DNA of 64,000 nt, taken from positions 134,164 to 198,163 of the forward strand of contig JAJPJK010000009.1 in the NCBI GenBank assembly GCA_021324265.1. Reading direction: 5' to 3'. A program made the position numbers and the translations under genes. The notes under the pieces are model-generated. The model was not told where the DNA came from and did no database searches. It saw nothing but the letters and a program-made list of their open reading frames with translations. The DNA comes from Thermoproteota archaeon (GTDB taxonomy: Archaea > Thermoproteota > Thermoprotei > Gearchaeales > Gearchaeaceae). Position 1 is the stretch's first letter, and every line of letters begins with the position of its first letter. Positions 1 to 64,000 of the stretch are shown here, one piece after another.

Positions 1-2796
1 GAACCAGTCCTAATCCTAATGGACGAAATAGTCCACTACGTCTTCAACATGGACAAATCCGAAGACCTGAAAGACTACGCAGAAAAAGTCCTCCTATTCC
101 TAGACTACCTCTCAAGAGCCATAGAAGACACACCGAAAACAGCTCTAGTCGCATCCATACAAGCCGAATACCGGCAAATGGAAGGGCAGCTGCAACTCCT
201 AGAAGAGGAACTATTCGCAGGCTACGCAAGCAAAGTTCTAAGAAACCTGACCAGAGAATCGACAAAAATATTCGTCCCAGTCTCTCCAGACGATGTAGCT
301 AAGGTCCTCCAAAAAAGAATCTTCAAGAAAATCCCAGAAGAGCAAGCACGGAAAGCAAGAGACGAACTCTACAAAAAATACCGTGAACATCCAGAACTCT
401 TCGGTGTAGAATCAGACTGGCAATACTCAACAGAAACAGGAAGAATAGCCACAGCGATAGACACATACCCATTCCACCCAAAATACATAGAAGTCCTACA
501 AGAATTCGTAACAAGAAATAGAGACCTCCAAAAAACAAGAGACGCTATAAGGATAACAAGAAAAGTTGTCAGAAGGCTCCTACGCCTAAAAGAAGAAACA
601 ACCTTCATAATGCCATGGCATATAGACCTAAAAGACAACGATATAAGAACAAGAATCCTGACCGAAAGCTACAGAGAATTCAGAGACGTCGTCTCAAGAG
701 ACATAGTAACAGAAGAAGGACGCCTGGGATCAGTAATAGAGTGCTCAAAAAGCGAATTAGCATACAAAATAGCGACAGCAATCTTCCTCAAAACCTACAC
801 CTATGAAACCTTCAAAGAACCCCTAAAAGTCTTCCCAGACACAAAAGAAGCCGCCCTCATGGTCTACGACCCAGAAGTCTTCACAACCGAAGACCTAACA
901 CCATTAGACATAAAAGATACACTAGCGGAAATGGCAAGCAGACTGCCTCACTTCACATCAGAAAGCGGACGCTACTGGTTCACACCCTACCCGTCTGTAA
1001 TAGAATATGTCGAAAAAAAGGCCGCAGAAAAACTCCGCGAACCAAGACTAGAACTTTACAGAGCCATAACAGAATGCGCAGAAAAAATACTCATAAGAAA
1101 AGTAAAAAAAGGCATAGAAGAACGCGGCGAAGTCTTCGACGAGAAAAACACCACGGTAATAGGCTACGGAGACCTCCTTGAAGAAATCACAATGGACGAC
1201 GAACCCCGCCCACAACTAGTTGTTTTGGTGAAACCCGAAATAAACGAAGACGAAGTAAGAAATATAATCCTCATGAAAGGCAAAGAAGGCAGAAGAACCT
1301 ACCGAAACACAATAATCCTAACATGCCCACACCAACAAGCAGACTTCAAAACCCTCCTATCCTTCGCCGCAAAAATAAAATCAGCAGAGGAAGTCATGGA
1401 AAGATTAACAGAATACTATACAGACAAAGACATAAGAAACTTACAAGAAAAGAAACTCAAAGACTACATACAAGACAACACAAGACTACTAAGCGAGCAC
1501 CTCCTCTCAGCATTAACAAGAATAGCCTACCCAGCAAAGGAAGCTGGAAAAGACACAGTAAAATGGACGACAACATCTGCGGCCTCAGCCATAATCCCAC
1601 AAGTCGAAGCAGGACTAAAAAACCCCGCCACAGGTCCAAAACTAAGAACAGACATAAGCTTCAAAGACCTAGCAGAATTCCTAAAAATGAACCAAAACTG
1701 GGACTTAATCGAAGGAACAAAAAGATACACGTTCAGAAACGTCTTGGACACATTTTACTCAGTGACATCCGCACCGCTCACCACACGCTATGCTATTGAA
1801 TACGCAATTAAAAGAGGGGTAGAGTCCTTCGACATCGGAATATTTATGGATGGAAAACTTTACTGGAAACAAATAGGTCCCCAAAACGGTGCAGAGACAC
1901 CACCAAAAATCAAGGACGATGCGGAAATCCTCCCATACAAGGAAGCTGCAGCAATCCTAAAAGACACTTTGCTGGCCGAAAGCGGACTCAAAAAGATAGG
2001 AAAAGAGGTGCACGAAATATGGTATGAAGTTGAAATCCAAAATAAAAGGATAAAACTTGATGACCTAATCCACCAAAAAGACTGGGAAAAAATACTGAAA
2101 GCCGGAGTGATACTCAGAAACGAACGAATAATCGCAACAGGCTTCATACTAACTCTAAAACCAAGCTCGCTGACAATAAAAACAGGCCAGAACGCAAAAG
2201 TCAAAGCTTCCATCACACCCATAGACTCCTATGACTTCCCAATAAATATAGAAACTGAAAAAGGAAAAGCAACGCCAGACAAAGGCAAAGCGCCATTCGA
2301 AATCACATGGGATTTAGGAATCATCGAAGAGATAGGCGAACACAAATTCAGAATTAGAGCAATAGGTGAAGACAATACAGAATCATCAGCAACCCTAACT
2401 GTTATAGTGGAAAGCTTAGAAGAAGAAATTGAAGTTGAAAAGCTTGACCTAACATATGTGGGTGCAAAACTAATCCAAATAACTCCCAAAAACCTTACTG
2501 CACTGCAAATGGCAACCGAAACACTTTCTAGGCTAAACCAAGAAGCCACAGTTCCACAACTAACCTTAACATTCGGAGAAAACATAACATTCACATGCAA
2601 AGAGATAGATTCTAGGCTTGCAGGCTACTTTGCCCAAAAATTCAGAGATATCCAAATGGCGCTAAACCTAAAAGAAACACAATTAATAGGAACACTAAAA
2701 CTTAAGCAACCAATAACCCTTGACAGCTCAAAAATAACCGCCTTCACACCATTATCTGAAAAGGTACTGTTCAAACTTCGGGTAATGAAAAAATGA
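1..2796 (+). CDS. DUF499-type (COG1483-like) AAA+ ATPase, 5' end outside window
   Basis: The reading frame is open from base 1, so the N-terminus (including any Walker A) lies outside; the first ATG at 19 is internal. The visible part opens with a Walker B-like LILMDEIVHY, followed by a helical region and the motif YPFHPKYIEVL, typical as I recall of DUF499 ATPases. The last 220 or so residues look different: an all-beta, Ig/Big-like stretch (PSSLTIKTGQNAKVKASI, then ATLTVIVES). DUF499 proteins are predicted nucleotide-driven components of defence islands, often beside DNA methylases and helicases. The stop overlaps the next start (ATGA). Third codon positions are rich in C, unlike the housekeeping genes, which suggests transfer. 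Family assignment is by motif memory, not alignment. Confidence 0.72.
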   Translation, partial: EPVLILMDEIVHYVFNMDKSEDLKDYAEKVLLFLDYLSRAIEDTPKTALVASIQAEYRQMEGQLQLLEEELFAGYASKVLRNLTRESTKIFVPVSPDDVAKVLQKRIFKKIPEEQARKARDELYKKYREHPELFGVESDWQYSTETGRIATAIDTYPFHPKYIEVLQEFVTRNRDLQKTRDAIRITRKVVRRLLRLKEETTFIMPWHIDLKDNDIRTRILTESYREFRDVVSRDIVTEEGRLGSVIECSKSELAYKIATAIFLKTYTYETFKEPLKVFPDTKEAALMVYDPEVFTTEDLTPLDIKDTLAEMASRLPHFTSESGRYWFTPYPSVIEYVEKKAAEKLREPRLELYRAITECAEKILIRKVKKGIEERGEVFDEKNTTVIGYGDLLEEITMDDEPRPQLVVLVKPEINEDEVRNIILMKGKEGRRTYRNTIILTCPHQQADFKTLLSFAAKIKSAEEVMERLTEYYTDKDIRNLQEKKLKDYIQDNTRLLSEHLLSALTRIAYPAKEAGKDTVKWTTTSAASAIIPQVEAGLKNPATGPKLRTDISFKDLAEFLKMNQNWDLIEGTKRYTFRNVLDTFYSVTSAPLTTRYAIEYAIKRGVESFDIGIFMDGKLYWKQIGPQNGAETPPKIKDDAEILPYKEAAAILKDTLLAESGLKKIGKEVHEIWYEVEIQNKRIKLDDLIHQKDWEKILKAGVILRNERIIATGFILTLKPSSLTIKTGQNAKVKASITPIDSYDFPINIETEKGKATPDKGKAPFEITWDLGIIEEIGEHKFRIRAIGEDNTESSATLTVIVESLEEEIEVEKLDLTYVGAKLIQITPKNLTALQMATETLSRLNQEATVPQLTLTFGENITFTCKEIDSRLAGYFAQKFRDIQMALNLKETQLIGTLKLKQPITLDSSKITAFTPLSEKVLFKLRVMKK

Positions 2797-3224
2797 AAAC
2801 CCAAACCCTAAAACAAGAATTATCAGAAACAAAATACCAAATAAAGCTCGCCAAAAACACAGCGACCTTCATATGGGGCTCAACTCCTCAGACTCCGCTG
2901 AAAAGCTCAATCGACCTGAAAACAAGGATAAACCCAAAAGAGCTCCTTTCACTCGCTAACGAATTCAACATCCCAGTTGAAAAGAAAAAAATACTTGTTC
3001 AAAACCTCGAAGTATATAATAGGCTACTCATATACGCTTGTGTCAGGCCCTCCCTAGGGAAAAATATTGAAAGTATACGTAAACTTGAAGAGCAAATACT
3101 TGGCATGACAAGCTGGGACGCCCACTATTGGGCGTCTGCCTTCAGAGAATTATGGTGGAAACACGGGAAACGCGCAGAGCTTCAAAGCATTATCAAGGCG
3201 TTTAGACTCTTTTTTGAAATATAA
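2793..3224 (+). CDS. Unknown 143-aa protein in the DUF499/SNF2 cluster
   Basis: I do not recognise this family. The protein is 143 residues, mostly predicted helical, rich in Lys and Leu, with an aromatic C-terminal part (MTSWDAHYWASAFRELWW). No membrane segment, zinc motif or catalytic motif is visible. Its ATG overlaps the DUF499 stop by four bases, and its end sits 13 bases before the helicase start, so translation is probably coupled and the product likely acts with those proteins, perhaps as a small adaptor. Codon use is C-rich at third positions, like the gene before it. Confidence 0.7.
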   Translation: MKTQTLKQELSETKYQIKLAKNTATFIWGSTPQTPLKSSIDLKTRINPKELLSLANEFNIPVEKKKILVQNLEVYNRLLIYACVRPSLGKNIESIRKLEEQILGMTSWDAHYWASAFRELWWKHGKRAELQSIIKAFRLFFEI

Positions 3225-3237
3225 TGGGCGAATTGTT

Positions 3238-6198
3238 ATGGACTTAAGGACGGCTGTAAGTACCCTCTTAACAAATGTTTTGAATCAGTTAAACTATCAT
3301 CCGTTATTTTCACCTTATCTAAAAACTTCACATGAAAATCCGCCTCAATATTACCTACATCAGTGTGAGGTCATAGCTAGACTAGCTTTAAGAAAACCCA
3401 TACGAGTATTAATTGGTGACGAAATAGGCTTGGGAAAAACCATAACAGCCTTAGCGATAGCCAAATATCTAGAAAACACCGGAAGAGCAAAAAGAACCCT
3501 AATAATCGTTCCCAGAGTCTTGGTTTTACAATGGCGTAAAGAACTCATACGCATGGGCATCCCAACATCAAAAATCAGACATCTAGAAAGTGAGTATATC
3601 GAATTTTACAAAATGCAAAGCTTCCCAGAGGGCTACTACATTGCCTCAATGGATCTTTTAAAAAGAGAGGAACGAATTTCTCAGATAGTTGACGTAGAAT
3701 GGGATCTCATTATAGTAGATGAAGTTCACAAGTTTGGCTATAAAACAAAACGATTTCGGGAAATAGGGAAAAAGCTAATCGAGGCTAAGCCCTCGCGAAA
3801 TGTTATATTTCTATCTGCAACCCCTCACAGAGGTGACCCTAGAGATTACATACATCGCTTACAGCTACTTGATCCTTACCTAGTTGAAGATTGGAAAAAT
3901 CTTGATAAAAGGCTATTTTATGAGGTCACCCACGGCTCTATACTTTTTAGGAGAACTAAGGAGGATGTTAACACCGTCTATGAAGAGAAGAAAATTTTCA
4001 CAGATGCTAGGTTTTACGCTGGCCTTATAGCAGGAAGAGAAGATGAAAAAAAGTTTGTAAAAGACCTCGTATCATTCCTAAGAACGAAACTGATAGAGTT
4101 TGCATACGAAAAGGGATTGATAAGCGAGAAGGTGATTCCCCTCTTAATAATTTTGATATTCAAAAGAGCGACGTCAAGTCCCTATTCAGCATGGACAACA
4201 CTTCAAAGGCTATTGCTTAAAAGAGTCGAGCCAGATTTTCCAAAAGAGTTGGTTGCGAGTGTTGAAAGTTTTCTTGGAGTTGGATACGAAGACTTCGAGT
4301 ATGAGAAGGATCCGGAAGAATTATTTAATGATTTCTTAGATAGAGCGTCGTCTTTGCTAAGCGACAGTGATATGGAGAAAATAAGAGAGCTCAAAGATAT
4401 GGCTCAATCCATAATGCAAAAAGGGGACACAAAACTTAACGCCACGATATCTCTTCTCGAAGATATAATAGCTAAAACCGATTCGAAAGTTATAATATTT
4501 ACCGAATATAAGGATACGCTTGACTATATCATCAACAATTTGAAGAGTAAGCATCCTGAATGGAGCCAAAGTATATTGAGCTTAAGCTCAGAGGAAACGC
4601 GAGACGAAAAACTTTTCAGTAAAGTTCGCAACGACTTTGAAAGGAATCCTAAAGTAAGAATCCTTGTAGCCACAGACGTCATAGCCGAGGGTGTCAATCT
4701 GCAAGTAGCAAATGTAGTGATAAACTATGAAATTACGTGGAGCTTGATAAAGCTTGAACAAAGAATTGGAAGAGTTTGGAGGCTCGGGCAGAAAAGAGAC
4801 ATCGAGGCCTACACCTTATTTATGGATAATATTGCGGATAAAGCAGCTTTAAACTCCATGTATCAGAAGCTGTTAAACCTGAAAAGGGCAGAGCTTCAAC
4901 CAAGACCAATAACAGGACAAGAAGTGCTCTTCTTTTATGCTGAAGCCAAGGACTTAACGGAGCTTCCCCCCTCAGTAGCATTAGCTAAGGAAGAAAAGAA
5001 AAAGAAATTTGTCAAAGTAACTGAAGCGAAGTCCATAAAAACATATCTAGAATGGGATGAAGCAGGCCTTAAAGAGCTTGTTAGTTCAATTATAGCAGCT
5101 AAGAGAGAAATAGAAAGGGAAATTTCATCAAAAGGGATTCTATACAAGCCCCGCTCAAGAAAAGAGGTGGAAGAAACAATGAAACTTGTCGGCTTCAAAG
5201 ATCACAACGAAATATTTGATGCAATGAAAAAACTTCTCAGGGCATCAGCAGCAATATATGGCTTTAATATTCTTGAGGAGGGCGAAACCATCAAGATTTG
5301 GAAAGAATCGGAGATGCCAACTTACATAAATACATTAGACGGTTTTTTCGTCAGTTTAACTGGAAAAAGCAACACAAGCGAACCAATCTGTATAGTCGCC
5401 CAAGGTAAAGATGAAACATTAATAAGTTTAATACCAGTTTCAATCCAAGATAAGAGAGACAACACTACTTTATACCGAGATCTAATCGGTGTTGATTTAA
5501 CCCAAGGAAAAATTCTCAAAGGATCCTCACTTATAAATACGATCTCTCAAGCTATCATGAATTGCATAGGAGCTGAAAAACTCGACGATAGACTCAAGAA
5601 AATATCTATGGAAACTTATGCTAACATTATCGACGAAATAAAAAACGTAAGTGACATCCTCAATATTACAGATGCATACAAATCTCGACTCGAGAATAAT
5701 GGGCTAAGAGATCCTGATGGAACTTGGATCAGAAACTCAGATATTAAAGTAACCCTCTCAGACAGTGTAGGATATTTACATTTTGTAAAATTATCATCAA
5801 AACCTCCAGAAACTATACCAGAAGAAGTTAAAAGGGAAATTGAAAAGCAAGCCATTGAAAAAGTGCTAGCTGATGAGAGGGCTGAAGGACGTGTACCCTG
5901 TGTTGTGTCTGAAACAGAACATTATGACATAAGAAGCGTAAGCCCGTCAACGGGCGAGGTTAGGCTGATAGAAGTGAAGGGACATAAAGGTCTCGAAATC
6001 TACGCGGAACTAACAGAGGACGAAGCGGAAGTTGCGGAAAAATGTAAGGAGCGATATTGGCTTTACATAGTTTACGATATAGGAAGCGGATACCCGAAAG
6101 TGTTGAAATTTCATAATCCCTTAGAAACTATGGATCTACAAGTTTTTGAGAGAAAGCAAAAAAGATACATTTTGAGACCGAAAACTGAGGAAGAATAG
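3238..6198 (+). CDS. SNF2-family helicase/translocase with C-terminal DUF3883 (NOV_C) domain
   Basis: Superfamily 2 ATPase of the Swi2/Snf2 type. Visible motifs, numbered from ATG 3238: Walker A GDEIGLGKT near residue 61, motif II DEVH near 161, motif III LSATPHRGD, and the C-lobe stretch ATDVIAEGVNLQ with QRIGRVWRLGQ (motifs V and VI). The last 120 residues hold LIEVKGH near residue 910, the signature of DUF3883/NOV_C, a PD-(D/E)xK-like domain. SNF2 plus NOV_C proteins are common in restriction-like defence islands. A TTG start at 3214 would overlap the previous gene by 11 bases; ATG 3238 is preferred. The TAG stop overlaps the GTG before the next gene. Confidence 0.85.
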   Translation: MDLRTAVSTLLTNVLNQLNYHPLFSPYLKTSHENPPQYYLHQCEVIARLALRKPIRVLIGDEIGLGKTITALAIAKYLENTGRAKRTLIIVPRVLVLQWRKELIRMGIPTSKIRHLESEYIEFYKMQSFPEGYYIASMDLLKREERISQIVDVEWDLIIVDEVHKFGYKTKRFREIGKKLIEAKPSRNVIFLSATPHRGDPRDYIHRLQLLDPYLVEDWKNLDKRLFYEVTHGSILFRRTKEDVNTVYEEKKIFTDARFYAGLIAGREDEKKFVKDLVSFLRTKLIEFAYEKGLISEKVIPLLIILIFKRATSSPYSAWTTLQRLLLKRVEPDFPKELVASVESFLGVGYEDFEYEKDPEELFNDFLDRASSLLSDSDMEKIRELKDMAQSIMQKGDTKLNATISLLEDIIAKTDSKVIIFTEYKDTLDYIINNLKSKHPEWSQSILSLSSEETRDEKLFSKVRNDFERNPKVRILVATDVIAEGVNLQVANVVINYEITWSLIKLEQRIGRVWRLGQKRDIEAYTLFMDNIADKAALNSMYQKLLNLKRAELQPRPITGQEVLFFYAEAKDLTELPPSVALAKEEKKKKFVKVTEAKSIKTYLEWDEAGLKELVSSIIAAKREIEREISSKGILYKPRSRKEVEETMKLVGFKDHNEIFDAMKKLLRASAAIYGFNILEEGETIKIWKESEMPTYINTLDGFFVSLTGKSNTSEPICIVAQGKDETLISLIPVSIQDKRDNTTLYRDLIGVDLTQGKILKGSSLINTISQAIMNCIGAEKLDDRLKKISMETYANIIDEIKNVSDILNITDAYKSRLENNGLRDPDGTWIRNSDIKVTLSDSVGYLHFVKLSSKPPETIPEEVKREIEKQAIEKVLADERAEGRVPCVVSETEHYDIRSVSPSTGEVRLIEVKGHKGLEIYAELTEDEAEVAEKCKERYWLYIVYDIGSGYPKVLKFHNPLETMDLQVFERKQKRYILRPKTEEE

Positions 6199-6200
6199 TG

Positions 6201-7463
6201 ATGGAAATAAAAATTCTAAACGGTTCAACAAGCATTGGAGGAAACTTCATCAGAATAGAAGATGGTGATAGAATAATCATTTTTGACCAAGGGATAAGGT
6301 TCGATCTCATGAAAAAATATTATTCTGGCTTTATCATCCCACGTGGTGTAAAAGAGCTTAGAGATATTGGAGCTATTCCGAAGCCGGAATGGTATGAAGG
6401 GGCAAACTCAATTTACATCTCCCATATGCACTTGGATCATCTAGGCGCCTTATCTAATATTCCGCATGAGTTAAAAGTTAAACTTCCCAGCATGGCAGTC
6501 TACGAGGACATGGAAGAAAAGTGGGGTGCATCCTCAACATGGCTTTCTTTAATCCCTAGAAAATATTATGTCGAATTAGAGGAGCTTCAACCATTTCAAA
6601 CAGACGAAAACAGAGTTATGGCAATACCAGTTTCTCACAGCGCATATCCTGCATACGCTTTTATATACTTTGGGAAAGACGAAACTGTGCTGTATACTGG
6701 GGACTTTAGGATTGAAAGCTTTCTAAATGAAAACGTATTCCGTAAACTCAACCAAGGCGATGATCTACTGACTTTTCTAGAGGAGAACAAAGATGTAAAA
6801 ATAGACACTTCGATCATTGAGGGAACAAACATAGGATCAGATAGAATCCCAATAACCCCAAGTGAAGCGACAAAAATAATAGAAAAACTAGCCAGACAAA
6901 GAAAACAACTTCTCGCCACTTTGCATTCCCTGGATGTTGAATACGCTTACATGCTGGTGTCAATGGCTGAAAAAATGAAAATGCAAGTCGCTATAGCTTC
7001 TGTCCCTTTGACAAAGCTTTTGGAGAAAATTCCAAACTTACCTTCAAAGCCTCAAGCCATAATCGAATATGTAGATTACCTCACTCCATTTCCAAGAACA
7101 TCCATCGAAAACGTAAAAGAAAAAACGCTAATCCTAGTTTCTTACAGAGAAATCATAGACTTGATAAAAGATCTTAATTTAGCCGGAAGCCTCTCAAAAG
7201 ACTGTCTCGCAATAATCTCTGAACCAGAACCTCAAATCGAGGAAGGCTCAGAATATGAAGTCATAGCCAACTGGTTCTCAATGCTTGGAATCGAATCATA
7301 CAGAATACGTGTATCAGGTCACTATTACCAATACCAACTCAAAACAATACTTGAAAAAGTTAAACCTCGAAAAAGTATAAAAATAGCTCATACAGAAAAA
7401 CCGAAACTATTCCTAAAAACTCTAAAGAAATTAGATACGACGTCTGCTGTAAGCATTTCATGA
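6201..7463 (+). CDS. Metallo-beta-lactamase-fold nuclease-like protein, RNase J-like N-domain
   Basis: The zinc ligand motif HMHLDH lies at residues 75-80 (counted from ATG 6201), followed by SHSAYP (third-motif His) and TGDFR (fourth-motif Asp), the order seen in RNase J/CPSF-type MBL nucleases. After residue 200 an inserted region resembles a reduced beta-CASP-like domain, and a His occurs in RVSGHYY near residue 375 as in motif B/C of that group. This points to a zinc-dependent RNA or DNA phosphodiesterase, but substrate is unknown. GTG at 6198 overlaps the helicase stop and is an alternative start. It is the last gene of the four-gene unit. Inference: effector nuclease of a defence module. 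Confidence 0.78.
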   Translation: MEIKILNGSTSIGGNFIRIEDGDRIIIFDQGIRFDLMKKYYSGFIIPRGVKELRDIGAIPKPEWYEGANSIYISHMHLDHLGALSNIPHELKVKLPSMAVYEDMEEKWGASSTWLSLIPRKYYVELEELQPFQTDENRVMAIPVSHSAYPAYAFIYFGKDETVLYTGDFRIESFLNENVFRKLNQGDDLLTFLEENKDVKIDTSIIEGTNIGSDRIPITPSEATKIIEKLARQRKQLLATLHSLDVEYAYMLVSMAEKMKMQVAIASVPLTKLLEKIPNLPSKPQAIIEYVDYLTPFPRTSIENVKEKTLILVSYREIIDLIKDLNLAGSLSKDCLAIISEPEPQIEEGSEYEVIANWFSMLGIESYRIRVSGHYYQYQLKTILEKVKPRKSIKIAHTEKPKLFLKTLKKLDTTSAVSIS

Positions 7464-7547
7464 GGCTAACTAGGGCCTTATCGTGTGTTTAACTTTGACC
7501 TGTCACTTTATAAAAAGTAAAGGCATCGCCATGCTAAGGAAAGGTTC

Positions 7548-8211
7548 TCATTCTTTGTAGTATTTGCGCATGTCCTCAATCACGTCGGGCTGCAATACCC
7601 CTTGTTTGTGCTGTAGCTGGCTTCTATGTCGCCCTTATGCCCCATAATAAATTGGAGGTATGGTTGGCTTATCTTGCCTTAGACTCGGCTATTATCATGT
7701 TTGTATCGCAGAAAGCCCTCAACACGTAAGGCCTCCAATTGAAGCCAGCCCTTGAAATGGTCTCATTTGTAACCAAAGTTGTCCTCAAAAACCTGTTCTT
7801 TTTAACGCCTTAGGGTCAAAGTCTAGAAGCGGAGAAATCTTTACTTAGCGTTTCTCCTTGCTTGGAACCCTTTCATTGGCTATGGTTGGTGTTTCATGCT
7901 CCTCCTAACATTAACCTTAAGCCTCACACCCAAACCATTATAGTTGAACCAAGAATGCGGGGTCTTCTTAAACCTGGCAATGTAATAGCCCCCCCTCTCC
8001 AGCCTCCTAACGAAATCAGTAAACCATCCTGAAAAGCCTTAGTCCCCGCAACCTTAAGTAAAGCCTTAGATTATTCCCAATAACCCGGTAATAAACCCAA
8101 GATTCCTAAGATAATCAGTCACCATCAAATAATACTTAGCCGCCAGATTCTCAAACCAAGTCTAACATCCTCATCATCAAGCAGATACGCGTACTTAGCC
8201 TTCATAACCAT
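7548..8211 (-). pseudogene. Decayed archaeal tyrosine recombinase (integrase) next to tRNA-Ala
   Basis: No intact frame exists, but minus-strand translation in shifting frames gives consecutive integrase fragments: KAKYAYLLDDEDVR, then ENLAAKYYLMVTDYLRNLG, KALLKVAGTKAF, DFVRRLERGG, GYYIARFKKTPHSW, GVRLKVNVR, AGFNWRPYVLRAFCDTN, FIMGHKGDIEASYSTNKG (containing the presumed catalytic Tyr) and a C-terminal IEDMRKYYKE ending at 7548. The order matches archaeal XerC/D-type integrases from N-terminal SAM-like domain to catalytic domain. Several frameshifts and in-frame stops are present, so it is dead. It begins about 40 bases from the 3' end of tRNA-Ala, the classic place for an integrase at its attachment site. 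Bases 7464-7547 hold nothing recognisable. Confidence 0.85.
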
Positions 8212-8251
8212 CAACTAAATGGAAAGAACTCCCTTTAAGGATTCACTTAAG

Positions 8252-8323
8252 TGGACCGGGAGGGATTCGAACCCTCGACCTTCCGCACGCCAAGCGGATA
8301 TTCTACCACTGAACTACCGGCCC
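8252..8323 (-). tRNA. tRNA-Ala(GGC)
   Basis: Cloverleaf on the minus strand: acceptor GGGCCGG/CCGGTCC with the G3-U70 pair that marks alanine tRNA, anticodon loop TTGGCGT (anticodon GGC), T-arm AGGGTTCGAATCCCT, discriminator A. CCA is not encoded. The decayed integrase lies just past its 3' end, so this tRNA was probably used as an integration site. Confidence 0.95.
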
Positions 8324-8344
8324 ACTATAGAATAAGATTACCTA

Positions 8345-8512
8345 CTATCTTTTAATTTTATATTTGAATTTGTACATGCGTTTTCTTTTTCCATATCCAC
8401 AATGTGCGCAATATCCTTTGACCCAATTATAGGAATGCTTACCGCAACGCCTGCATCTTATATGCGTAGGCCTCTTGTTTCTCTTACCAAATGATGTTGT
8501 TCCTTTCGTGAT
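8345..8512 (-). CDS. rpl37e: 50S ribosomal protein L37e, apparent ATC start
   Basis: Minus-strand frame reads [19 protein letters not shown] and onward for about 55 residues, with the zinc ribbon CRRC...CAHC and a basic tail, the full length of archaeal L37e, a 23S rRNA-binding protein of the large subunit. The position where other L37e proteins have Met-Thr-Lys reads ATC ACG AAA here. The only upstream in-frame codons before the lsm stop (TGA at 8521-8519) are GAA and GCC, so no ATG, GTG or TTG is available. The gene follows lsm in the same frame with only two codons between stop and ATC, matching the conserved archaeal lsm-L37e pair. Confidence 0.85.
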
Positions 8513-8518
8513 GGCTTC

Positions 8519-8740
8519 TCACCCGATTGGAGATATCATTACTACATTATCGCCCCTAATTATAATTGTTCCTAGCTTCTTTGAATTTCCATCTTTACCT
8601 ATTTCTTCAGATTCTTCAAGAATCAAATTCATATGGGCATCGAAGCTCTTGAGTATACCTCTAATTTCTCTACCTCCTTTTAATTTTATTAGTACAGGTT
8701 GTTTCATTACAGATTGCATGAATTCTTGGGATGACGACAT
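8519..8740 (-). CDS. Archaeal Sm-like (Lsm) RNA-binding protein
   Basis: The 73-residue protein is the usual size for Lsm. Sm1 is seen in VLIKLKGGREIRGILKSFDAHMNLIL and Sm2 in GTIIIRGDNVVMISP (IRGDNV). Archaeal Lsm forms heptameric rings that bind U-rich RNA. It is co-transcribed with L37e downstream, a widely conserved pair, and shares a bidirectional promoter with the PUA-domain gene at 8790. Confidence 0.95.
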   Translation of the reverse strand: MSSSQEFMQSVMKQPVLIKLKGGREIRGILKSFDAHMNLILEESEEIGKDGNSKKLGTIIIRGDNVVMISPIG

Positions 8741-8760
8741 TTCGCTATTTACTACTTACT

Positions 8761-8773
8761 TTCATATATAAAC
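8761..8773. promoter_or_regulatory. Symmetric TATA-like box between divergent lsm and PUA genes
   Basis: TTCATATATAAAC is nearly palindromic at its core. It lies about 20-30 bases upstream of both the lsm ATG (8740, minus) and the GTG at 8790 (plus). One box could serve both leaderless transcripts. Inference from spacing only. Confidence 0.5.
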
Positions 8774-8789
8774 ATGTTGTTATTTCACA

Positions 8790-9293
8790 GTGGAACAGAT
8801 AAAAAAGAAATATTCATTGAGTAGTAGCGATGTTAGAGAGCTGATACAGAAAGCAAACAAGCAAGGTTTTCTCTCGAAGCAAAAATATGAAAGGGTAGAA
8901 GTTTTGGAGTTGAAGGAAAACGAGAAAATAATTTTATTCGAAGGTATGCCATTGCTGATCGAAATAAATAGTCTTCTTATCCCTACTTTAGTGAATGCAA
9001 ACATAAAGGGGCTACCTTCATTCAAAGTCGATGAAGGCGCTATACCTCATATATTGAATGGTGCAGATATAATGGTCCCTGGAATAATTGAGTATCCTAA
9101 GGAAATTAAAGAAGGTATGATAGCCACAGTGAAAAGTATAAAAGAAGATTTTTTAGCGATCGCTAAAGTTCTAGAGTCGCCAATGGAAAAAATCAATGCG
9201 AAAAAAGGAAAACTCTTAAAAAATCTTCATCATAAGAATGACAAGTACTATGAACTTTGTATTTCAATATTGAAGAAACTTTATAAAAAATGA
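8790..9293 (+). CDS. PUA-domain RNA-binding protein (MCT-1-like)
   Basis: The 167-residue protein has an N-terminal pre-PUA region followed by a PUA domain near residues 75-150: VDEGAIPHILNGADIMVPGI is the typical PUA opening (VDxGAxxxVxxGAxVMxPGI), and MIATVKS...FLAIAKVL continues it. Archaeal homologues are related to MCT-1 and the eIF2D/Tma20 PUA proteins; a role in RNA or tRNA binding is expected but the exact substrate is unknown. Start is GTG at 8790, in line with the TATA-like box about 20 bases upstream. It converges on the aCPSF1 gene with two bases between. Confidence 0.85.
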   Translation: MEQIKKKYSLSSSDVRELIQKANKQGFLSKQKYERVEVLELKENEKIILFEGMPLLIEINSLLIPTLVNANIKGLPSFKVDEGAIPHILNGADIMVPGIIEYPKEIKEGMIATVKSIKEDFLAIAKVLESPMEKINAKKGKLLKNLHHKNDKYYELCISILKKLYKK

Positions 9294-9295
9294 GC

Positions 9296-11197
9296 TTATC
9301 TGAACCTCATCGTTTCTCCAATATCAGGAATGTAAGTAGCTATATGGAGTTCATTCCTGATCGCCTGTTGTAACGCAGTCAATTTAGTAGGTTCCCCATG
9401 GACAAGCAATATATTTCTTGGTCTGTTCGGAAGCCTTCTGATATATTCCATTAACTGGTTCCTATCAGAATGTCCAGAAAAACCTTCTGCAGAGAAGATC
9501 TTCATGTTGACTTTGACAATTGCTTCTCCTTTTTCTGTTGGCACAACAACTTCTTTCTCTCCATCCCTCACTTTCCTTCCCAAAGTCCCTTGTGATTGGT
9601 AGCTTGTAAAAATCAAGGAATTTTTCTCATCTTCAGCCAATAGTCTGAAATATTCTAATATTGGGCCTCCTGTTAGCATTCCTGATGTAGCGATTATTAT
9701 ACATGGACCAGCCTCTAAGATTTCTTCTCTTACACTTGTATCCTTTATGAGTTCAAAATATCTTGAAGTAAACGGGTTACCTTCTAGGAGTTTTCTCCTA
9801 ACCTCTAATGATAATTCATCTACGAATTTAGTATGAATTGCAGATGTCTCATGTATCATACCTTCTACGAATACTGGAACTTTCGGTAGTTGACCATTCT
9901 CAAAGGCATCGTAAAGTACTAGAAGAATTTCTTGCGCTCTACCAACGGCTAGCATTGGCATGAGCACCTTCCCATTGTTTTCAAGCGTATTCTTAATTAT
10001 CCCTATGAGTGAATTCACCGCTTCAGCTCTACTGGGCATGATGTCTTCATTTCCACCATATGTTCCTTCCATTATGATCGTATCATTTCTCTTGAAGTTA
10101 TTGAAGGCAGGATCGAGGAGCCTATTTCTCTCCCTGAAGTCGTATTTGAAATCTCCAGTATAAACTAAATTGTAGTAACCTTCACCGAAATGCAAGTGTG
10201 CTATAGCTGAGCCTAGTATATGACCTGCATTATAGAGTGTAAGTTTTGCATCTGGTGCTATATCTGCAACCTCTCCATAATCAAGAACAACAGTATGAGC
10301 AAGCAGAGATGTAAGGTCTGCATAGCTATACGGAAGAGGAAGACCTGATTTCTGTCTTACGTTGAGATAATCTGAGATTATCAGTGTCATGAGATACTTC
10401 GTAGCTTCAGTCATGTAAACTGGGCCTCTATATCCGTATTTGAATAGGTAAGGAAGAGCTGCACAGTGATCGAAATGAGCATGTGTGAGCACTATGCATT
10501 CAATTCTATCGAGATCTTCAATGAAATGAAGTGCAGGGTATTCTTCATGCATGAGCTTCGGTCCAGGTTTCAGGCCTGCATCAAGAAGGATATCTCCTTG
10601 ATCTGTTGAGACCAAAAAAGAACTCCTACCTACTTCGTTTGCAGCACCTAATGCCGTGATCCTTATATTTTCAATGTCCTTAATCTTCTCTCTGTTTATC
10701 CTCATTCCTACGTAGCTAAGGAATTCATTCTTAGACTCTGCATTGTTTCTCTCGAGTAAATCGACAGTTTTTATAATATTAGATTCTATTGCAGGTTTCC
10801 TATGAATAATTACCCTCCACCTTATTGCACTTATTAATTCCCAAAGCGTTGAATCTCCTCTACCCCTTACAAAGGCGGGCTCCCCTGCATATAAATGAAC
10901 TTCACCTTTTCTTTCATCAAAATATATCTCATTGTAATCCACACCGGCATTCTCTGGTATTATCTTCTTCATTATTTCAATTGCTTTTTCCTTTTCAATC
11001 CTAATTTCTGGAACAGGCCTTATAATCACTTTCTTCTTGAGAGCCTTAGCTAGCTTAGGAATTATTCCAGATTCTCCCGTTATATAAGAAATTTCATCCG
11101 TATAGATGCATAAAAAAGGTCCTTCATATTCTATTTTCTTTATTTTCTCAGGCTGTATAATTTCGAAGGCTGAATACAGCCGCTCTTTTATCTCCAT
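9296..11197 (-). CDS. fttA: aCPSF1/FttA, beta-CASP ribonuclease and transcription termination factor
   Basis: The 633-residue length and layout match archaeal CPSF1: two N-terminal KH-like domains (to about residue 145), then an MBL domain with HAHFDHC near residue 238 and YTGDFKYDFRE, a beta-CASP domain (TIMEGTYGG, PCIIIATSGMLTGGP) and a C-terminal motif GFSGHSDRNQL with LVHGEP. All zinc ligands are present. The family cleaves RNA and ends transcription at U-rich sites in archaea. Its start codon shares one base with the stop of the upstream proteasome gene, so these two are one operon. Confidence 0.96.
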   Translation of the reverse strand: MEIKERLYSAFEIIQPEKIKKIEYEGPFLCIYTDEISYITGESGIIPKLAKALKKKVIIRPVPEIRIEKEKAIEIMKKIIPENAGVDYNEIYFDERKGEVHLYAGEPAFVRGRGDSTLWELISAIRWRVIIHRKPAIESNIIKTVDLLERNNAESKNEFLSYVGMRINREKIKDIENIRITALGAANEVGRSSFLVSTDQGDILLDAGLKPGPKLMHEEYPALHFIEDLDRIECIVLTHAHFDHCAALPYLFKYGYRGPVYMTEATKYLMTLIISDYLNVRQKSGLPLPYSYADLTSLLAHTVVLDYGEVADIAPDAKLTLYNAGHILGSAIAHLHFGEGYYNLVYTGDFKYDFRERNRLLDPAFNNFKRNDTIIMEGTYGGNEDIMPSRAEAVNSLIGIIKNTLENNGKVLMPMLAVGRAQEILLVLYDAFENGQLPKVPVFVEGMIHETSAIHTKFVDELSLEVRRKLLEGNPFTSRYFELIKDTSVREEILEAGPCIIIATSGMLTGGPILEYFRLLAEDEKNSLIFTSYQSQGTLGRKVRDGEKEVVVPTEKGEAIVKVNMKIFSAEGFSGHSDRNQLMEYIRRLPNRPRNILLVHGEPTKLTALQQAIRNELHIATYIPDIGETMRFR

Positions 11198-11856
11198 TAA
11201 CGAGCTTCAGGTAAATATTTTGCCAATTCTTCTTGCTTCAAAAATACTACACCGCTCTTATCAACATAGGCAACATCTATACCTTCTCCAGTGAATAGAT
11301 CCCATTTCAGAGAGCTTTGTATGGCTTCAAGCGCAAGCTTAATTCCTTCTTCCAATGTTAATTCAGGGCTATATCTCGAGGCCAGAACACCTAATGCATA
11401 AGGAGATCCAGAGCCTCGGCTTATGTATTTTTCTGTAGTAAGAGAACCAAGTAAATCTATTGTAGATATAGATGGGCCCTTTGAATCATATCCTCCCAAT
11501 ATCAATTCAGTATAGTATGGAAAGGCCCTTGAGCTAAACATGAGTAAGGCTGCAAAGTTGGCAATGCTTGCAGTGGATATAGGTCTATTATTAGTTAGCT
11601 TGTACAATTTCGAATGAGCCCTTAATTGATCGATTACATATTGAGCATCAGCTACTGCACCAGCTATAGCTGCTATGAGATGATCATCGATTTGTAATAT
11701 TTTCTTACCAACCTTATGCGCAACCTTCATGTTGTATGCATCTGAAACTCTCCTATCTGCAGCTAATATAACTGCATCTTTGCATACTAATCCTACTGTA
11801 GTAGTCCCAACATACCTAATTTGAGAGACTTTATTGTCCAACAACTTCACCCTCAA
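11197..11856 (-). CDS. psmB: Proteasome beta subunit (active type)
   Basis: Ntn hydrolase of the 20S core particle. A 17-residue propeptide ending in YVG precedes the mature N-terminus TTTVGLVCKDAV, so the catalytic Thr is T18 of the precursor. The conserved Asp (AADRR) and Lys (KVGKK) follow, and the GSGSPYALG loop is intact. The second beta gene at 16429 lacks the first Thr, so this is probably the only peptidase-active subunit of the two. It is co-transcribed with fttA. Confidence 0.95.
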   Translation of the reverse strand: MRVKLLDNKVSQIRYVGTTTVGLVCKDAVILAADRRVSDAYNMKVAHKVGKKILQIDDHLIAAIAGAVADAQYVIDQLRAHSKLYKLTNNRPISTASIANFAALLMFSSRAFPYYTELILGGYDSKGPSISTIDLLGSLTTEKYISRGSGSPYALGVLASRYSPELTLEEGIKLALEAIQSSLKWDLFTGEGIDVAYVDKSGVVFLKQEELAKYLPEAR

Positions 11857-11897
11857 TAAGCTAACTATTATCTACTATTTCCACTATAAAAATCTAG

Positions 11898-12641
11898 TTA
11901 TGGGTTTAGTATTCTCTCCTTGACTTCCTTTGGTTTTTCTCTTTCAATTATAAAGGATATTTTTCCATACTGAGGGAAAAGCTCTTCAATATCATCAAGA
12001 GCTAGTCTAAGTGCTTGTTGGAGATACTGGTTATCTAACACGTTGGATTTCAGTGTTATGTTCAGTGCTTCATCGGTAACATTTACGAGGATCTCTTCCC
12101 TATTTATTGGTCTTAGCCTTTGATACATTAGTTCAACAATTTTTTCCTTAATATCTTCTAACTTTTTCACAATTTGTAGCTTAAAGATCAATGTCTTTCC
12201 TGCGAGTGGATGGTTGAAGTCTATTATCGCCCTTCCGCTGCTAACGCTTATAACAGTACCCTCGCTATCTCTTACTTTAACTCTCTGACCTATTCTAGGT
12301 ATTATTCCTTCTCTTGCCAATTCCTTTGTATTGATCACTTTTATTTTAGAAGGATCTTTATTGCCGAAAGCTTTCTCAGGGCTAAGCTCGATTACCAATT
12401 CCTTTTTTTCTTGTTCAATCCCTCCCAACTTCAACAACTCTTCTTCAAGTCCCTTATGAAATTTCCCTCTCCCTAGAATAACTAGCGCGCTTTCGTATAC
12501 CAAGTCCTCTTTTGCAAATTTTTCTTTCTTTGCTACCTCCTCAATATTTGTATCTAGAAGCTCGTTTGTGTCCTTAAGTCTGACCTCGTAATTCACCAAG
12601 ATGAAATCATCTTTTTTAAGTTCTAGCTTTGCTTGGCTCAT
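11898..12641 (-). CDS. FKBP-type peptidyl-prolyl isomerase (SlyD-like) with C-terminal extension
   Basis: The 247-residue protein has an FKBP fold interrupted by an IF (insert-in-flap) domain: VNYEVRLKDTNELLDTN at the N-terminus, LVIELSPEKAFGNKDPSKI, an insert with VKVRDSEGTVISVSSGRAIIDFNHPLAGKTLIF (typical SlyD/FKBP26 insertion), then a C-terminal domain of about 90 residues ending in EREKPKEVKERILNP. It should act as a folding catalyst and chaperone in the cytoplasm. It lies 41 bases upstream of the proteasome beta gene, so it may be in the same transcript. Confidence 0.93.
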   Translation of the reverse strand: MSQAKLELKKDDFILVNYEVRLKDTNELLDTNIEEVAKKEKFAKEDLVYESALVILGRGKFHKGLEEELLKLGGIEQEKKELVIELSPEKAFGNKDPSKIKVINTKELAREGIIPRIGQRVKVRDSEGTVISVSSGRAIIDFNHPLAGKTLIFKLQIVKKLEDIKEKIVELMYQRLRPINREEILVNVTDEALNITLKSNVLDNQYLQQALRLALDDIEELFPQYGKISFIIEREKPKEVKERILNP

Positions 12642-12664
12642 ACTATCGGAATTTATTACTCCCT

Positions 12665-13171
12665 TTATATTTTTAGCATTTCTGCATAGGTTAATCCTAT
12701 TGCATTTTTGATTTTCAATCCAAGATTGGACAATAACTCTTTTGCATCCTTTTCTGATTCATATTCAACCTCTAGGAAGTTTCCAAGGCCTTCAACTTCA
12801 TCTATTGCAACCTTTATTTTCCCTTTTTCAAATTCTCTCCTTTTTTTGATTATCTTCAAAGACTCATTATATCCAAGTTCATTTAGAATTTCAATCATCA
12901 CTCTTAATTGCCTTTCATTAAGTCTTATCGTGAGTTCTTTTCTTATTTTAGGCCTTTTTCTAATCACCTTGTTCTTATATGTAAGATAGAAGTGTTTTCC
13001 TTCCTTCCTAATCCTAAGCGCTTTTCCCTGATTGAACAGCTTTAAATCCTCAGTATCGAAGTATATATCTTCCTGTTTGTTTTCTCCTAGGTCATTGAAA
13101 TTCAAACTAAAGAGCTTGCGGATGATTTCATCCTTATTTTCTATTTTGAATTTGAATTCCTTCTCCAACAT
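12665..13171 (-). CDS. CYTH-domain protein (class IV adenylate cyclase/triphosphatase family)
   Basis: The 168-residue protein begins MLEKEFKFKI, which contains the ExExK signature of the CYTH superfamily at residues 3-7. Later basic and acidic strands fit the triphosphate tunnel (ALRIRKEGKHFYLTYK, RKELTIR, VAIDEVEGLGNFLEVE). Family members bind or hydrolyse triphosphate compounds, and some make cAMP. Substrate cannot be read from sequence. It precedes the FKBP gene by 23 bases. Confidence 0.88.
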   Translation of the reverse strand: MLEKEFKFKIENKDEIIRKLFSLNFNDLGENKQEDIYFDTEDLKLFNQGKALRIRKEGKHFYLTYKNKVIRKRPKIRKELTIRLNERQLRVMIEILNELGYNESLKIIKKRREFEKGKIKVAIDEVEGLGNFLEVEYESEKDAKELLSNLGLKIKNAIGLTYAEMLKI

Positions 13172-13220
13172 ACTATTATTATTCTAGAAAGCGTATAAGT
13201 GCAAAAAAATAATTAATCAT

Positions 13221-13421
13221 ATGGAAGAAGAGAGAAAAGTTTCCGCTAAGCTAGATTTAGGTCCTTTCTTAAGCTTCCTGCTTGAAACATCAAAGATGCT
13301 ACTCGAAACGGGCTGGTCAACAAACCTCAATCTTTCAGTATCGCTATATATGGGCGAATCGAAAATAGGAAGTTTGAAGTTTGAAGGCGTTGCAAAAATA
13401 GAACCAGTTAGGAAGGAATAG
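13221..13421 (+). CDS. Small protein of unknown function (66 aa)
   Basis: I do not recognise this protein. It has 66 residues, a charged N-terminus (MEEERKVSAKLDLG), a hydrophobic helix-like segment (FLSFLLETSKMLLETG) and a beta-like second half (NLNLSVSLYMGESKIGSLKFEG). It starts with ATG after an AT-rich leader and is transcribed divergently from the CYTH gene. Its last 14 bases overlap the convergent aminotransferase gene. Composition matches the neighbouring genes, so it is probably real. Confidence 0.6.
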   Translation: MEEERKVSAKLDLGPFLSFLLETSKMLLETGWSTNLNLSVSLYMGESKIGSLKFEGVAKIEPVRKE

Positions 13422-14511
13422 ACTTAATTTTTTCCATCGTAATCTTCAGTGCTTGAGTAGTTTTTTCTACGATTTTTTCGTTTATTATACCCATACAACC
13501 AACTCTTATTACTTTCTCATTGAGCTCGCCAAATCCTTTCGCTATCTCTATATTATGTTCTCTACGCATGATATTGACTATATCGCTGGCTTTTTTATCT
13601 TGAGGTGTTTTCATGGCTACAACAGTCAAGGATCTTGCATATTCCTTTGGAAATATTTCCAATTTCTCCTTAGCTGCGAAGGAATAAAGCATATCTGAGC
13701 ATCTCTTATGTCTTTGGAATACATTATCAAGTCCCTCTTCCTTAATCTTTCTAAGTGAGGCCCTTAATGCAAAGAATAGCGGCAAAGCTGGCGTATATGG
13801 GGTTTCCTTTTTTTCATGAAATTTAAGATAACTTTTCAGATCGAAGTAACCATAATTGCTTATTCCTTCATTTTTCTTTATTGCTTCCTTAGATACAGAT
13901 ACAAACGCAAGGCCAGGTGGGCATGCAAGGCATTTCTGACTTCCAGTTATATGGACATCGATGCCTAATCTATCAGTAGGCAAATCAACACCTCCCAAAG
14001 CTGATACTGAGTCTACAATAGTCAACATACCCTTTTCTTTCGCAACCTTTAGTATTTTCTCGAGATCCCAAACACTTGTGCCTGTGGATGTTTCATTGAA
14101 TACTATAGCAAGACATGTAGCATCTCTGTTATCATCCAATACATTCATGAAATCATCAAAACTCATGGTATCGCCCAAATCCTTCTTTATCCTAATCACT
14201 TCTGCTCCAACACTTTTGATCTTTTCATACATTCTTTCACTGAATTCTCCTGCAGTATATGTTATGACCTTGTCATTTTTTCGTATGAAGTTAGTTACTG
14301 CGAATTCTACTCCTCCTGTTCCTGAAGAGGATAGAGTCGCTATAAAATTTTCTGTTTGGTATACGTATTTTAGGAGGTCTTGGATTTCATTGTATAGCTT
14401 GTGGAAATCTTCTCCTCTATGATTGATCACAGATTCTTTCATAGCTTCCAATACTTCATCTGCAACATTCGTTGGACCAGGCAGCATAATGAGCGTTTTG
14501 TTGTACCCCAT
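13408..14511 (-). CDS. Class V PLP aminotransferase (alanine-glyoxylate/serine-pyruvate type)
   Basis: The 367-residue length fits the family. The PLP lysine is K193 in the motif TGSQKCLACPPG; SSSGTGGVEFAV forms the phosphate-binding loop and VDSVSALGGVDLP contains the PLP-nitrogen Asp. The N-terminal MLPGPTNV is the usual substrate-entry signature (PGPTxV). Such enzymes transfer amino groups between alanine or serine and glyoxylate or pyruvate; exact substrates are uncertain. Divergent from the SAM hydrolase gene. Confidence 0.92.
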   Translation of the reverse strand: MGYNKTLIMLPGPTNVADEVLEAMKESVINHRGEDFHKLYNEIQDLLKYVYQTENFIATLSSSGTGGVEFAVTNFIRKNDKVITYTAGEFSERMYEKIKSVGAEVIRIKKDLGDTMSFDDFMNVLDDNRDATCLAIVFNETSTGTSVWDLEKILKVAKEKGMLTIVDSVSALGGVDLPTDRLGIDVHITGSQKCLACPPGLAFVSVSKEAIKKNEGISNYGYFDLKSYLKFHEKKETPYTPALPLFFALRASLRKIKEEGLDNVFQRHKRCSDMLYSFAAKEKLEIFPKEYARSLTVVAMKTPQDKKASDIVNIMRREHNIEIAKGFGELNEKVIRVGCMGIINEKIVEKTTQALKITMEKIKSIPS

Positions 14512-14548
14512 CGACTAAAAATAGTTTTGCTACTATATTTTCTAATCA

Positions 14549-15343
14549 GTGATCTGCATACTCACTGATTTTGGTACTGAAAGTATATACGTTGCCGAAA
14601 TGCTAGGAGTAATCAAGAGTATTAATCCATATGCAGAGGTCCTAATGCTTGAGAACAACATAGAAAGGCAAAACGTACTTCAAGGTTCTTTTCTCCTCAA
14701 ACATATTTCAAAAGAATATCCTCATGGAACAATATTTCTCGTCGTAGTTGATCCAGGTGTAGGTACTGAGAGGAAGCCAATAATCGTAGAGACCAAGAAA
14801 CATATCTACATCGGCCCTGATAACGGTCTGTTTTATCCAGTAGCAAGTGAAGAAGGGGTCATCTCTGTATACGAGATCGATATAGAAAAGCTTCCTGCAA
14901 GAAAAATTTCTAAAACTTTCCATGGCAGAGATATATTCGCAGTTGCAGCATCTATTCTTAGTATTGCTTATAGGCCCTATTTCATTGCCAAGAAAGTTGA
15001 AAAAATGACTGAACTAAGCTTGCCAACGCCTAAACTGAAAGATAATGAAATTGAAGGCATCATTCTTTATTGTGATTCTTTCGGAAATTTGGTCACGAAT
15101 ATCAGCTCTAAAGAGCTTGAGAGCCTGGGATTTTTGAATCTCCCCTTTATAAAAGTAAAATTCTTGGGAAAAGATGTTTCAATGGTTCTACCATTCAAGT
15201 CAACATATGGCGAGGTCAAAGAAGGCGAGCCATTGTTACTCATCGATAGCTTTGATTTGCTCGAAATTGCCATAAATAAGGGCAGTGCTAAAGATCGTTT
15301 TTCATTAAACCAAGCAGAAACTATTTCAATTTCCCGTGTTTGA
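14549..15343 (+). CDS. SAM hydrolase / SAM hydroxide adenosyltransferase (DUF62 family)
   Basis: The 264-residue protein starts with ILTDFGTESIYVAEM, the DUF62 signature, followed by VVVDPGVGTERKPI, GPDNGLF and HGRDIFA, all family motifs around the active site. Characterised members cleave S-adenosylmethionine to adenosine and methionine using water. GTG at 14549 is the start. It overlaps the next gene by eight bases, so the two are co-transcribed. Confidence 0.93.
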   Translation: MICILTDFGTESIYVAEMLGVIKSINPYAEVLMLENNIERQNVLQGSFLLKHISKEYPHGTIFLVVVDPGVGTERKPIIVETKKHIYIGPDNGLFYPVASEEGVISVYEIDIEKLPARKISKTFHGRDIFAVAASILSIAYRPYFIAKKVEKMTELSLPTPKLKDNEIEGIILYCDSFGNLVTNISSKELESLGFLNLPFIKVKFLGKDVSMVLPFKSTYGEVKEGEPLLLIDSFDLLEIAINKGSAKDRFSLNQAETISISRV

Positions 15344-16397
15344 GCTCATTGATGGGAGTTTTGGTGAGGGAGGAGGACAAATACTAAGGAATTCCATTGC
15401 TATTTCTGCCTTAACTGGAAAGCCAATAAAGATAGAAAATATTAGGGTAAAAAGGGAGAATCCTGGCTTAAGGCCACAACATCTTTTAGCTGTTAAAGCT
15501 ATAGCTGAGCTTTGCGATGCTCAGCTTGAAGGAGCATACATAGGTTCAAGGGAGTTAAAATTCATTCCTTCAAGGATTAAAGGCGGCAATTTTTATTTTG
15601 ACGTAGGCACAGCAGGTTCGATTAGCTTAGTACTCCAGGCAGTCCTCCCTGTATTGGCCTTCGCAGATTCTGATTCAAAAATAACAATAAAAGGAGGTAC
15701 AGCTGTCCCTAAAGCTCCTACAATTGAGTATCTCTCGCAAGTTTTGTTCAAGTATTTAAACAAAATGGGTCTTAAAGTGAATTTGGAAATTCAAAGACAT
15801 GGATTTTATCCAAGAGGTGGAGGTTTAGTCAATGTTTTTGTTGAGCGCACAGATGAGCTAAGCCCTTTGATACTTGAAAAATTCGGAGCGCTTGAGCATT
15901 TGAGCATATATTCATATAGCGAGGGTTTACCTTGCCATGTTGTTGATAGAGAGGTGAGCTCAAGCCTTTCTTTATTATCAAGGAAGAGCATTAATGAAGA
16001 TCTCATAAGCATCGAAAAGCGTTGCAATGAACCTAGATCCAATAACATAGGGAATTTCTTTATAATAACTGCGAAAGGCTCAAATGCTTCAGTAATAGGT
16101 TACGATAAAGTAGGCATGAAAGGGCTTCCAGCAGAAAAGGTCGCTGAAGAGCCAACAAGAGAGCTATTAGAAAATATATTCACAACGAATGCAGCAGTAG
16201 ATATGCATGCAGGAGATCAATTGCTCATTTGGATGTCCTTGGCTAAGGGCGAATCATCGATTTTTACTCACAAGTATACCATGCACGCTTATACAACGCT
16301 ATATCTCTTGAAGAAGCTATTGGCAATAGAATTTGAAGTTATAGGAGAAATAGATAAACCTGCAAGGATAAAAATCAAAGGAATTGAAGTGAAATAA
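15336..16397 (+). CDS. rtcA: RNA 3'-terminal phosphate cyclase
   Basis: The 353-residue enzyme opens with IDGSFGEGGGQILRN, the RtcA signature, and has RGGGLVNV and the C-terminal ADQLLIWMSLA-like segment (HAGDQLLIW) that carries the adenylylated His (DMHAGD). It converts RNA 3'-phosphate ends to 2',3'-cyclic phosphates with ATP. GTG start, overlapping the SAM hydrolase gene. Function here may relate to RNA repair or end processing. Confidence 0.96.
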   Translation: MFELIDGSFGEGGGQILRNSIAISALTGKPIKIENIRVKRENPGLRPQHLLAVKAIAELCDAQLEGAYIGSRELKFIPSRIKGGNFYFDVGTAGSISLVLQAVLPVLAFADSDSKITIKGGTAVPKAPTIEYLSQVLFKYLNKMGLKVNLEIQRHGFYPRGGGLVNVFVERTDELSPLILEKFGALEHLSIYSYSEGLPCHVVDREVSSSLSLLSRKSINEDLISIEKRCNEPRSNNIGNFFIITAKGSNASVIGYDKVGMKGLPAEKVAEEPTRELLENIFTTNAAVDMHAGDQLLIWMSLAKGESSIFTHKYTMHAYTTLYLLKKLLAIEFEVIGEIDKPARIKIKGIEVK

Positions 16398-16406
16398 CTT
16401 TTAATA
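16397..16406 (+). promoter_or_regulatory. TATA-like box for second proteasome beta gene
   Basis: ACTTTTAATA ends about 22 bases before the ATG at 16429. The spacing would give a very short or absent leader. Confidence 0.4.
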
Positions 16407-16428
16407 GCACCTATAGGGATTAAACTCC

Positions 16429-17037
16429 ATGGCAGATGTTCTTGAGCTAGCCGGCGCTACAGTAGTAGGTTTTGTCTATTCTACAGGCGTAATTCTTGCC
16501 GGCGAGAAACGTGTAGCATTGGGCAATTATCTATTAAGTAAGGGAGGCAAGAAGGTCTTTAAGATAACAGATACTATTGGTATAGCAAGTGCTGGTATCC
16601 TTGCAGATATGCAGGCAGTTTCAAAGCTCTTCGCTTACGACTTGAAAATGTATGAACTAGAGAATAAAAGACAGCCTACTGTTAGAAGTGCTGCTAAGCT
16701 TTTGTCTAATTTACTTTACAGCAGGAAGTATTTTCCGTTCTTGACATCTGTGATCATGGGAGGTATTGATCAGCTGGGCAAGCATATATATAGCTTGGAT
16801 CCTATAGGTTCGCTCATCGAAGACAAATATGTTTCCCTTGGCACAGGTTCTGAGCTTTCTATGAGCATTCTAGAAGCTGAGTATGCTGATAATCTATCAA
16901 AGGATCAGGCTATTGAACTAGCTTTCAAAGCCGTAAAGATAGCTTGTGGCAGAGATGTACTTTCTGGTGACGGAGTAGATATTCTTGTAATAGATGAGCG
17001 CGGTACTGAAGAACTATTCAAACCTTTGAAGCAATAA
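16429..17037 (+). CDS. psmB: Proteasome beta subunit paralogue, first Thr replaced
   Basis: This 202-residue protein is a clear beta-subunit homologue: ATVVGFVYSTGVILAGEKR, a Lys pair in SKGGKKVFKI, a short N-terminal extension, then GSLIEDKYVSLGTGSELS and SGDGVDILVID. Aligned with TTTVG of the partner subunit the start of the mature chain reads ATVVG, so the nucleophilic Thr1 is Ala. It is probably unprocessed and inactive, a structural partner in the beta ring, as seen for one beta subunit in several Thermoproteota. It follows rtcA by 31 bases but has its own TATA-like box. Confidence 0.93.
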   Translation: MADVLELAGATVVGFVYSTGVILAGEKRVALGNYLLSKGGKKVFKITDTIGIASAGILADMQAVSKLFAYDLKMYELENKRQPTVRSAAKLLSNLLYSRKYFPFLTSVIMGGIDQLGKHIYSLDPIGSLIEDKYVSLGTGSELSMSILEAEYADNLSKDQAIELAFKAVKIACGRDVLSGDGVDILVIDERGTEELFKPLKQ

Positions 17038-17087
17038 TTCTATTAGAAACAAATTATTTCTTTGAATCCAAAGATTTATTTGAAATG

Positions 17088-17161
17088 CGGGCGCTGCGGG
17101 ATTCGAACCCGCGACCCTTGGGTTAAAAGCCCAATACTCTTCCTGGCTGAGCTAAGCGCCC
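17088..17161 (-). tRNA. tRNA-Lys(TTT)
   Basis: Minus-strand cloverleaf: acceptor GGGCGCT/AGCGCCC, anticodon loop CTTTTAA with stem TTGGG/CCCAA (anticodon TTT), T-arm GCGGGTTCGAATCCCGC, discriminator G. No intron and no encoded CCA. It sits between the second proteasome beta gene and the RNA polymerase operon. Confidence 0.95.
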
Positions 17162-17222
17162 TCAATTATGCTTTATCGGAAAGGATATTTATAAGAATTT
17201 TTCTCTTGGAATTTAGAGATAA

Positions 17223-17231
17223 TTTTTTAAG
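17223..17231 (+). promoter_or_regulatory. TATA-like box of the RNA polymerase operon
   Basis: TTTTTTAAG lies about 40 bases upstream of the rpoH ATG at 17265, the same spacing as for the EF1A, L3, L14 and S8 promoters in this window. It would drive the rpoH-rpoB-rpoA1-rpoA2 operon. Confidence 0.5.
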
Positions 17232-17264
17232 GGAGTTATAAGATAGTATAATACACATTTTAGG

Positions 17265-17522
17265 ATGGCTAAGAAAGATAGCTTTAATATTTTAGAGCAT
17301 GAGCTTGTACCTAAACATGTAGTTTTAAGCAAAGAGGAAGCAAAGGAGCTTCTCAGAACGCTAAATATAATGCCTCATCAGCTGCCTTGGATAAGAGAAA
17401 ACGATCCTGTATGTAGGAAAATCGGAGCTAAGAGAGGAGATATAATTAAGATAATAAGGAAAAGTCATACAGCAAAGGAGGCTGTATTTTATAGGTATGT
17501 TGTTCCAAGATGGGTTAAATGA
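17265..17522 (+). CDS. rpoH: RNA polymerase subunit H (Rpo5)
   Basis: The 85-residue protein matches archaeal Rpo5, the equivalent of the C-terminal domain of eukaryotic RPB5: [23 protein letters not shown]-like [27 protein letters not shown] and a C-terminal YRYVVPRW. It forms part of the RNA polymerase jaw. It is the first gene of the operon and overlaps rpoB by four bases (ATGA). Confidence 0.97.
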
Positions 17523-20500
17523 GCAAGCACGAAATTAAAACCGAAGATTTTTGGATTTTAGTTGAAAGCTTTGTAAAGGAAAGGGGTCTTGCAAGATTAC
17601 ATCTTGATTCTTATAATGAGTTCGTAAAGCGTGGTTTACAGCAAATTGTTGATGAAGTCAAGGTGATAGAGGCGCCTTCTAGCGTTAAAGGCTATTACAT
17701 TCAGTTAGGGTCAATAAAAGTAGGCGAGCCTAGAATAAAAGAAGCTAGAGGTTATCCTACCAAGGTTACGCCCAGCGAATGTAGGCTCAGAGGCCTAACA
17801 TATTCTGCACCTCTAATGCTAGAGATGACGCTTTATGTAGATAACGAGCCTCAAAGCACTGCAACTGTCGAGATAGGCGATCTTCCCGTAATGGTCAAGT
17901 CTGATATCTGCTATTTATCTAAGATGAATAGAGAGGAGCTCATAAAGGCAGGTGAAGATCCAGATGATCCAGGAGGCTATTTCATAGTGAATGGTTCAGA
18001 ACGTGTGATCGTTGCTCAAGAGGATTTAGCTGAAAATAGAATACTTGTAGATGTTGCCCAAAAAGGTTCAGCAGCGACTCATACAGCAAAAGTGATCTCA
18101 GCAATACCTGGCCAGCGTTCTTCAGTGATGGTTGAGAGATATAAAGACGGTTCGCTCTGGGTTTCATTCTCAGCCATTCCAGGCAAATTACCGCTTTTCA
18201 TTTTGATGCGTGCACTTGGAGTTTCTTCAGATCAGGAAATATTCAATGCTGTTTCAAGAGATGAGGATGTATGGCGTGAGCTGTATATATCGTCATTACA
18301 ATCTGAAAAAGTCCATAATACGGAAGAAGCGCTAGAATATATAGGTAACAGAGTCGCTCCAGGAAGTCCTCTAGATAAGAGAAAGGAAAGGGCGATGCAA
18401 GTCTTAGATAGGAATCTTTTGCCCCATTTGGGCATAAATCCTCAAGCAAGGATAAGGAAGGCCTATTATCTTGCTCAAATGGCAGGCGCAGTAATAGAGG
18501 CCTATCTAGGCAAGAGGTCACTTGATGATAAGGATCATTACATGAACAAACGCCTAAAGCTTGCTGGCGATATGATGGCTACGTTGTTCAGAAGTGTTTT
18601 TAAGGCATTTGTTACTGATGTAGCGTATCAACTAGATAAGTCAATAACGAAGAGGAGAGAAATCGAAATAACATCGCTGATAAGATCTGATATAATTACA
18701 GAAAAGATAATCTATGCATTAGCAACTGGTAACTGGGTCGGTGGGAAGACTGGAGTGAGCCAGCTCTTGGATAGGACGAACTACCTTTCTACGCTCAGCC
18801 ATCTGAGAAGAGTAATATCTCCGCTGAGCAGAACACAGCCAAACTTTGAAGCAAGGGATCTACATCCTACACAATGGGGCCGGATATGTCCTACTGAAAC
18901 TCCTGAAGGTCCTAATTGTGGTCTGGTAAAGAATCTAGCGCTTATGGCTACTATATCAGTAGGAGGCTATAGGGAGGAGATAAGGAATTATTTACTAACG
19001 AGCTTGAAAGTCTCTCCTAAGCTTAGTAAAGAAAAGGCAGCCGTTGTTTATCTCGATGGTGAACTGATTGGCTATCATGAAGATGCTGAAAGATTGGCTG
19101 AATCAATAAGGAAGCTTAGGAGGAAGCGTGTTCTACCTGCTGAACTAGGTGTAGCGGTATATGAGAAGGCGACAGGCAAAGAAGTTAGGATCAATACAGA
19201 TGCAGGTAGGGTATTAAGGCCGCTACTTTTGGTTGAAAAGGGCAAGTTGAAGATCACAAAAGATATCATCAATAAGGTAAAGGATGGCATATTAACTTGG
19301 AGCGATCTCGTTGGTGAGTATATTGAATACTTGGATGCAGAGGAAGAAGAGAATGCTTATGTCTGCGTAAATATTAAAGATCTAACTGAAGAGCATACAC
19401 ATCTCGAATTCCCTGCCGCTACGATGTTCGGTGTCGTTGCATCCGTTATTCCTTATGCAGAGCATAACCACTCTCCTAGGAACACTTTCGAAGCTGCTAT
19501 GGGTAAGCAAGCACTGGGTATACCATATTTGAATTTCTTCTTAAGGGCAGACTCGAGGGCTCAGCTTTTGCATTATCCACAAACTCCTTTAGTCATGACC
19601 AAGCCTATGAAGATAAGCGGTGTTCTAAGAAGACCTTTCGGCCAGAACATGGTAGTTGCAGTGTTATCCTATACAGGCTATAATATTCAAGATGCAGTTA
19701 TAATAAACAAGGGATCCGTAGATAGAGGCTTGGCGAGATCAACTTTTGTAAGGCTATATGAGAGCGAGGAGCGCAGATATCCTGGTGGCGCCCAAGATAG
19801 GATAGAAATACCTCAGCAAGGCGTTAAAGGATACTATGCACCAGAGTTTTATGCAAAGCTTGAAGAAGACGGCGTAATAATACCTGAAGTTGAAGTTAAA
19901 GGCGGTGAGATCTTGATAGGCAAGACTAGTCCGCCTAGGTTCGCTGAGGAATTCAAAGCAGTCGAGACTGCAGGGAATAGGAGAGATACCTCAGTAATGC
20001 TCAGGCATGAAGAAAAAGGCATCGTAGACCGTATCTTCTTAACGAACACGATCGATGATAACGTACTTGTAAGAGTAAAAGTTAGGGATTATAGAATCGC
20101 AGAGATAGGCGATAAGTTTGCTTCAAGACATGGTCAAAAAGGTGTCATTGGAATTTTACTTCCACATGAAGATATGCCTTTTACAGAGGATGGCATTGTT
20201 CCCGATCTCATCATCAATCCTCATGCAATTCCTTCGAGGATGACTGTAGGTCAGTTGCTTGAGTCGATTGCAGGTAAATATGCTGCCTTGAAGGGCAAGT
20301 TTGTAGATGCAACTCCCTTCGAAGGTGATGACTTAGAAGCGATAAAAAAGGAGCTTGAAAGATATGGCTTTAAGTCAACTGGAAAGGAAGTGCTCTATAA
20401 CGGCATTACAGGCGAGAAAATGGTTGCAGAAGTTTTCATAGGCATTACCTACTATCAAAAGTTGCATCACATGGTTAGTGATAAGATCCATGTAAGGGCA

Positions 20501-20857
20501 AGAGGTCCTGTTCAAATACTTACAAGGCAACCAACAGAAGGAAGGGCAAGGGAAGGAGGCTTAAGATTTGGAGAAATGGAAAGGGATTGTTTGATTGGCT
20601 ATGGTACTGCCTTTGTTCTCCAAGATGTCCTATTAGATATGTCAGATTCAGCTTACATTTATGTTTGTAAAAAATGCAATGCGCTGGCTTATTATGATGC
20701 CAAGAAAAACACACCTGTATGTTACTTCTGTGGCCCGCATAGAGAAGTAACAAAAGTTAAAACCACCTATGCCTTTACTGTTTTACTGAAAGAGCTTATG
20801 AGCATGTGCATCCATCCTAGAATATTATTAGAGGAGAAGATAGAGAGATGGTCGTAA
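17519..20857 (+). CDS. rpoB: RNA polymerase subunit B (Rpo2), unsplit
   Basis: The single 1112-residue protein carries all Rpo2 lobes. Seen are [17 protein letters not shown], the fork and lobe region, [21 protein letters not shown], the hybrid-binding and nucleotide-binding [15 protein letters not shown], and a C-terminal clamp zinc ribbon CKKC...CYFC near residues 1050-1072. Many euryarchaea have this subunit split into B' and B''; here it is intact, as in Thermoproteota. The overlap with rpoA1 is 10 bases. Confidence 0.98.
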
Positions 20858-23439
20858 GGGAAGAAACTGAATATACGATTAAGGGCATAAAGCTCAGTAT
20901 ACTATCGCCAGACGAGATTAGGAAGATGTCTGTCGTAGCAATAACTGTACCGGATACATATGATGAAGAGTGGACACCTATTCCTTTCGGTCTAATGGAT
21001 AGTAGGCTTGGAACAATAGAACCACTTCAAAGCTGTGCTACATGCGGCGAGAGAATGGAATCCTGTCCAGGACATTTCGGAAGAATAGAACTCATAAGAC
21101 CTGTGCTACATGTAGGTTTCATAAAGAACATATATCAAGCGCTCCAAGCTACTTGTGTAGAGTGCAAGAGAATATTGCTGAAAAAAGAAACGATTGAAAA
21201 ACTTCATGCACTTATAAAGAAGTATGTTGATAGAAATCAACCCTATTTCGCAAATCTCTTAATCAACCTTGCGAGTAAAAAGGCTTCTAAGACAGATATA
21301 TGCCCACATTGCAAAACACAACAGCCCAAGATAAAGTTTGAAAGACCGTTTTATTTCTATGAGGAAGGAGAGAAGGGCTCAAAGCTTCTCTCGCCTTATG
21401 ATATCTATGAACGCTTCAAGCAAATACCTGAAAGCGATGCTATCTTACTAGGTTTTATTCCTCCCAGTAGGCCTGAATATACAATACTATTCGTTTTACC
21501 AGTACCGCCAATCAGCATTAGGCCCTCTATAACGCTAGAAACTGGTGAGAGATCTGAAGATGACTTAACTCATAAGCTTGGAGATATCGTGAGAACCAAT
21601 GAGAAATTGAAGCAAAGTATTGATTCAGGTTCTCCGCAATTGATCATTGATGAGCATTGGAATCTACTCCAGTTCCATGTAGCAACGTATATAGATAATG
21701 AGATCGCAGGCTTGGCACAAAGCGTGCATAGATCTGGCAGGCCTCTTAAAACGCTTGCTCAGAGATTAAAGGGCAAAGAGGGTAGATTTAGAAACAATCT
21801 CTCAGGGAAAAGAGTCAATTTCTCTACGAGGACAGTCGTTTCTCCAGATCCATTCATAAGCATAAACGAGGTAGGTATTCCTTATGAAGCTGCTCTTAAA
21901 TTAACGATACCTGAAGCTGTAACAGCATGGAATATTGAAAGGCTAAGAAGGGCAGTGATAAATGGAACAGAGGTTCATCCTGGTGCTAATTATGTGATCA
22001 GGCCTGATGGTAGACAAATAGATCTTAGATTTGTCAAGGACAGAACCCAGCTAGCCCAGCAACTAGGCCCAGGCTGGATAGTTGAGAGGCATTTGCTCGA
22101 TGGGGAGCTTGTCATATTCAATAGACAGCCCTCGCTTCATAGGCTCTCTGTCATGGCCCATAGGATTAAGGTCTTGCCAGGTAAGACTTTGAGAATAAAT
22201 CCGATGGTATGTCCGCCTTATAATGCAGATTTCGATGGGGATGAGATGAACTTATTTGTCCCTCAATCACCTGAAGCCAGAGCAGAGCTGGAAGAAATAA
22301 TGACTGTTGAGAAACAAATACAGACTCCTAGATATGGTGGTTCAATCATAGGAGCATTACATGATTACATAACTTCAGCATTCCTTTTAACTAGGAAGGG
22401 CACGAAACTCAATCGTTTCGTAGCTGCATTCGTTATGGGAATGGGAGAATATAAAGGTGAGTTGAAGACTTCAGGGCGAGAAATATTCGAAAGCTTCCTT
22501 CCAGAAATAGATTACGAGAACAAGCCCATGGCAGTTTTCGATGAAGATGACAAGCTCTTGATCATAAAGAAGGGCAAAATAATAAAAGGTGTTATAGATC
22601 ATAACGCTATAGGTGATCAAAAGAATAAGACGCTGATTTCAAAGATATACTTCAATTATGGTCCAAGCGCTGCAGCAGCTTTCTTGGATAAGACTAGCAA
22701 GATGTTGCTTGGCTTCCTCGATCATTACGGTTTCAGCATTGGATTGGATGATCTTCATCTCGATGAGTCTGTCTACAAAGAAGTCGATGCACTAATTGCG
22801 AAGCATTTTGAAAAAGTCAACGAATACATCGAAAAATACAACAGAGGTGAACTTGAAAGAGAACCTGGTGCAACAATAGAGGAGACGTTGGAGCAACGCA
22901 TTATGGATGAGCTCAACATAGCTAGGGATGAAGCAGGAAAACTCGTTGAAAAGTATTTCTCGAAGGATAATTCTATTTTGATAACTGCAAAAACTGGAGC
23001 TAGAGGTAAGATGTTGAACTTATTCCATATGACTGCATGCATTGGTCAGCAAGCTTTAAGAGGCAAAAGAATAAACAGGGGCTACGAGAACAGGACACTT
23101 TCACACTTCAAGAAAGGAGATATATCGCCTGCTGCTAGAGGCTTCATAAAGAGCAACTACATAAAAGGGCTTTCTCCAATCGAATTCTTCTTCCATGCAG
23201 TTTCTGGAAGAGAAGGTCTTGTAGATACAGCTGTGAGGACATCCCAAAGCGGTTACATGCAGAGGAGATTGATAAATGCGCTTTTAGATCTCCATGCAGA
23301 ATACGATGGAACAGTTAGAGATAGCGAAGGGAATATTATCCAGTTCAGATATGGTGAAGATGGCGTTGATCCTAGCAAGAGCTATGGTCATGATCCTGTT
23401 GACTTAGATGGGATAATAAAAGAGGTGCTTGAGGAATGA
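20848..23439 (+). CDS. rpoA1: RNA polymerase subunit A' (Rpo1N)
   Basis: The 863-residue protein is the N-terminal two thirds of the largest subunit. It has the clamp zinc site ([16 protein letters not shown]), a second CVEC...CPHC zinc site, the catalytic Mg-binding [10 protein letters not shown] at residues 459-468, and bridge-helix sequence near its end ([21 protein letters not shown]). The break from A'' is at the usual archaeal position. Overlaps rpoA2 by four bases. Confidence 0.98.
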
Positions 23440-24659
23440 GCTTAACGCCTGAGCTAGTAGCTAAGCTTGAAAGAGAAGGTGTTTCAAAAGCCGTAATTGA
23501 ACAACTGAATGAAAAGCTTGCAAGCTATGGTAAGATAAGTGAAGATAAAATGGAGAAGATAGTAGACCGAGTAATAAAGAGCTACAAAAGAGCGCTCGTA
23601 GAACCAGGTGAAAATGTAGGCGTCGTAGCTGCGCAATCTGTAGGTGAACCTGGTACGCAGATGACGTTGAGGACTTTCCACTTCGTAGGAGTTAAGGAGC
23701 TCAATGTAACTCTTGGCCTTCCGAGGCTGATAGAGATTTTCGATGCGAGAAGCAAGCCAACTACGCCTACGATGATAATTCCAATAGATAAAAAGTATTC
23801 CAAGGATAGGGATAAGGCGTTCGAGATCGCTATAAAGCTAGAGGAGCTTCTTGTCGATGATGTTGTCGATTCCTCAACAATTGATATGGTGAACGATAGA
23901 ATTATATTTGAACTCAATCCAAACCTTCTTAGGAATAGAGGCATATCTTTAGAGGAACTTAAAGAGATATTGGAATCTAGGATCAAGTCAATCGAGGTAA
24001 AAATAACAGGAAGCCTTAAGAAGAAGGATGAACCTATTTACATGGAAGTATCTTCTAAGCGCGAGCTTAACATTCAGCAGTTGAACAAGCTCAAGGAAAG
24101 GATTCTCAAAGTTAGACTTAAGGGTATACCTAAGATAAGGAGGACTGTGATAAGGAAAGTCGAGCTGGGCAATGGCGATTATGAATACGTAATCGCTACT
24201 GAAGGTTCGAATTTGAAGGAGGTGATGAAAGTTGAGGGAATAGATAGGCGCCGCGTATATACGAATGATATATTTGAAGTATACAGATTGCTGGGCGTAG
24301 AGGCTGCTAGAGAGGTCATAATAAGGGAAGCGATCCGCGTTCTCGAAGACCAAGGCTTAGATGTCAATATAAGGCATGTAATGCTCATAGCTGATGCCAT
24401 GACTAGGACTGGAAGGATAAAGCAAATAGGAAGGCATGGCATCGTTGGAGATAAATCCAGTGTTTTGGCTAAGGCTGCCTTTGAGCTCACGACAAAGCAT
24501 CTCTATGATGCCGCTGCAAGGTCAGCTGTTGATAATCTCTTAGGCAATGCAGAGAATATAATAGCTGGCCAGCCCATCAGAAGCGGGACAGGTCATGTAA
24601 AGGTTTATTTAGACCTTTTGAAACTATTAGGTGAGTCCGAGGATGGTGGATCTACTTAA
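23436..24659 (+). CDS. rpoA2: RNA polymerase subunit A'' (Rpo1C)
   Basis: The 407-residue protein is the C-terminal third of the largest subunit, with the trigger-loop region [26 protein letters not shown] and the jaw and cleft segments ending in [10 protein letters not shown]. It works with A' and B in the catalytic core. Its last 17 bases overlap the preferred start of L30e. Confidence 0.98.
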
Positions 24660-24948
24660 AGAACTCTCTCTTCTCTTCAAAACAGGGAAAGTGGTATATG
24701 GGAATAAAGAAGTGATAAATGTTCTCTATCATGGTAAAGTATTGGGCGTGATCGTTGCTTCCAAAATACCCAAAGAAATATTCGATAAGGTCACTTATTA
24801 CTGCAAGATATCTGGGATTCCTTATTATGTATTCGATGGCACGAGTGCAGAACTAGGTAAGCTATGCGGCAAGCCCTTTATGATTAGTTCTATCGCTATT
24901 CTAAACCAAGGAGAATCTAACATATTGGAACTTTTCAAAAATGAGTGA
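24643..24948 (+). CDS. rpl30e: 50S ribosomal protein L30e
   Basis: From ATG 24643 the protein reads [19 protein letters not shown] and has about 101 residues, the size of L30e, with the L7Ae/L30e-fold central part ([14 protein letters not shown]...[28 protein letters not shown]). A GTG at 24631 would extend it by four residues inside rpoA2; ATG is preferred. L30e binds kink-turn RNA in the large subunit. Its place between rpoA2 and nusA is conserved in archaea. Confidence 0.94.
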
Positions 24949-25378
24949 AGGTATTAAACTTAGTAATCGCGAACTTGAGTTCATAAACCTTTTTGAGCTC
25001 ATCACCTCAGTAAGGGTTAAGGATTGCATAATAGACGAGCGTTTCAATAGAGCGATATTTCTCGTAGATCCGACGCAAGTCGGACTAGCAATAGGAAGGG
25101 GTGGAGAAAAAATAAATGCTTTTAAAAAGCTTTCTTCGATGGACGCTGAAATAGTGCCTTTCTATGAGGATCTAGATAGGCTTATTAGAGGTGTTTTTCT
25201 ACCCTTTGAGATAAAGGATGTCAAGATTTCTCAAAATAATAAGGGAGAAAAACTTGTGCTCATATACGTTGATCCTGCATCTAAGGCAAAGGTCATAGGT
25301 GCTTCAGGGAGAAATGTAGTTAAAGCTAGACTTATACTTGCACGCTATCATGGTATAAAGAATGTTGTCGTTGTTTAA
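24941..25378 (+). CDS. nusA: NusA-like KH-domain transcription factor
   Basis: The 145-residue archaeal NusA has two KH domains and lacks the bacterial N-terminal and S1 domains. GxxG loops are seen as AIGRGGEKINAF and VIGASGRNVVKAR. It is thought to bind RNA in transcription or rRNA synthesis. Overlaps the L30e end by eight bases. Confidence 0.95.
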   Translation: MSEGIKLSNRELEFINLFELITSVRVKDCIIDERFNRAIFLVDPTQVGLAIGRGGEKINAFKKLSSMDAEIVPFYEDLDRLIRGVFLPFEIKDVKISQNNKGEKLVLIYVDPASKAKVIGASGRNVVKARLILARYHGIKNVVVV

Positions 25379-25417
25379 GGAAAAATTAATATACAAAAGG
25401 CGTATAGAGTAAGAGAT

Positions 25418-25855
25418 ATGGGTAAATCACCTGCAGGCTTATATGCTGCTCGCAAGCTCATTAAGAAGAGGCAAAAGTTTAGATGGAGTAAAATAACCTA
25501 TAAAAGAAGAGTACTAAAACTCAAGGAAAAATTCGATCCACTTGAAGGTGCGCCTCAGGCAAGAGGAATTGTGATCGAGAAGGTTGGAGTTGAATCAAGG
25601 CAGCCTAACTCAGCAGTTAGGAAGTGTGTTCGTGTTCAGCTTGTGAAGAATGGCAAAGTTATAACTGCATTTGTACCTAAAGATGGTGCGCTTAACATAA
25701 TTAGTGAACATGATGAAGTAATAGTGGAAGGCATAGGAGGCCCTCAAGGAAGGGCATATGGAGACTTGCCTGGCGTAAGATACAAAGTCGTGAAGGTAAA
25801 TGGGGTTGCATTGAGTGAAGTACTTAAGGGTAAGAAGCAAAAGCCACAAAGATGA
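25418..25855 (+). CDS. rps12: 30S ribosomal protein S12
   Basis: The 145-residue protein contains the conserved decoding-centre loop [17 protein letters not shown] and [19 protein letters not shown] (archaeal/eukaryal uS12). It is a decoding-site protein. An AT-rich TATA-like stretch at 25384-25394 precedes it. Overlaps S7 by four bases. Confidence 0.97.
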
Positions 25856-26433
25856 GCCAGACGATAAGCCCTAACATTCTTGTATTTGGAAAATGGAGTA
25901 CTGATGGCATAACAGTAAATGATCCTTCTTTACAAAGATACATCGCTCTCAAGCCTATTCATGCACCTCATATGGGCGGAAGATATGCAAAGAAAAGATT
26001 TGCAAAAAGTGAAGTTCCCATATATGAAAGGCTTGCGAATCATCTCATGAAGAAGGGTAGAAATCAAGGAAAAAAACTAAAAGCTCTCAATATTGTTAGA
26101 AAGGCATTCGTCATCGTTGAGAGTAGGACAAAGCAAAATCCCATTCAGATTTTAGTTAGGGCAATAGAGAACGCATCGCCTAGGGAAGAAACTACTAGGA
26201 TATTGTTAGGAGGTATCGTTTATCATGTAGCAGTAGATAGCGCTCCGCAGCGAAGAGTTGACCTAGCGCTAAGATGGATTTGCGAGGGTGCAAGGATGGC
26301 TTCATTTAACAATCCTAAACCAATTGAAGAATCCCTTGCAGAGGAGCTTATCCTCGCTGCGAGCAACGATTCAAAATCTTATGCAATTAGGAAAAAAGAA
26401 GAAGTCGAGCGTGTTGCACTTGCATCACGTTAA
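25852..26433 (+). CDS. rps7: 30S ribosomal protein S7
   Basis: The 193-residue uS7 shows the RNA-binding [16 protein letters not shown] and [16 protein letters not shown] segments and the C-terminal beta-hairpin/helix region ([17 protein letters not shown]). It nucleates the 30S head. Second gene of the S12-S7-EF1A-S10 cluster. Confidence 0.97.
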
Positions 26434-26436
26434 AAG

Positions 26437-26445
26437 TTTATAAAT
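26437..26445 (+). promoter_or_regulatory. TATA box of the EF1A-S10 unit
   Basis: TTTATAAAT lies 40 bases upstream of the EF1A ATG, in the 43-base gap after S7. Strong match to an archaeal TATA box, so EF1A can be made independently of the ribosomal genes before it. Confidence 0.6.
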
Positions 26446-26476
26446 AGATAAAACAAATAATCAATACGTTCGCATC

Positions 26477-27772
26477 ATGGCGGAGAAAAAACCCCATTTG
26501 AATTTGATAGTAGCAGGGCATGTTGATCATGGTAAATCTACTACTACAGGCCATATTCTAACATTGCTAGGTGTAGTGGATAAAAAGCGATTATCGGAGC
26601 TTGAGGAGGAAGCTAAAAAGAGAGGTAAAGAGTTCGCCAAATACGCTTGGATATTAGATACATACAAGGAGGAAAGGGAAAGAGATATGACGATAGATCT
26701 TACATTCCTAAAATTCGAGACCAAAAAATATTTCTTCACCATAATAGATTCACCGGGCCATAGAGACTTCGTAAAGAACATGGTAACAGGTGCTTCACAA
26801 GCTGATGCTGCGCTTTTGATTGTCTCTGCTAAGAAAGGTGAGTTCGAGGCTGGAATAGGCGCTACAGGTCAAACAAGAGAGCATGCATTCTTATTGAGGA
26901 CTATGGGTGTGAATCAAATAATCGTAGGCGTAAACAAAATGGATGATCCTTCAGTTAACTGGAGTAAGGAAAGATTTGAAGAAGTTAGGAAGGGTATATT
27001 AGATCTCTTAAGGCAAGTAGGATATCCAGTAGATAAAATCAGAGTTATACCAATATCTGCATGGTATGGCGACAATCTCGTAGAGAGGAGTAAGAATACT
27101 CCTTGGTACAATGGTCCTACGCTGGCAGAGGCGTTTGATGAACTCGTTGTTCCTCCAAGGCCAGTAGATAAACCACTTAGGATACCCATTGAGGCGGTTT
27201 ATTCAATTACAGGTGTAGGTACTGTACCTGTAGGCAAGGTTGAGACAGGTAGATTAAAGGTTGGCGATGTCGTTATTGTAATGCCAAGCGGTAAGAAAGG
27301 TGAAGTGAGATCGATAGAAACCCATCACACACCTATTCAAGAAGCACTCCCTGGCGATAATATAGGTTTCAACGTTAAGGGTCTTGAAAAAGCAGATATC
27401 AAGCGAGGTGATGTCGTAGGTCCTGCTGACAATCCTCCAACTGTAGCGCAAGCCTTCGTAGCTAGGATATTCGTAATTTATCATCCTACATCGATCGCAG
27501 TAGGCTATACTCCAGTTATGCACGTACATACTGCTACAGGTCCTGTAAAATTTGAAGAAATACAGAAGAAGTTAGATCCTAGAACTGGTGCAACGATAGA
27601 AGAGAATCCTAAGTTCATAAAGCAAGGTGATGCAGCGATCGTTAAGCTAAGACCTATCAAGCCTCTAATAGTAGAGAAATATTCAGACTTTCCAGGACTG
27701 GGTAGATTTGCGATAAGAGATATGGGAAGGACTGTAGCTGCAGGCGTAGTTCTTGATGTAATTAAGGCATAA
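26477..27772 (+). CDS. tuf: Translation elongation factor 1-alpha (aEF1A)
   Basis: The 431-residue GTPase delivers aminoacyl-tRNA to the ribosome. G-motifs: GHVDHGKST near residues 14-22, DSPGHRDF (G3), NKMDDPS (G4). Domains 2 and 3 follow (GTVPVGKVETGRLKVGD, PGLGRFAIRDMGRTVAAG). The C-terminus has the archaeal/eukaryal form. Its stop codon shares one base with the S10 start. Confidence 0.98.
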   Translation: MAEKKPHLNLIVAGHVDHGKSTTTGHILTLLGVVDKKRLSELEEEAKKRGKEFAKYAWILDTYKEERERDMTIDLTFLKFETKKYFFTIIDSPGHRDFVKNMVTGASQADAALLIVSAKKGEFEAGIGATGQTREHAFLLRTMGVNQIIVGVNKMDDPSVNWSKERFEEVRKGILDLLRQVGYPVDKIRVIPISAWYGDNLVERSKNTPWYNGPTLAEAFDELVVPPRPVDKPLRIPIEAVYSITGVGTVPVGKVETGRLKVGDVVIVMPSGKKGEVRSIETHHTPIQEALPGDNIGFNVKGLEKADIKRGDVVGPADNPPTVAQAFVARIFVIYHPTSIAVGYTPVMHVHTATGPVKFEEIQKKLDPRTGATIEENPKFIKQGDAAIVKLRPIKPLIVEKYSDFPGLGRFAIRDMGRTVAAGVVLDVIKA

Positions 27773-28080
27773 TGCCAAGGATAGCAAGGATTTATCTTTC
27801 AGCAACTGATATAAGAGAACTTGAAAGTGTAGTTAAGGAAATAAAGACGATAGCTGATGAGCAAAATGCAAGAGTTGCTGGCCCTGTTCCTTTGCCAACA
27901 AAGCGTTTGAGAGTAGTTACAAGGAAGACGCCTTGCGGAGACGGCACGCATACATTTGATCGCTGGGAGCTAAGGATTCATAAAAGGATCATTGATATCC
28001 TCGCTTCAGAGAACGTAATGCGACAGCTTGCAAGAATAAAGGTGCCTCCTTCTGTAAGGATTTCGATCAATATAAGATAA
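27772..28080 (+). CDS. rps10: 30S ribosomal protein S10
   Basis: The 102-residue uS10 has GPVPLPTKRLRVVTRKTPCGDGTHTFDRWELRIHKR, the ribosome-binding loop of the family. It follows EF1A as in most archaea. The stop abuts an intergenic region leading to tRNA-Ser. Confidence 0.98.
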   Translation: MPRIARIYLSATDIRELESVVKEIKTIADEQNARVAGPVPLPTKRLRVVTRKTPCGDGTHTFDRWELRIHKRIIDILASENVMRQLARIKVPPSVRISINIR

Positions 28081-28124
28081 AGCTTATTAGAACTTTCTTT
28101 CTTTATTCTATTTAGCCGGGATTA

Positions 28125-28222
28125 GCCGGGATAATAATTTCCCGAAAGCCTAGCCAGGAAAGGCGCAGGCCTTGAGAGCCTGTGGGCTTTTGCCCTCGTG
28201 GGTTCAAATCCCACTCCCGGCG
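28125..28222 (+). tRNA. tRNA-Ser(TGA) with a 14-nt intron at position 8/9
   Basis: Long variable arm tRNA with acceptor GCCGGGA/TCCCGGC, anticodon loop CTTGAGA on stem CAGGC/GCCTG (anticodon TGA) and T-arm GTGGGTTCAAATCCCAC, discriminator G. The two other serine tRNAs here start GCCGGGATAGCCTAGCC. This one has 14 extra bases inserted after GCCGGGAT; removing 28133-28146 restores that sequence exactly. CCA is not encoded. Confidence 0.9.
28133..28146 (+). other. Predicted bulge-helix-bulge intron in tRNA-Ser(TGA)
   Basis: Central 4-bp helix CGGG (28127-28130, exon) with CCCG (28141-28144, intron). Three-base bulges ATA (28131-28133) and AAA (28145-28147) flank it. Cutting each bulge after its second base removes 14 bases and joins GCCGGGAT to AGCCTAGCC. 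The outer helix is short (GC with GC), so this is a relaxed motif. Confidence 0.82.
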
Positions 28223-28367
28223 TTTTTGAACATTTGTCTATAAGTTCTCTTTTATATTCGATTTTTTTATGCATTTTCATCCAACCTAAGAAAGAATTTC
28301 TTTTATTAACCCAACATTTTATTACAAAAATTTTTTAAGTGAGTATAAGCTCATAACATAGTAGTAG

Positions 28368-28760
28368 ATGGGGGCTAGGGAACAATTAGAACAAGTATTC
28401 ACCTTGGAACTCGGAAGACATATAATCGCAGACATAATTGTAGAGGACGGTAGCGTACTCAAAGATGTCAATTATTTAAGAAATTTATTATATAACGCGG
28501 CCAAATTGGCGAATTTGAACGTAATAAGCGATAATTACACAATTTTCGAAAACACTGGCGGCGTATCACTTTTACTCTTCATTTCAGAATCCCATGTCTC
28601 TATCCATACTTGGCCTGAATATTCTTTCGCAGCTGTAGATATATTTACATGCGGTAAGGATGCTGATCCTTGGAAGGCATACGATTATATTATCAGAGAA
28701 CTCAAAGCAAGGGTTGTGAATAAGAAGGAAATAAAGCGGGTATTATCTTTAAAGAAATAA
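28368..28760 (+). CDS. speH: S-adenosylmethionine decarboxylase proenzyme family (SpeH; may be arginine decarboxylase)
   Basis: The 130-residue pyruvoyl-type proenzyme carries the self-cleavage region SESHVSIHTWPEYSFAAVDIFTCG, where cleavage before Ser makes the pyruvoyl group; the His and Cys of the active site are present. The family makes decarboxylated AdoMet for polyamines. In Thermoproteota a paralogue of this fold is an arginine decarboxylase, and the two cannot be separated by eye. Monocistronic, upstream of the short gene at 28784. Confidence 0.9.
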   Translation: MGAREQLEQVFTLELGRHIIADIIVEDGSVLKDVNYLRNLLYNAAKLANLNVISDNYTIFENTGGVSLLLFISESHVSIHTWPEYSFAAVDIFTCGKDADPWKAYDYIIRELKARVVNKKEIKRVLSLKK

Positions 28761-28783
28761 ATTAGGTCACAGAAAAATTGAAT

Positions 28784-28888
28784 ATGGGCGGAAAACAAAG
28801 AACATCTTTATTCATCGAAAAGGGAAGGCAGGAAGAGCGTCCTAAGGAAACAAAGGTTGAAAAGAAAGAAGAGAAAAAAACTAAATGA
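28784..28888 (+). CDS. Short basic protein resembling the N-terminal tail of S25e
   Basis: The 34-residue frame begins MGGKQRTSLF and continues as a highly charged Glu/Lys tail (VEKKEEKKTK). The start resembles the archaeal ribosomal protein S25e (MGG plus basic residues), but the winged-helix part of S25e is absent. It overlaps the next gene by four bases (ATGA), which supports translation. It could be a truncated S25e or an unrelated charged peptide. Confidence 0.45.
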   Translation: MGGKQRTSLFIEKGRQEERPKETKVEKKEEKKTK

Positions 28889-29673
28889 ATGTTTTTATCA
28901 TAATACCTTCTAACATTTTTTCCGACATACCTTCTTTGAGAGAGAAAACTGTTCGCGTAGCTAACCTTGTCAGGACGCTTATTTTATTCAGAGTAAGGCA
29001 AGTTGTTATTTTCAAATATAAAGAGCGGGACGATGAATTTCTTAAGCTTATGGATTTTTTCAGGACCCCATCTTATCTTAGGCGCTATGCTTTCAAAAAG
29101 GAAAAAGTCTTTAGATTCGTTGGCAATGCTCCTCCAATAAGGGCTTTCTATGAAGAAGACAAAAAGTACAGATATGGAATCGTATTGAAAAATGACGGTA
29201 AACTTTGCCTAATTAATTCAGGTCTAAAGGATTTGATAGTCTTAAGTGGCGTAAACGTTGCTGAGGGCCAATTAATGAAGTTGGTAAATGACGCTAACGG
29301 TTGGAGACTTGCAACGAAGGAAGAAGATCATCATTTCGGCTTCAATACCTTTTATACAGATGATCTCATAGGTTTTTTGTTCAAAATGAAGACAGAAAAG
29401 AAGCTTATCATCGCTACTTCAAGATATGGTAAAACTTTTCGAACTGAAGATTTGATGAATTTGAAAAGAGATTCGAGAATAGAGAAAGGTATTTGCTTAC
29501 TATTTGGGTCTCCTAAAGAAGGTTTATTTGAGATCTTCAAATCTATGAATCGGGAACTCAGCGATTATGTTGATCATGTATTCAACATGTTCCCAAATCA
29601 AGGTGTTAAAACGATAAGAACTGACGAAGCAATCATGGGGACGCTCTCAATAATAAACCTCATTTCATCTTGA
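28885..29673 (+). CDS. Putative SPOUT-class RNA methyltransferase (PF02598/DUF171 family)
   Basis: The 262-residue protein has IPSNIFSDIPSLREKTVRVANLVRTLILFRV at the N-terminus and DDEFLKLMDFFRTPSYLRR, then a late GICLLFGSPKEGLFEIF segment that looks like the SAM-binding knot. Archaeal members are often found just upstream of L3, as here, and are thought to methylate rRNA. The substrate is unknown. Starts at the ATG overlapping the short gene. Confidence 0.85.
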   Translation: MNVFIIIPSNIFSDIPSLREKTVRVANLVRTLILFRVRQVVIFKYKERDDEFLKLMDFFRTPSYLRRYAFKKEKVFRFVGNAPPIRAFYEEDKKYRYGIVLKNDGKLCLINSGLKDLIVLSGVNVAEGQLMKLVNDANGWRLATKEEDHHFGFNTFYTDDLIGFLFKMKTEKKLIIATSRYGKTFRTEDLMNLKRDSRIEKGICLLFGSPKEGLFEIFKSMNRELSDYVDHVFNMFPNQGVKTIRTDEAIMGTLSIINLISS

Positions 29674-29676
29674 AAA

Positions 29677-29685
29677 GTATATAAG
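29677..29685 (+). promoter_or_regulatory. TATA box of the L3 operon
   Basis: GTATATAAG lies 41 bases before the L3 ATG in the short gap after the methyltransferase gene. It is likely the main promoter of the L3-L4-L23-L2 cluster. Confidence 0.6.
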
Positions 29686-29717
29686 CAGTCTTACGAATAA
29701 TAATCCTAATCGATCTC

Positions 29718-30677
29718 ATGAGCTCACCTAGAAGAGGTTCAATGGGTGTTTATCCAAGGGCTAGAGCAGCGAGTATTAGAGTTAGGATTAAGTCTTGGCC
29801 TCAACACAATGAGCCCATTCTTTTAGGTTTCCCAGTTTACAAGGTAGGTATGGTAAGTTCAATATTGTTGGATTCTTATGAGAAATCCCACATGTTTGGT
29901 AAAGAAGTTGTTAGGGCTTGTACTGTATTGGAAGCACCACCTATCTTCGTCTTAGCTTTAAAGTTTTATAAGAAGACATTTGAAGGGCTGAAGCCAATAA
30001 CTACAGTCTTTTCCAAGGAGATACCCAATAAGCTTTCTCGCTACATCGAAGGGCCCATAAAGGGAGGTAATCTTGATGAAATTCCTAGCTTCAGTGATAA
30101 AATTATTGATGTAAGAGCCATTGTTGCAACTCAACCATACTTAACTGGCATAGGTAAAAAGAAGCCAGATATTTTCGAGGTTAAAATTGGAGGCGATGTG
30201 AATTCAGCTTTGGAATATGCTAAGAATGTTCTTGGTAAGGAAGTAAGAATAAAGGAAATTTTCAAAGAGCTAAGCCTTGTAGATGTAATAGGCGTAACGA
30301 AGGGTAAGGGTTTTCAAGGTGTTGTAAAGAGATTTGGAGTCAAGATTTTGCCAAAATGGCATAAGCATAGGAAAGGGGCTAGGAAAGTGGGATCGATAGG
30401 GCCCATAGAGCCTAGCATGATGAGATATGTTCCTAGGCCAGGTCAGATGGGCTTCCATAGAAGAACAGAATACAATAAGCTTATCATAAGCTTAGGAGAA
30501 GATCCAAAGCAAATAAATCCTTCAGGAGGGTTCATGCATTATGGCTTAGTCAAGAATGATTATGTATTACTTTTTGGTAGCGTTATGGGCCCACCTAAAC
30601 GTGTCTTGTTCTTGAGATATCCAATAAGGCCGCAACCCAGAATTTGGAAGTATCAATTAGTTAAGCTTTTGGCATGA
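29718..30677 (+). CDS. rpl3: 50S ribosomal protein L3
   Basis: The 319-residue uL3 (archaeal size) shows SPRRGSMGVYPRARA at the N-terminus and VVKRFGVKILPKWHKHRKGARKVGSIGP, GQMGFHRRTEYNK as the long extension reaching the peptidyl-transferase centre. It is the first gene of the large superoperon and overlaps L4 by four bases. Confidence 0.98.
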   Translation: MSSPRRGSMGVYPRARAASIRVRIKSWPQHNEPILLGFPVYKVGMVSSILLDSYEKSHMFGKEVVRACTVLEAPPIFVLALKFYKKTFEGLKPITTVFSKEIPNKLSRYIEGPIKGGNLDEIPSFSDKIIDVRAIVATQPYLTGIGKKKPDIFEVKIGGDVNSALEYAKNVLGKEVRIKEIFKELSLVDVIGVTKGKGFQGVVKRFGVKILPKWHKHRKGARKVGSIGPIEPSMMRYVPRPGQMGFHRRTEYNKLIISLGEDPKQINPSGGFMHYGLVKNDYVLLFGSVMGPPKRVLFLRYPIRPQPRIWKYQLVKLLA

Positions 30678-31492
30678 TGCTAGAAAAGCTCGCAGTTAAG
30701 TTATTCGATAAAGAAGCCAAAGAAAGCAAGGCACTGAACTATTTGCCATTGCCATTCACAGTAGAATATAGATATGATTTGATCAAGAGAGCAGTTCTAA
30801 CTGAGCTTCAAAATCAGAAACAACCTAAAGGTGTTGATCCAATGGCAGGAAAGCGAACAAATGCTGAAAGCAGGGGTGTTGGCTATGGCATAGCGAGAAT
30901 ACCAAGAGTGAGGGCCTCAGGTACGCCTAGAGCAGATCAAGGTGCTTTCGCTCCTAGCACTAGGGGAGGATATCATCCCACTGCTCCGAAATCTGAGAAG
31001 AAAGTTAGAGTGAAGATGAATAAGAAGGAAAAGAAACTTGCACTGTTCAGCGCCATCGCTGCAACAGCAAAATTGGATCTTGTACTAAGAAGAGGGCATC
31101 AAATAACCAATCCTGATTTGTCTTTGCCCATCGTCGTAGATGAAGAAGTAAGCAAGATATCAAAAACAAAAGAACTCATCGATTTCCTAAAGAAGCTAGG
31201 AATATATGCAGATATCGAGCGTGTCAAGTCAAGCATAAAGATCAGAGCAGGTAAGGGCAAAAGAAGGGGAAGAAGGTATCAAGAAAGGAAGGGGCCTCTT
31301 CTCGTAAAGCTTGGCAATGAACCTATTGCTTTAGCATTTAAGAATCTAGCTGGTGCAGATGTTGCTGATGTTAGGAATCTTCCTGTTCATCAATTAGCTC
31401 CAGGATGCCTTCCTGGCAGATTGACTATTTGGACCTTAAACGCTTATAACTATCTTGCAGATAAATTCGGTTTTGTGGGTGAAAGGAAATGA
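30674..31492 (+). CDS. rpl4: 50S ribosomal protein L4
   Basis: The 272-residue uL4 has the loop GVGYGIARIPRVRASGTPRADQGAF that lines the exit tunnel, and RGHQITNPDLSLPIVVDEE. Start is ATGATG; the first or second Met may be used. Overlaps L23 by four bases. Confidence 0.97.
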   Translation: MMLEKLAVKLFDKEAKESKALNYLPLPFTVEYRYDLIKRAVLTELQNQKQPKGVDPMAGKRTNAESRGVGYGIARIPRVRASGTPRADQGAFAPSTRGGYHPTAPKSEKKVRVKMNKKEKKLALFSAIAATAKLDLVLRRGHQITNPDLSLPIVVDEEVSKISKTKELIDFLKKLGIYADIERVKSSIKIRAGKGKRRGRRYQERKGPLLVKLGNEPIALAFKNLAGADVADVRNLPVHQLAPGCLPGRLTIWTLNAYNYLADKFGFVGERK

Positions 31493-31740
31493 GTGAAATT
31501 ATCAGATTCATTATGAATGAGAAAGCGCTGAAGATGGCTGAAAGCGAGAATAAAATAGTCGCTATAGTAGATCTAGGCTTGAACAAAAGGAAGATAAAGG
31601 AATTAATAGAGAAGACCTATGGGATGAAAGTAGAGAAGGTCAATACGCTAATATCTACAAAGACTGAGAAGAAGGCGATAATAAAGCTTGCTCAAGGCTT
31701 TTCAGCCATAGATTTCTATGCGAAGATAGGTTTGTTATAA
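31489..31740 (+). CDS. rpl23: 50S ribosomal protein L23
   Basis: The 83-residue uL23 has NKIVAIVDLGLNKRKIKELIEKTYGMKVEKVNTL, the typical fold. It sits at the exit tunnel rim where NAC and SRP dock. Stop and L2 start share one base. Confidence 0.96.
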   Translation: MSEIIRFIMNEKALKMAESENKIVAIVDLGLNKRKIKELIEKTYGMKVEKVNTLISTKTEKKAIIKLAQGFSAIDFYAKIGLL

Positions 31741-32465
31741 TGGGCAAGAAATTAAGACAGCAGCGGGCTGGAAAGGCTACACCTACTTTCATTTCTCCTT
31801 CTTGGAAGAAGGTAGCGCCAGCGAGATATCCTGCTTGGCTACATAGCATGATAGGCTCAGCTAGGTTACAGGCAAAGGTTGTTGATTTGATACCAGAGAG
31901 CGGTAGAGATGCACCGTTATGTTTGTTAAGTTTGGGAAATGGGAAACAATTCTATTCTGTAGCAGCAGAGGGTATAAGTGTAGGTGATGTTGTTGAAATC
32001 GGCGAAACTGTTCCAGTAAAGATAGGCAACATATGCAAGGTAGGTAATTTGCCTGAAGGAACTATCGTTTTCAACATTGAAAGGAGGCCTGGTGATGGAG
32101 GGAAATTCGGGAGAGCTGCGGGCACGTATTCTACGATATCCTCACAAACACCAAATGGCACAGTTATATTATTGCCTTCAGGGAAATTTTTAGAAGTCAG
32201 CAAGGATTGCTTGGCAACAATAGGTATAGTAGCTTCAGGAGGTAAGGTCGAGAAACCTTTACTTAAGGCTGGAAAAAATTATCATAAATACAAGGCAAAG
32301 GCTAGAAAATGGCCTACTGTGAGAGGTAAGGCAATGTATGCAGCTTCTCATCCTCATGGCGGCGGTGCTCATCCCAAAGGTGGCAGGGTAGTTAAGAAAT
32401 CATCTCCTCCTGGCAAGAAGGTAGGGCTATATGGCTCAAGGAGGACTGGTAGAAGAAAAGGTTAA
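31740..32465 (+). CDS. rpl2: 50S ribosomal protein L2
   Basis: The 241-residue uL2 has RRPGDGGKFGRAAGTYSTI and the C-terminal KARKWPTVRGKAMYAASHPHGGGAHPKGG near the peptidyl-transferase centre. Needed for subunit joining. 27-base gap to S19 with AT-rich sequence. Confidence 0.98.
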   Translation: MGKKLRQQRAGKATPTFISPSWKKVAPARYPAWLHSMIGSARLQAKVVDLIPESGRDAPLCLLSLGNGKQFYSVAAEGISVGDVVEIGETVPVKIGNICKVGNLPEGTIVFNIERRPGDGGKFGRAAGTYSTISSQTPNGTVILLPSGKFLEVSKDCLATIGIVASGGKVEKPLLKAGKNYHKYKAKARKWPTVRGKAMYAASHPHGGGAHPKGGRVVKKSSPPGKKVGLYGSRRTGRRKG

Positions 32466-32492
32466 AATATAGAAAAAAGATTACTTAGAATC

Positions 32493-32888
32493 ATGCCTAA
32501 AGAATTCACATTTCGCGGTTATACCTTTGATGAATTGAGGAAATTGCCTATGGACGAATTCATAAACTTATTGAATTCAAGAGAACGTAGATCTTTGAAG
32601 AGAGGACTGCTTAGAAAGTATAAACGTTTGATGGAAAAAATAAGGGAAGCTAAATCAGGAAAATACACGAAGCCTATAAGAACGCATGCTAGAGATATGA
32701 TCATATTACCAGAAATGGTAGGTCTAACTATACATGTATATAATGGTAAGGAGTTTGTTCCTGTAGAGATTAAACCAGAGATGATAGGCTTTAGGCTTGG
32801 AGAATTTTCAGTCACTACAAAAAAGGTCATTCATGGCGAGCCAGGCCTAAGAGCTACAAGAGGTTCAATGTATGTTCCATTGAAGTGA
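32493..32888 (+). CDS. rps19: 30S ribosomal protein S19
   Basis: The 131-residue uS19 shows [19 protein letters not shown], an archaeal start, and the head-region [29 protein letters not shown]. Binds 16S rRNA head with S13. One base separates it from the L22 ATG. Confidence 0.97.
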
Positions 32889-32889
32889 T

Positions 32890-33351
32890 ATGCCAGAATT
32901 AGGATATTCTTATAAAGTTCTTGAGCCTGAGAGGACAGTTCTAGCCAGCGGGAGAGATCTCAATATATCATATAAAGAGGCTGTTGAATTATGTAGGTAT
33001 TTGAAAGGTAAAAGTTTAGATGAAGCCAAGAAAATCCTCGAAGAGGTAATAGAATTAAAAAGGGCAATTCCTTATAGAACCTTCAAGAAGAAGGTACCGC
33101 ATCATAGATTCGATAATTCAAGTGGACCAGCTAGGTATCCGAGGAAAGTCGCTAAGAATTTGCTGAAAATACTTGAAAGTCTTGAGGCAAATGCTGAGTT
33201 TAAGGGATTAGATGTTAGTAGAATCAAGCTTGTCCATCTCGCAGCGAATAAAGGTTACAAAATCAAGAAATACATACCAAGAGCCTTCGGCCGTTCAACG
33301 CCTTATTTTAGAGAACTCGTTCATATCGAAGTAGTTGGGGTTGAAAAGTAA
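32890..33351 (+). CDS. rpl22: 50S ribosomal protein L22
   Basis: The 153-residue uL22 has the archaeal N-terminal extension, ALEEVIE-like helix (AKKILEEVIELKRAIPYR) and the tunnel hairpin GYKIKKYIPRAFGRSTPYFR. Shares one base with S3. Confidence 0.97.
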   Translation: MPELGYSYKVLEPERTVLASGRDLNISYKEAVELCRYLKGKSLDEAKKILEEVIELKRAIPYRTFKKKVPHHRFDNSSGPARYPRKVAKNLLKILESLEANAEFKGLDVSRIKLVHLAANKGYKIKKYIPRAFGRSTPYFRELVHIEVVGVEK

Positions 33352-33995
33352 TGCCCACAACAGCTAAACAATTCATTCGCTTCTCTTTAATGCAAGCTGA
33401 AGTTAAAGAATACATTCAAAATAAGCTTAAGGAGGCAGGGATTGTGAACATAGACGTGCAGCAGATAGCTACAGGTTTGAGAGTGATCATCGATGTCGAG
33501 AGGCCTAAGCTAGCATTGGGTTCCCATGGAATTAAGATAAAAGAGATAGAAGAAGGAATAAAGGCAAATTTCAATGTGAAGAACGTTGAACTTTTCGTCA
33601 ATGAAGCACAGAACCCAGCACTCTATCCTAGTGTAATTGCATCAAGGATAGCAAGTGCATTGGAAAGAGGAATTCATTTCAGGCGTGCAGCAAACATGGC
33701 GCTCAAGCAAATAATGGAAGCAGGAGCACTAGGTGCAGAAATTACGATAAGTGGAAAGCTTGTAAGCGAGCGATCAAGATTTGAGAAATTCAGATTCGGA
33801 ATAATACCAAAGTCTGGCCAGCCTGCGCATGAATATGTAAAGAAGGCTGTGATGCATGTACTTTTGAAACCGGGTATATTCGGAGTTAAAGTTAAGATAC
33901 TTCCACCAGTAGAGCTTCCAGATGATAAATTGAGAAAAGTCATGCAACTCGCTAGGGAGAAACTTACAGGAAAAGCAGAGGAAGTCAAGCAATGA
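33351..33995 (+). CDS. rps3: 30S ribosomal protein S3
   Basis: The 214-residue uS3 has an N-terminal KH domain (GLRVIIDVERPKLALGSHGIKIKEIEEGI) and the C-terminal domain MEAGALGAEITISGKL...RFEKFRFGIIPKSGQPA. It helps bind mRNA at the entry. Overlaps L29 by four bases. Confidence 0.97.
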   Translation: MPTTAKQFIRFSLMQAEVKEYIQNKLKEAGIVNIDVQQIATGLRVIIDVERPKLALGSHGIKIKEIEEGIKANFNVKNVELFVNEAQNPALYPSVIASRIASALERGIHFRRAANMALKQIMEAGALGAEITISGKLVSERSRFEKFRFGIIPKSGQPAHEYVKKAVMHVLLKPGIFGVKVKILPPVELPDDKLRKVMQLAREKLTGKAEEVKQ

Positions 33996-34222
33996 AGTTA
34001 AAGGAATTAAGGAAACTTAGCAAGGAAGAGCGAGAAAAAAGGCTAGCTGAATTGCGGCTTGAGCTCATTCGCGTTAGATCTCAGTTCGTTGCTGGCAAGC
34101 CTCCTAAGAATGTGAAACAAATAAGGAATATTAGGAAGGAAATAGCAAGGATTTTAACACTAAATAGAGAGGAAGAACTGAGGAAGAATGAGGCTGAAAA
34201 AGGAAAATCTAATAGCTCATGA
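33992..34222 (+). CDS. rpl29: 50S ribosomal protein L29
   Basis: The 76-residue uL29 consists of the two-helix fold (MKLKELRKLSKEERE, RSQFVAGKPPKNVKQIRNIRKEIARIL). Its last 35 bases overlap the start of the RNase P protein gene, an unusually long overlap in this operon. Confidence 0.96.
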   Translation: MKLKELRKLSKEEREKRLAELRLELIRVRSQFVAGKPPKNVKQIRNIRKEIARILTLNREEELRKNEAEKGKSNSS

Positions 34223-34445
34223 GCTCATGGGGCTAGAGGTCATAGTCATGAATAAAGAAGGAATTGAGCTTCAGCATGGTATTGTTTACAATGAAACGAA
34301 GGAAACTTTATCGATCAAGTCAGATAAAATAAGGACATACTTGAAGAGAAGCAATGATTTCATTTTTATGATCGACGACGAAAAGATCAAAATCAATGGC
34401 GAATATCTCGTTGCTAGGCCTGAAGAAAGGGTGAAGAAAATATGA
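34188..34445 (+). CDS. rnp1: RNase P protein component 1 (Rpp29/Pop4)
   Basis: The 85-residue protein has NLIAHELMGLEVIVMNK...GIVYNETKETLSIKSDKIRTYLKRSNDFIF, the Sm-like barrel of archaeal Rpp29. It is an RNase P subunit that pairs with Rpp21. Its position between L29 and S17 is conserved in archaea. Compared with many archaea, SUI1 is absent between L29 and this gene. Confidence 0.94.
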   Translation: MRLKKENLIAHELMGLEVIVMNKEGIELQHGIVYNETKETLSIKSDKIRTYLKRSNDFIFMIDDEKIKINGEYLVARPEERVKKI

Positions 34446-34768
34446 GCGAAAAGGGAAGAGTTATATTTGGCATAGAAGCTCCTGCAAAATCCTGTGATGA
34501 TATCAATTGTCCTTTCCATGGCAATTTATCTGTTCGTGGAAGATTGGATAGCGGTGTAGTGATCAAGCTAAAAGCAATGAAGACTGCTGTTGTAGAAAAG
34601 GAATACCTAGTTTTCATAAGGAAGTATCAGAGGTATGAGAGGCGTAGGAGCAAATATCATGTGCATGTTCCAAGTTGTATTAAAGTTAAGGAGGGCGACA
34701 AAGTGATCTTCGGTGAATGTAGACCATTGGCTAAGACTGTTTCATCTGTAATCCTCAAGGTATTATGA
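34442..34768 (+). CDS. rps17: 30S ribosomal protein S17
   Basis: The 108-residue uS17 includes CDDINCPFHGNLSVRGRLDSGVVI (archaeal N-terminus with two Cys) and the OB-fold end CIKVKEGDKVIFGECRPLAKT. Overlaps rnp1 by four bases. Its end is followed by a 42-base gap with a TATA-like box for L14. Confidence 0.97.
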   Translation: MSEKGRVIFGIEAPAKSCDDINCPFHGNLSVRGRLDSGVVIKLKAMKTAVVEKEYLVFIRKYQRYERRRSKYHVHVPSCIKVKEGDKVIFGECRPLAKTVSSVILKVL

Positions 34769-34769
34769 A

Positions 34770-34780
34770 AAGCTTATATC
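34770..34780 (+). promoter_or_regulatory. TATA-like box upstream of L14
   Basis: AAGCTTATATC lies 41 bases before the L14 ATG. The same AAGCTTATAT sequence occurs upstream of S8. Confidence 0.5.
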
Positions 34781-34810
34781 TAGAATGCAAATATTATAAA
34801 GATACGCATC

Positions 34811-35236
34811 ATGGCTAAGAGAGGAGGAAAAGCTACAGTTGCAACCTTTAAGATTGGTCTTAGCAGGGGTATCCCTGTTAGCGCCATCGTTGATTGTGCT
34901 GATAACTCAGGTGTTTTACAAGGAAAAGTCATCGGTGTTTTTGGTCTCAGAACTAGGAAGAGGAGGATACCAACAGCTGCTGTTGGAGATATGATAAAGA
35001 TTTCTGTATACAAGGGTAAAGCTGAGCTCAAGGATCAACTCATGAACGCAGTTGTTATAAGGCAGAAAAAGCCTTATAGGAGGCAGGATGGTTCTTGGAT
35101 TGCTTTTGAGGATAATGCTGTTGTGATCTTGACGCCTGAAGGTGATATTAAAGGTACTGAGATCTATGGCCCTGTTGCAAAAGAAGCTGCAGAGCGCTGG
35201 CCAAAAATTGCAGGTCTTGCTTCTTTAGTGGTTTAG
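34811..35236 (+). CDS. rpl14: 50S ribosomal protein L14
   Basis: The 141-residue uL14 has DNSGVLQGKVIGVFG, VGDMIKISVYKG and EDNAVVILTPEGDIKGTEIYGPVAKE. Binds near the factor-binding bridge. The stop is immediately followed by the L24 ATG. Confidence 0.98.
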   Translation: MAKRGGKATVATFKIGLSRGIPVSAIVDCADNSGVLQGKVIGVFGLRTRKRRIPTAAVGDMIKISVYKGKAELKDQLMNAVVIRQKKPYRRQDGSWIAFEDNAVVILTPEGDIKGTEIYGPVAKEAAERWPKIAGLASLVV

Positions 35237-35599
35237 ATGAGCTCAAAACCCTCAACACAGAGGAGACTTCTTTATAAGTCCTTTACTACAAAGGATTACT
35301 CGAGATTACTTAAAGTCCATCTCGATAAGGAGCTTAGAGAGAAGTACAAGCGGAGATCTTTAAGGGTTAGAAAGGGCGATGTTGTGCGTGTATTGAGGGG
35401 TGCATATAAAGGTTACGAGGGTAAGGTTGCGAGAGTTGAGCCTAAGAGAGGGTATGTATACATTGAAGGGCTTACCAGAAAAACTATGCGCGGAAGGCCA
35501 GTCATGATTCCCATCCATGCATCGAAGCTCTTGCTTGTGAAGCTAGATTTGAGTGATAAATTAAGGGTTCAAAAACTCGAAGAGAAGATTAAGGCATGA
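35237..35599 (+). CDS. rpl24: 50S ribosomal protein L24
   Basis: The 120-residue uL24 has a KOW motif (KGDVVRVLRGAYKGYEGKVARVEPKRG) and an archaeal N-terminus (SSKPSTQRRLLYKS). Overlaps S4e by four bases. Confidence 0.97.
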   Translation: MSSKPSTQRRLLYKSFTTKDYSRLLKVHLDKELREKYKRRSLRVRKGDVVRVLRGAYKGYEGKVARVEPKRGYVYIEGLTRKTMRGRPVMIPIHASKLLLVKLDLSDKLRVQKLEEKIKA

Positions 35600-36381
35600 G
35601 TCCACATATTAAACGTCTCGCAGCTCCTGATTTCTGGCCTATATTGAAAAAGAAAAATAAATGGGCTGTAAGTCCTTCTCCAGGTCCGCACGCTATTGAA
35701 TACAGCATTCCCTTAGCTGTGATTTTAAGAGAGATCCTAGGCTATGCTTCAAATCTAAAGGAAGTGAAAATAATACTGAGCAAAAAATATGTGAAGCGTG
35801 ATGGAAAAACCATAACGGATTATAAGTTTCCTTTAGGTTTCATGGATACACTAGAGCTCGCCAAGGATCAGTTTGCTTATCGACTATTACCTTATAAAGG
35901 TAAGCCACTAGTATGTGCAAAAATACCAAAGGAAGAGGCATCATTGAAGATATGTAAGGTTATCGGTAAGCGGACGATAAATGGAGGGAAAATACAGTTA
36001 AATCTCCATGATGGAAGGAATACTATCTTTGATGCACAGGATAAAGATAAGGTCCATATCAATGACAGTTTACTGATAACTCTTCCTGATCAAGAGATCA
36101 AAGACGTTTTGAAGTTTCAGGAAGGTAATTTCTGTCTCATTTATAGAGGTGTGAATGCTGGCTCATACGGAATCTTGAGGAAGATAAACCTTGTCGTACC
36201 TAAGAAGAATAGTATCATAGAAATTGAAGATGATAAAGGGAATGTCGTTAGGACGAATATAAATTATGCCATTCCTATAGGTTATGAAAAGCCCTTGATC
36301 AAGTTAATACAAAATGATGAAGATTATGTAATTCCTGCTATTTATAAGAAAATATACATGAGGGGTTACCATGGAGAGTAA
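35596..36381 (+). CDS. rps4e: 30S ribosomal protein S4e
   Basis: The 261-residue eS4 is archaeal/eukaryal specific. It has an S4-like RNA-binding domain (GPHAIEYSIPLAVILREILGYA), a central domain and a C-terminal KOW-like part (GVNAGSYGILRKINLV). Overlaps the L5 start by 11 bases. Confidence 0.97.
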   Translation: MSPHIKRLAAPDFWPILKKKNKWAVSPSPGPHAIEYSIPLAVILREILGYASNLKEVKIILSKKYVKRDGKTITDYKFPLGFMDTLELAKDQFAYRLLPYKGKPLVCAKIPKEEASLKICKVIGKRTINGGKIQLNLHDGRNTIFDAQDKDKVHINDSLLITLPDQEIKDVLKFQEGNFCLIYRGVNAGSYGILRKINLVVPKKNSIIEIEDDKGNVVRTNINYAIPIGYEKPLIKLIQNDEDYVIPAIYKKIYMRGYHGE

Positions 36382-36889
36382 GATTAATCCTATGAGGGAA
36401 ATAAGGGTTGCTTCTGTAGTGCTTAATATGTCAGTTGGTTCATCTGAATCCAAGCTTGAGGGCGCATTAAAGGTATTGGAGAAACTCTCAGGTCAAACTC
36501 CAAGCCTTAGAAGAGCAAAGAAGTCAATAAAGGAATTTAAAATAAGAAAGGGAGAACCTATTGCATGCATGGTTACGCTACGTGGTAAAAAAGCAGTTGA
36601 ATTACTTGACAGGTTGCTGGAATCTGTGAATAGAAAGATAAAAGCCAGTTCCTTTACAGATATGGGGAATTTCAGCTTTGGAATAAAGGAATACATCGAT
36701 ATTCCTGGCATGTCTTATGATCCTTCAATAGGAATTCTTGGAATGGATGTTTGCGTTAATTTAGCTAGGCCTGGAATGCGAGTTCAGCATAGAAGGGTTA
36801 AGGCATCTAGCGTTGGAAAGGATCAAAGGGTTACAAAGCAGGAAGCTATTGAATTCATGAAGGAGAAATTCAAGGTTGAAATCATATGA
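36371..36889 (+). CDS. rpl5: 50S ribosomal protein L5
   Basis: The 172-residue uL5 has [44 protein letters not shown] and [16 protein letters not shown]. Binds 5S rRNA. Overlaps S14 by four bases. Confidence 0.97.
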
Positions 36890-37047
36890 AGAATCCAAAA
36901 CCTAAAGAGAGGAAATTCGGAAAGATAACTCATAGATGCAAGCGTTGTGGTACAACAGATGGCGTAATAAGGAAATATGGCTTAATGTACTGCAGGAGAT
37001 GCTTTAGGGAGGTAGCTCCTCTAATGGGCTTCAAGAAGTATGAATAA
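36886..37047 (+). CDS. rps14: 30S ribosomal protein S14 (zinc form)
   Basis: The 53-residue uS14 frame reads [18 protein letters not shown] and includes the zinc ribbon CKRC...CRRC (written as CKRCG and YCRRCF), followed by [13 protein letters not shown]. It is the short zinc-binding form. ATG overlaps the L5 stop (ATGA). Confidence 0.96.
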
Positions 37048-37058
37048 AGCTTATATAT
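37047..37058 (+). promoter_or_regulatory. TATA-like box upstream of S8
   Basis: AAGCTTATATAT lies about 40-45 bases before the S8 ATG, right after the S14 stop. Suggests internal initiation in the superoperon. Confidence 0.5.
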
Positions 37059-37092
37059 TCTGAGATAACACTATCTTACATTCAAGGTCGTC

Positions 37093-37476
37093 ATGAACTT
37101 GCTCGCTAATACCTTAAGTGCGATGAAAAATGCTGAGATGAGGAATAAGAAGGAGTGTATAGTAGCTCCTGCGTCGAAATTCGTTGGATCAGTGCTCAAA
37201 ACTATTCAAAAGCACGCATATATAGGCGAGTTTGAGCTCATAGATGATGGAAGGGGAGGAAAGTTCAGGATTCAACTACTTGGTAGGATTAACAATTGCG
37301 GTGTTATAAGACCTAGGTTAGGTGTGAGTTATACAGAGCTTGTAAAGTATGAGAGCAAATTCCTTCCCAACAGAGATCTGGGCATTTTAATTCTTTCCAC
37401 ATCTAAGGGCATCATGACAAGCCGGGAATGTATGGAAAATAGAATTGGAGGGGTGTTGCTCTGCTATGTCTATTAG
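37093..37476 (+). CDS. rps8: 30S ribosomal protein S8
   Basis: The 127-residue uS8 begins NLLANTLSAMKNAEMRNKKEC and ends with the typical GIMTSRECMENRIGGVLLCYVY. Binds central 16S rRNA. Its end overlaps L6 by 11 bases. Confidence 0.97.
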   Translation: MNLLANTLSAMKNAEMRNKKECIVAPASKFVGSVLKTIQKHAYIGEFELIDDGRGGKFRIQLLGRINNCGVIRPRLGVSYTELVKYESKFLPNRDLGILILSTSKGIMTSRECMENRIGGVLLCYVY

Positions 37477-38041
37477 TGAGACCGTTGTTTTGAATAAGGA
37501 GGAAATAGAGATTCCTGAAAATGTTGAAGTCAATGTGAGCCCAGATTATTTCGTAGAAATAAAGGGTAAGTTGGGTAAGATAGTGAAGGATCTAAGTCCG
37601 CATAGACTGAAGATATCCAAGAACAAGTATAGGATATATAAGGATGGGAACAAAGTCGTTGTAGAAACGATGATCAAGGGAAAGCGTGGTGTAGCGTTGC
37701 TATATACATTGGTCTCAAAGATAAGGGCAGCGATAAAAGGCGTGAATGAGGGCTATACTTACAAGCTGAAGATAATTTATTCACATTTCCCAGTGACTGT
37801 CAAAGTAAAAGGAAAAGAGGTTTATATAGAGAATTTCATCGGAGAACGTTCACCGAGAAAGGCACGCATAATAGGCGAATATACAAAGGTCGAGGTCAAG
37901 GGTGAAGATATCGAAGTTACTGGCATAGATAAAGATGATGTAAGCCAAACCGCAGCAAATATTCAGCAAGCTACTAAAATAAAGAAGAGGGATCCTAGGA
38001 AATTTCTAGACGGAATATATATCTATTACAGGAGTAAGTGA
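37466..38041 (+). CDS. rpl6: 50S ribosomal protein L6
   Basis: The uL6 sequence starts at ATG 37466 with SISETVVLNKEEIEIPENVEV, the typical start; a codon at 37445 would add seven residues lying inside S8. The two repeat domains and IYIYYRSK terminus are seen. Length 191 residues. One base separates it from L32e. Confidence 0.96.
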   Translation: MSISETVVLNKEEIEIPENVEVNVSPDYFVEIKGKLGKIVKDLSPHRLKISKNKYRIYKDGNKVVVETMIKGKRGVALLYTLVSKIRAAIKGVNEGYTYKLKIIYSHFPVTVKVKGKEVYIENFIGERSPRKARIIGEYTKVEVKGEDIEVTGIDKDDVSQTAANIQQATKIKKRDPRKFLDGIYIYYRSK

Positions 38042-38042
38042 A

Positions 38043-38432
38043 ATGGACAAAAAGAATTTAAAAAGGGCTTTAGAGATAAGAGAGGTTCAGAAACATAAAA
38101 TGCCTGATTTCGTGAGAGCCGATTCTTGGAAGGTAAAGCGGCTTGAAAATTCAGGATGGAGGCGTCCTAAGGGTTTGGATACAAAAATGCGCATTCAGCG
38201 AAAAGGATGGCCTCCAGTTGTTAAGATAGGTTATAGAAAGATAAAAATTGCGAGGGATTTGCATCCTTCAGGACTTAAAGAGGTTTTAGTTCATAATGTA
38301 AAGGAGCTTCAAGCTTTGGATCCTGAAATACATATTGTAAGAATTGCCTCCACAGTTGGTAGGAAGAAGCGGGTTGAGATAATAGATGAAGCTACTAAAA
38401 TGGGATTGAAGATCGCCAATCCTAGGATATGA
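38043..38432 (+). CDS. rpl32e: 50S ribosomal protein L32e
   Basis: The 129-residue eL32 has SWKVKRLENSGWRRPKGLDTKMR and RKGWPPVVKIGYR, the usual signature, and HIVRIASTVGRKKR. Archaeal/eukaryal specific. Overlaps L19e by four bases. Confidence 0.97.
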   Translation: MDKKNLKRALEIREVQKHKMPDFVRADSWKVKRLENSGWRRPKGLDTKMRIQRKGWPPVVKIGYRKIKIARDLHPSGLKEVLVHNVKELQALDPEIHIVRIASTVGRKKRVEIIDEATKMGLKIANPRI

Positions 38433-38860
38433 GCTTGAAATATATTCGTGAACTCGCATCTAAGATAACTGGTGCAGGTGAATCTAGGATATACATCGAT
38501 CCAGAATATTACGATAGACTTTCAACTGTAATATCAAGACAGGAGGTCAAGAAATTGATTGAGGATGGAATAATAAAAGTGAAGCCAAAGAAGGGCCAGG
38601 TATGGAAGGAGGAAAAAATAAGGAAGAGAAGACAGAGGAGAGGTCCTGGGAGCAAAAAAGGCAAGCGCTCAAAAGTTAGAAAGGAAGAATATGTTCTCAG
38701 AGTTAGAGGACTAAGACGTTTTCTTAGGCAATTATATGATAAAGGTGCTATGGATTCCCAGACGTACAGAACTCTAAGGTTATTGATCAAGTCAGGAACA
38801 ATAAGGAGTAAAGCTAGGATAAAGAGCTATCTAGAGCAATTGAAGCAGAGGTCTTCTTAA
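38429..38860 (+). CDS. rpl19e: 50S ribosomal protein L19e
   Basis: The 143-residue eL19 is basic, with LASKITGAGESRIYIDPEYYDR and the long helix RKRRQRRGPGSKKGKRSK. One base before L18. Confidence 0.97.
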   Translation: MSLKYIRELASKITGAGESRIYIDPEYYDRLSTVISRQEVKKLIEDGIIKVKPKKGQVWKEEKIRKRRQRRGPGSKKGKRSKVRKEEYVLRVRGLRRFLRQLYDKGAMDSQTYRTLRLLIKSGTIRSKARIKSYLEQLKQRSS

Positions 38861-38861
38861 T

Positions 38862-39452
38862 ATGCCATATAGATTGAAGTTCAGGCGCAGGAGAGAGAAC
38901 AAGACTGATTATAATAAGAGGAAAGTATTCATAACATCTGGCAAAATAAGGTTCTGTGTGAGGAAATCAAACAAATATCTAAGAGTTCAGTTAATAAAGC
39001 CAAGCATAAAAGGCGATTTGACCTTACTCTCTATAAGCTCAAAGGAGCTTAAGAAATTCGGCTGGCCTTTTTCTTGCAAGAACTTGCCTGCTAGCTATTT
39101 GTTGGGCTATCTTGCAGGATTGAAGGCTATCAAGAAAGGCATAGAAGAAGCAGTTCTCGATCTTGGTTTGTATACTCCAACTAAGGGTAATAGAATCTTC
39201 GCTGTCTTAAAGGGCGCTTTAGATGCAGGAATGAAAATACCTGTAAGCGAGGAAATATTACCGTCTGAAGAAAGGATAAAGGGATTGCATATTAAGGAGT
39301 ATTTCGAGAAGCTAAAGGAAAGCGGTGAGCATGAAAAAAGATTCAGTGGCTATTTGAAGAATAATGTCAATATTGAAGAATTGGAAGTTAATTTCGAAAA
39401 GGTTAAATCCCTGATCAATGAAAAAGTAGGTGCTAAACATGGCTCAGGTTGA
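38862..39452 (+). CDS. rpl18: 50S ribosomal protein L18
   Basis: The 196-residue uL18 has the 5S rRNA-binding archaeal N-terminus (RRRRENKTDYNKRKVF), LPASYLLGYLAGLKA and AVLDLGLYTPTKGNRIFAVLKGALDAG. Overlaps S5 by 14 bases. Confidence 0.97.
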   Translation: MPYRLKFRRRRENKTDYNKRKVFITSGKIRFCVRKSNKYLRVQLIKPSIKGDLTLLSISSKELKKFGWPFSCKNLPASYLLGYLAGLKAIKKGIEEAVLDLGLYTPTKGNRIFAVLKGALDAGMKIPVSEEILPSEERIKGLHIKEYFEKLKESGEHEKRFSGYLKNNVNIEELEVNFEKVKSLINEKVGAKHGSG

Positions 39453-40044
39453 AAGTTGGAAGCCAAGGACTAAGCTTGGAATGTTAGTAAGCGAGGGAAA
39501 GATATCTTCTATCGATGAAATTTTCCAAAACAATTATAAAATTCAGGAACCTGAGATTGTCGACATGCTAATCCCCAACCTCAAGGCTCAGGTTCTTTAT
39601 TCAATGATAGTTCAGAAGCAAACAGCAGCAGGTGAGCTAACTAGATTTAAATCGTTAGTCGTTGTAGGTGATGGAAATGGTCACATAGGAATAGGTGTTG
39701 GAAAATCTAAGCAAACTCGTATAGCTATAGATAAAGCCACAATTCAGGCTAAGCTGAATTTGATACCTGTTCCAAGGGGTTGTGGAAGTTGGGAGTGTTC
39801 ATGTGGAAGGCCGCATAGTATACCACATAGAGCTATAGGTAAGTGTGGCTCCGTGACCGTTGAACTCAAGCCTGGTCCTTACGGTCTTGGTCTTGTTGTT
39901 GGTGAATTTGTGAAGCCCATATTCACGCTTGCTGGCATTTCAGATGTTTGGTCTTTCTCTAGGGGTAATACAAGCAATAGGGTTAATTTCGCTTTCGCAG
40001 TTTATGAAGCCTTTAAAAACATATACAAGCTAAATATCTTTTAA
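39439..40044 (+). CDS. rps5: 30S ribosomal protein S5
   Basis: The uS5 from ATG 39439 (AQVESWKPRTKLGMLV) is 201 residues. It has VVVGDGNGHIGIGVGKSKQTRIAIDKA and RGCGSWECSCGRPHSIPHRAIGKCGS. The codon at 39430 is an alternative inside L18. A one-base gap precedes L30. Confidence 0.96.
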   Translation: MAQVESWKPRTKLGMLVSEGKISSIDEIFQNNYKIQEPEIVDMLIPNLKAQVLYSMIVQKQTAAGELTRFKSLVVVGDGNGHIGIGVGKSKQTRIAIDKATIQAKLNLIPVPRGCGSWECSCGRPHSIPHRAIGKCGSVTVELKPGPYGLGLVVGEFVKPIFTLAGISDVWSFSRGNTSNRVNFAFAVYEAFKNIYKLNIF

Positions 40045-40045
40045 C

Positions 40046-40504
40046 ATGGCGCTTTTGGCAATCGTAAGGATAAGGAGTTTAATTGATAGAAATCCTGATG
40101 TAAGAAAAGTTGTAGATTTATTGAGATTGAGGAAAAATAATGTATGCGTTCTATATCCTGATAGCGAAGATATTAAAGGCATGCTAAAGATTGCTTCACA
40201 GGTCATAACGTATGGAGAAATTGATAAAGAAACTCTTGTTGAACTTCTCAAGAAAAGAGCTAGAGTTCGAGGTGATAAACCAATTGATGAATCAATTCTT
40301 AAGAAATATGGATATGATAGCTTCGAGGCTCTTGCTGAGGAAATATTGAAAACAGCTAAAATACCTACCTTTATTAAACCTTTCTTTAGGCTTCAGCCAC
40401 CTAAAAAAGGCTTTAAGAATTCGACAAAGAAATTTTTTGAGAGCCATGGAGAGCTGGGATACAGAGGAAAAGCAATCAACGATCTAATCCTTCGCATGCT
40501 TTAG
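40046..40504 (+). CDS. rpl30: 50S ribosomal protein L30
   Basis: The 152-residue archaeal uL30 has IVRIRSLIDRNPDVRKVVDLLRLRKNN and the C-terminal extension FRLQPPKKGFK. Followed by a gap of 44 bases holding a TATA-like GATTTTATTT (40511-40520) for L15. Confidence 0.96.
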   Translation: MALLAIVRIRSLIDRNPDVRKVVDLLRLRKNNVCVLYPDSEDIKGMLKIASQVITYGEIDKETLVELLKKRARVRGDKPIDESILKKYGYDSFEALAEEILKTAKIPTFIKPFFRLQPPKKGFKNSTKKFFESHGELGYRGKAINDLILRML

Positions 40505-40548
40505 CGATAAGATTTTATTTAGAAAGTTAGATAAAAGGTATAGCTCTC

Positions 40549-41001
40549 ATGGTCATAAGAAGAAAAAAATCTTCGAGGAAAAGGAGGGGATATCGAGTTC
40601 ATGGCTATGGCAGAACAGGTCAGCATAGAGGAAGTGGTCAAAAAGGAGGCTATGGAAAGGCTGGTAGGAAGTCTGGAAAGCATAAGTTCAGTTGGATTTT
40701 AAGATATGAACCTGATTATTTCGGTAAATATGGCTTTAGGAGGCCTAATAAGAAAGAATTCAGGGAGATAAGTCTTCTAGAGATTTCTCAGCTTTCCGAT
40801 AAGTGGATTAAGGAAGGGCTAGCAAGCTATAAAGACGGCTTCATCGAAATAGATCTAAGCAAATTAGGATATAATAAAGTGGTCGCTGGAGGCGTTCTAA
40901 AAGGTAAGTTCATTATAAAGGCCGAATCTTTTAGCGAGGCAGCGATGGAGAAGATCAAGGCCAGCGGTAGCATGGCAATAGCCCAAAATGTCAGCACTTA
41001 A
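40549..41001 (+). CDS. rpl15: 50S ribosomal protein L15
   Basis: The 150-residue uL15 has RGYRVHGYGRTGQHRGSGQKGGYG near the N-terminus and VAGGVLKGKFIIKAESFSEAAMEKI. Overlaps secY by 14 bases. Confidence 0.97.
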   Translation: MVIRRKKSSRKRRGYRVHGYGRTGQHRGSGQKGGYGKAGRKSGKHKFSWILRYEPDYFGKYGFRRPNKKEFREISLLEISQLSDKWIKEGLASYKDGFIEIDLSKLGYNKVVAGGVLKGKFIIKAESFSEAAMEKIKASGSMAIAQNVST

Positions 41002-42412
41002 TTCTTTAAGACCGATCTTAAGATATCTGCCTGAAATACCCAAAGCTAGGAGGCCTGTAAGCTTTAGAGAAAAGGCTGCATGGACCATTGTTGTATTGAC
41101 GATCTATATCGTATTCACACAAATCCCTCTATACCCTCTTTCAAGCGTTTCTCAATCTGTTCAAACACCTGCGCTTTTCTCCATAATTTTTGCAACACGA
41201 TTTGGCACGCTTGCACAACTTGGTGTAGGGCCTATAGTAACTGCTGGGCTAATTATGCAATTGCTTGTAGGTTCGAAGATAATTAACCTAGATTTAACAG
41301 ATAAAAGTCAAAGAGCGCTCTTTACAGGCACACAAAAATTTCTAGCAATAATATTTACCATTCTAGAAGCAAGCGTTTTTGTTTCAAGCGGCCTACTTCC
41401 TGCAGGAAGTTTGGGTAATGCGATCTTGATAGTACTCCAGCTTCTAGGTGTAGGTATACTCATAATACTTTTTGATGAAATACTCCAAAAGGGCTGGGGC
41501 TTCGGTAGCGCAGTAAGTCTTTTCATATTGGCTGGTATAACATTGCAAATCTCCGTAGAGCTTTTCAGCCCAGCCTTCGCCAATGGTAGCTATGCAGGCA
41601 TACTTCCCGAGGCTATTTATGTCTTAAGCGGAGGCGGGAGCATGAGCGATTTCCTTTTTGGAAATCCCAATTTGGCAAGATCTTCTTCACTCATTGGTTT
41701 AATAGCTATGATAATAACGTTAATAGTTGTAGTTTATTTACAACAGGTAAAGATTGAAATACCAGTTACCTATCCTAAATATGGCGGAGTAAGAGCAAAG
41801 ATACCCCTTCAACTTATCTACGTCTCGAACGTACCTGTGATACTTGCTGGAGCATTAGCTGCAAATCTTCAATTCTTTTCCCAAATAGCTTGGAATAACT
41901 ACAACAGAGCAAACAGCGATCCATTATGGAATGCAATAGCTCAATTCAATGTGATTAACAATCAAGCAGTACCTAGCGGCGGTTTAATTTACTATCTCAC
42001 AGCTCCTCGAGGGCTAAATGCTGCAATACATGATCCCTTGCATGCGCTGATATACATCATAATTTTCTGCTTGCTGTGTGTTTTATTTGCTCTTGCATGG
42101 GTTGAAACCTCTGGCATGAGTGCTGAAGAGCAGGCGAAGAGGTTGGTTAGATCAGGTATTCAAGTCCCTGGTTTTAGAAATAGCGAAGTAGTTCTTGCTA
42201 CACTTTTGAAAAGATATACGAAAACTCTCACATGGTTCAGCGGCCTATTGGTTGGCCTTATTGCTTCAGTTTCTGATACTGTAGGGATAATAGGGACAGG
42301 CATAGGTATACTTTTATCAGTAGGTATAGTATATCAATTCTACATGATATTAGCAAGAGAGAGAATAGAGGAAGAATTCCCATCAATAGCAAGATTATTG
42401 GAGGTGACATAA
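40988..42412 (+). CDS. secY: Preprotein translocase channel SecY
   Basis: The 474-residue multi-spanning membrane protein is the Sec61-alpha equivalent. Ten hydrophobic segments can be counted; the plug and N-region (SFREKAAWTIVVLTIYIVFTQIPLYPL) and the cytoplasmic loop PKYGGVRAKIPLQLIYVSNVPVIL are seen. It forms the protein-conducting channel in the cytoplasmic membrane. Adenylate kinase, which follows secY in many archaea, is missing here. One shared base with the next gene. Confidence 0.98.
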   Translation: MSALNSLRPILRYLPEIPKARRPVSFREKAAWTIVVLTIYIVFTQIPLYPLSSVSQSVQTPALFSIIFATRFGTLAQLGVGPIVTAGLIMQLLVGSKIINLDLTDKSQRALFTGTQKFLAIIFTILEASVFVSSGLLPAGSLGNAILIVLQLLGVGILIILFDEILQKGWGFGSAVSLFILAGITLQISVELFSPAFANGSYAGILPEAIYVLSGGGSMSDFLFGNPNLARSSSLIGLIAMIITLIVVVYLQQVKIEIPVTYPKYGGVRAKIPLQLIYVSNVPVILAGALAANLQFFSQIAWNNYNRANSDPLWNAIAQFNVINNQAVPSGGLIYYLTAPRGLNAAIHDPLHALIYIIIFCLLCVLFALAWVETSGMSAEEQAKRLVRSGIQVPGFRNSEVVLATLLKRYTKTLTWFSGLLVGLIASVSDTVGIIGTGIGILLSVGIVYQFYMILARERIEEEFPSIARLLEVT

Positions 42413-42873
42413 TGGACTTATTTATCGTCCTTTACCATTTGAGCCTTCTCTTAGCGCTTTCCCTCGTTCCAGCTTTACTCTCAGCAGGCCTCAATAGATT
42501 CCTCATTTCAAGATACTTTGGTATTGATAGATATAGGAGGATAATGCGCGAGATAAGGGAATTCGATTCACAATTATTGCAGGCTACGCGAAATAAAGAT
42601 AATGCTAAAATAGAGAAACTTCAAGCTAAAAGGCCTTATATAGATAAGATGCGTTCGCAAACCTTCAAAGTTACGATGATCTCTACAATGGTCATGCTTC
42701 TATTTTATTATCTGTTTTTCATTTACATCTTCACAATGCTTCTTACGGAAGCAATACCTATTTACTTCCCTCTCATCTCAGCTGATTTCTTTATACCGCC
42801 TTATTACTGGTATATCATTTGTCTCTTCTTTGTAAGTTTATTAATAAATAGGAAATTAGGAATATACTACTGA
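42412..42873 (+). CDS. DUF106 membrane protein (YidC/Oxa1/EMC3 superfamily)
   Basis: The 153-residue protein has an N-terminal membrane helix, a cytoplasmic coiled coil (REIREFDSQLLQATRNKDNAKIEKLQAKRPYID) and two more helices, the layout of archaeal DUF106 insertase homologues. It likely helps insert membrane proteins and its position just after secY supports this. Confidence 0.92.
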   Translation: MDLFIVLYHLSLLLALSLVPALLSAGLNRFLISRYFGIDRYRRIMREIREFDSQLLQATRNKDNAKIEKLQAKRPYIDKMRSQTFKVTMISTMVMLLFYYLFFIYIFTMLLTEAIPIYFPLISADFFIPPYYWYIICLFFVSLLINRKLGIYY

Positions 42874-42874
42874 A

Positions 42875-43135
42875 ATGCCGAGGCCTTCGCTTAGAAATGA
42901 GAAGAGACATGTATTGAAAGCTCCTTCAGGAAGGATTGTAATACATTATGAAAAGGAAAAACGCAACAGAGATAAATGCGCTTTATGTAAGAGTGAACTG
43001 AGAGGCGTATATCATGGTTTTGGAAGTATGTCAAAGACATCTAGGATAGTAAAAAGAGCATATGGCGGTTATCTTTGTCATAAATGTCTTCAAAAAATCA
43101 TTGAAGAAAGGGTTATTTCCCAGCTAAGGCTTTGA
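42875..43135 (+). CDS. rpl34e: 50S ribosomal protein L34e
   Basis: The 86-residue eL34 has PRPSLRNEKRHVLKAPSGRIVIHYEKEKRN and zinc Cys pairs CALCKSEL...CHKCLQK. Archaeal/eukaryal specific. Its stop overlaps the TTG start of cmk. Confidence 0.96.
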   Translation: MPRPSLRNEKRHVLKAPSGRIVIHYEKEKRNRDKCALCKSELRGVYHGFGSMSKTSRIVKRAYGGYLCHKCLQKIIEERVISQLRL

Positions 43136-43692
43136 TAGTATTAGCGCTCAGCGGGCCTGCAGGCTCAGGAAAGACTTCAATTGGAAAAGAGATTGCTGGA
43201 CACTTCAATCTTAGATTCGTATCTATAGGTACGCTTTTTAGACAGCTTGCTTCAGAGCTCAACATGGATCTTAGAGAATTTCATATACTTGCTGAAAAGG
43301 ATTATAAATACGATTTACTTGTAGATTCAAGAGCGATCGAAGAAGCTAAAAAAGGCAATGTGCTCGTAGAGGGTCATCTTGCATGCTGGATATTGAAGGA
43401 CATCGCTGATCTAAGGATATACCTATCTGCTCCTTTAGAAGAGAGGGCTAGAAGGGTAGCAGAACGCGATAATATGAGCATTGAAAAGGCATTGGAAGAC
43501 GTTAAGAAGAGAGAGGAGAGTAATAAGAAGAGGTATAAGCAAATCTATGGTATTAACATTGAGGATTTATCCATAATGGATATCATCATCAATACTTCGA
43601 AGTTCTCTAAAGAAAAGGTAACTGAAATACTTATATCTATAGTTGAAGCTTATCTTTCTAATAGAAATGCCTCCAATAATATCGATAGGTAG
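43132..43692 (+). CDS. cmk: Cytidylate kinase
   Basis: The 186-residue archaeal CMK starts at TTG 43132 with LALSGPAGSGKTSIGKEIAGHF (P-loop GPAGSGKT), then DSRAIEEAKKGNVLVEGHLACWIL and RIYLSAPLEERARRVAERD (lid). It phosphorylates CMP. Overlaps L14e by 26 bases. Its place between L34e and L14e is typical for archaea. Confidence 0.95.
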   Translation: MIVLALSGPAGSGKTSIGKEIAGHFNLRFVSIGTLFRQLASELNMDLREFHILAEKDYKYDLLVDSRAIEEAKKGNVLVEGHLACWILKDIADLRIYLSAPLEERARRVAERDNMSIEKALEDVKKREESNKKRYKQIYGINIEDLSIMDIIINTSKFSKEKVTEILISIVEAYLSNRNASNNIDR

Positions 43693-43942
43693 ATTGGCTG
43701 TAAAATTGAGGGGAAGAGATGCAGGGAGAAAATGTGTACTAGTGGGTATAATAGATAAGAATTTCGTCCTCGTAACAGGACCAAAAAGGCTTACAGGCGT
43801 AAGGAGGAGGAAAGTAAACATAGATCATTTACTTCTTTTGCCACAACAGATAAAAATTTCAAAGAATGCTTCTGACGATGAGGTGATCAAGGCTCTTGAG
43901 GAAGCGAATCTTCTAGATTTCATGAAAGAAGGTTTTTCATGA
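43667..43942 (+). CDS. rpl14e: 50S ribosomal protein L14e
   Basis: From ATG 43667 it reads PPIISIGRLAVKLRGRDAGRK and has about 91 residues with a KOW-type N-terminal fold (VGIIDKNFVLVTGPKR). An upstream codon at 43643 would add eight residues within cmk. It overlaps the cbf5 ATG by four bases. Confidence 0.95.
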   Translation: MPPIISIGRLAVKLRGRDAGRKCVLVGIIDKNFVLVTGPKRLTGVRRRKVNIDHLLLLPQQIKISKNASDDEVIKALEEANLLDFMKEGFS

Positions 43943-44915
43943 GTCAAAGACAAATACTTTACAAAAAAGATAGCAAGATTAGATTAAAACTCAGTCCATT
44001 TCCTTTTGTGAATAGGAAGATTGAGGAACACATGAACTATTCTTTCGCTTTGCTCGATAAGCCAAGAGGTCCTACGAGTCATGAAGTTGCAGCTTGGATA
44101 AAGAAAGAATTCAATATCCCTGTAACCCACAGCGGGACCCTAGAGATTGACGGGGAGATCCCGCTGTTTCAGGGCTATTACTAATTCTCTTTGGTAGATC
44201 TAGGAAGCTTGGTAGCGCATTAGCTAGATTCGATAAGACTTATGTGTGCGAAATGCAGTTGCATGAAGAAGTTAGCGAGGAAAGGCTAAAGGAGACCATA
44301 AAGCTATTCGTAGGTAAAATATATCAAAAGCCTCCTCTAAGATCTGCGGTGAAAAAAGCTCCGAGAATAAGGAAGATATATTCCATCGATATCCTCGATA
44401 TAAAAGGGAGAAATGTGTTGATGGAAGTTAGATGTGAAGCTGGCACTTACGTGAGGAAGCTTTGCTTTGATATTGGAGAAGTTCTAGGTTCTGGTGCACA
44501 TATGACAGAGCTAAGGAGGACAGCAATCGCTTTTCTGAAAGAAGATTATGAATATCTCGCTACCTTACATGAACTCTTCGGTGCATATAGATATTGGAAG
44601 AAATATGGAGATGAGCGTTATTTGCGATTTTATCTCAGACCAATTGAAGAACTCCTTTTCTTCCTCCCAAAAGTTTTCATAAAGGAAACCGCATTGTTCT
44701 CAGTTACACATGGTTCTTTCGTCGCAGTTCCAGCAATTGTTGGTGTTACATCAGATTTGAAGCCTAAGCAGCTTGTTGGCGTCTATAATCTGAATAACGA
44801 AATCATCGCTCTTGGAAGAGCTGAAATGGATGCAAAGACTGCGATAGAAAGCGAAAAAGGTATTGTCTTAAAGATAGACAAAGTACTTCGTGTTTATGAA
44901 AGAGAGGAACAATAG
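43939..44915 (+). CDS. cbf5: tRNA/rRNA pseudouridine synthase Cbf5 (dyskerin), interrupted by a 14-nt intron
   Basis: Exons 43939-44143 and 44158-44915 join to give 320 residues. Exon 1 ends at PVTHSGTL plus the first base of codon 69; exon 2 continues D-PAVSGLLLILFGRSRKLG, so HSGTLDP containing the catalytic Asp69 is created across the junction. Without splicing exon 1 reaches a TAA at 44182-44184. Exon 2 carries the TruB fold (AGTYVRKLCFDIGEVLG) and a C-terminal PUA domain (HGSFVAVPAIVGVTSDLKPKQLVG). Cbf5 is the catalytic subunit of H/ACA RNPs and also makes U55 in tRNA. The stop lies next to tRNA-Ser(GGA). Confidence 0.92.
44144..44157 (+). other. Predicted 14-nt bulge-helix-bulge intron in cbf5 mRNA
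   Basis: Outer helix ACAGCGGGA (44129-44137) with TCCCGCTGT (44159-44167), nine pairs. Central helix CCCT (44138-44141) with GGGG (44152-44155, one G-U pair). Bulges AGA (44142-44144) and AGA (44156-44158). Cutting each bulge after its second base removes 14 bases and restores the frame and the Asp codon. Cbf5 introns are known in Crenarchaeota, spliced by the tRNA endonuclease; the length here is unusually short. Confidence 0.9.
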
Positions 44916-44999
44916 CGCCGGGAGTGGGATTTGAACCCACGAGGGCAAAAGCCCACAGGCTCTCCAGGCCTGCGCCTTACCTGGCTAGGCTATCCCGGC
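44916..44999 (-). tRNA. tRNA-Ser(GGA)
   Basis: Minus-strand serine tRNA with acceptor GCCGGGA/TCCCGGC, anticodon loop CTGGAGA (anticodon GGA), long variable arm and discriminator G. No intron. It lies tail-to-tail with cbf5, whose stop codon ends one base before it. Confidence 0.95.
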
Positions 45000-45045
45000 A
45001 ATGGCTAAAAGATTTTAAAGGCAGCAGACTAATAAATTTACTATA

Positions 45046-45492
45046 ATGTCTCAAAATTTCAGATATGTAGTAAGGATATCGAATACTGATTTAAATGGTG
45101 AAGATCAGCTATTTTATGCATTGCAGAAAATCAAGGGAATAGGCATCAATACTTCTCTTGCTATTTGCAGGCTAGCCGGTTTCAATCCTTATACGAAATT
45201 AGGTTCATTGAGCAATGAAGATGTTAAGAAAATAGAATACTTAGTTAAGAATCTCCACGAGAAGGTTCCTGCTTGGTTTGCGAACTATAAAAAAGAGCGC
45301 TTCACAGGCAAGAATCTCCATGTCATTGAATCTGATCTCGTCTTGAAAGCTAGGGAAGATATTGAATTCCAGAAATCTTTGAAGAGCTGGAAGGGCTTGA
45401 GGCATGCAGCAGGTTTAAAGGTTAGAGGCCAGTCAACGAGGACCACAGGTAGGACTGGTTTAACTATTGGAGTAACTAAGAAGGCTGAGTGA
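45046..45492 (+). CDS. rps13: 30S ribosomal protein S13
   Basis: The 148-residue uS13 has VRISNTDLNGEDQLFYALQKIKGIG, archaeal N-terminus, and the basic end RGQSTRTTGRTGLTIGV. An AT-rich GATTTTAAAG (45011-45020) could be its TATA box. First gene of the S13-S4-S11 unit. Confidence 0.97.
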   Translation: MSQNFRYVVRISNTDLNGEDQLFYALQKIKGIGINTSLAICRLAGFNPYTKLGSLSNEDVKKIEYLVKNLHEKVPAWFANYKKERFTGKNLHVIESDLVLKAREDIEFQKSLKSWKGLRHAAGLKVRGQSTRTTGRTGLTIGVTKKAE

Positions 45493-45493
45493 A

Positions 45494-45952
45494 ATGAGGC
45501 GCTTTAGGAAGACTTGGGAGGGTCCAAGGCATCCTTGGAGGAAGGAAGCTTTAATAGCTGAGATAGATCTCATAGGTCGCTATGGCTTAAAGAACAAGCG
45601 GGAGTTATGGAAGATGAGAACTGTTTTGAGAAACATCAGGAAAAGGGCTAGGGCTTTGCTGGCTTTATCTCAGGCTGAAAGGGAGCAAGAAGAATCCAAG
45701 CTCAAGAAGCTCTTAGTGAGATATGGGCTAATTGATGAGAATGCTGATGTTAGCGCTATTTTATCGCTTACGATTGAAGATATCCTTAAGAGGAGGTTAC
45801 AGACAATACTCTACGAAAAGAAGTTGGCTAGTAGCATATATCATGCAAGGCAACTCATAACACATAAGAAGGTCATGGTGGGTAATTTAATAGTATCCAG
45901 CCCCAGTTATCTCGTTAAGAAGGAAGAAGAGGAGAACATAAAGATAATATGA
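45494..45952 (+). CDS. rps4: 30S ribosomal protein S4
   Basis: The 152-residue uS4 has [19 protein letters not shown] at the N-terminus and the S4 domain [32 protein letters not shown]. One base separates it from S13; it overlaps S11 by four bases. Confidence 0.97.
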
Positions 45953-46344
45953 GCGAAAAAGAGAAGCTTTGGGGCATAGCACATATTTATTCCTCAAGGA
46001 ACAATACGCTGATTTATATTACAGATTTATCAGGTGCTCATCTCGTTACTTGGAAGTCAGCTGGCACAGTTGTGAAAGCTGATAGGGAAAAGAAAACTCC
46101 TTATGCTGCAATGATGGCCGCCTTTAAGGCAGCAGAGGAAGCTATAAGTAAAGGAATTGGAGGCGTGCATATAAAAGTTCGTGCTCCTGGAGGACATGGT
46201 CAAAAAACACCTGGCTCTGGTGCCAATGCAGCGATAAGGGCTCTAGCAAGGGCTGGACTTATGATAGGAAGGATTGAAGACGTCACACCTTTACCTCATG
46301 ACACGACAAGAAAACCGGGTGGAAGAAGGGGAAGGAGAGTATAG
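45949..46344 (+). CDS. rps11: 30S ribosomal protein S11
   Basis: The 131-residue uS11 has [20 protein letters not shown] and the C-terminal [20 protein letters not shown]. In most archaea Rpo3 (rpoD) follows here; instead this gene is followed by a pantetheine adenylyltransferase. Confidence 0.97.
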
Positions 46345-46822
46345 GATAGTTATACTCGGAGGTTCTTTTTCACAGCTTCATAAAGGTCATTTAGCATTGT
46401 TGAAAGAAGCTTTGAACATTTCTAAAAAAATAAGAATAGGCCTAGTTTCTAAGCCTAGTAGTAAAGTGTTAAATGAATTGATCGAAGATTATGAAACTAG
46501 GTATAGAAATTTGAAAAATGCTATTCTAGAGCTTTCCCCAAATGCTGAATTAGAAATTTTCCCCATAAGCGATCCATATGGGCCTTCTATAGCGCAAGCC
46601 GATCTTACAGATATAATATGCACAGAAGAAACTCTTCCCAGAGCTGTTGAGATCAATGAGATAAGGAAGAAGAAAGGTTTAAGGCCACTAAAGATCCATT
46701 TCATCGAGCTTGAACTTGCAGAGGATGGCAGGCCGATAAGAAGTACGAGGATAAGACTTGGAGAAATAGACAGGCATGGGAAGTTGGTTTCTAAAACTTT
46801 AGAAGTCATTTATGATGAATAA
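46298..46822 (+). CDS. coaD: Phosphopantetheine adenylyltransferase, archaeal type
   Basis: Nucleotidyltransferase with the HxGH motif as [15 protein letters not shown] after VILGGSF, and the C-terminal [11 protein letters not shown] (SSTxIR motif). It makes dephospho-CoA from 4'-phosphopantetheine. The start is uncertain: ATG 46298 overlaps S11 by 47 bases, GTG 46319 by 26. It overlaps pheS by 11 bases, so it is co-transcribed with both neighbours. Confidence 0.9.
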
Positions 46823-48281
46823 GCTCCAGCTATACGAAAGGGAATTCAAGTTATTGTCAAGAGCACTCGATGGCTATGTTGAAGCTAGTTCTCTTTCAAG
46901 GGATTTGGGAATTCCGTACACAACACTTTCAAGTTGGATTGAAGAGCTTAAGTACAAAGGGTATGTGCAAATTCGTGAAGAAATCTACAATAGAGCCAGA
47001 TTGACTGAGGAGGGTAAAAAATATGCTAAAAGTGGTCTCCCTGAATTCATACTTGCTTTGATTTTAAAACAGGAAGGTCCTAAAAGTCTTGAAGAACTTA
47101 AAAGCAGTTTCAATGAGAAGGAGTTAGATGTCGCGATAATGCATGGGCTAAGAAAGCGTTTCTTCGAGTATTTTCAGGGTAAACTTAGATTTCTTGAAAT
47201 GAAGCATGATGAAGAGGAAACTCTCATAAAGGAAATTGCCTCAAAAGGTGAGCTCATATTGAAGGATCTTAATCAAGCTATGAAGATTTTGAGGAGAAGA
47301 GGTCTACTTGAGATCGATGAGGTAAAAGTTTTGAGCTTTAAAGCTACCGATCAAATCGCAGCAATGATTAAGGAAGGCAAATATGATATAATTCCAGAAA
47401 TATCTAAGCTAACAAGCGAAGACATAATATCTAAGCGCTGGCTGCAATATCCAATAAAAGCCTACAATTTGGAGGCGATGCCTCCAGTACAGTATTTCGG
47501 TAGAACACAGGTTTACATGCGTTTCCTAGAAGAAGTGAAGAAGATATTGCTAGAGATGGGTTTCGAGGAGGCTGATTGGGACTATATAATGCCTGAACTA
47601 TGGAATTTCGATGCACTTTTCGTTCCACAGGATCACCCTGCAAGGGATGTACAAGATACTTTTAGAGTTGCACTAGATCCATTAAATATAGAGGAAGATT
47701 TCGCAGCTAAAGTAAAGGAAATGCATGAGAGCGCATACAAATCCAGCTTGGGCTGGGATTACAAATGGAGCGCAGAAATTGCGAAGAGGCTTGTGCTAAG
47801 AACGCATACTACGCCTGTTTCAATAAGATATGTATATATTAATAAAGATAAGGAAGCCAAAGTTTTCTGTATTTCAAGAAACTTCAGGAGAGACCTTCCT
47901 GATAGGACTCACTTCATAGAATTCTATCAATGCGAGGGAATCATGGTAGGTAAACAATTGAATTTTTCAAATCTCCTTTATTTCCTTAGAGAATTCGCTA
48001 ATAGGTTGGGATTGGAAAAAGTCAAATTCAAGCCCAGTTACTTTCCTTTCACTGAGCCAAGTGTTGAGGGGGCTGTCTATCATAGCAAGTTAGGCTGGGT
48101 AGAAGCTTTACCTGGAGGAATGTTTAGGCCGGAGATGCTCAGAGCCTTGGGAGTTGAATCTAAGGTACTTGCATGGGGGATAGGCATTGATAGACTAGCA
48201 ATGGCATATCTAGGAATAGATGATATTAGAGATCTTTTCTCCAAAGACCTGAATTATCTTAGAAATGCGAGGCTGATATAA
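46812..48281 (+). CDS. pheS: Phenylalanyl-tRNA synthetase alpha subunit
   Basis: The 489-residue archaeal alpha subunit has an N-terminal winged-helix part (PYTTLSSWIEELKYKGYV) and the class II catalytic domain: YFGRTQVYMRFLEEVKKILLEMGF, FVPQDHPARDVQDTF, RTHTTPVSIRYV and the final motif 3 GIGIDRLAMAYLGI. Charges tRNA-Phe. Start ATG at 46812 or 46815. One shared base with pheT. Confidence 0.97.
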   Translation: MMNKLQLYEREFKLLSRALDGYVEASSLSRDLGIPYTTLSSWIEELKYKGYVQIREEIYNRARLTEEGKKYAKSGLPEFILALILKQEGPKSLEELKSSFNEKELDVAIMHGLRKRFFEYFQGKLRFLEMKHDEEETLIKEIASKGELILKDLNQAMKILRRRGLLEIDEVKVLSFKATDQIAAMIKEGKYDIIPEISKLTSEDIISKRWLQYPIKAYNLEAMPPVQYFGRTQVYMRFLEEVKKILLEMGFEEADWDYIMPELWNFDALFVPQDHPARDVQDTFRVALDPLNIEEDFAAKVKEMHESAYKSSLGWDYKWSAEIAKRLVLRTHTTPVSIRYVYINKDKEAKVFCISRNFRRDLPDRTHFIEFYQCEGIMVGKQLNFSNLLYFLREFANRLGLEKVKFKPSYFPFTEPSVEGAVYHSKLGWVEALPGGMFRPEMLRALGVESKVLAWGIGIDRLAMAYLGIDDIRDLFSKDLNYLRNARLI

Positions 48282-49942
48282 TGCCGACAATACTCTTGGA
48301 TAGGAAGAGAATTAATAAAGCATTGAACAAGGAGCTCAGCTTAGAAGAGCTGGAGAAACTTCTCGAATATATTAAGTGTGAAATAAAGGAGCAAAACGAG
48401 GATGAGCTATTGTGTGAAATAACGACTGATAGAGCTGATTGTTTCTCGACTGAAGGCATAATAAGAGCGCTAAAAGGCGTCCTTGGCATAGAGAAAGGTC
48501 TAGTAAACTTGAACTTTTTTGAAGATGATATTGAGCTCCATGTAGATGAGAGTGTAAAAAATATTAGACCTTATGTAGCAATGGCTACTGTTAGGGGTTT
48601 AAAGTTGGATCCTAGGGCATTGGAGAGCATCATTCGATTCCAAGAAGTTCTTCATGAAACATTGGGAAGGAATAGGAGGAAGGCTTCGATAGGTCTTTAC
48701 GATCTTTCTAAGCTGGATAAAAAGATCTTTTTCAAGAACATGGATTTGGAGAAAATAAAGTTCATTCCTTTGGAGAAAAATGAAATTTTGGATGGCTATA
48801 GAATTCTTTCAGAGACTGAAAAAGGGAAGCAATACAGGCATTTGGTAGGCCAAAGCTCTGCACCTGTTTTAGTTGATAATAACGGAACATTCTTGAGCAT
48901 GGCCCCGATTATAAATTCTCAGGATGCAAAAGTTACAACTAAAACTACAGATATTTTAATCGATTCTACAGGCTTTGATTTGAATTTCATCACTTCGATC
49001 GTTGGGCTCATGGCATATGCGCTTAGCTTTTATGGAGGAAAGGTAGGACTAGTTAAACATTTCTATCCTAACTCAAGTTTTTTGCTGCGCTTCAACAATA
49101 GAACCTTTGAGCTCAGCAAGCGTTATGCAGAAGAAATTTTGGGCTTCGAGCTTTTGGAGGACGAATTTCAAGATTTTCTTCTTAGAGCCAGATATGGGTT
49201 TAATGTTTATGGTTCAAAATATGAAATAACAGTTCCATTTTATAGAGTTGATGTATTAGGCCCAATTGACATCGTTGAAGATATCGCTATCATCAAGGGT
49301 TATGAAAACATTGAGCCTAGAAGGCCTCCATTGGAAACGAAGTCAAGATTAAGCGAGAAAAGCTTGCTTGGCAGCATTGTTAGAGAGGTATTCAATGGTC
49401 TAGGTTTTCAGGAAATAGTCAATTACATGGTCACGAATAGCATACTACAGTCTGAGCGTGTTGGTTTGGATCCAAAGGAAATAGGACTTATTTACATATC
49501 CAACCCAATAAGTAAGGAATATGATTGCATGCGTGCCAATCTCTTTCCTGGTATTCTGGAATTTTTGCAATACAATCGCAGCAATGCTTATCCACAAAAA
49601 ATCTATGAATTAGGTGATGTATTGAGATTTCAAGGCAATAGGATCATCACTGACTTTCGCTTAGCTAGTGCGATTATCTACAACAGCGCAAGCTTTGAGG
49701 ATATGCATAGTTGCATATATGCATTCTTCAAAGCAATTGGCCTAGATTTCAATCTCAAAGAAAATGAACTTCCATTTTTACTCAAGGGTAGAAGGGCTGA
49801 TATCCTAGTCAAGAATGAAAAAATTGGCTGGATAGGTGAGCTTAATCCAAATATTTCAGAATACTTTTCATTATATCAGCCAATCGTTGCCTTTGAGCTT
49901 AGTCTCAGCGAAATAATTAAATTTAAGTTTCCTTCAAGGTAA
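48281..49942 (+). CDS. pheT: Phenylalanyl-tRNA synthetase beta subunit
   Basis: The 553-residue archaeal/eukaryal beta subunit has the B1-like N-terminus (TILLDRKRINKAL), the B3/4 editing domain and class II-like domain (GFQEIVNYMVTNSI). It pairs with pheS as a heterotetramer. A structured RNA candidate follows eight bases after its stop. Confidence 0.97.
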   Translation: MPTILLDRKRINKALNKELSLEELEKLLEYIKCEIKEQNEDELLCEITTDRADCFSTEGIIRALKGVLGIEKGLVNLNFFEDDIELHVDESVKNIRPYVAMATVRGLKLDPRALESIIRFQEVLHETLGRNRRKASIGLYDLSKLDKKIFFKNMDLEKIKFIPLEKNEILDGYRILSETEKGKQYRHLVGQSSAPVLVDNNGTFLSMAPIINSQDAKVTTKTTDILIDSTGFDLNFITSIVGLMAYALSFYGGKVGLVKHFYPNSSFLLRFNNRTFELSKRYAEEILGFELLEDEFQDFLLRARYGFNVYGSKYEITVPFYRVDVLGPIDIVEDIAIIKGYENIEPRRPPLETKSRLSEKSLLGSIVREVFNGLGFQEIVNYMVTNSILQSERVGLDPKEIGLIYISNPISKEYDCMRANLFPGILEFLQYNRSNAYPQKIYELGDVLRFQGNRIITDFRLASAIIYNSASFEDMHSCIYAFFKAIGLDFNLKENELPFLLKGRRADILVKNEKIGWIGELNPNISEYFSLYQPIVAFELSLSEIIKFKFPSR

Positions 49943-49948
49943 ATAAAA

Positions 49949-50043
49949 CTGGGAGTGCATCCTTATTGAGAGAGCTATAACGAATGGGTAGTTACCCGTG
50001 ATGAGTTATAGTGTTGTTAATAAGGATCAGGATGCACTCCCAC
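49949..50043 (+). ncRNA. Structured hairpin, candidate H/ACA-type or kink-turn RNA
   Basis: Outer helix of 13 pairs: TGGGAGTGCATCC (49950-49962) with GGATGCACTCCCA (50030-50042). An internal loop follows (49963-49974 and 50012-50029), then the helix CTATAAC (49975-49981) with GTTATAG (50005-50011). The tip is a kink-turn-like region with GTGATGA (49998-50004) facing GA, capped by GGGT/ACCC. This is the plan of an archaeal H/ACA guide, but the box after the outer helix is ACT, not ACA. It lies in the gap between pheT and dnaG and may also act as a leader of dnaG. Confidence 0.6.
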
Positions 50044-50093
50044 TGGTTAATTTAATATGCTTCTTTATCTATTTTAGAAAGAGTGATGCTCAA

Positions 50094-51257
50094 ATGGGTG
50101 GTCCTCCAGTTAATGCTAAATACATATTGGTCGCTAGATTTGAGGTTGATGGTGTAGTAGAGAAATCAGACATAATAGGTGCGCTTTTCGGACAAACAGA
50201 GGGTTTGCTCGGAGATGAACTAGAGCTCAGAGAGTTGCAAAAAATCGGTAAGGTTGGAAGAATTGACGTAGAATATGAAATAAAGGGCGGAAAAACTGTT
50301 GGCACAATAATTGTACCTACGAATTTAGATAAACCAGAAGTTGCTTTAATAGCTGCAGCCATAGAAACTGTAGATAAAGTAGGGCCAAATAGCTCAAAGA
50401 TAGAAATCAAGGAGATAAGGGATGCTAGAGAAGAGAAAAGGGCAAGGATTCTCGAAAGGGCCAAGGAAATCTTAGCTAAGTGGAGGGAAAGTAAGAATGT
50501 AGAGTCATCGGATTTGATAAAAGCATTGACGGAAGCTGTGAAAGTATCTCAAATAATAAGCTACGGTCCTGATAAGCTACCTGCTGGCCCTGATATAGAC
50601 GATGCTCAGGAAATAATCATCGTAGAAGGACGTGCTGATGTGGTGAATCTATTGAAGCATGGGTATAGAAATGTTATAGCGCTCGATGGCTCCAAGATCC
50701 CTCCTACTATTGTCAATTTATCCAAGAACAAGAAAACAATAGCCTTTCTAGATGGCGATAGAGCAGGTGACTTAATTTTGAAGGAGCTTATAAATGTAGC
50801 GAAGATAGATTACATAGCTCGAGCCCCTTATGGGAAGGAAGTGGAGCAACTCAGCGGAAAAGAAATCGCTGCTGCTCTTAGCGATAAAAGGCCTTTAAGC
50901 GAATATCTTACAGGTTTAAAGCAAGAGCAAAAGATACCAAAGATACAACAAGTAAGCGAGCTGGTCAAATCACTTGTCGGAACGATGGAAGCTTTGATCC
51001 TAGATGCTGACTATAAGATCATTGAAAGAATTCCTTTAAAAGACGTAATAGATAAGATATCCCAGATTGAATCCTTCAATGCCCTAATGATAGATGGTAT
51101 AATAACACAAAGGCTAATAGATCTCTGCAAAGAAAAGAAGGTAAGCGCAATATATGGCTACAAGATAGGGAACGTCACAAACATTCCACAGGAAATATCG
51201 ATATATTTATTTGATGAGCAAGGCACGATTAAAAAGTATGAAGTTAATCCTCAATGA
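50094..51257 (+). CDS. dnaG: Archaeal DnaG-type primase homologue
   Basis: The protein starting GGPPVNAKYILVARFEVDG is 387 residues. Its Toprim domain contains EIIIVEGRADVVNLLKHGY, IALDGSKIP and AFLDGDRAGD. A longer frame from 49998 would translate the hairpin RNA region and is rejected. Archaeal DnaG is associated with the RNA exosome. It overlaps the Pelota start by about 20 bases. Confidence 0.94.
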   Translation: MGGPPVNAKYILVARFEVDGVVEKSDIIGALFGQTEGLLGDELELRELQKIGKVGRIDVEYEIKGGKTVGTIIVPTNLDKPEVALIAAAIETVDKVGPNSSKIEIKEIRDAREEKRARILERAKEILAKWRESKNVESSDLIKALTEAVKVSQIISYGPDKLPAGPDIDDAQEIIIVEGRADVVNLLKHGYRNVIALDGSKIPPTIVNLSKNKKTIAFLDGDRAGDLILKELINVAKIDYIARAPYGKEVEQLSGKEIAAALSDKRPLSEYLTGLKQEQKIPKIQQVSELVKSLVGTMEALILDADYKIIERIPLKDVIDKISQIESFNALMIDGIITQRLIDLCKEKKVSAIYGYKIGNVTNIPQEISIYLFDEQGTIKKYEVNPQ

Positions 51258-52284
51258 AGAAGAGGCTAAGATAACTGTTCAAAGTGAAGATGATCTATTC
51301 TATTTATATTTATTGATAGAAGAGGGAGATGAAATCTATGGCTGGACTTATAGGAATAGGAAAATCTATGGAAGAGAAGGGAAAGCAGAAAGGGGTGAAA
51401 AGGAGCGCGTATATTTGGGCATACGCGTAGAGAAATCATATTTCCATCCAAGCCTAAGCGGTTTGAAGATAATAGGTTCTCTCATTTATAGACCTGAAGA
51501 TTTTGAAGCGAGCGGTTATCACTCATTTCTTATCAATATAGGAGATACTATAAATTTGAAGAAGTCAAACTGGAATTCAGCGCTTGTTCAATCTGTGCTC
51601 AAGGAAATAAAGGAATCCTATCCCAAATCTCTCATAGTAGCGCTGGATTATGGGAGCTTTGCAATCGCTGCACTTTATAATCAGCGTTTCGATATAATCT
51701 ATTCCGAGGAAAAAAGTGTAGGAGGTAAAAGGGAGAAAATAAAAAGGGATGAGATGCTCGAAGAATTCTTGAAAAATTGCACCAAAAATACTAGAGAGGC
51801 CATCATGAAGGTCAATCCTGAACTGGTAATTTTTTACGGGCCTTCAAGCATAAAGGATATGGTATATGAGGAGGTTAAAAGATCTGAGAAAAACATCTTT
51901 AGAGTCAATGGTTCCATTGGAGGCGTGGAGGGCATATATGAGGCTTTAAGAAACGAGGAAGTACTGAAAATCCTAAGCTTATTCGGTCATGAGGAAGAAT
52001 CATTTACTTTAGAGAGCGTTTTGAGCAACTCAGAAAAGATAGCTTTCGGAATTGAGGAGGTGAAATCTGCAGCATCTTTAAGAGCAGTTGATAAGCTATT
52101 CATCTCCACTAAACTAATTAAGAATGTAACAAAGGAGAAACTAGAGGAAATAAGGAAGATAGCTGAAGAAGTCAAATTATATGGAGGATCTATAAAGATC
52201 ATCGCTGAAGAAAGTGAGGCAGGAAAGACCTTGGATAAAATGGGCAACATAATTGCTTTGCTTAGATTTAATCTCTATAGCTGA
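51238..52284 (+). CDS. pelA: Pelota (aDom34), ribosome rescue factor
   Basis: From ATG 51238 the protein is 348 residues. It has the Sm-like N-terminal domain (KITVQSEDDLFYLYLLIEEGDEIYGWTYR), an eRF1-like middle domain (LIVALDYGSFAIAALYNQR) and a C-terminal domain with VDKLFISTKLI. Archaeal Pelota works with aEF1A to free stalled ribosomes. ABCE1 is also in this window. A codon at 51211 would add nine residues inside dnaG. One shared base with the protease gene. Confidence 0.95.
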   Translation: MKLILNEEEAKITVQSEDDLFYLYLLIEEGDEIYGWTYRNRKIYGREGKAERGEKERVYLGIRVEKSYFHPSLSGLKIIGSLIYRPEDFEASGYHSFLINIGDTINLKKSNWNSALVQSVLKEIKESYPKSLIVALDYGSFAIAALYNQRFDIIYSEEKSVGGKREKIKRDEMLEEFLKNCTKNTREAIMKVNPELVIFYGPSSIKDMVYEEVKRSEKNIFRVNGSIGGVEGIYEALRNEEVLKILSLFGHEEESFTLESVLSNSEKIAFGIEEVKSAASLRAVDKLFISTKLIKNVTKEKLEEIRKIAEEVKLYGGSIKIIAEESEAGKTLDKMGNIIALLRFNLYS

Positions 52285-53486
52285 TGTCTACTCTCGATTT
52301 CCTCATAATTTTATTGTTAGCCTGGTTCCTGCTATATGCTATTTTCCTAGGTCTCAAGAATTCTAGAATAGGTAAAAAAATTTCTGGAAATATCGAAGTC
52401 CAACCACTTGCATTATTGTTGAAAACCTATAGATTCAACAATTACATCTTGAACTATGGGAAGAAGAGGACTAAGCTCTTCAAGATAATAGGCGAGCTAT
52501 CAATAATCTATGGAATTGCCCTCATGTTATATGCTATTTTCTTCCTCCTTAAGAATTTGTTACTTCTCATATTCCCCAATCAGAGTACGGCAATAGGACA
52601 GGCATCTCCAATTATTCCAATAATATTTGGAGTAACTTTCACTCCACCATTGGATCAGCTTATAATAATCCTAATTGTAATAGCGCTTGCTGCAATATTC
52701 CATGAACTTTTCCATGGATTCATAGCTTCTTCACAGGAGATGAAACTAAAATCAACGGGTGCTGGTTTGATTTTCATGATACCTATAGCCTTTGTTGAAC
52801 TTGATGACGAATCGCTCAAGAACTTCCCAGCTAGGAAGAAGCTTAGAATGCTAGGAGCAGGTTCTTTTGTTAATCTGCTACAAGCCATGATTTTCTTGGC
52901 GCTTATACTATCTTATCCCCTTGCTATAGCATGGGGATTTAGCTATAGCTCTAATGGTGTTTTGATATATGGTATAACAGATAACTCTCCTGCTTCGAAT
53001 GCAGGCTTGCTAGTAGGTGATGCCATCATAGCACTTAATCATACTCCCATTATCAATCAACAGGAATTCTCCGCATATTTGGAAAAAACGAAACCTAATG
53101 AAACGCTTACTATTACTGTTGAGAGGGATTTGAAGGATTTCGACATAACAATAAAGCTGGCTCAACATCCATATTATAAAAATCGAGGCTTCATAGGCGT
53201 CTCAACAATGGATTATCATAGACCATTCCTCAGCTTCATTCCTTCGGTGCTACAATATTGGATTTATCTCTTTTTAGCATGGGGGTTCACGATATGCTTT
53301 AGCTTAGCCATATTCAATATGCTACCTATTCCGCTTTTTGATGGAGACAAGTTCTTAACTGAACTTTTAAGCATAATAAAGAATATCAACATTCGCAATG
53401 TAGCACTAAATGCTATGAGATTACTTTCAATTCTGCTTCTTATTTTAAATATATATCTAAGTTTAACCAGTTTCGGTTTTGTCTAA
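52284..53486 (+). CDS. Site-2 protease-type membrane metalloprotease (M50) with PDZ domain
   Basis: The 400-residue protein has several hydrophobic helices, the zinc motif FHELFHG in a membrane segment near residue 141, a PDZ domain (GVLIYGITDNSPASNAGLLVGDAIIALNHTPI) and the second zinc motif NMLPIPLFDGD. S2P proteases cleave substrates within the membrane. N-terminal hydrophobic segment may be a membrane anchor. One shared base with the next gene. Confidence 0.93.
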   Translation: MSTLDFLIILLLAWFLLYAIFLGLKNSRIGKKISGNIEVQPLALLLKTYRFNNYILNYGKKRTKLFKIIGELSIIYGIALMLYAIFFLLKNLLLLIFPNQSTAIGQASPIIPIIFGVTFTPPLDQLIIILIVIALAAIFHELFHGFIASSQEMKLKSTGAGLIFMIPIAFVELDDESLKNFPARKKLRMLGAGSFVNLLQAMIFLALILSYPLAIAWGFSYSSNGVLIYGITDNSPASNAGLLVGDAIIALNHTPIINQQEFSAYLEKTKPNETLTITVERDLKDFDITIKLAQHPYYKNRGFIGVSTMDYHRPFLSFIPSVLQYWIYLFLAWGFTICFSLAIFNMLPIPLFDGDKFLTELLSIIKNINIRNVALNAMRLLSILLLILNIYLSLTSFGFV

Positions 53487-54415
53487 TGAGCTGCAAATAT
53501 TGCGATAATGAAGTATTTTATGTAAGAAGATATTCAGGCGAACGTGTTTGTAAAAAGCATTTCGTAGAGACATTCATAGATAAGGTTGAAAGGACCATTT
53601 CAGAGAATAAATTGCTCAGCTGGAATGATTCCATCATGGTAGCTGTATCAGGAGGCAAGGACAGCCTTACAGCCTTACATGTTTTGAGCATAATTGAAAA
53701 AGGCTATCCTACAAGGTTATTTGCTGTAACAATAGATGAAGGTGTTAGCAACTATACTGAGTTAAGAGTGAAGCATACACAGGAATTATGCAGTAAGTTG
53801 GGGATAGATTATCATGTATATAGCTTCAAGGATTTTTATGGTCATAGGCTAGAAGAAATCGTAAAGATAGCAAAGGAAAAGGGGAGTAAACTCGAACCTT
53901 GCTCATATTGTGGTGTTTTAAGGAGGAAGCTATTAAACACTGCAGCTAAAAAACTCAACGCCACAAAAGTTGTTACAGGCCATAATCTAGATGATGAAGT
54001 TCAAACATTCATGATAAATATGCTAAGAGGCGATTTTGAAAGGATAATTAGAGGCTTTGGGCCAATAGCGCAAAAGGAGGGTTTCATACCTAGGATCAAG
54101 CCCTTGAAATACATCTATGAGGAAGAAATAATGATATATGCAACACTCCATGATTTCCCACTTTTCGAAACTGAATGCAGATTCGTGAAGCTATCCATGA
54201 GGGACTCGATAAGAAGGATACTTAATGAGCTAGAGGCCGAGAATCCAGGTGCAAAATATATGATCATGAACACTGCAGAGAAGATTGCAAGAAACTTCAC
54301 AGAGCTTAAAAAGGACATTAAACTCAACTATTGCAGGAGTTGTGGAGAGCCGACTTCTCAAGATATTTGCAGAGCATGTTCGTTGCTGGAAGAAATAGGC
54401 ATACCTGCAGAATAG
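53486..54415 (+). CDS. tRNA 2-thiolation enzyme of the TtuA/NcsA (Ctu1) family
   Basis: The 309-residue protein has an N-terminal zinc finger (CKYCDNEV...CKKH), the PP-loop AVSGGKDSLTAL, and a C-terminal zinc finger CRSCGEPTSQDICRAC. Cys pairs also occur in PCSYCGVLRR. The family adenylates tRNA uridine before sulfur insertion, at U34 (NcsA) or U54 (TtuA); which one is unclear. Its stop abuts the SRP RNA 3' end. Confidence 0.92.
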   Translation: MSCKYCDNEVFYVRRYSGERVCKKHFVETFIDKVERTISENKLLSWNDSIMVAVSGGKDSLTALHVLSIIEKGYPTRLFAVTIDEGVSNYTELRVKHTQELCSKLGIDYHVYSFKDFYGHRLEEIVKIAKEKGSKLEPCSYCGVLRRKLLNTAAKKLNATKVVTGHNLDDEVQTFMINMLRGDFERIIRGFGPIAQKEGFIPRIKPLKYIYEEEIMIYATLHDFPLFETECRFVKLSMRDSIRRILNELEAENPGAKYMIMNTAEKIARNFTELKKDIKLNYCRSCGEPTSQDICRACSLLEEIGIPAE

Positions 54416-54732
54416 GCGGCGGCGCTCGCATGTAAACAGATGCAGCATTATAGCTATCTCATGCACTTCCATTCAGGCCTGTATCCTATGAACGCCGCCA
54501 CTCCCCATTAGAGCCGCTCCCTTCCGGGCCTAACTCGGTTCTGGGGATTAGCTTCTTCATCCTCTCCTCCGAGAGGACTTCGAAGCTATGACGGCCCCAT
54601 AGGGCAGGCCATCATCACTTCCATGCATGAGATAGCTATATTACTGCATCCATTTACATGCGTTACTGGCTGTGCCATATCGACCGTTTGCACTTAGAGG
54701 GAGGCCGAGCCCCTCAGCCCTACCGCCGCCGC
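54415..54732 (-). ncRNA. ffs: Signal recognition particle RNA (7S)
   Basis: The minus-strand transcript of about 318 bases has terminal GC-rich arms (GCGGCGGCGG and CCGCCGCC) that pair, long self-complementary arms (GCATGAGATAGCTAT occurs on both sides), an Alu-type region near its 5' end and the SRP54-binding hairpin GGCCCGGAAGGGAGCGGC (54512-54530). The usual GTCAGG and AGCA of that hairpin read GTTAGG and AGCG here. Ends are estimated from the terminal helix. Confidence 0.9.
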
Positions 54733-54752
54733 AGATTAACTATATCAAAGAA

Positions 54753-54764
54753 TAGATTTATTCT
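54753..54764 (-). promoter_or_regulatory. TATA-like box of the SRP RNA
   Basis: On the minus strand an AAGAATAAATC-like sequence lies about 21-33 bases before the SRP RNA 5' end. Spacing fits an archaeal promoter. Bases 54765-54918 hold no other feature that I can see. Confidence 0.4.
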
Positions 54765-54918
54765 TAACGTCAATCAATTGCTTTGAAATATGCTACCTTT
54801 GAGAGTTGCTTGTAGGAAGCATGCAGTATTTTGGCTTGCTTCTGTTGTAAATATCTAGTTTTTCCTTCCAGATAGACATTATTGTTTAAAATCAATATCG
54901 TCTTACAAAATTAAGGAA

Positions 54919-55371
54919 ATGAGGCTCTGGTCAATAAGCTTTTCATATCTTGACCCAATAGGGCTAGTTGCACTTTGGAGAGAGGCACTACTTGCCAAGG
55001 CTGTTCTAGAGGGTAAGACAGTTGGTTATAAAAACCACCCACAGCTGCTAAGATTTAAGGAGCTAAACGATCCTCTTGAAGGAATAAACACATATCTTCA
55101 TTACGTGCTAGAGGAAGGAAGAGCCAGGGGGTATTCTTTTAATCCTTCTAAGGTAGATTATGCGAAAGTTAACTTGGGGCTCAAGATTCCTGTTAAGGAG
55201 GGGCAGCTAGTTTATGAACTGGGGCTTCTTAGGTTCAAGCTGAGGAAGCGGAATCTTTTGCGCTATGAGATGCTAAGGGAAATCTTAAAGCCAAAGCCAA
55301 ACCCGCTGTTTTACACAATTGAGGGAGGAATAGAGCCATGGGAAAGAGTAAAGCATCTTGGCGATTTATGA
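54919..55371 (+). CDS. T4 endonuclease V-like pyrimidine dimer glycosylase family (PF03013)
   Basis: The 150-residue protein starts RLWSISFSYLDPIGLVALWREALLAKAVL and has KTVGYKNHPQLLRFKEL, the family signature. Such proteins are named pyrimidine dimer DNA glycosylase/AP lyase by homology to T4 endonuclease V. Role in DNA repair is inferred. Composition and spacing suggest a single gene with its own promoter. Confidence 0.85.
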   Translation: MRLWSISFSYLDPIGLVALWREALLAKAVLEGKTVGYKNHPQLLRFKELNDPLEGINTYLHYVLEEGRARGYSFNPSKVDYAKVNLGLKIPVKEGQLVYELGLLRFKLRKRNLLRYEMLREILKPKPNPLFYTIEGGIEPWERVKHLGDL

Positions 55372-55482
55372 AGTAAGTGTTAGCGAGAACTTCTAAATAT
55401 GATTAACATAAGGAGTTGGGTCCTTATATGTGTTCTTACAACTATCATAAAAGCTAAAGATTCTTTGAAAGTTAAGAGTATA

Positions 55483-55566
55483 CGCCGGGAGTGGGATTTG
55501 AACCCACGAGGGCAAAAGCCCACAGGCTTAGCAAGCCTGCGCCTTACCTGGCTAGGCTATCCCGGC
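55483..55566 (-). tRNA. tRNA-Ser(GCT)
   Basis: Minus-strand serine tRNA with acceptor GCCGGGA/TCCCGGC, anticodon stem CAGGC/GCCTG with loop TTGCTAA (anticodon GCT), long variable arm, discriminator G. No intron. Very similar to tRNA-Ser(GGA) at 44916. Confidence 0.95.
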
Positions 55567-55593
55567 TTTTATTTGAACAATAAATTATAAGAT

Positions 55594-56526
55594 ATGGTGA
55601 TATATAATTACACAGTAACGGGCTATACTTCTTTAGATGAGCTAGTATTTGGTTCAAGATCGTATAGCATATTTGGTGGCTCTGTAATTTATGGCTCTAT
55701 ACAGGCTTCGAAGCTATGTGATGGTGTTTCTTTAATAACTGCAATCGGCAAAAATGAGGAAAAGGAATTTGTTTCTCTTTTGAAAACCTACAATATAGAA
55801 CCAATAAAAATAGAAAGCTACGATGGAAAAACACTTTCTTTCATCAATGAATATGAAAACGATTATAGGATTCAGAGAGTTAAGAATAGGCCGAATTTAA
55901 ACATAAATCTTTCTTCATTGAATTTCAAGACCAAATCTCTACATTTAGGACCATTGCTAGACGAAATAAAAATGGATATCGATTTCCATGAATTTGCAAA
56001 TCTTGTAGCACTTGATTTACAAGGTCTTATTAGACAAGAATTAGAAGGCAAGATAATGAAGAAGAACATCACGGATCTATATTTTCTTTCATCTGTTGAT
56101 GTTTTGAAGTGTGATTGGCATGAATTCCTTTCCCTTAAAGTAGGTAGTTCTTTTGATGATGTAGTGATGAAAATATTTGATGCTGGACCTAACATATTAA
56201 TAATCACAAATGGAGATAAAGGAAGCTATGTCATTACAGAGCGAAAGGCCTTATTTGTACCGCCTTATAAACCTTCCCGAGTTGTAGACCCAACTGGTGC
56301 AGGTGATGTTTATTTATCTAGCTTCATAATCACTTACTTCAATACAAATGATCTTGGTTACTCGGCGCTTTTTGCTTCTTGTGCCTCATCTTTCGTAATC
56401 GAGGATTTAGGTTTCTCATCAATTGCAGATGCTGTGAAAATTAAAAGAAGAATGAAGGAGCAGAATCTTAAATTTAAAGAACTGAGCTTGACAGAATTGC
56501 CCTCTTATGGGCCGGCCCGGATTTGA
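55594..56526 (+). CDS. PfkB-family sugar/nucleoside kinase
   Basis: The 310-residue protein has an N-terminal GGS-type motif (SIFGGSVIYGSIQASKLC) and the ATP-binding/catalytic VVDPTGAGDVYLSSFI (GAGD, Asp base) near residue 240. Ribokinase fold; substrate is unknown. The N-terminal first motif is short compared with typical PfkB proteins. The final 19 bases overlap tRNA-Val on the other strand. Confidence 0.88.
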   Translation: MVIYNYTVTGYTSLDELVFGSRSYSIFGGSVIYGSIQASKLCDGVSLITAIGKNEEKEFVSLLKTYNIEPIKIESYDGKTLSFINEYENDYRIQRVKNRPNLNINLSSLNFKTKSLHLGPLLDEIKMDIDFHEFANLVALDLQGLIRQELEGKIMKKNITDLYFLSSVDVLKCDWHEFLSLKVGSSFDDVVMKIFDAGPNILIITNGDKGSYVITERKALFVPPYKPSRVVDPTGAGDVYLSSFIITYFNTNDLGYSALFASCASSFVIEDLGFSSIADAVKIKRRMKEQNLKFKELSLTELPSYGPARI

Positions 56527-56581
56527 ACCGGGGACCTTCGCCTCGTAAGGGCGACATCCTACCAGGCTAGACTACCGGCCC
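56508..56581 (-). tRNA. tRNA-Val(TAC)
   Basis: Minus-strand cloverleaf with acceptor GGGCCGG/CCGGCCC, anticodon stem TCGCC/GGCGA and loop CTTACGA (anticodon TAC), T-arm CCCGGTTCAAATCCGGG, discriminator A. Its 3' end overlaps the convergent kinase gene by 19 bases, and its first base overlaps the last base of the TFE gene on the same strand. Confidence 0.93.
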
Positions 56582-57111
56582 TAAGGCTTTGACTCAGCCA
56601 TTTCAATCAACTTTTCTATTTCATCAATTTTCTTTTTTAATTTTTCAATTCTATGGGCTTTATCCTTTACTATCAAAACCTTACCACATCCTTCGACATC
56701 ACAAACATAATTATTGTTAAGGGCCTCGGTCTCCGTCATCGTTCTTTGATGCTCTGGGCAGTAGTAAAATGTATTCTCTTCTTCGTACTTTAATCTCATT
56801 TTGAATTTGTTCAAAATTACCTTGAGCTTATCAATCACCACTTTATCGAATTGATCAACCTTGAAAGTTGCATTATAAATATACCAACCAGACTTCTCAT
56901 CTCTTTCCTTTTTGAAATCGACCAAACCCAAATTGAAAAGATCATAGAGGATTTTTCTAACGACAGTAACTTTCAGATTACTTTGTTTAGCAAGCCACTC
57001 CTCACCAACTTCAGATTTATTCAGCATTAAGGCCACAACTTGTGCAGCCTCAGGTCTTAGGAGCATAGATATCGTTTTGGTTATGTATTCCTTTTCTTTT
57101 TTCGTTACCAT
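56581..57111 (-). CDS. tfe: Transcription factor E, alpha subunit (TFE)
   Basis: The 176-residue protein has an N-terminal winged helix (SMLLRPEAAQVVALMLNKSEVGEEWLAKQSNLKV) and a C-terminal zinc ribbon CPEH...C...C (YYCPEHQ, VCDVEGCGK). It helps open promoter DNA with RNA polymerase. The His in CPEH is a variation in the usual four-Cys site. Located beside MBF1 on the same strand. Confidence 0.93.
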   Translation of the reverse strand: MVTKKEKEYITKTISMLLRPEAAQVVALMLNKSEVGEEWLAKQSNLKVTVVRKILYDLFNLGLVDFKKERDEKSGWYIYNATFKVDQFDKVVIDKLKVILNKFKMRLKYEEENTFYYCPEHQRTMTETEALNNNYVCDVEGCGKVLIVKDKAHRIEKLKKKIDEIEKLIEMAESKP

Positions 57112-57138
57112 TACTATATTCCTATTTGAACTTGCTAA

Positions 57139-57606
57139 TCAATCTTCCTTAACTTCTATAACGTCACCTAGCGTAAGACTTGCATCAACTTTCTTTTCAG
57201 CAAGTGTTTCTTCAAAGCTTTCTGTTTCTAGCAAGCTTATCTTCAGAGTCTTCTCAAGCTTTTTAGCCATCTCTATTGTAGGTTTGAGTTTTCCAGCTTC
57301 AACCTTCTTTAAGGTCGATAGTTTTTCACCAATCAATGAAGCGAGCATATCTTGAGTTATTCCCATGCTTTCCCTCGCTTTTTTTATCTCCCTAGCATAG
57401 TCTTCCCTAACTGTATATTCAGGCTCTTTTCTGACCTGTGGTTTCTTAAGAATTACTTGCTGTTTAACTATGGGTTTCCTCTCTACAGGCTTTACAACAA
57501 CTTCTTCTCCTATTACTTTGCACTCTTCACAGACCTTCAGAATTGCTTTATTGAATCTTATAGTTATAGGTTTTTCAATCTGTTTGCCGCAGATTTCGCA
57601 ATACAC
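57139..57606 (-). CDS. Multiprotein bridging factor 1 (aMBF1)
   Basis: The 155-residue protein has an N-terminal zinc ribbon (CEICGKQI...CEECKVIG) and a Cro/C1-type helix-turn-helix (IKKARESMGITQDMLASLIGEKLSTLKKVEAGKLKP). It is an archaeal MBF1, thought to link transcription or translation factors. Follows the usual layout; transcribed with TFE. Confidence 0.94.
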   Translation of the reverse strand: MYCEICGKQIEKPITIRFNKAILKVCEECKVIGEEVVVKPVERKPIVKQQVILKKPQVRKEPEYTVREDYAREIKKARESMGITQDMLASLIGEKLSTLKKVEAGKLKPTIEMAKKLEKTLKISLLETESFEETLAEKKVDASLTLGDVIEVKED

Positions 57607-57635
57607 AGCTTAAATCAATATCTCTCTATATATCT

Positions 57636-58127
57636 TTGTTAGCTGTGAGCCTCAATCCTTTACTAGCGATCAAAGCACTTGCAGCATACCAATTCGGCAT
57701 AGAGGTAGCGGAGGCTCTCTTCAAGAAAGAGATCATGAACTCTCTAAAGCCTAAATTCTCAGGTAAAACAGGTAGGATTAGATATATTTTTTTAAATAAT
57801 GCGCCTTACTTATCGATCCGAACTTCTGATGGCTTTTTAACTCTTAGCATCAAAGCAGCAAGAGAGGTACTTAGTTCTCTAAGTAAATTTGAAAACCTCG
57901 TAGTGGTTGATAAAAATGCTGTAAAGAGCATGCTGGAGAGAAAAGAAGTATTGGCAAAACAGGTTAAGGAGGTTAGCAAGAATTTGAAGGCTGGCTCCGA
58001 AGTTATCGTCATAGATGAGGATAGAAAAATCATCGCTGTAGGGAGAGCTATACTCAGTGGAAGAGAAATGTTAGAAATTAAAAGAGGCGCGGTTATTAAA
58101 TTACGTAAAGTGAGCAGATATGTTTAG
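57636..58127 (+). CDS. PUA-domain protein related to the archaeosine transglycosylase tail
   Basis: The 163-residue protein shows an N-terminal helical part (AIKALAAYQFGIEVAEALFK), a pre-PUA section and a C-terminal PUA domain (VVDKNAVKSMLERKEVLAKQVKEVSKNLKAGSEVIVIDEDRKIIAVGRAI). These resemble the C2/C3 domains of archaeal tRNA-guanine transglycosylase. The start is TTG 57636 or GTG 57645. It overlaps nac by eight bases. Confidence 0.85.
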   Translation: MLAVSLNPLLAIKALAAYQFGIEVAEALFKKEIMNSLKPKFSGKTGRIRYIFLNNAPYLSIRTSDGFLTLSIKAAREVLSSLSKFENLVVVDKNAVKSMLERKEVLAKQVKEVSKNLKAGSEVIVIDEDRKIIAVGRAILSGREMLEIKRGAVIKLRKVSRYV

Positions 58128-58485
58128 AAGGGGGATGAATAGGGAGACGATGAGGATGCTTCAAAGAATGGGCGTAAGTTTTGAAAATCTCGAGGGTGTA
58201 GAGGAGGTTGTTTTGAAAATGAAGGATAAATCAATTATATTGAAGAATCCTGAAGTCGTTGTTGCGAATGTAAGCGGCCAGAAGCTCTATCAAATCGTAT
58301 CAGCTCAGGAAGTTGAGGAAAAAGCCGAGACCAAGATTGAGTCAAGCTATGTCCCCGGTGAGGAAGACATCTCAATAGTAATGCAACAAGCCAACGCTAC
58401 TAGGGAGGAAGCTATTAATGCACTCAAAGAAACTGATGGCGATATCGCTTCAGCTATAATTTTAATAAAGGCCAGAAAAGGGTGA
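58120..58485 (+). CDS. nac: Nascent polypeptide-associated complex protein (alpha-NAC)
   Basis: The 121-residue archaeal NAC has a NAC domain (VEEVVLKMKDKSIILKNPEVVVANVSGQKLYQI) and a C-terminal UBA domain (EDISIVMQQANATREEAINALKETDGDIASAIILI). It binds nascent chains at the ribosome exit. Overlaps both neighbouring genes. Confidence 0.96.
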   Translation: MFRRGMNRETMRMLQRMGVSFENLEGVEEVVLKMKDKSIILKNPEVVVANVSGQKLYQIVSAQEVEEKAETKIESSYVPGEEDISIVMQQANATREEAINALKETDGDIASAIILIKARKG

Positions 58486-59006
58486 AACTTAAGGCTCTAA
58501 AGGATTTCAATGCATGGATAGGTTATTCAGGATTTGAGATACGCTACTCTAGATCTAAACAGCTATTGGATCATGTGATGAATTCAAAAATGCAACTCGC
58601 CCAAGCCGTGGATGCCACTAAAATATGCTGTAGTACGCAAATAGAAATTGCAGTCATGAGGACTTATAGAGCCTTTAAAATGGGAAGAAATATAGCCAAA
58701 AATATGTCTATGGAGCTTTTGCTCAGGCTTAGTGGTAAGAGGCAAATCCATGAAGCTCTTAACTTATTGGGTTTAAAAGAAAGCTCTAAATATGTAGCTC
58801 TAATTTGTGCCGATAGTGATCAGGGATCTCTAGAGGACTTTATCAGGAAAACATTATCCGAGTTTGCAATCAGAGAAGATGAAACTCTAATAGAAGTATA
58901 TGATAAATCAAAGGAAGAAGTACTAAAGCTAACTTACGATCTCAAAACGCAAGATATCATCAAAGAAGTCTTGATGAAGATCGCTTATTTAGAAATATTG
59001 AGCTAG
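58482..59006 (+). CDS. KEOPS complex subunit Cgi121
   Basis: The 174-residue protein has IEIAVMRTYRAFKMGRNIAKNMSMELLLRLSGKRQIHEALNLLG, matching archaeal Cgi121. KEOPS makes N6-threonylcarbamoyladenosine in tRNA, and Cgi121 recruits tRNA. GTG start at 58482, overlapping NAC by four bases. Confidence 0.92.
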   Translation: MKLKALKDFNAWIGYSGFEIRYSRSKQLLDHVMNSKMQLAQAVDATKICCSTQIEIAVMRTYRAFKMGRNIAKNMSMELLLRLSGKRQIHEALNLLGLKESSKYVALICADSDQGSLEDFIRKTLSEFAIREDETLIEVYDKSKEEVLKLTYDLKTQDIIKEVLMKIAYLEILS

Positions 59007-59554
59007 TCTAAATTTACTTCTTTACCCAGCAACTTGGAGATCGCTTCCTTCTTTATTTTGTGTAAAGCGAATATTTGGTCATTTTTTATAACAGATACTC
59101 CTGCAATCTCCTTTATCACCTCTATTAGTATCATATAGTCGTAATTTTTCAAATCTACCTTGCCTCTCACCTTCTCAGCTATTCGAGATATCAATTTCAT
59201 GCTAGATAAATCAGAATTCCTTTTGCTCACACTTATCCTGTAACGATCTTCTTCTTTTATCTTATATACAAGTGAAAGTGCAGCATTAACGATAGAATCT
59301 TCATGGGCATCAACAATTGCCTCTAAAGGTATTGCTCTCAAAATATACTTAATGCTCCATGGATTTTCTCTAGCAAAATCTATAAGACTCTCCACAGCAT
59401 CTATAGGATTGAAGTTGATCTTTATCAACACAATGCCTGGCATGTTCGTATCTAGAACATCGAAATCGCCGTAACTGTTGAGAATGGTCCATGCTTCTTG
59501 TATGCAATCATCTTCTCTAAATCTGTAAGTGGTGAGAATAATTCCCTTATCCAT
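59003..59554 (-). CDS. THUMP-domain protein (Tan1-like)
   Basis: The 183-residue protein has an N-terminal part (GIILTTYRFREDDCIQEAWTIL) and a THUMP fold (LKNYDYMILIEVIKEIAGVSVI). Tan1 assists N4-acetylation of tRNA-Ser and tRNA-Leu in eukaryotes; the archaeal role is inferred. Its end overlaps Cgi121 by four bases convergently. Confidence 0.85.
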   Translation of the reverse strand: MDKGIILTTYRFREDDCIQEAWTILNSYGDFDVLDTNMPGIVLIKINFNPIDAVESLIDFARENPWSIKYILRAIPLEAIVDAHEDSIVNAALSLVYKIKEEDRYRISVSKRNSDLSSMKLISRIAEKVRGKVDLKNYDYMILIEVIKEIAGVSVIKNDQIFALHKIKKEAISKLLGKEVNLD

Positions 59555-59861
59555 GTTTTAGGAAGAGGATTAAGTGTTCATCTTTATATTTTTTCAAGAT
59601 GTTCTCTTTCTTTCTGAATCTGGTCTTCATTGAATAGAGTTCTCCTCTATATACTTTTTTTAAAACCTTGATAACTTGGGATTTTGTGATTGTACTTCTC
59701 GATCCTATCCTTTTAAGCTTTCTGTGAATCCTTTTCGTAGAAATCAAATAATAAGAATTTTCATGCTCTATAATAGCCTTGAATTCTTCCCAATTCTCAA
59801 TAGCTCTAAAGATTCCCTTAAGATTTTTCTCATCGACATAGTTGATCCAAATCAAGATCAT
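59547..59861 (-). CDS. Unknown 104-aa protein upstream of the THUMP gene
   Basis: I do not recognise it. It is basic in the middle (RIHRKLKRIGSRS), has a hydrophobic beta-like start (MILIWINYV) and an acidic end (KYKDEHLILFLKHG). It overlaps the THUMP gene by eight bases and shares a divergent promoter region with the acidic microprotein. Possible RNA-related partner by context only. Confidence 0.6.
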   Translation of the reverse strand: MILIWINYVDEKNLKGIFRAIENWEEFKAIIEHENSYYLISTKRIHRKLKRIGSRSTITKSQVIKVLKKVYRGELYSMKTRFRKKENILKKYKDEHLILFLKHG

Positions 59862-59880
59862 GCATCTTATAACACAATAT

Positions 59881-59889
59881 TTTTAAATA
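59881..59889 (+). promoter_or_regulatory. TATA box of the acidic microprotein gene
   Basis: TTTTAAATA lies 20-28 bases before the ATG at 59909, so transcription should begin at or next to the ATG (leaderless). Confidence 0.55.
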
Positions 59890-59908
59890 AGATGTGTGAA
59901 TAAGAGTT

Positions 59909-59986
59909 ATGGCTGAAGAAGAGGAGCTTGAGGAATTCGAGGAATTCGAGGAGTTCGAAGAGCTTGAGGAATTCGAGGAATTTTAA
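59909..59986 (+). CDS. Acidic microprotein built from Glu-Glu-Phe/Leu repeats (25 aa)
   Basis: ATG 59909 to TAA 59986 encodes Met-Ala followed by Glu pairs separated by Phe or Leu: the motif EEF or EEL repeats seven times to the end. The codons vary (GAA/GAG, TTC/TTT/CTT), so the repetition is not a simple DNA slip of one unit, although GAGGAATTC-like units are repeated. It has its own TATA box and precedes a TFS-like gene with its own box. No known family is recognised; it could be an acidic interaction tail or DNA/RNA mimic. Confidence 0.55.
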   Translation: MAEEEELEEFEEFEEFEELEEFEEF

Positions 59987-59996
59987 ATTCGATGGC

Positions 59997-60005
59997 TTTT
60001 TAAGG
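59997..60005 (+). promoter_or_regulatory. TATA-like box of the zinc-ribbon gene
   Basis: TTTTTAAGG ends 24 bases before ATG 60029, consistent with a leaderless mRNA. Confidence 0.45.
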
Positions 60006-60028
60006 AAGTTATTGTATTAAATTTTTGC

Positions 60029-60283
60029 ATGGAGTTTTGCCCTAAGTGCAATAACCTTATGGTTCCTAAAAAGACAAAGAAAGGTATAAAGCTCGTTTGT
60101 ACGAATTGTGGCTATTCGAAAACTGCAAAGAAAGTCGATATCAAGCTCATTACGAAATCTACTAATAAGAAGAGTAAGGAGATAGCAATTACTACTCCAG
60201 AAGAGGTAAAGGCAAGGGAAGAAGAGAAGTTGATGCTTGAAGAACTGTACAAAGATTCGCTGGAATACTTCGAGACTGATTAG
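60029..60283 (+). CDS. TFS/RpoM-like N-terminal zinc ribbon protein, no C-terminal ribbon
   Basis: The 84-residue protein begins EFCPKCNNLMVPKKT...LVCTNCGYSK, the N-terminal ribbon of archaeal TFS (Rpb9/TFIIS relative). TFS normally has a second ribbon with an acidic catalytic hairpin of about 110 residues total; here the C-terminal part is instead an acidic helix (PEEVKAREEEKLMLEELYKDSLEYFETD). It may bind RNA polymerase but should not stimulate cleavage. Its stop overlaps the GTG of the ABCE1 gene. Confidence 0.75.
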   Translation: MEFCPKCNNLMVPKKTKKGIKLVCTNCGYSKTAKKVDIKLITKSTNKKSKEIAITTPEEVKAREEEKLMLEELYKDSLEYFETD

Positions 60284-62076
60284 TGTCGGTAAGGATAGCT
60301 ATAGTTGATAGGGATTATTGTAAATCAGACAAATGTAACTTTGAATGTAATCGTTTTTGCCCAATAGTAAGAGCTGGAAGGGAAATTGTATGGCTTGATG
60401 AAGAAGGGAAAGCGGTAATAGATGAGCAAGGCTGTATTGGGTGCGGTATTTGTGTTGAGAAATGCCCCTTCCATGCGATAGAAATAATAAATCTTGCAAG
60501 CGAACCTAACGTACCATGTATACACCAATATGGCGTAAATACCTTTAGGCTCTACGGGCTTCCAATTTTAAGATATGGTAAGGCATCTGGCATAGTAGGC
60601 ATGAATGGAGCAGGAAAATCCACTGCAATTAACATTTTATCTGGTAAAATTTACCCCAATCTAGGTCAGCTCGATACTAAGCCTGAGCCCGAAGACATCA
60701 TCAAAAAGTTCAAGGGTAGCGAGTTGCAGCGTTATCTAAAAGATCTTTATGACAAGAAAATAAGGATATCCCTCAAACCTCAGGATATCCATGAGATACC
60801 TCTTGTGCTTAAAGGATATGTAAAGGATTTGATCAAATTCGTTGAAGACAAGGATCTTTTTGATGTAGCAAGCGAAATGCTAGAAATTAAGAGCTTCATC
60901 GATAAAAAGATCGAAGAGCTCAGCGGAGGTGAGCTGCAGAGATTTGCGATCGGTTTTGCAATATCGAAGAATGCAGATGTTTATTTCTTAGACGAACCAT
61001 GCAGCTATTTAGATGTTTATCAAAGATTGAGATTAGCTAAACTTCTGGATTTCCTTTTGGATAAAGGTAAAACTATACTTTTAGTAGAGCACGACTTTTC
61101 CATCATAGATTATCTATGCGACACTGTCTCCTTAATATATGGTAAGCCTAAAGTTTATGGTATTGTTTCTCTGCCATACTCCACGAATGCTGGTATAAAC
61201 GCTTATTTCGAGGGCTTTTTACCCCATGAAAATGTAAGAATAAGGAAAAATCCAATAAAGTTTTACATGAAAAGCCTTGAAAGGGGGGAGTTCAGCCCTT
61301 ATAAATATCTATTTTGGACTGATCTCATGATAAAATTAGGCGATTTTGAGCTTGAGGTTCAAGAAGGAAGTGCTAATAAAGGCGAGGTTTTGGGGATTGT
61401 AGGTCCTAATGCAATAGGTAAAACGACTTTCATAAAATCGCTTGTGGGTGAGATCAAGGAATATCGTGGTAACATCTATGCAATTGAGCAAAGCAATAAG
61501 ATGAGCTACAAACCGCAAGTCTTTAGCTTCGAAAATGAAGATTTGAGCGTGAAGGAATATCTTCAATTAATCAATAGTGAGTATTCAAAAAATGAATGGA
61601 TAAATGAGGAGATAATCCAGCCTTTGAGGATTGATCAAATATATGAACGTAAAATAAATGAACTGAGCGGTGGCGAAAGGCAAGCTTTGATGGTAGCATC
61701 TTGCTTGCTGAGGGAAGCTGATATTTATGTTTTCGATGAACCCAGCGCTTTCTTAGATGTAGAGCAGAGGTTAGCTCTTGCAAAGCTTTTGAAGAAATAT
61801 GCTCAAACCTTTAGGAAGCTTGTAATCGTTGTAGAGCACGACCTTTTAATTCATGATTTCACAGCAGATTCCATCATGGTCTTCAAAGGCATGCCTGGCA
61901 AAAAGGGCATTGCGCTCAAACCAATGCCTCTAAAAGAGGGTTTCAATTCCTTCTTAAAGGACGTAGATATAACCTTCAGAAGGGATAAGCGAACCAATAG
62001 GCCTAGGATAAATAAGCCTGGCTCCAGCTTGGATCGCTACCAAAAAGAAATTGGAGAGTATTACTATCTAGAATAG
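60283..62076 (+). CDS. Ribosome recycling ATPase ABCE1 (Rli1)
   Basis: The 597-residue protein starts with a GTG and has two 4Fe-4S clusters (CKSDKCNFECNRFCP, GCIGCGICVEKCPF), then two ABC domains. Walker A is GMNGAGKST near residue 106 and GPNAIGKTT near 374; ABC signatures are LSGGELQRF and LSGGERQAL. ABCE1 splits ribosomes after Pelota or release factors. It fits with Pelota at 51238. Confidence 0.97.
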   Translation: MSVRIAIVDRDYCKSDKCNFECNRFCPIVRAGREIVWLDEEGKAVIDEQGCIGCGICVEKCPFHAIEIINLASEPNVPCIHQYGVNTFRLYGLPILRYGKASGIVGMNGAGKSTAINILSGKIYPNLGQLDTKPEPEDIIKKFKGSELQRYLKDLYDKKIRISLKPQDIHEIPLVLKGYVKDLIKFVEDKDLFDVASEMLEIKSFIDKKIEELSGGELQRFAIGFAISKNADVYFLDEPCSYLDVYQRLRLAKLLDFLLDKGKTILLVEHDFSIIDYLCDTVSLIYGKPKVYGIVSLPYSTNAGINAYFEGFLPHENVRIRKNPIKFYMKSLERGEFSPYKYLFWTDLMIKLGDFELEVQEGSANKGEVLGIVGPNAIGKTTFIKSLVGEIKEYRGNIYAIEQSNKMSYKPQVFSFENEDLSVKEYLQLINSEYSKNEWINEEIIQPLRIDQIYERKINELSGGERQALMVASCLLREADIYVFDEPSAFLDVEQRLALAKLLKKYAQTFRKLVIVVEHDLLIHDFTADSIMVFKGMPGKKGIALKPMPLKEGFNSFLKDVDITFRRDKRTNRPRINKPGSSLDRYQKEIGEYYYLE

Positions 62077-62106
62077 GCTTAAATCTATTGTTTCCCTTAG
62101 AATCCT

Positions 62107-63210
62107 ATGACTAAAGTAACTGTATCTTTAATTAAGGCAGATGTCGGTTCTCTTGCAGGCCATCATAAGGTTATTCCTGAACAAATTGAAACAGCGAAGC
62201 AACTATTAACGAAGGCAAAGCAGAGTGGCCAAATTATAGACTTCTTCGTCTTTAATGCAGGCGATGATCTAGAGCTTTTGATGACTCATAATAGAGGTGT
62301 TGATAATCCTGACATTCATGGTTTAGCTTGGAATGTATTTAAGGAGGTGACTGAAAAAGTTTCAAATAAGTATAAACTATATGCTGCTGGACAGGATTTG
62401 CTTTCAGAAGCTTTCTCAGGGAACATAAAAGGCTTAGGTCCTATGGCTGCTGAAATGGAAATAGATGAACGTCCTAGTGAGCCCATAATAGCATTCGCTG
62501 CAGATAAGACTGAGCCTGGTGCATGTAACTTACCTTTGTATAGAGTCTTCGCAGATCCTTTTTGTACACCGGGCCTTGTTATAGATCCTTCCATGCATGA
62601 AGGTTTCATATTTGAAGTGATGGATCTCATGGAAAACAAAATAATTTCTCTTAGAACTCCTGAAGAATCCTATGATCTACTCGCTCTAATAGGTACTCCT
62701 GGGAGATTTGTAATATCGCGCGTATTGAGAAAGGATGGTTTGCTAGCAGCAGTTGCAAGTACGAGCAGATTATCATTAATCGCAGGAAGATATGTAGGAA
62801 AGGATGACCCTGTATGTCTTGTTAGGGCTCAGAGAGGCTTACCTGCTGTCGGAGAATATCTAGAAGCATTTTCATATCCTTATCTCGTTGCAGGATGGAT
62901 GCGCGGGAGCCATATAGGTCCCATGATGCCTGTTTCTTTAAAGGATTCAAGGGTTAGCAGATTCGATGGTCCTCCAAGAGTTGTAGCCTTGGGCTTCCAA
63001 GTCTATAATGGCAATCTTTTAGGTCCTGCAGATCTTTTCGATGATGTGGCATTCGATACTGTTAGGCAGAAGGCACAGGAAATAGCTGAATATGTAAGAA
63101 GGCATGGTCCTTTCATGCCCCATCGTCTTGGGCCTGAGGAGATGGAGTACACGACGCTACCTCAAGTACTGAAGAAACTCGAGAAACGCTTCGCTGAAGT
63201 TAAAGCTTGA
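62107..63210 (+). CDS. fbp: Fructose-1,6-bisphosphate aldolase/phosphatase (archaeal bifunctional)
   Basis: The 367-residue protein begins TKVTVSLIKADVGSLAGHHKVIP, the FBPA/P signature with Mg-binding residues (DVGS, HH), then FNAGDDLELLMTHNRG and RFDGPPRVVALGFQV. It makes fructose 6-phosphate from triose phosphates in gluconeogenesis. Next to tpiA, the enzyme that supplies the same pathway. Confidence 0.97.
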   Translation: MTKVTVSLIKADVGSLAGHHKVIPEQIETAKQLLTKAKQSGQIIDFFVFNAGDDLELLMTHNRGVDNPDIHGLAWNVFKEVTEKVSNKYKLYAAGQDLLSEAFSGNIKGLGPMAAEMEIDERPSEPIIAFAADKTEPGACNLPLYRVFADPFCTPGLVIDPSMHEGFIFEVMDLMENKIISLRTPEESYDLLALIGTPGRFVISRVLRKDGLLAAVASTSRLSLIAGRYVGKDDPVCLVRAQRGLPAVGEYLEAFSYPYLVAGWMRGSHIGPMMPVSLKDSRVSRFDGPPRVVALGFQVYNGNLLGPADLFDDVAFDTVRQKAQEIAEYVRRHGPFMPHRLGPEEMEYTTLPQVLKKLEKRFAEVKA

Positions 63211-63893
63211 CACTTTTGCTGAATTTCCCTCTTTTTCTCATAAATCTGAAATGTTATGAAGAGGCACTGGGAGAAGGTGCTATAAAAATAGCTTTATCGG
63301 CAAAAAAAGTATCGCATGAATATGGCATAGACATCGCCATTTCGCCTGTTCATACAGATCTTGCTTCTATCTCAAGATATGGTATAAAAACGTTTGCTCA
63401 GGCTGCAGATCCTGTAGATCCAGGCAGTCATACAGGCCATGTTCCGCTCGAGGCAATAAAGATTGCAGGTGCTATAGGCGTAATAATTAATCATTCAGAA
63501 AAAAAACTAAGTATCGATGCCATTAGCTTTCTTTTAAATAAATGTAGGAAGCTCAATCTCATATCTTTGGTTTGTGGAGCAAGCGTAGAAGAATGTGTAA
63601 AGATTGCTAGCCTAAAACCTGATATAATCGCCATAGAACCACCTGAGCTCATAGGTACTGGAAGATCAGTATCTAAGTACAGGCCTGAAAGCGTTTATCG
63701 AACAGTCAAGGAGGTTAAGTCAATAGATAAAAGCATAAAGGTGCTTTGTGGGGCAGGAATTACTGACGGCGATGACGTAAAAGAAGCGCTCAGGCTTGGC
63801 GCTGAAGGAATACTAGTTGCTTCAAGTATAGTAAAGGCAAAGGATCAGGAAATGAAGATAAGAGAGCTCGCAATGTCTATGAGAAGATCATGA
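63207..63893 (+). CDS. tpiA: Triosephosphate isomerase, archaeal type
   Basis: The 228-residue enzyme (archaeal short form) has LINLKCYEEALGEGAIKIALSAKKV, GAIGVIINHSEKKL (His), IAIEPPELIGTG (catalytic Glu) and GILVASSIVKAKD (phosphate loop). It starts at a TTG overlapping the FBPA/P stop. Together the two supply the triose end of sugar synthesis. Confidence 0.96.
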   Translation: MTLLLNFPLFLINLKCYEEALGEGAIKIALSAKKVSHEYGIDIAISPVHTDLASISRYGIKTFAQAADPVDPGSHTGHVPLEAIKIAGAIGVIINHSEKKLSIDAISFLLNKCRKLNLISLVCGASVEECVKIASLKPDIIAIEPPELIGTGRSVSKYRPESVYRTVKEVKSIDKSIKVLCGAGITDGDDVKEALRLGAEGILVASSIVKAKDQEMKIRELAMSMRRS

Positions 63894-64000
63894 CCATTTT
63901 TAGAATAGGGACAAGCGGGTATAACTATTTTTGGAATGAAGGCAAACCTTCTCAATTCAAGTGGTATCTAAATCAAGGTTTCAATACTGTTGAAATCAAC
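63890..64000 (+). CDS. DUF72 (YecE-like) protein, 3' end outside window
   Basis: The ATG overlaps the tpiA stop (ATGA). Visible residues include IFRIGTSGYNYF and QFKWYLNQGFNTVEIN, resembling the GTSGWxY... and FNTVEIN opening of DUF72 TIM-barrel proteins. Only the first 37 residues lie in the window. The function of the family is not known to me. Confidence 0.8.
   Translation, partial: MTIFRIGTSGYNYFWNEGKPSQFKWYLNQGFNTVEIN

Follow-up and report, generated by a model that had tools for sequence, protein, structure and literature searches.

Acceptor-proximal introns in Thermoproteota tRNA genes are accompanied by an upstream copy of the acceptor strand that probably serves as a temporary stand-in

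Here, we examined a tRNA-Ser(UGA) gene in a 64,000-nt stretch (hereafter, the window) of a Thermoproteota genome assembly of 1.45 Mb (95% complete, 25 contigs). Between positions 23436 and 28760, the window carries genes for EF-1 alpha and S10, followed by tRNA-Ser(UGA) and then by an AdoMet decarboxylase-like gene. The tRNA gene, at 28125-28222 of the forward strand, on which its parts and the upstream elements described below lie, includes a 5′ exon, GCCGGGAT (nucleotides 1-8 of the tRNA; 28125-28132), a 14-nt insert, AATAATTTCCCGAA (28133-28146), which separates nucleotides 8 and 9, and a 3′ exon, AGCCTAGCC (nucleotides 9-73; 28147-28222), with the anticodon TGA at 28173-28175, the acceptor 3′ strand TCCCGGC at 28215-28221 and no encoded CCA. 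The 7-nt acceptor 5′ strand, GCCGGGA, is present twice, at 28115-28121 (copy 1) and at 28125-28131, within the 5′ exon (copy 2); with the spacer TTA (28122-28124), the copies form a near-perfect tandem repeat with a 10-nt unit and one difference. Copy 1 could form 7 Watson-Crick pairs with the acceptor 3′ strand, and a possible box A, the TATA-like CTTATTAG (28083-28090), lies 32 nt upstream of it, with a weak score of 5.6. The S10 protein is 79% identical to that of the MAG Thermoprotei archaeon CPBay_Spr30G08_23, its closest named relative. In a related locus, L077, an S10 match and a similar downstream gene likewise flank the tRNA gene; the element CPBay in the isolate name of this relative suggests Chesapeake Bay water (PMC8201625), an odd source for a Thermoprotei label.

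Removal of the insert yields an ordinary 84-nt tRNA that ARAGORN identifies as tRNA-Ser(tga). The unspliced gene receives no ARAGORN call, and its Rfam match is partial, covering model positions 6-65 only. A preliminary description of the locus, made from the sequence, had proposed an intron at position 8/9, the excision of which restores the start common to the other two serine tRNA genes of the window, and both of these indeed read GCCGGGATAGCCTAGCC. The insert and its flanks form a bulge-helix-bulge (BHB) motif with a 4-bp central helix, CGGG/CCCG, and two 3-nt bulges, ATA and AAA, exactly as previously described; the flanking helices are weak in this gene, the inner one consisting of 1 bp and the outer one of 2 bp (GC/GC only), in line with the weak outer helix noted before.

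The same architecture is found in relatives. Intron and copy 1 occur together in all 4 genomes of the order in which tRNA-Ser(UGA) was found; the fragmentary genome G002 yielded no match to this tRNA. With slashes at the splice points, the gene of G001, from the same family, reads GCCGGGA-CTA-GCCGGGAT/AACTTTCCCGAA/AGCC, and those of G003 and G004, which belong to a second family in the order, read GCCGGGG-CTCCTA-GCCGGGGT/TGTAAAAAAGACCCCGAG/GGCC and GCCGGGG-ACTCCCAG-GCCGGGGT/AGGCCCGCTGCGCGGGTCCCCGAA/GGCC, respectively. The introns vary in sequence and length while keeping the BHB, the inner and central helices of which change in a compensatory manner, and the relatives agree on the splice points within the bulges that the preliminary description had chosen. 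Because the same BHB recurs at the same site in three relatives with different sequences, the insert cannot be attributed to chance. The 7-mer is conserved in G001, G003 and G004 and tracks acceptor position 7 (A with U, G with C); the leader and the spacer have diverged between families, and in the relatives with 8/9 introns the spacer is 3-8 nt long and unconserved. Three of the 3 outgroup genomes from the same class (G005, G008 and G036) have a plain tRNA-Ser(UGA) gene with neither intron nor copy.

No second tRNA-Ser(UGA) gene, intron-free or otherwise, is present among the 44 tRNA matches in this 95%-complete genome, the other serine genes being CGA, GCT and GGA; a second, intron-free gene was one of the findings that the preliminary description had named as refuting its reading. 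Accordingly, although the failure of ARAGORN to call the gene might suggest a pseudogene or a misassembly with a meaningless insert, this is extremely improbable: it is the sole tRNA-Ser(UGA) gene found in the genome, its cloverleaf is intact and covarying, and the same architecture appears in separately assembled relatives. Judging from the sequence comparisons, the insert is almost certainly a BHB intron that interrupts a single-copy archaeal tRNA-Ser(UGA) gene at position 8/9. The genome encodes two PF01974 proteins (splicing endonuclease subunits), an alpha subunit that matches the solved chains 3p1z_B/3ajv_B at 1.4e-39 and has the histidine of GIDHAPF, and a divergent second (beta) subunit. 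We infer that the endonuclease assembles as (alpha-beta)2; the presence of both subunits is as expected for the relaxed-motif enzyme postulated previously. The RNase P RNA is encoded in the same genome (G000:C15:99265-99571).

The combination of an acceptor-proximal intron and an upstream copy is not confined to tRNA-Ser(UGA). An Rfam tRNA search of the relatives revealed, in G003, a Phe(GAA) gene with an intron at 8/9 and a Val(GAC) gene with an intron near 4/5, each with its own matching copy, and a pattern scan of 398 Thermoproteota genomes identified Cys(GCA) genes of the same plan in another family. A covariance model built from seven precursors gave 53-79 bits for the known cases and 44 bits or less for ordinary tRNAs. 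Applied to the 398 genomes of the phylum, where many matches below about 55 bits were ordinary tRNAs, the model added Cys genes in family f23 and in G266, His(GUG) with an intron at 9/10 in f23, Ser(UGA) in family f36, both Gln genes of G301 with introns at 10/11, Phe in G148 and, probably, Asp in G255; the splice points are less certain in the Val, G148 Phe and G255 Asp genes. In a scan of 49 further genomes, mostly from other archaeal phyla, only the known family member G405 (the genome of L077, equal to G001 in place and score) scored high, and two matches at 48-50 bits fell within the range of ordinary tRNAs. Two Glu matches of the phylum scan led to family f4, in which all 22 of the Glu and Asp genes with a BHB at 3/4 carry an upstream acceptor copy, compared to 0 of 6 intron-free homologues (threshold of at least six Watson-Crick pairs; a weak, G.U-rich match at -43 was not counted). 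Family f4 fits the known Thermoproteales 3/4 introns (PMC4090602) and resembles Thermoproteaceae. Thus, the putative device is shared by at least eight isotypes in Thermoproteota (Ser, Cys, His, Phe, Val, Gln, Asp and Glu), and the introns that it serves lie between positions of about 3/4 and 10/11.

Which of the two copies provides the mature 5′ end has to be decided. One could take copy 1 as the true 5′ end, with a single longer intron (24 nt in the window gene) that starts after its position 8 and includes the second copy. Indeed, a T follows copy 1, too, in the window gene, such that removal of the 24 nt would produce the same mature tRNA, and the promoter spacing in family f4 points to copy 1 as the transcript start: in 19 of 20 genes, the distance between box A and copy 1 is 27-31 nt. 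In the ordinary tRNA genes of the source genome, the median distance from box A to the mature 5′ end is 34 nt. However, the base after copy 1 is C in the Ser genes from G001 and G003, A in that from G004, and C or G in the G143 and G226 Cys genes, all of which would be incompatible with U8; the base after copy 2 is always T. Furthermore, in all 8/9 genes, the BHB and its 3-nt bulges are situated at the second copy, and the 3/4 site of the 3/4 genes accommodates a 4-bp BHB; finally, the G.U variants of copy 1 (see below) would leave wobble pairs in the mature acceptor. The longer intron is therefore improbable, and copy 1 was rejected as the mature 5′ end given that U8 is violated in the relatives. 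Because U8 follows copy 2 in every relative of the 8/9 type, the mature 5′ end must, on this comparison, be the second copy (28125). Given that the spacing between box A and copy 1 in f4 equals the ordinary spacing between box A and the 5′ end, copy 1 itself is probably located at the extreme 5′ end of the transcript. The preliminary description had set the start of the feature at 28115, which takes in copy 1, but had left the tandem copy itself undescribed; its account of the intron, the site, the splice points and the weak helix stands, but is incomplete in treating the site as an isolated oddity.

The association between intron and copy was assessed in an unbiased set of 115 distinct tRNA genes fetched without use of the covariance model. 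A copy 9-38 nt upstream of the gene is present in 5 of 5 genes with an 8/9 intron and in none of the 110 others; the same 115 genes have no copy (0/115) in a control window placed further upstream. The Val gene is outside this set because its second copy is interrupted. The Fisher p values of about 7e-9 for the 115-gene set and 3e-6 for the f4 set both ignore shared ancestry, and genes within one lineage are not independent. Introns elsewhere in the tRNAs of Thermoproteia lack an upstream copy. There are exceptions of the opposite kind. The Phe gene of G085 (L291/L268, G085:C29, about 4264-4349) is intron-free with an intact copy, GCCGCGG, which could be a relic of intron loss or a chance match, and a handful of scan-selected, GC-rich genes have a copy without an intron, where the copies could likewise be chance or relics. 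In genus g39, the upstream sequences of the intron-free His gene of G103 and Cys gene of G117 are mismatched, although in the latter case the comparison is based on a loose resemblance.

It is the pairing that appears to be preserved. Where the copy deviates from the acceptor strand (GCCCTGG, GCTCCGG, GGGTCGG, GGCCCGG), every change results in a G.U pair, as expected if selection acts on pairing rather than on identity, and the pairing between copy 1 and the acceptor 3′ strand covaries at two positions. These patterns bear on the notion that copy 1 is a passive scar of intron origin, left by a tandem or target-site duplication and playing no role. The near-perfect tandem repeat in the window gene would be in keeping with such an origin, and direct repeats near introns have been reported to be common (PMC11782384). 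However, it is the spacer and not the intron that is flanked by the repeats; the 7-mer has persisted where leader and spacer diverged between families; and the deviations of the copy keep the pairing. Moreover, a scar would hardly be expected to recur in eight isotypes with several intron positions, to be mismatched in the two intron-free relatives and to be absent where introns lie elsewhere in the tRNA. We consider a functionless scar quite improbable.

The central helix of the BHB uses acceptor nucleotides 3-6 of copy 2, so that the BHB and the acceptor stem are mutually exclusive. This competition would account for the fact that the transcript contains the 7-nt acceptor 5′ strand once more, further upstream, and the folding predictions speak to the same point. 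In the window gene, the central helix of the BHB has a predicted probability of 0.978 in the presence of copy 1 and of 0.008 in its absence, and the predicted pairing of copy 1 with the acceptor 3′ strand is 0.999; across 13 genes of six isotypes, the latter ranges from 0.73 to 1.00 (37 or 75 C). When copy 1 is deleted, the helix strand of the 8/9 motif moves onto the acceptor in most genes; the response is weaker in the 3/4 genes and in the Ser gene of G003 at 37 C, where the BHB is independent of copy 1. Even with copy 1, the BHB probability is modest or near zero in the G003 Phe, G103 Cys and G186 His genes and in the 3/4 genes. In the trimmed alignment, 95.9% of the pairs are kept by the structure, with double changes at 14 pairs, and sliding the alignment register destroys the pair support; the alignment was hand-trimmed and N-padded, such that the pair counts lean towards the stated structure.

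These predictions also leave room for another function, whereby the main contribution of the copy would be not to free the BHB but to provide an acceptor stem that protects the unspliced precursor and allows its 3′-end processing and CCA addition. In the predicted folds of all 13 genes, the acceptor stem is completed by copy 1, and in the 3/4 genes, where the acceptor strand is interrupted, the BHB probability at 37 C drops slightly or not at all when the copy is deleted; by contrast, most 8/9 genes are predicted to lose the BHB itself without the copy. That this is the main function is possible, if doubtful; the two roles are compatible, and tRNase Z cleavage and CCA addition on the unspliced precursors may benefit from the copy as well.

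Thus, the sequence comparisons and the folding model make it quite likely that copy 1 acts as a surrogate acceptor strand, guarding the precursor up to the splicing step and being trimmed thereafter. In the proposed pathway, copy 1 would first pair with the acceptor 3′ strand, so that the cloverleaf is complete, with copy 1 standing in for copy 2 in the acceptor and copy 2 itself unpaired, whereupon copy 2 and the intron would pair into the BHB; these two steps are supported by the conservation and by the predicted folds. The (alpha-beta)2 endonuclease would then cut after U8 and before A9, and the exons would be ligated; by branch migration, copy 2 would displace copy 1, and RNase P would remove copy 1 together with the spacer. 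We infer these later steps, as well as a requirement for copy 1 in splicing. The predicted folding supports guarding by copy 1 and not a spontaneous swap after splicing: in the nearest-neighbour model, the spliced RNA still prefers copy 1 over copy 2 in the acceptor, so that the swap would need tertiary folding, coaxial stacking or capture by RNase P, all of which are outside the model. Tertiary contacts of the tRNA core and the irreversible RNase P cleavage could drive the swap.

Taken more broadly, the observations lead us to favor, with somewhat less assurance, a general principle, namely, that, in archaeal tRNA genes, introns invading the acceptor strand are accompanied by a disposable duplicate of this strand at the 5′ end of the transcript, with an obligatory swap between splicing and RNase P cleavage. 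It would apply to at least eight isotypes in several lineages, including the 3/4 introns of Thermoproteales, and would be widespread although undescribed. Such a principle would account for introns located where the same nucleotides are claimed by the splicing motif and by the acceptor stem, and predicts an ordered pathway from the stand-in acceptor through splicing and strand swap to RNase P. The 3/4 introns of Thermoproteales tRNAs were reportedly described by Sugahara et al. in 2008. Like these, the introns considered here lie inside or near the acceptor 5′ strand, and the f4 genes of the 3/4 type also carry the copy.

Archaeal BHB introns at non-canonical tRNA positions have been reviewed (PMC4090602, PMC3218864, PMC8450103). 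The positions named in the consulted part of one review are 20/21, 22/23, 25/26, 29/30, 30/31, 45/46, 53/54, 56/57, 59/60 and 3/4, followed by "etc." (PMC4090602); 8/9, which the preliminary description had tentatively considered an uncommon site, far from the usual 37/38, is absent from this open-ended list, and the passages of this review on the Thermoproteales 3/4 introns do not mention an acceptor copy. The tRNA-Ser(UGA) intron resembles the non-canonical introns in being short, with a 4-bp central helix, 3-nt bulges and presumed cleavage by an (alpha-beta)2 endonuclease of relaxed specificity; it is unlike those named there in its position, in the consumption of the acceptor strand by the central helix and in the upstream acceptor copy. 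As in split and permuted tRNAs (Nanoarchaeum, Caldivirga, Thermofilum; PMC3218864), a leader base-pairs in the precursor and a BHB sets the joints; unlike in those tRNAs, there is one transcript with the parts in normal order, and the leader would pair with the acceptor 3′ strand and take no part in the BHB. A split or permuted tRNA was rejected, all parts of the gene being in order and contiguous within 108 nt, and so was a C8-edited tRNA of the Methanopyrus type, T8 being present in the 5′ exon of every 8/9-type gene found. The reviews and the tRNAscan-SE 2.0 paper discuss introns close to the 5′ end, and introns in the region of the acceptor stem are mentioned in one paper; the parts of these sources consulted do not mention an acceptor-strand copy. 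In the literature searched, we found no earlier description of 8/9 introns or acceptor-strand copies, although the primary papers on Thermoproteales introns may contain a prior mention.

For gene finding, an acceptor-strand repeat upstream of a tRNA can flag hidden introns at positions 3 to 11, where ARAGORN can miss the gene and Rfam can match it in part. Several tRNA genes encountered in the genomes deserve a brief record. Introns in the D-loop, without a copy, are present in tRNA-Ser(GGA) of two genera and in tRNA-Lys(TTT) (L161/L209, L186 in G003; L166 in G004). A tRNA-Glu gene with a 3/4 intron (L304, G051:C19) carries two upstream acceptor copies, GCTCCGG and GCCCCGG. At L208 (G004:C177:3300-4272), about 4057-4140 of the contig, the 3′ part of a Pro(GGG)-like tRNA ends in CCA, with no matching acceptor 5′ strand within the upstream stretch examined, making it a candidate for a split tRNA or for a long acceptor-proximal intron. 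Among the 44 tRNA genes of the source genome, tRNA-Leu(TAA) was not identified, due to either an assembly gap or disruption beyond recognition. In G007 (L237, G007:C1:1330768-1331114), the 5′ body of a Leu(TAA)-like tRNA adjoins a T arm and an acceptor 3′ strand, CCGGGGC, that mismatches the acceptor 5′ strand, and this gene is possibly split or rearranged.

Follow-up and report, generated by a model that had tools for sequence, protein, structure and literature searches.

The cbf5 gene of this archaeal genome is interrupted by 14 nt that divide the codon of the catalytic Asp. The 14 bases are very probably a genuine archaeal splicing-endonuclease intron, a minimal form of the known cbf5 pre-mRNA intron, which would be spliced by (alpha-beta)2 EndA and RtcB, with a long outer helix apparently compensating for the loss of the inner one.

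Reading frames and predicted spliced product

The window is the whole 64,000-nt stretch of DNA analysed. Within it cbf5 occupies 43939-44915 (+ strand) and is interrupted at 44144-44157. Without splicing, frame 1 runs from ATG 43939 to TAA 44182-44184 and gives 81 aa; the remainder of Cbf5 lies in a different frame and runs to 44915. The earlier note had reported this split in the direct reading, with the first frame stopping at 44184, and its coordinates are correct.

43939..44143, + strand: cbf5 exon 1, from the ORF and the spliced-protein match; last base is the G of the Asp codon
44144..44157, + strand: 14-nt intron AGATTGACGGGGAG; Cbf5 frame restored when it is deleted, relatives interrupted at the same site
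44158..44915, + strand: cbf5 exon 2, from the ORF and the spliced-protein match; first bases are the AT of the Asp codon
44182..44184, + strand: premature TAA closing the unspliced frame, from the reading frames

Deletion of 44144-44157 yields HSGTL-D-PAVSG and a single 320-aa Cbf5 with DKCLD, TruB_N, TruB_C_2 and PUA domains. Against the NCBIfam Cbf5 model (cut-off 242 bits) the spliced protein scores 343 bits and the exon-1 product alone 52 bits. The exon-2 ORF by itself lacks the catalytic motif. The only TruB_N match in the genome is cbf5 itself; therefore no spare intron-less cbf5 is present.

The gene is accompanied by L34e, cytidylate kinase and a KOW-domain gene, then by tRNA-Ser, S13, an S4-domain gene and S11. 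In the region 44913-44999 its stop codon directly adjoins the 3' end of the opposite-strand tRNA-Ser gene or shares one base with it. A weak match to an EMC3/TMCO1-like membrane protein lies at 42412-42873 of the window, beside ribosomal genes.

Intron site and RNA fold

The intron splits the catalytic Asp codon between bases 1 and 2 (44143|44144-44157|44158). This is the position of the published crenarchaeal cbf5 introns, which interrupt the Asp codon behind letter 1; there a 4-bp helix stands between three-base bulges, and each bulge is cut between its second and third base (PMC2738675). Both borders here read AG|A around a CCCU/GGGG helix and fit that rule (PMC2738675). The RNAfold minimum free energy (MFE) of 44129-44167 is -19.5 kcal/mol (z = -4.1, 0/200 shuffles). 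The MFE fold consists of a 9-bp outer helix, a 3-nt AGA bulge, a 4-bp central helix and a 10-nt terminal loop, with the elements as follows.

44129..44137, + strand: outer helix, 5' strand (His-Ser-Gly codons), from the MFE fold; pairs with 44159-44167
44159..44167, + strand: outer helix, 3' strand (Pro-Ala-Val codons), from the MFE fold and the synonymous-codon test
44138..44141, + strand: central 4-bp helix, 5' strand CCCU, from the MFE fold; C-G to U-A change in same-family relatives
44152..44155, + strand: central 4-bp helix, 3' strand GGGG, from the MFE fold and the compensatory change
44142..44144, + strand: 5' splice site AGA, predicted cut after 44143, from the MFE fold and the PMC2738675 rule
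44156..44158, + strand: 3' AGA bulge, predicted cut after 44157, from the MFE fold and the PMC2738675 rule

The earlier note had described a 9-bp outer helix, a 4-bp central helix and two AGA bulges. Both helices and the 3' bulge are present as described; the 5' AGA is not a separate bulge but belongs to the 10-nt terminal loop (44142-44151), where one isolated G-C pair is possible. The motif is therefore a relaxed hBH, or bulge-helix-loop (BHL), and not a full hBHBh'. Its inner helix is at most 1 bp with a 10-nt loop, which falls outside the canonical bulge-helix-bulge form (BHB, hBHBh'); its outer helix, 3-nt bulge, 4-bp helix and loop correspond to the relaxed form, which was defined for archaeal pre-tRNAs (PMC6379350, PMC12397907).

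Statistical rarity of the geometry was considered and rejected: with an outer helix of at least 9 bp, the + strand of the 64 kb holds 9 matches, against about 5 in mononucleotide shuffles. The non-chance features of the intron, as read from sequence, are that it falls exactly on the Asp codon and that relatives have conserved it.

Predicted splicing machinery

Two PF01974 genes are present in the genome (193-aa and 175-aa frames). The 193-aa frame, the alpha subunit, has the active-site Tyr/His/Lys and a loop, IEKPKT; its best PDB match is 3p1z (Aeropyrum pernix EndA), in which EKPRG aligns with IEKPKT. In the A. pernix enzyme K44 and R46 belong to the crenarchaea-specific loop (PMC12397907), and K44 with a basic residue two positions on is tied to broad EndA specificity (PMC12397907, PMC6379350). 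The 175-aa frame, the beta subunit, lacks both the active-site His and the loop. The pair thus has the composition of an (alpha-beta)2 EndA: a separate alpha with triad and loop lysine, and a beta without His or loop. The short-intron genomes tested in families f19, f20, f29 and f39 likewise encode an alpha with loop lysine and triad, and a second subunit, which in f19 is a weak match. RtcB is encoded in the genome.

Introns are called by ARAGORN in 4 of the 44 tRNA genes (53, 29, 16 and 25 nt), so EndA has other substrates. At one locus (L253, G000:C25:94073-94173) ARAGORN calls an intron-bearing tRNA Ser(GGA), the anticodon of which may be misassigned; an intron-less tRNA-Ser(GGA) is already in the window at 44915-44999.

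Relatives and distribution

When the spliced protein is used as query, cbf5 proves to be broken at this residue in four relatives: the two others of the family and the two others of the order. The same-site introns measure 14 nt (G001) and 13 nt (G002) in the family and 19 nt (G003) and 26 nt (G004) in the order. These relatives, together with the endonuclease genes, support the 14-base intron with the Asp codon rebuilt across the junction that the earlier note had proposed; they are also what its suggested search of related cbf5 genes was to look for. Further families of the class have cbf5 introns of 18-27 nt, and about 100 other archaeal genes carry same-site introns of 13-42 nt.

A pattern search of the class matched 17 of 81 genomes (reversed control 0); one match (G028) is not at cbf5, and the pattern is blind to the three members of f1, the window's family. 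Across the phylum 121 of 397 genomes matched, against about 10 control matches. Eighty of the phylum matches were read at the locus and 79 proved to be cbf5. Introns are present in several Thermoprotei metagenome-assembled genomes, or MAGs (L050, L063, L065, L102), and in a Bathyarchaeota MAG (L118, 33 nt). In f5 the intron is present in some genera and absent in others, including the recorded Thermofilum genome (G038 = L093). The named-genome scan, which may omit records of the window's own genome, returned mostly intron-less cbf5 genes.

A 30-nt intron at the same site is carried by the cbf5 of 'Candidatus Jordarchaeum' (L109, JAHLWW010000067.1), an Asgard lineage; the contig is possibly a MAG contaminant. 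If it is not, this record places the cbf5 intron outside Thermoproteota.

Two further loci are irregular. In the relative with the 13-nt intron (L033, G002:C34 = AQVQ01000034.1, SCGC AAA261-N23) cbf5 stops shortly past the intron, and the missing part of exon 2 is found in opposite orientation at the start of the contig; the arrangement looks like an amplification chimera, the genome bearing an SCGC single-cell code. At L047 (G048, f11) the cbf5 matches are also split near Asp, and no standard intron border was parsed.

The central helix is nearly always formed in the 102 distinct intron regions. At its third pair both sides have changed in three sequences, C-G to U-A twice in the window family and C-G to A-U in L109, and 0/500 shuffles pair as well.

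In the 2009 study the cbf5 intron was reported from two orders only, Desulfurococcales and Sulfolobales, and its origin was placed in their ancestor (PMC2738675). On the Cbf5 tree 12 changes between intron and no intron are needed. The distribution suggests either that the intron arose earlier and was then lost in some lineages or that it was gained repeatedly at a single site; the tree does not separate the two. No literature on cbf5 introns after the 2009 study was found among open-licence papers.

Short introns and the outer helix

Among introns of at least 16 nt, an inner helix of 3-12 bp is the rule, and the outer run is 0-5 bp (mean about 2.5). The 12 genes with introns of 13-14 nt have an inner pairing of at most 1 bp and a mean outer run of 8.25; in the 92 intron-less cbf5 genes the outer run averages 1.17 and never exceeds 5. 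Outer runs of 9-11 bp, formed by H-x-G and P-x-V codons, occur in f1, f19 and f20. The codon pairs differ (AGC/GCU, GCG/CGC and GCC/GGC, respectively), and only 0.5% of synonymous codon sets in f1, 0.5% in f19 and 1.6% in f20 pair as well. Lys after Asp-Pro is found in 0/12 short-intron genes, 62/92 intron-less genes and 77/91 genes with longer introns. For a Lys codon at this position to pair in the helix, Leu or Phe would presumably be needed between His and Gly. Families f29 and f39 have 13-14 nt introns and no long perfect outer helix; the long outer helix is therefore not obligatory and not the sole route.

One clade of f1, f20 and f29 has AU p = 0.49 on the Cbf5 tree (60 rows), which is compatible with one origin of the short form as well as with several. 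Separate shortening is favoured only by how the genomes group: f1 and f2 share an order, and f20 and f29 are not members of the class. It is quite possible, if not yet probable, that the intron shrank to 13-14 nt several times, that coding sequence became the recognition helix, that codon choice and the residues flanking Asp (Lys loss) have been shaped by EndA cutting, and that the intron is far older than the published Desulfurococcales-Sulfolobales origin. The trade-off between intron length and outer helix is apparently new.

Proposed mechanism and alternatives

In the pre-mRNA, the exon codons around the catalytic Asp would form the 9-bp outer helix, and four intron bases would pair with four exon bases as the central helix. 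EndA of the (alpha-beta)2 type would cut both AGA triplets between their second and third bases (44143/44144 and 44157/44158), and RtcB would presumably join the exons. The inner intron helix of longer cbf5 introns would have been lost in the short form, and the longer outer helix drawn from coding sequence appears to compensate for it. Cleavage of a bulge-helix-loop substrate would be permitted by the crenarchaea-specific loop of EndA. Splicing of cbf5 is probably constitutive.

Position, conservation, helices and enzyme genes can be read directly from the DNA. In a draft multi-contig genome, a frameshift in the direct reading could in principle be an indel introduced by sequencing or assembly, or else a disabling mutation in a dead gene. 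This is very improbable: relatives assembled independently have an insert (13-42 nt) at exactly this base and share the CCCU/GGGG helix, and the remaining cbf5 sequence is intact and conserved. Because relatives have an intron at the same site, the 14 nt are not an indel error, and both error and pseudogene were rejected on this ground; the simple indel that the earlier note had set against its own reading is contradicted by the same relatives. Translation might instead bridge the 14 bases by programmed ribosomal frameshifting or by bypassing, with no RNA splicing; a stable hairpin within the reading frame would accord with this, and PMC2738675 notes that other authors have read cbf5 introns as frameshifting. 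This is rejected because the inserts of relatives differ freely in length and in frame: the three length classes modulo 3 hold 43, 37 and 23 of 103 inserts, which RNA removal alone explains well. Spliced cDNA is moreover reported from related species (PMC2738675), and the pairing required by EndA is conserved, so that translational bypass is hardly credible.

Splicing might also serve as a switch through which the amount of active Cbf5 is regulated, the unspliced mRNA giving an inactive 81-aa product. The intron divides the catalytic codon, unspliced translation ends at 44184, and negative regulation by the cbf5 intron has been proposed earlier, as cited in PMC2738675. A switch is nevertheless unlikely. 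No conserved regulatory element is observed beyond the endonuclease motif, the loop varies in sequence and length, and the Rfam match is limited to the neighbouring tRNA; lineages without the cbf5 intron survive, the intron is present in every sampled family relative, and no result bears on regulation. Removal of the 14 bases as an EndA-type intron is the preferred reading, and splicing of cbf5 here is inferred with high confidence.

Significance and comparison with known systems

Archaeal mRNA introns are few, and that of cbf5 is the experimentally verified one in the literature examined. A size of 13-14 nt is a lower size for a cbf5-type mRNA intron, the occurrence of which extends well beyond the two assigned orders. 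The gene also lends itself to testing whether a signal for RNA processing can limit the choice of amino acids beside an enzyme active site. Intron-bearing cbf5 genes will appear frameshifted or as two ORFs in metagenome-assembled genomes, which concerns their annotation.

Introns in cbf5 of Desulfurococcales and Sulfolobales are established (Watanabe 2002, Yoshinari 2006, Yokobori 2009; PMC2738675), as the earlier note had stated for Crenarchaeota. Shared with them are the gene, the Asp-codon position, the cut rule and an (alpha-beta)2 EndA in the genome. The intron described here differs in its size (14 nt, and 13 nt in one relative, where the published range is 16-44 nt), in the absence of an inner helix, in its 9-bp outer helix and in its occurrence outside both orders. 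The earlier view that 14 bases is near the smallest possible size holds for cbf5, in which 13 nt is the smallest found here, but not for tRNA introns, which are published down to 11 nt (PMC2738675). Introns of 13-14 nt in cbf5, below the published minimum of 16, are apparently new, as is the cbf5 intron outside Desulfurococcales and Sulfolobales (including Thermofilum-type, Bathyarchaeota and Jordarchaeum records).

The relaxed hBH/BHL introns of archaeal pre-tRNAs are cut by EndA enzymes that have a loop specific to Crenarchaea or to ARMAN (PMC6379350, PMC12397907). They combine a single bulge with a 4-bp helix and a terminal loop, as does the present motif, which differs in lying in an mRNA and in having an exon helix of protein-coding codons. 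The putative 12-bp introns in genes of an archaeal virus, as cited in PMC2738675, are similar in their tiny size and their location in protein-coding genes; by that account they are in-frame and their splicing is putative, whereas the cbf5 intron described here is frame-breaking and conserved.
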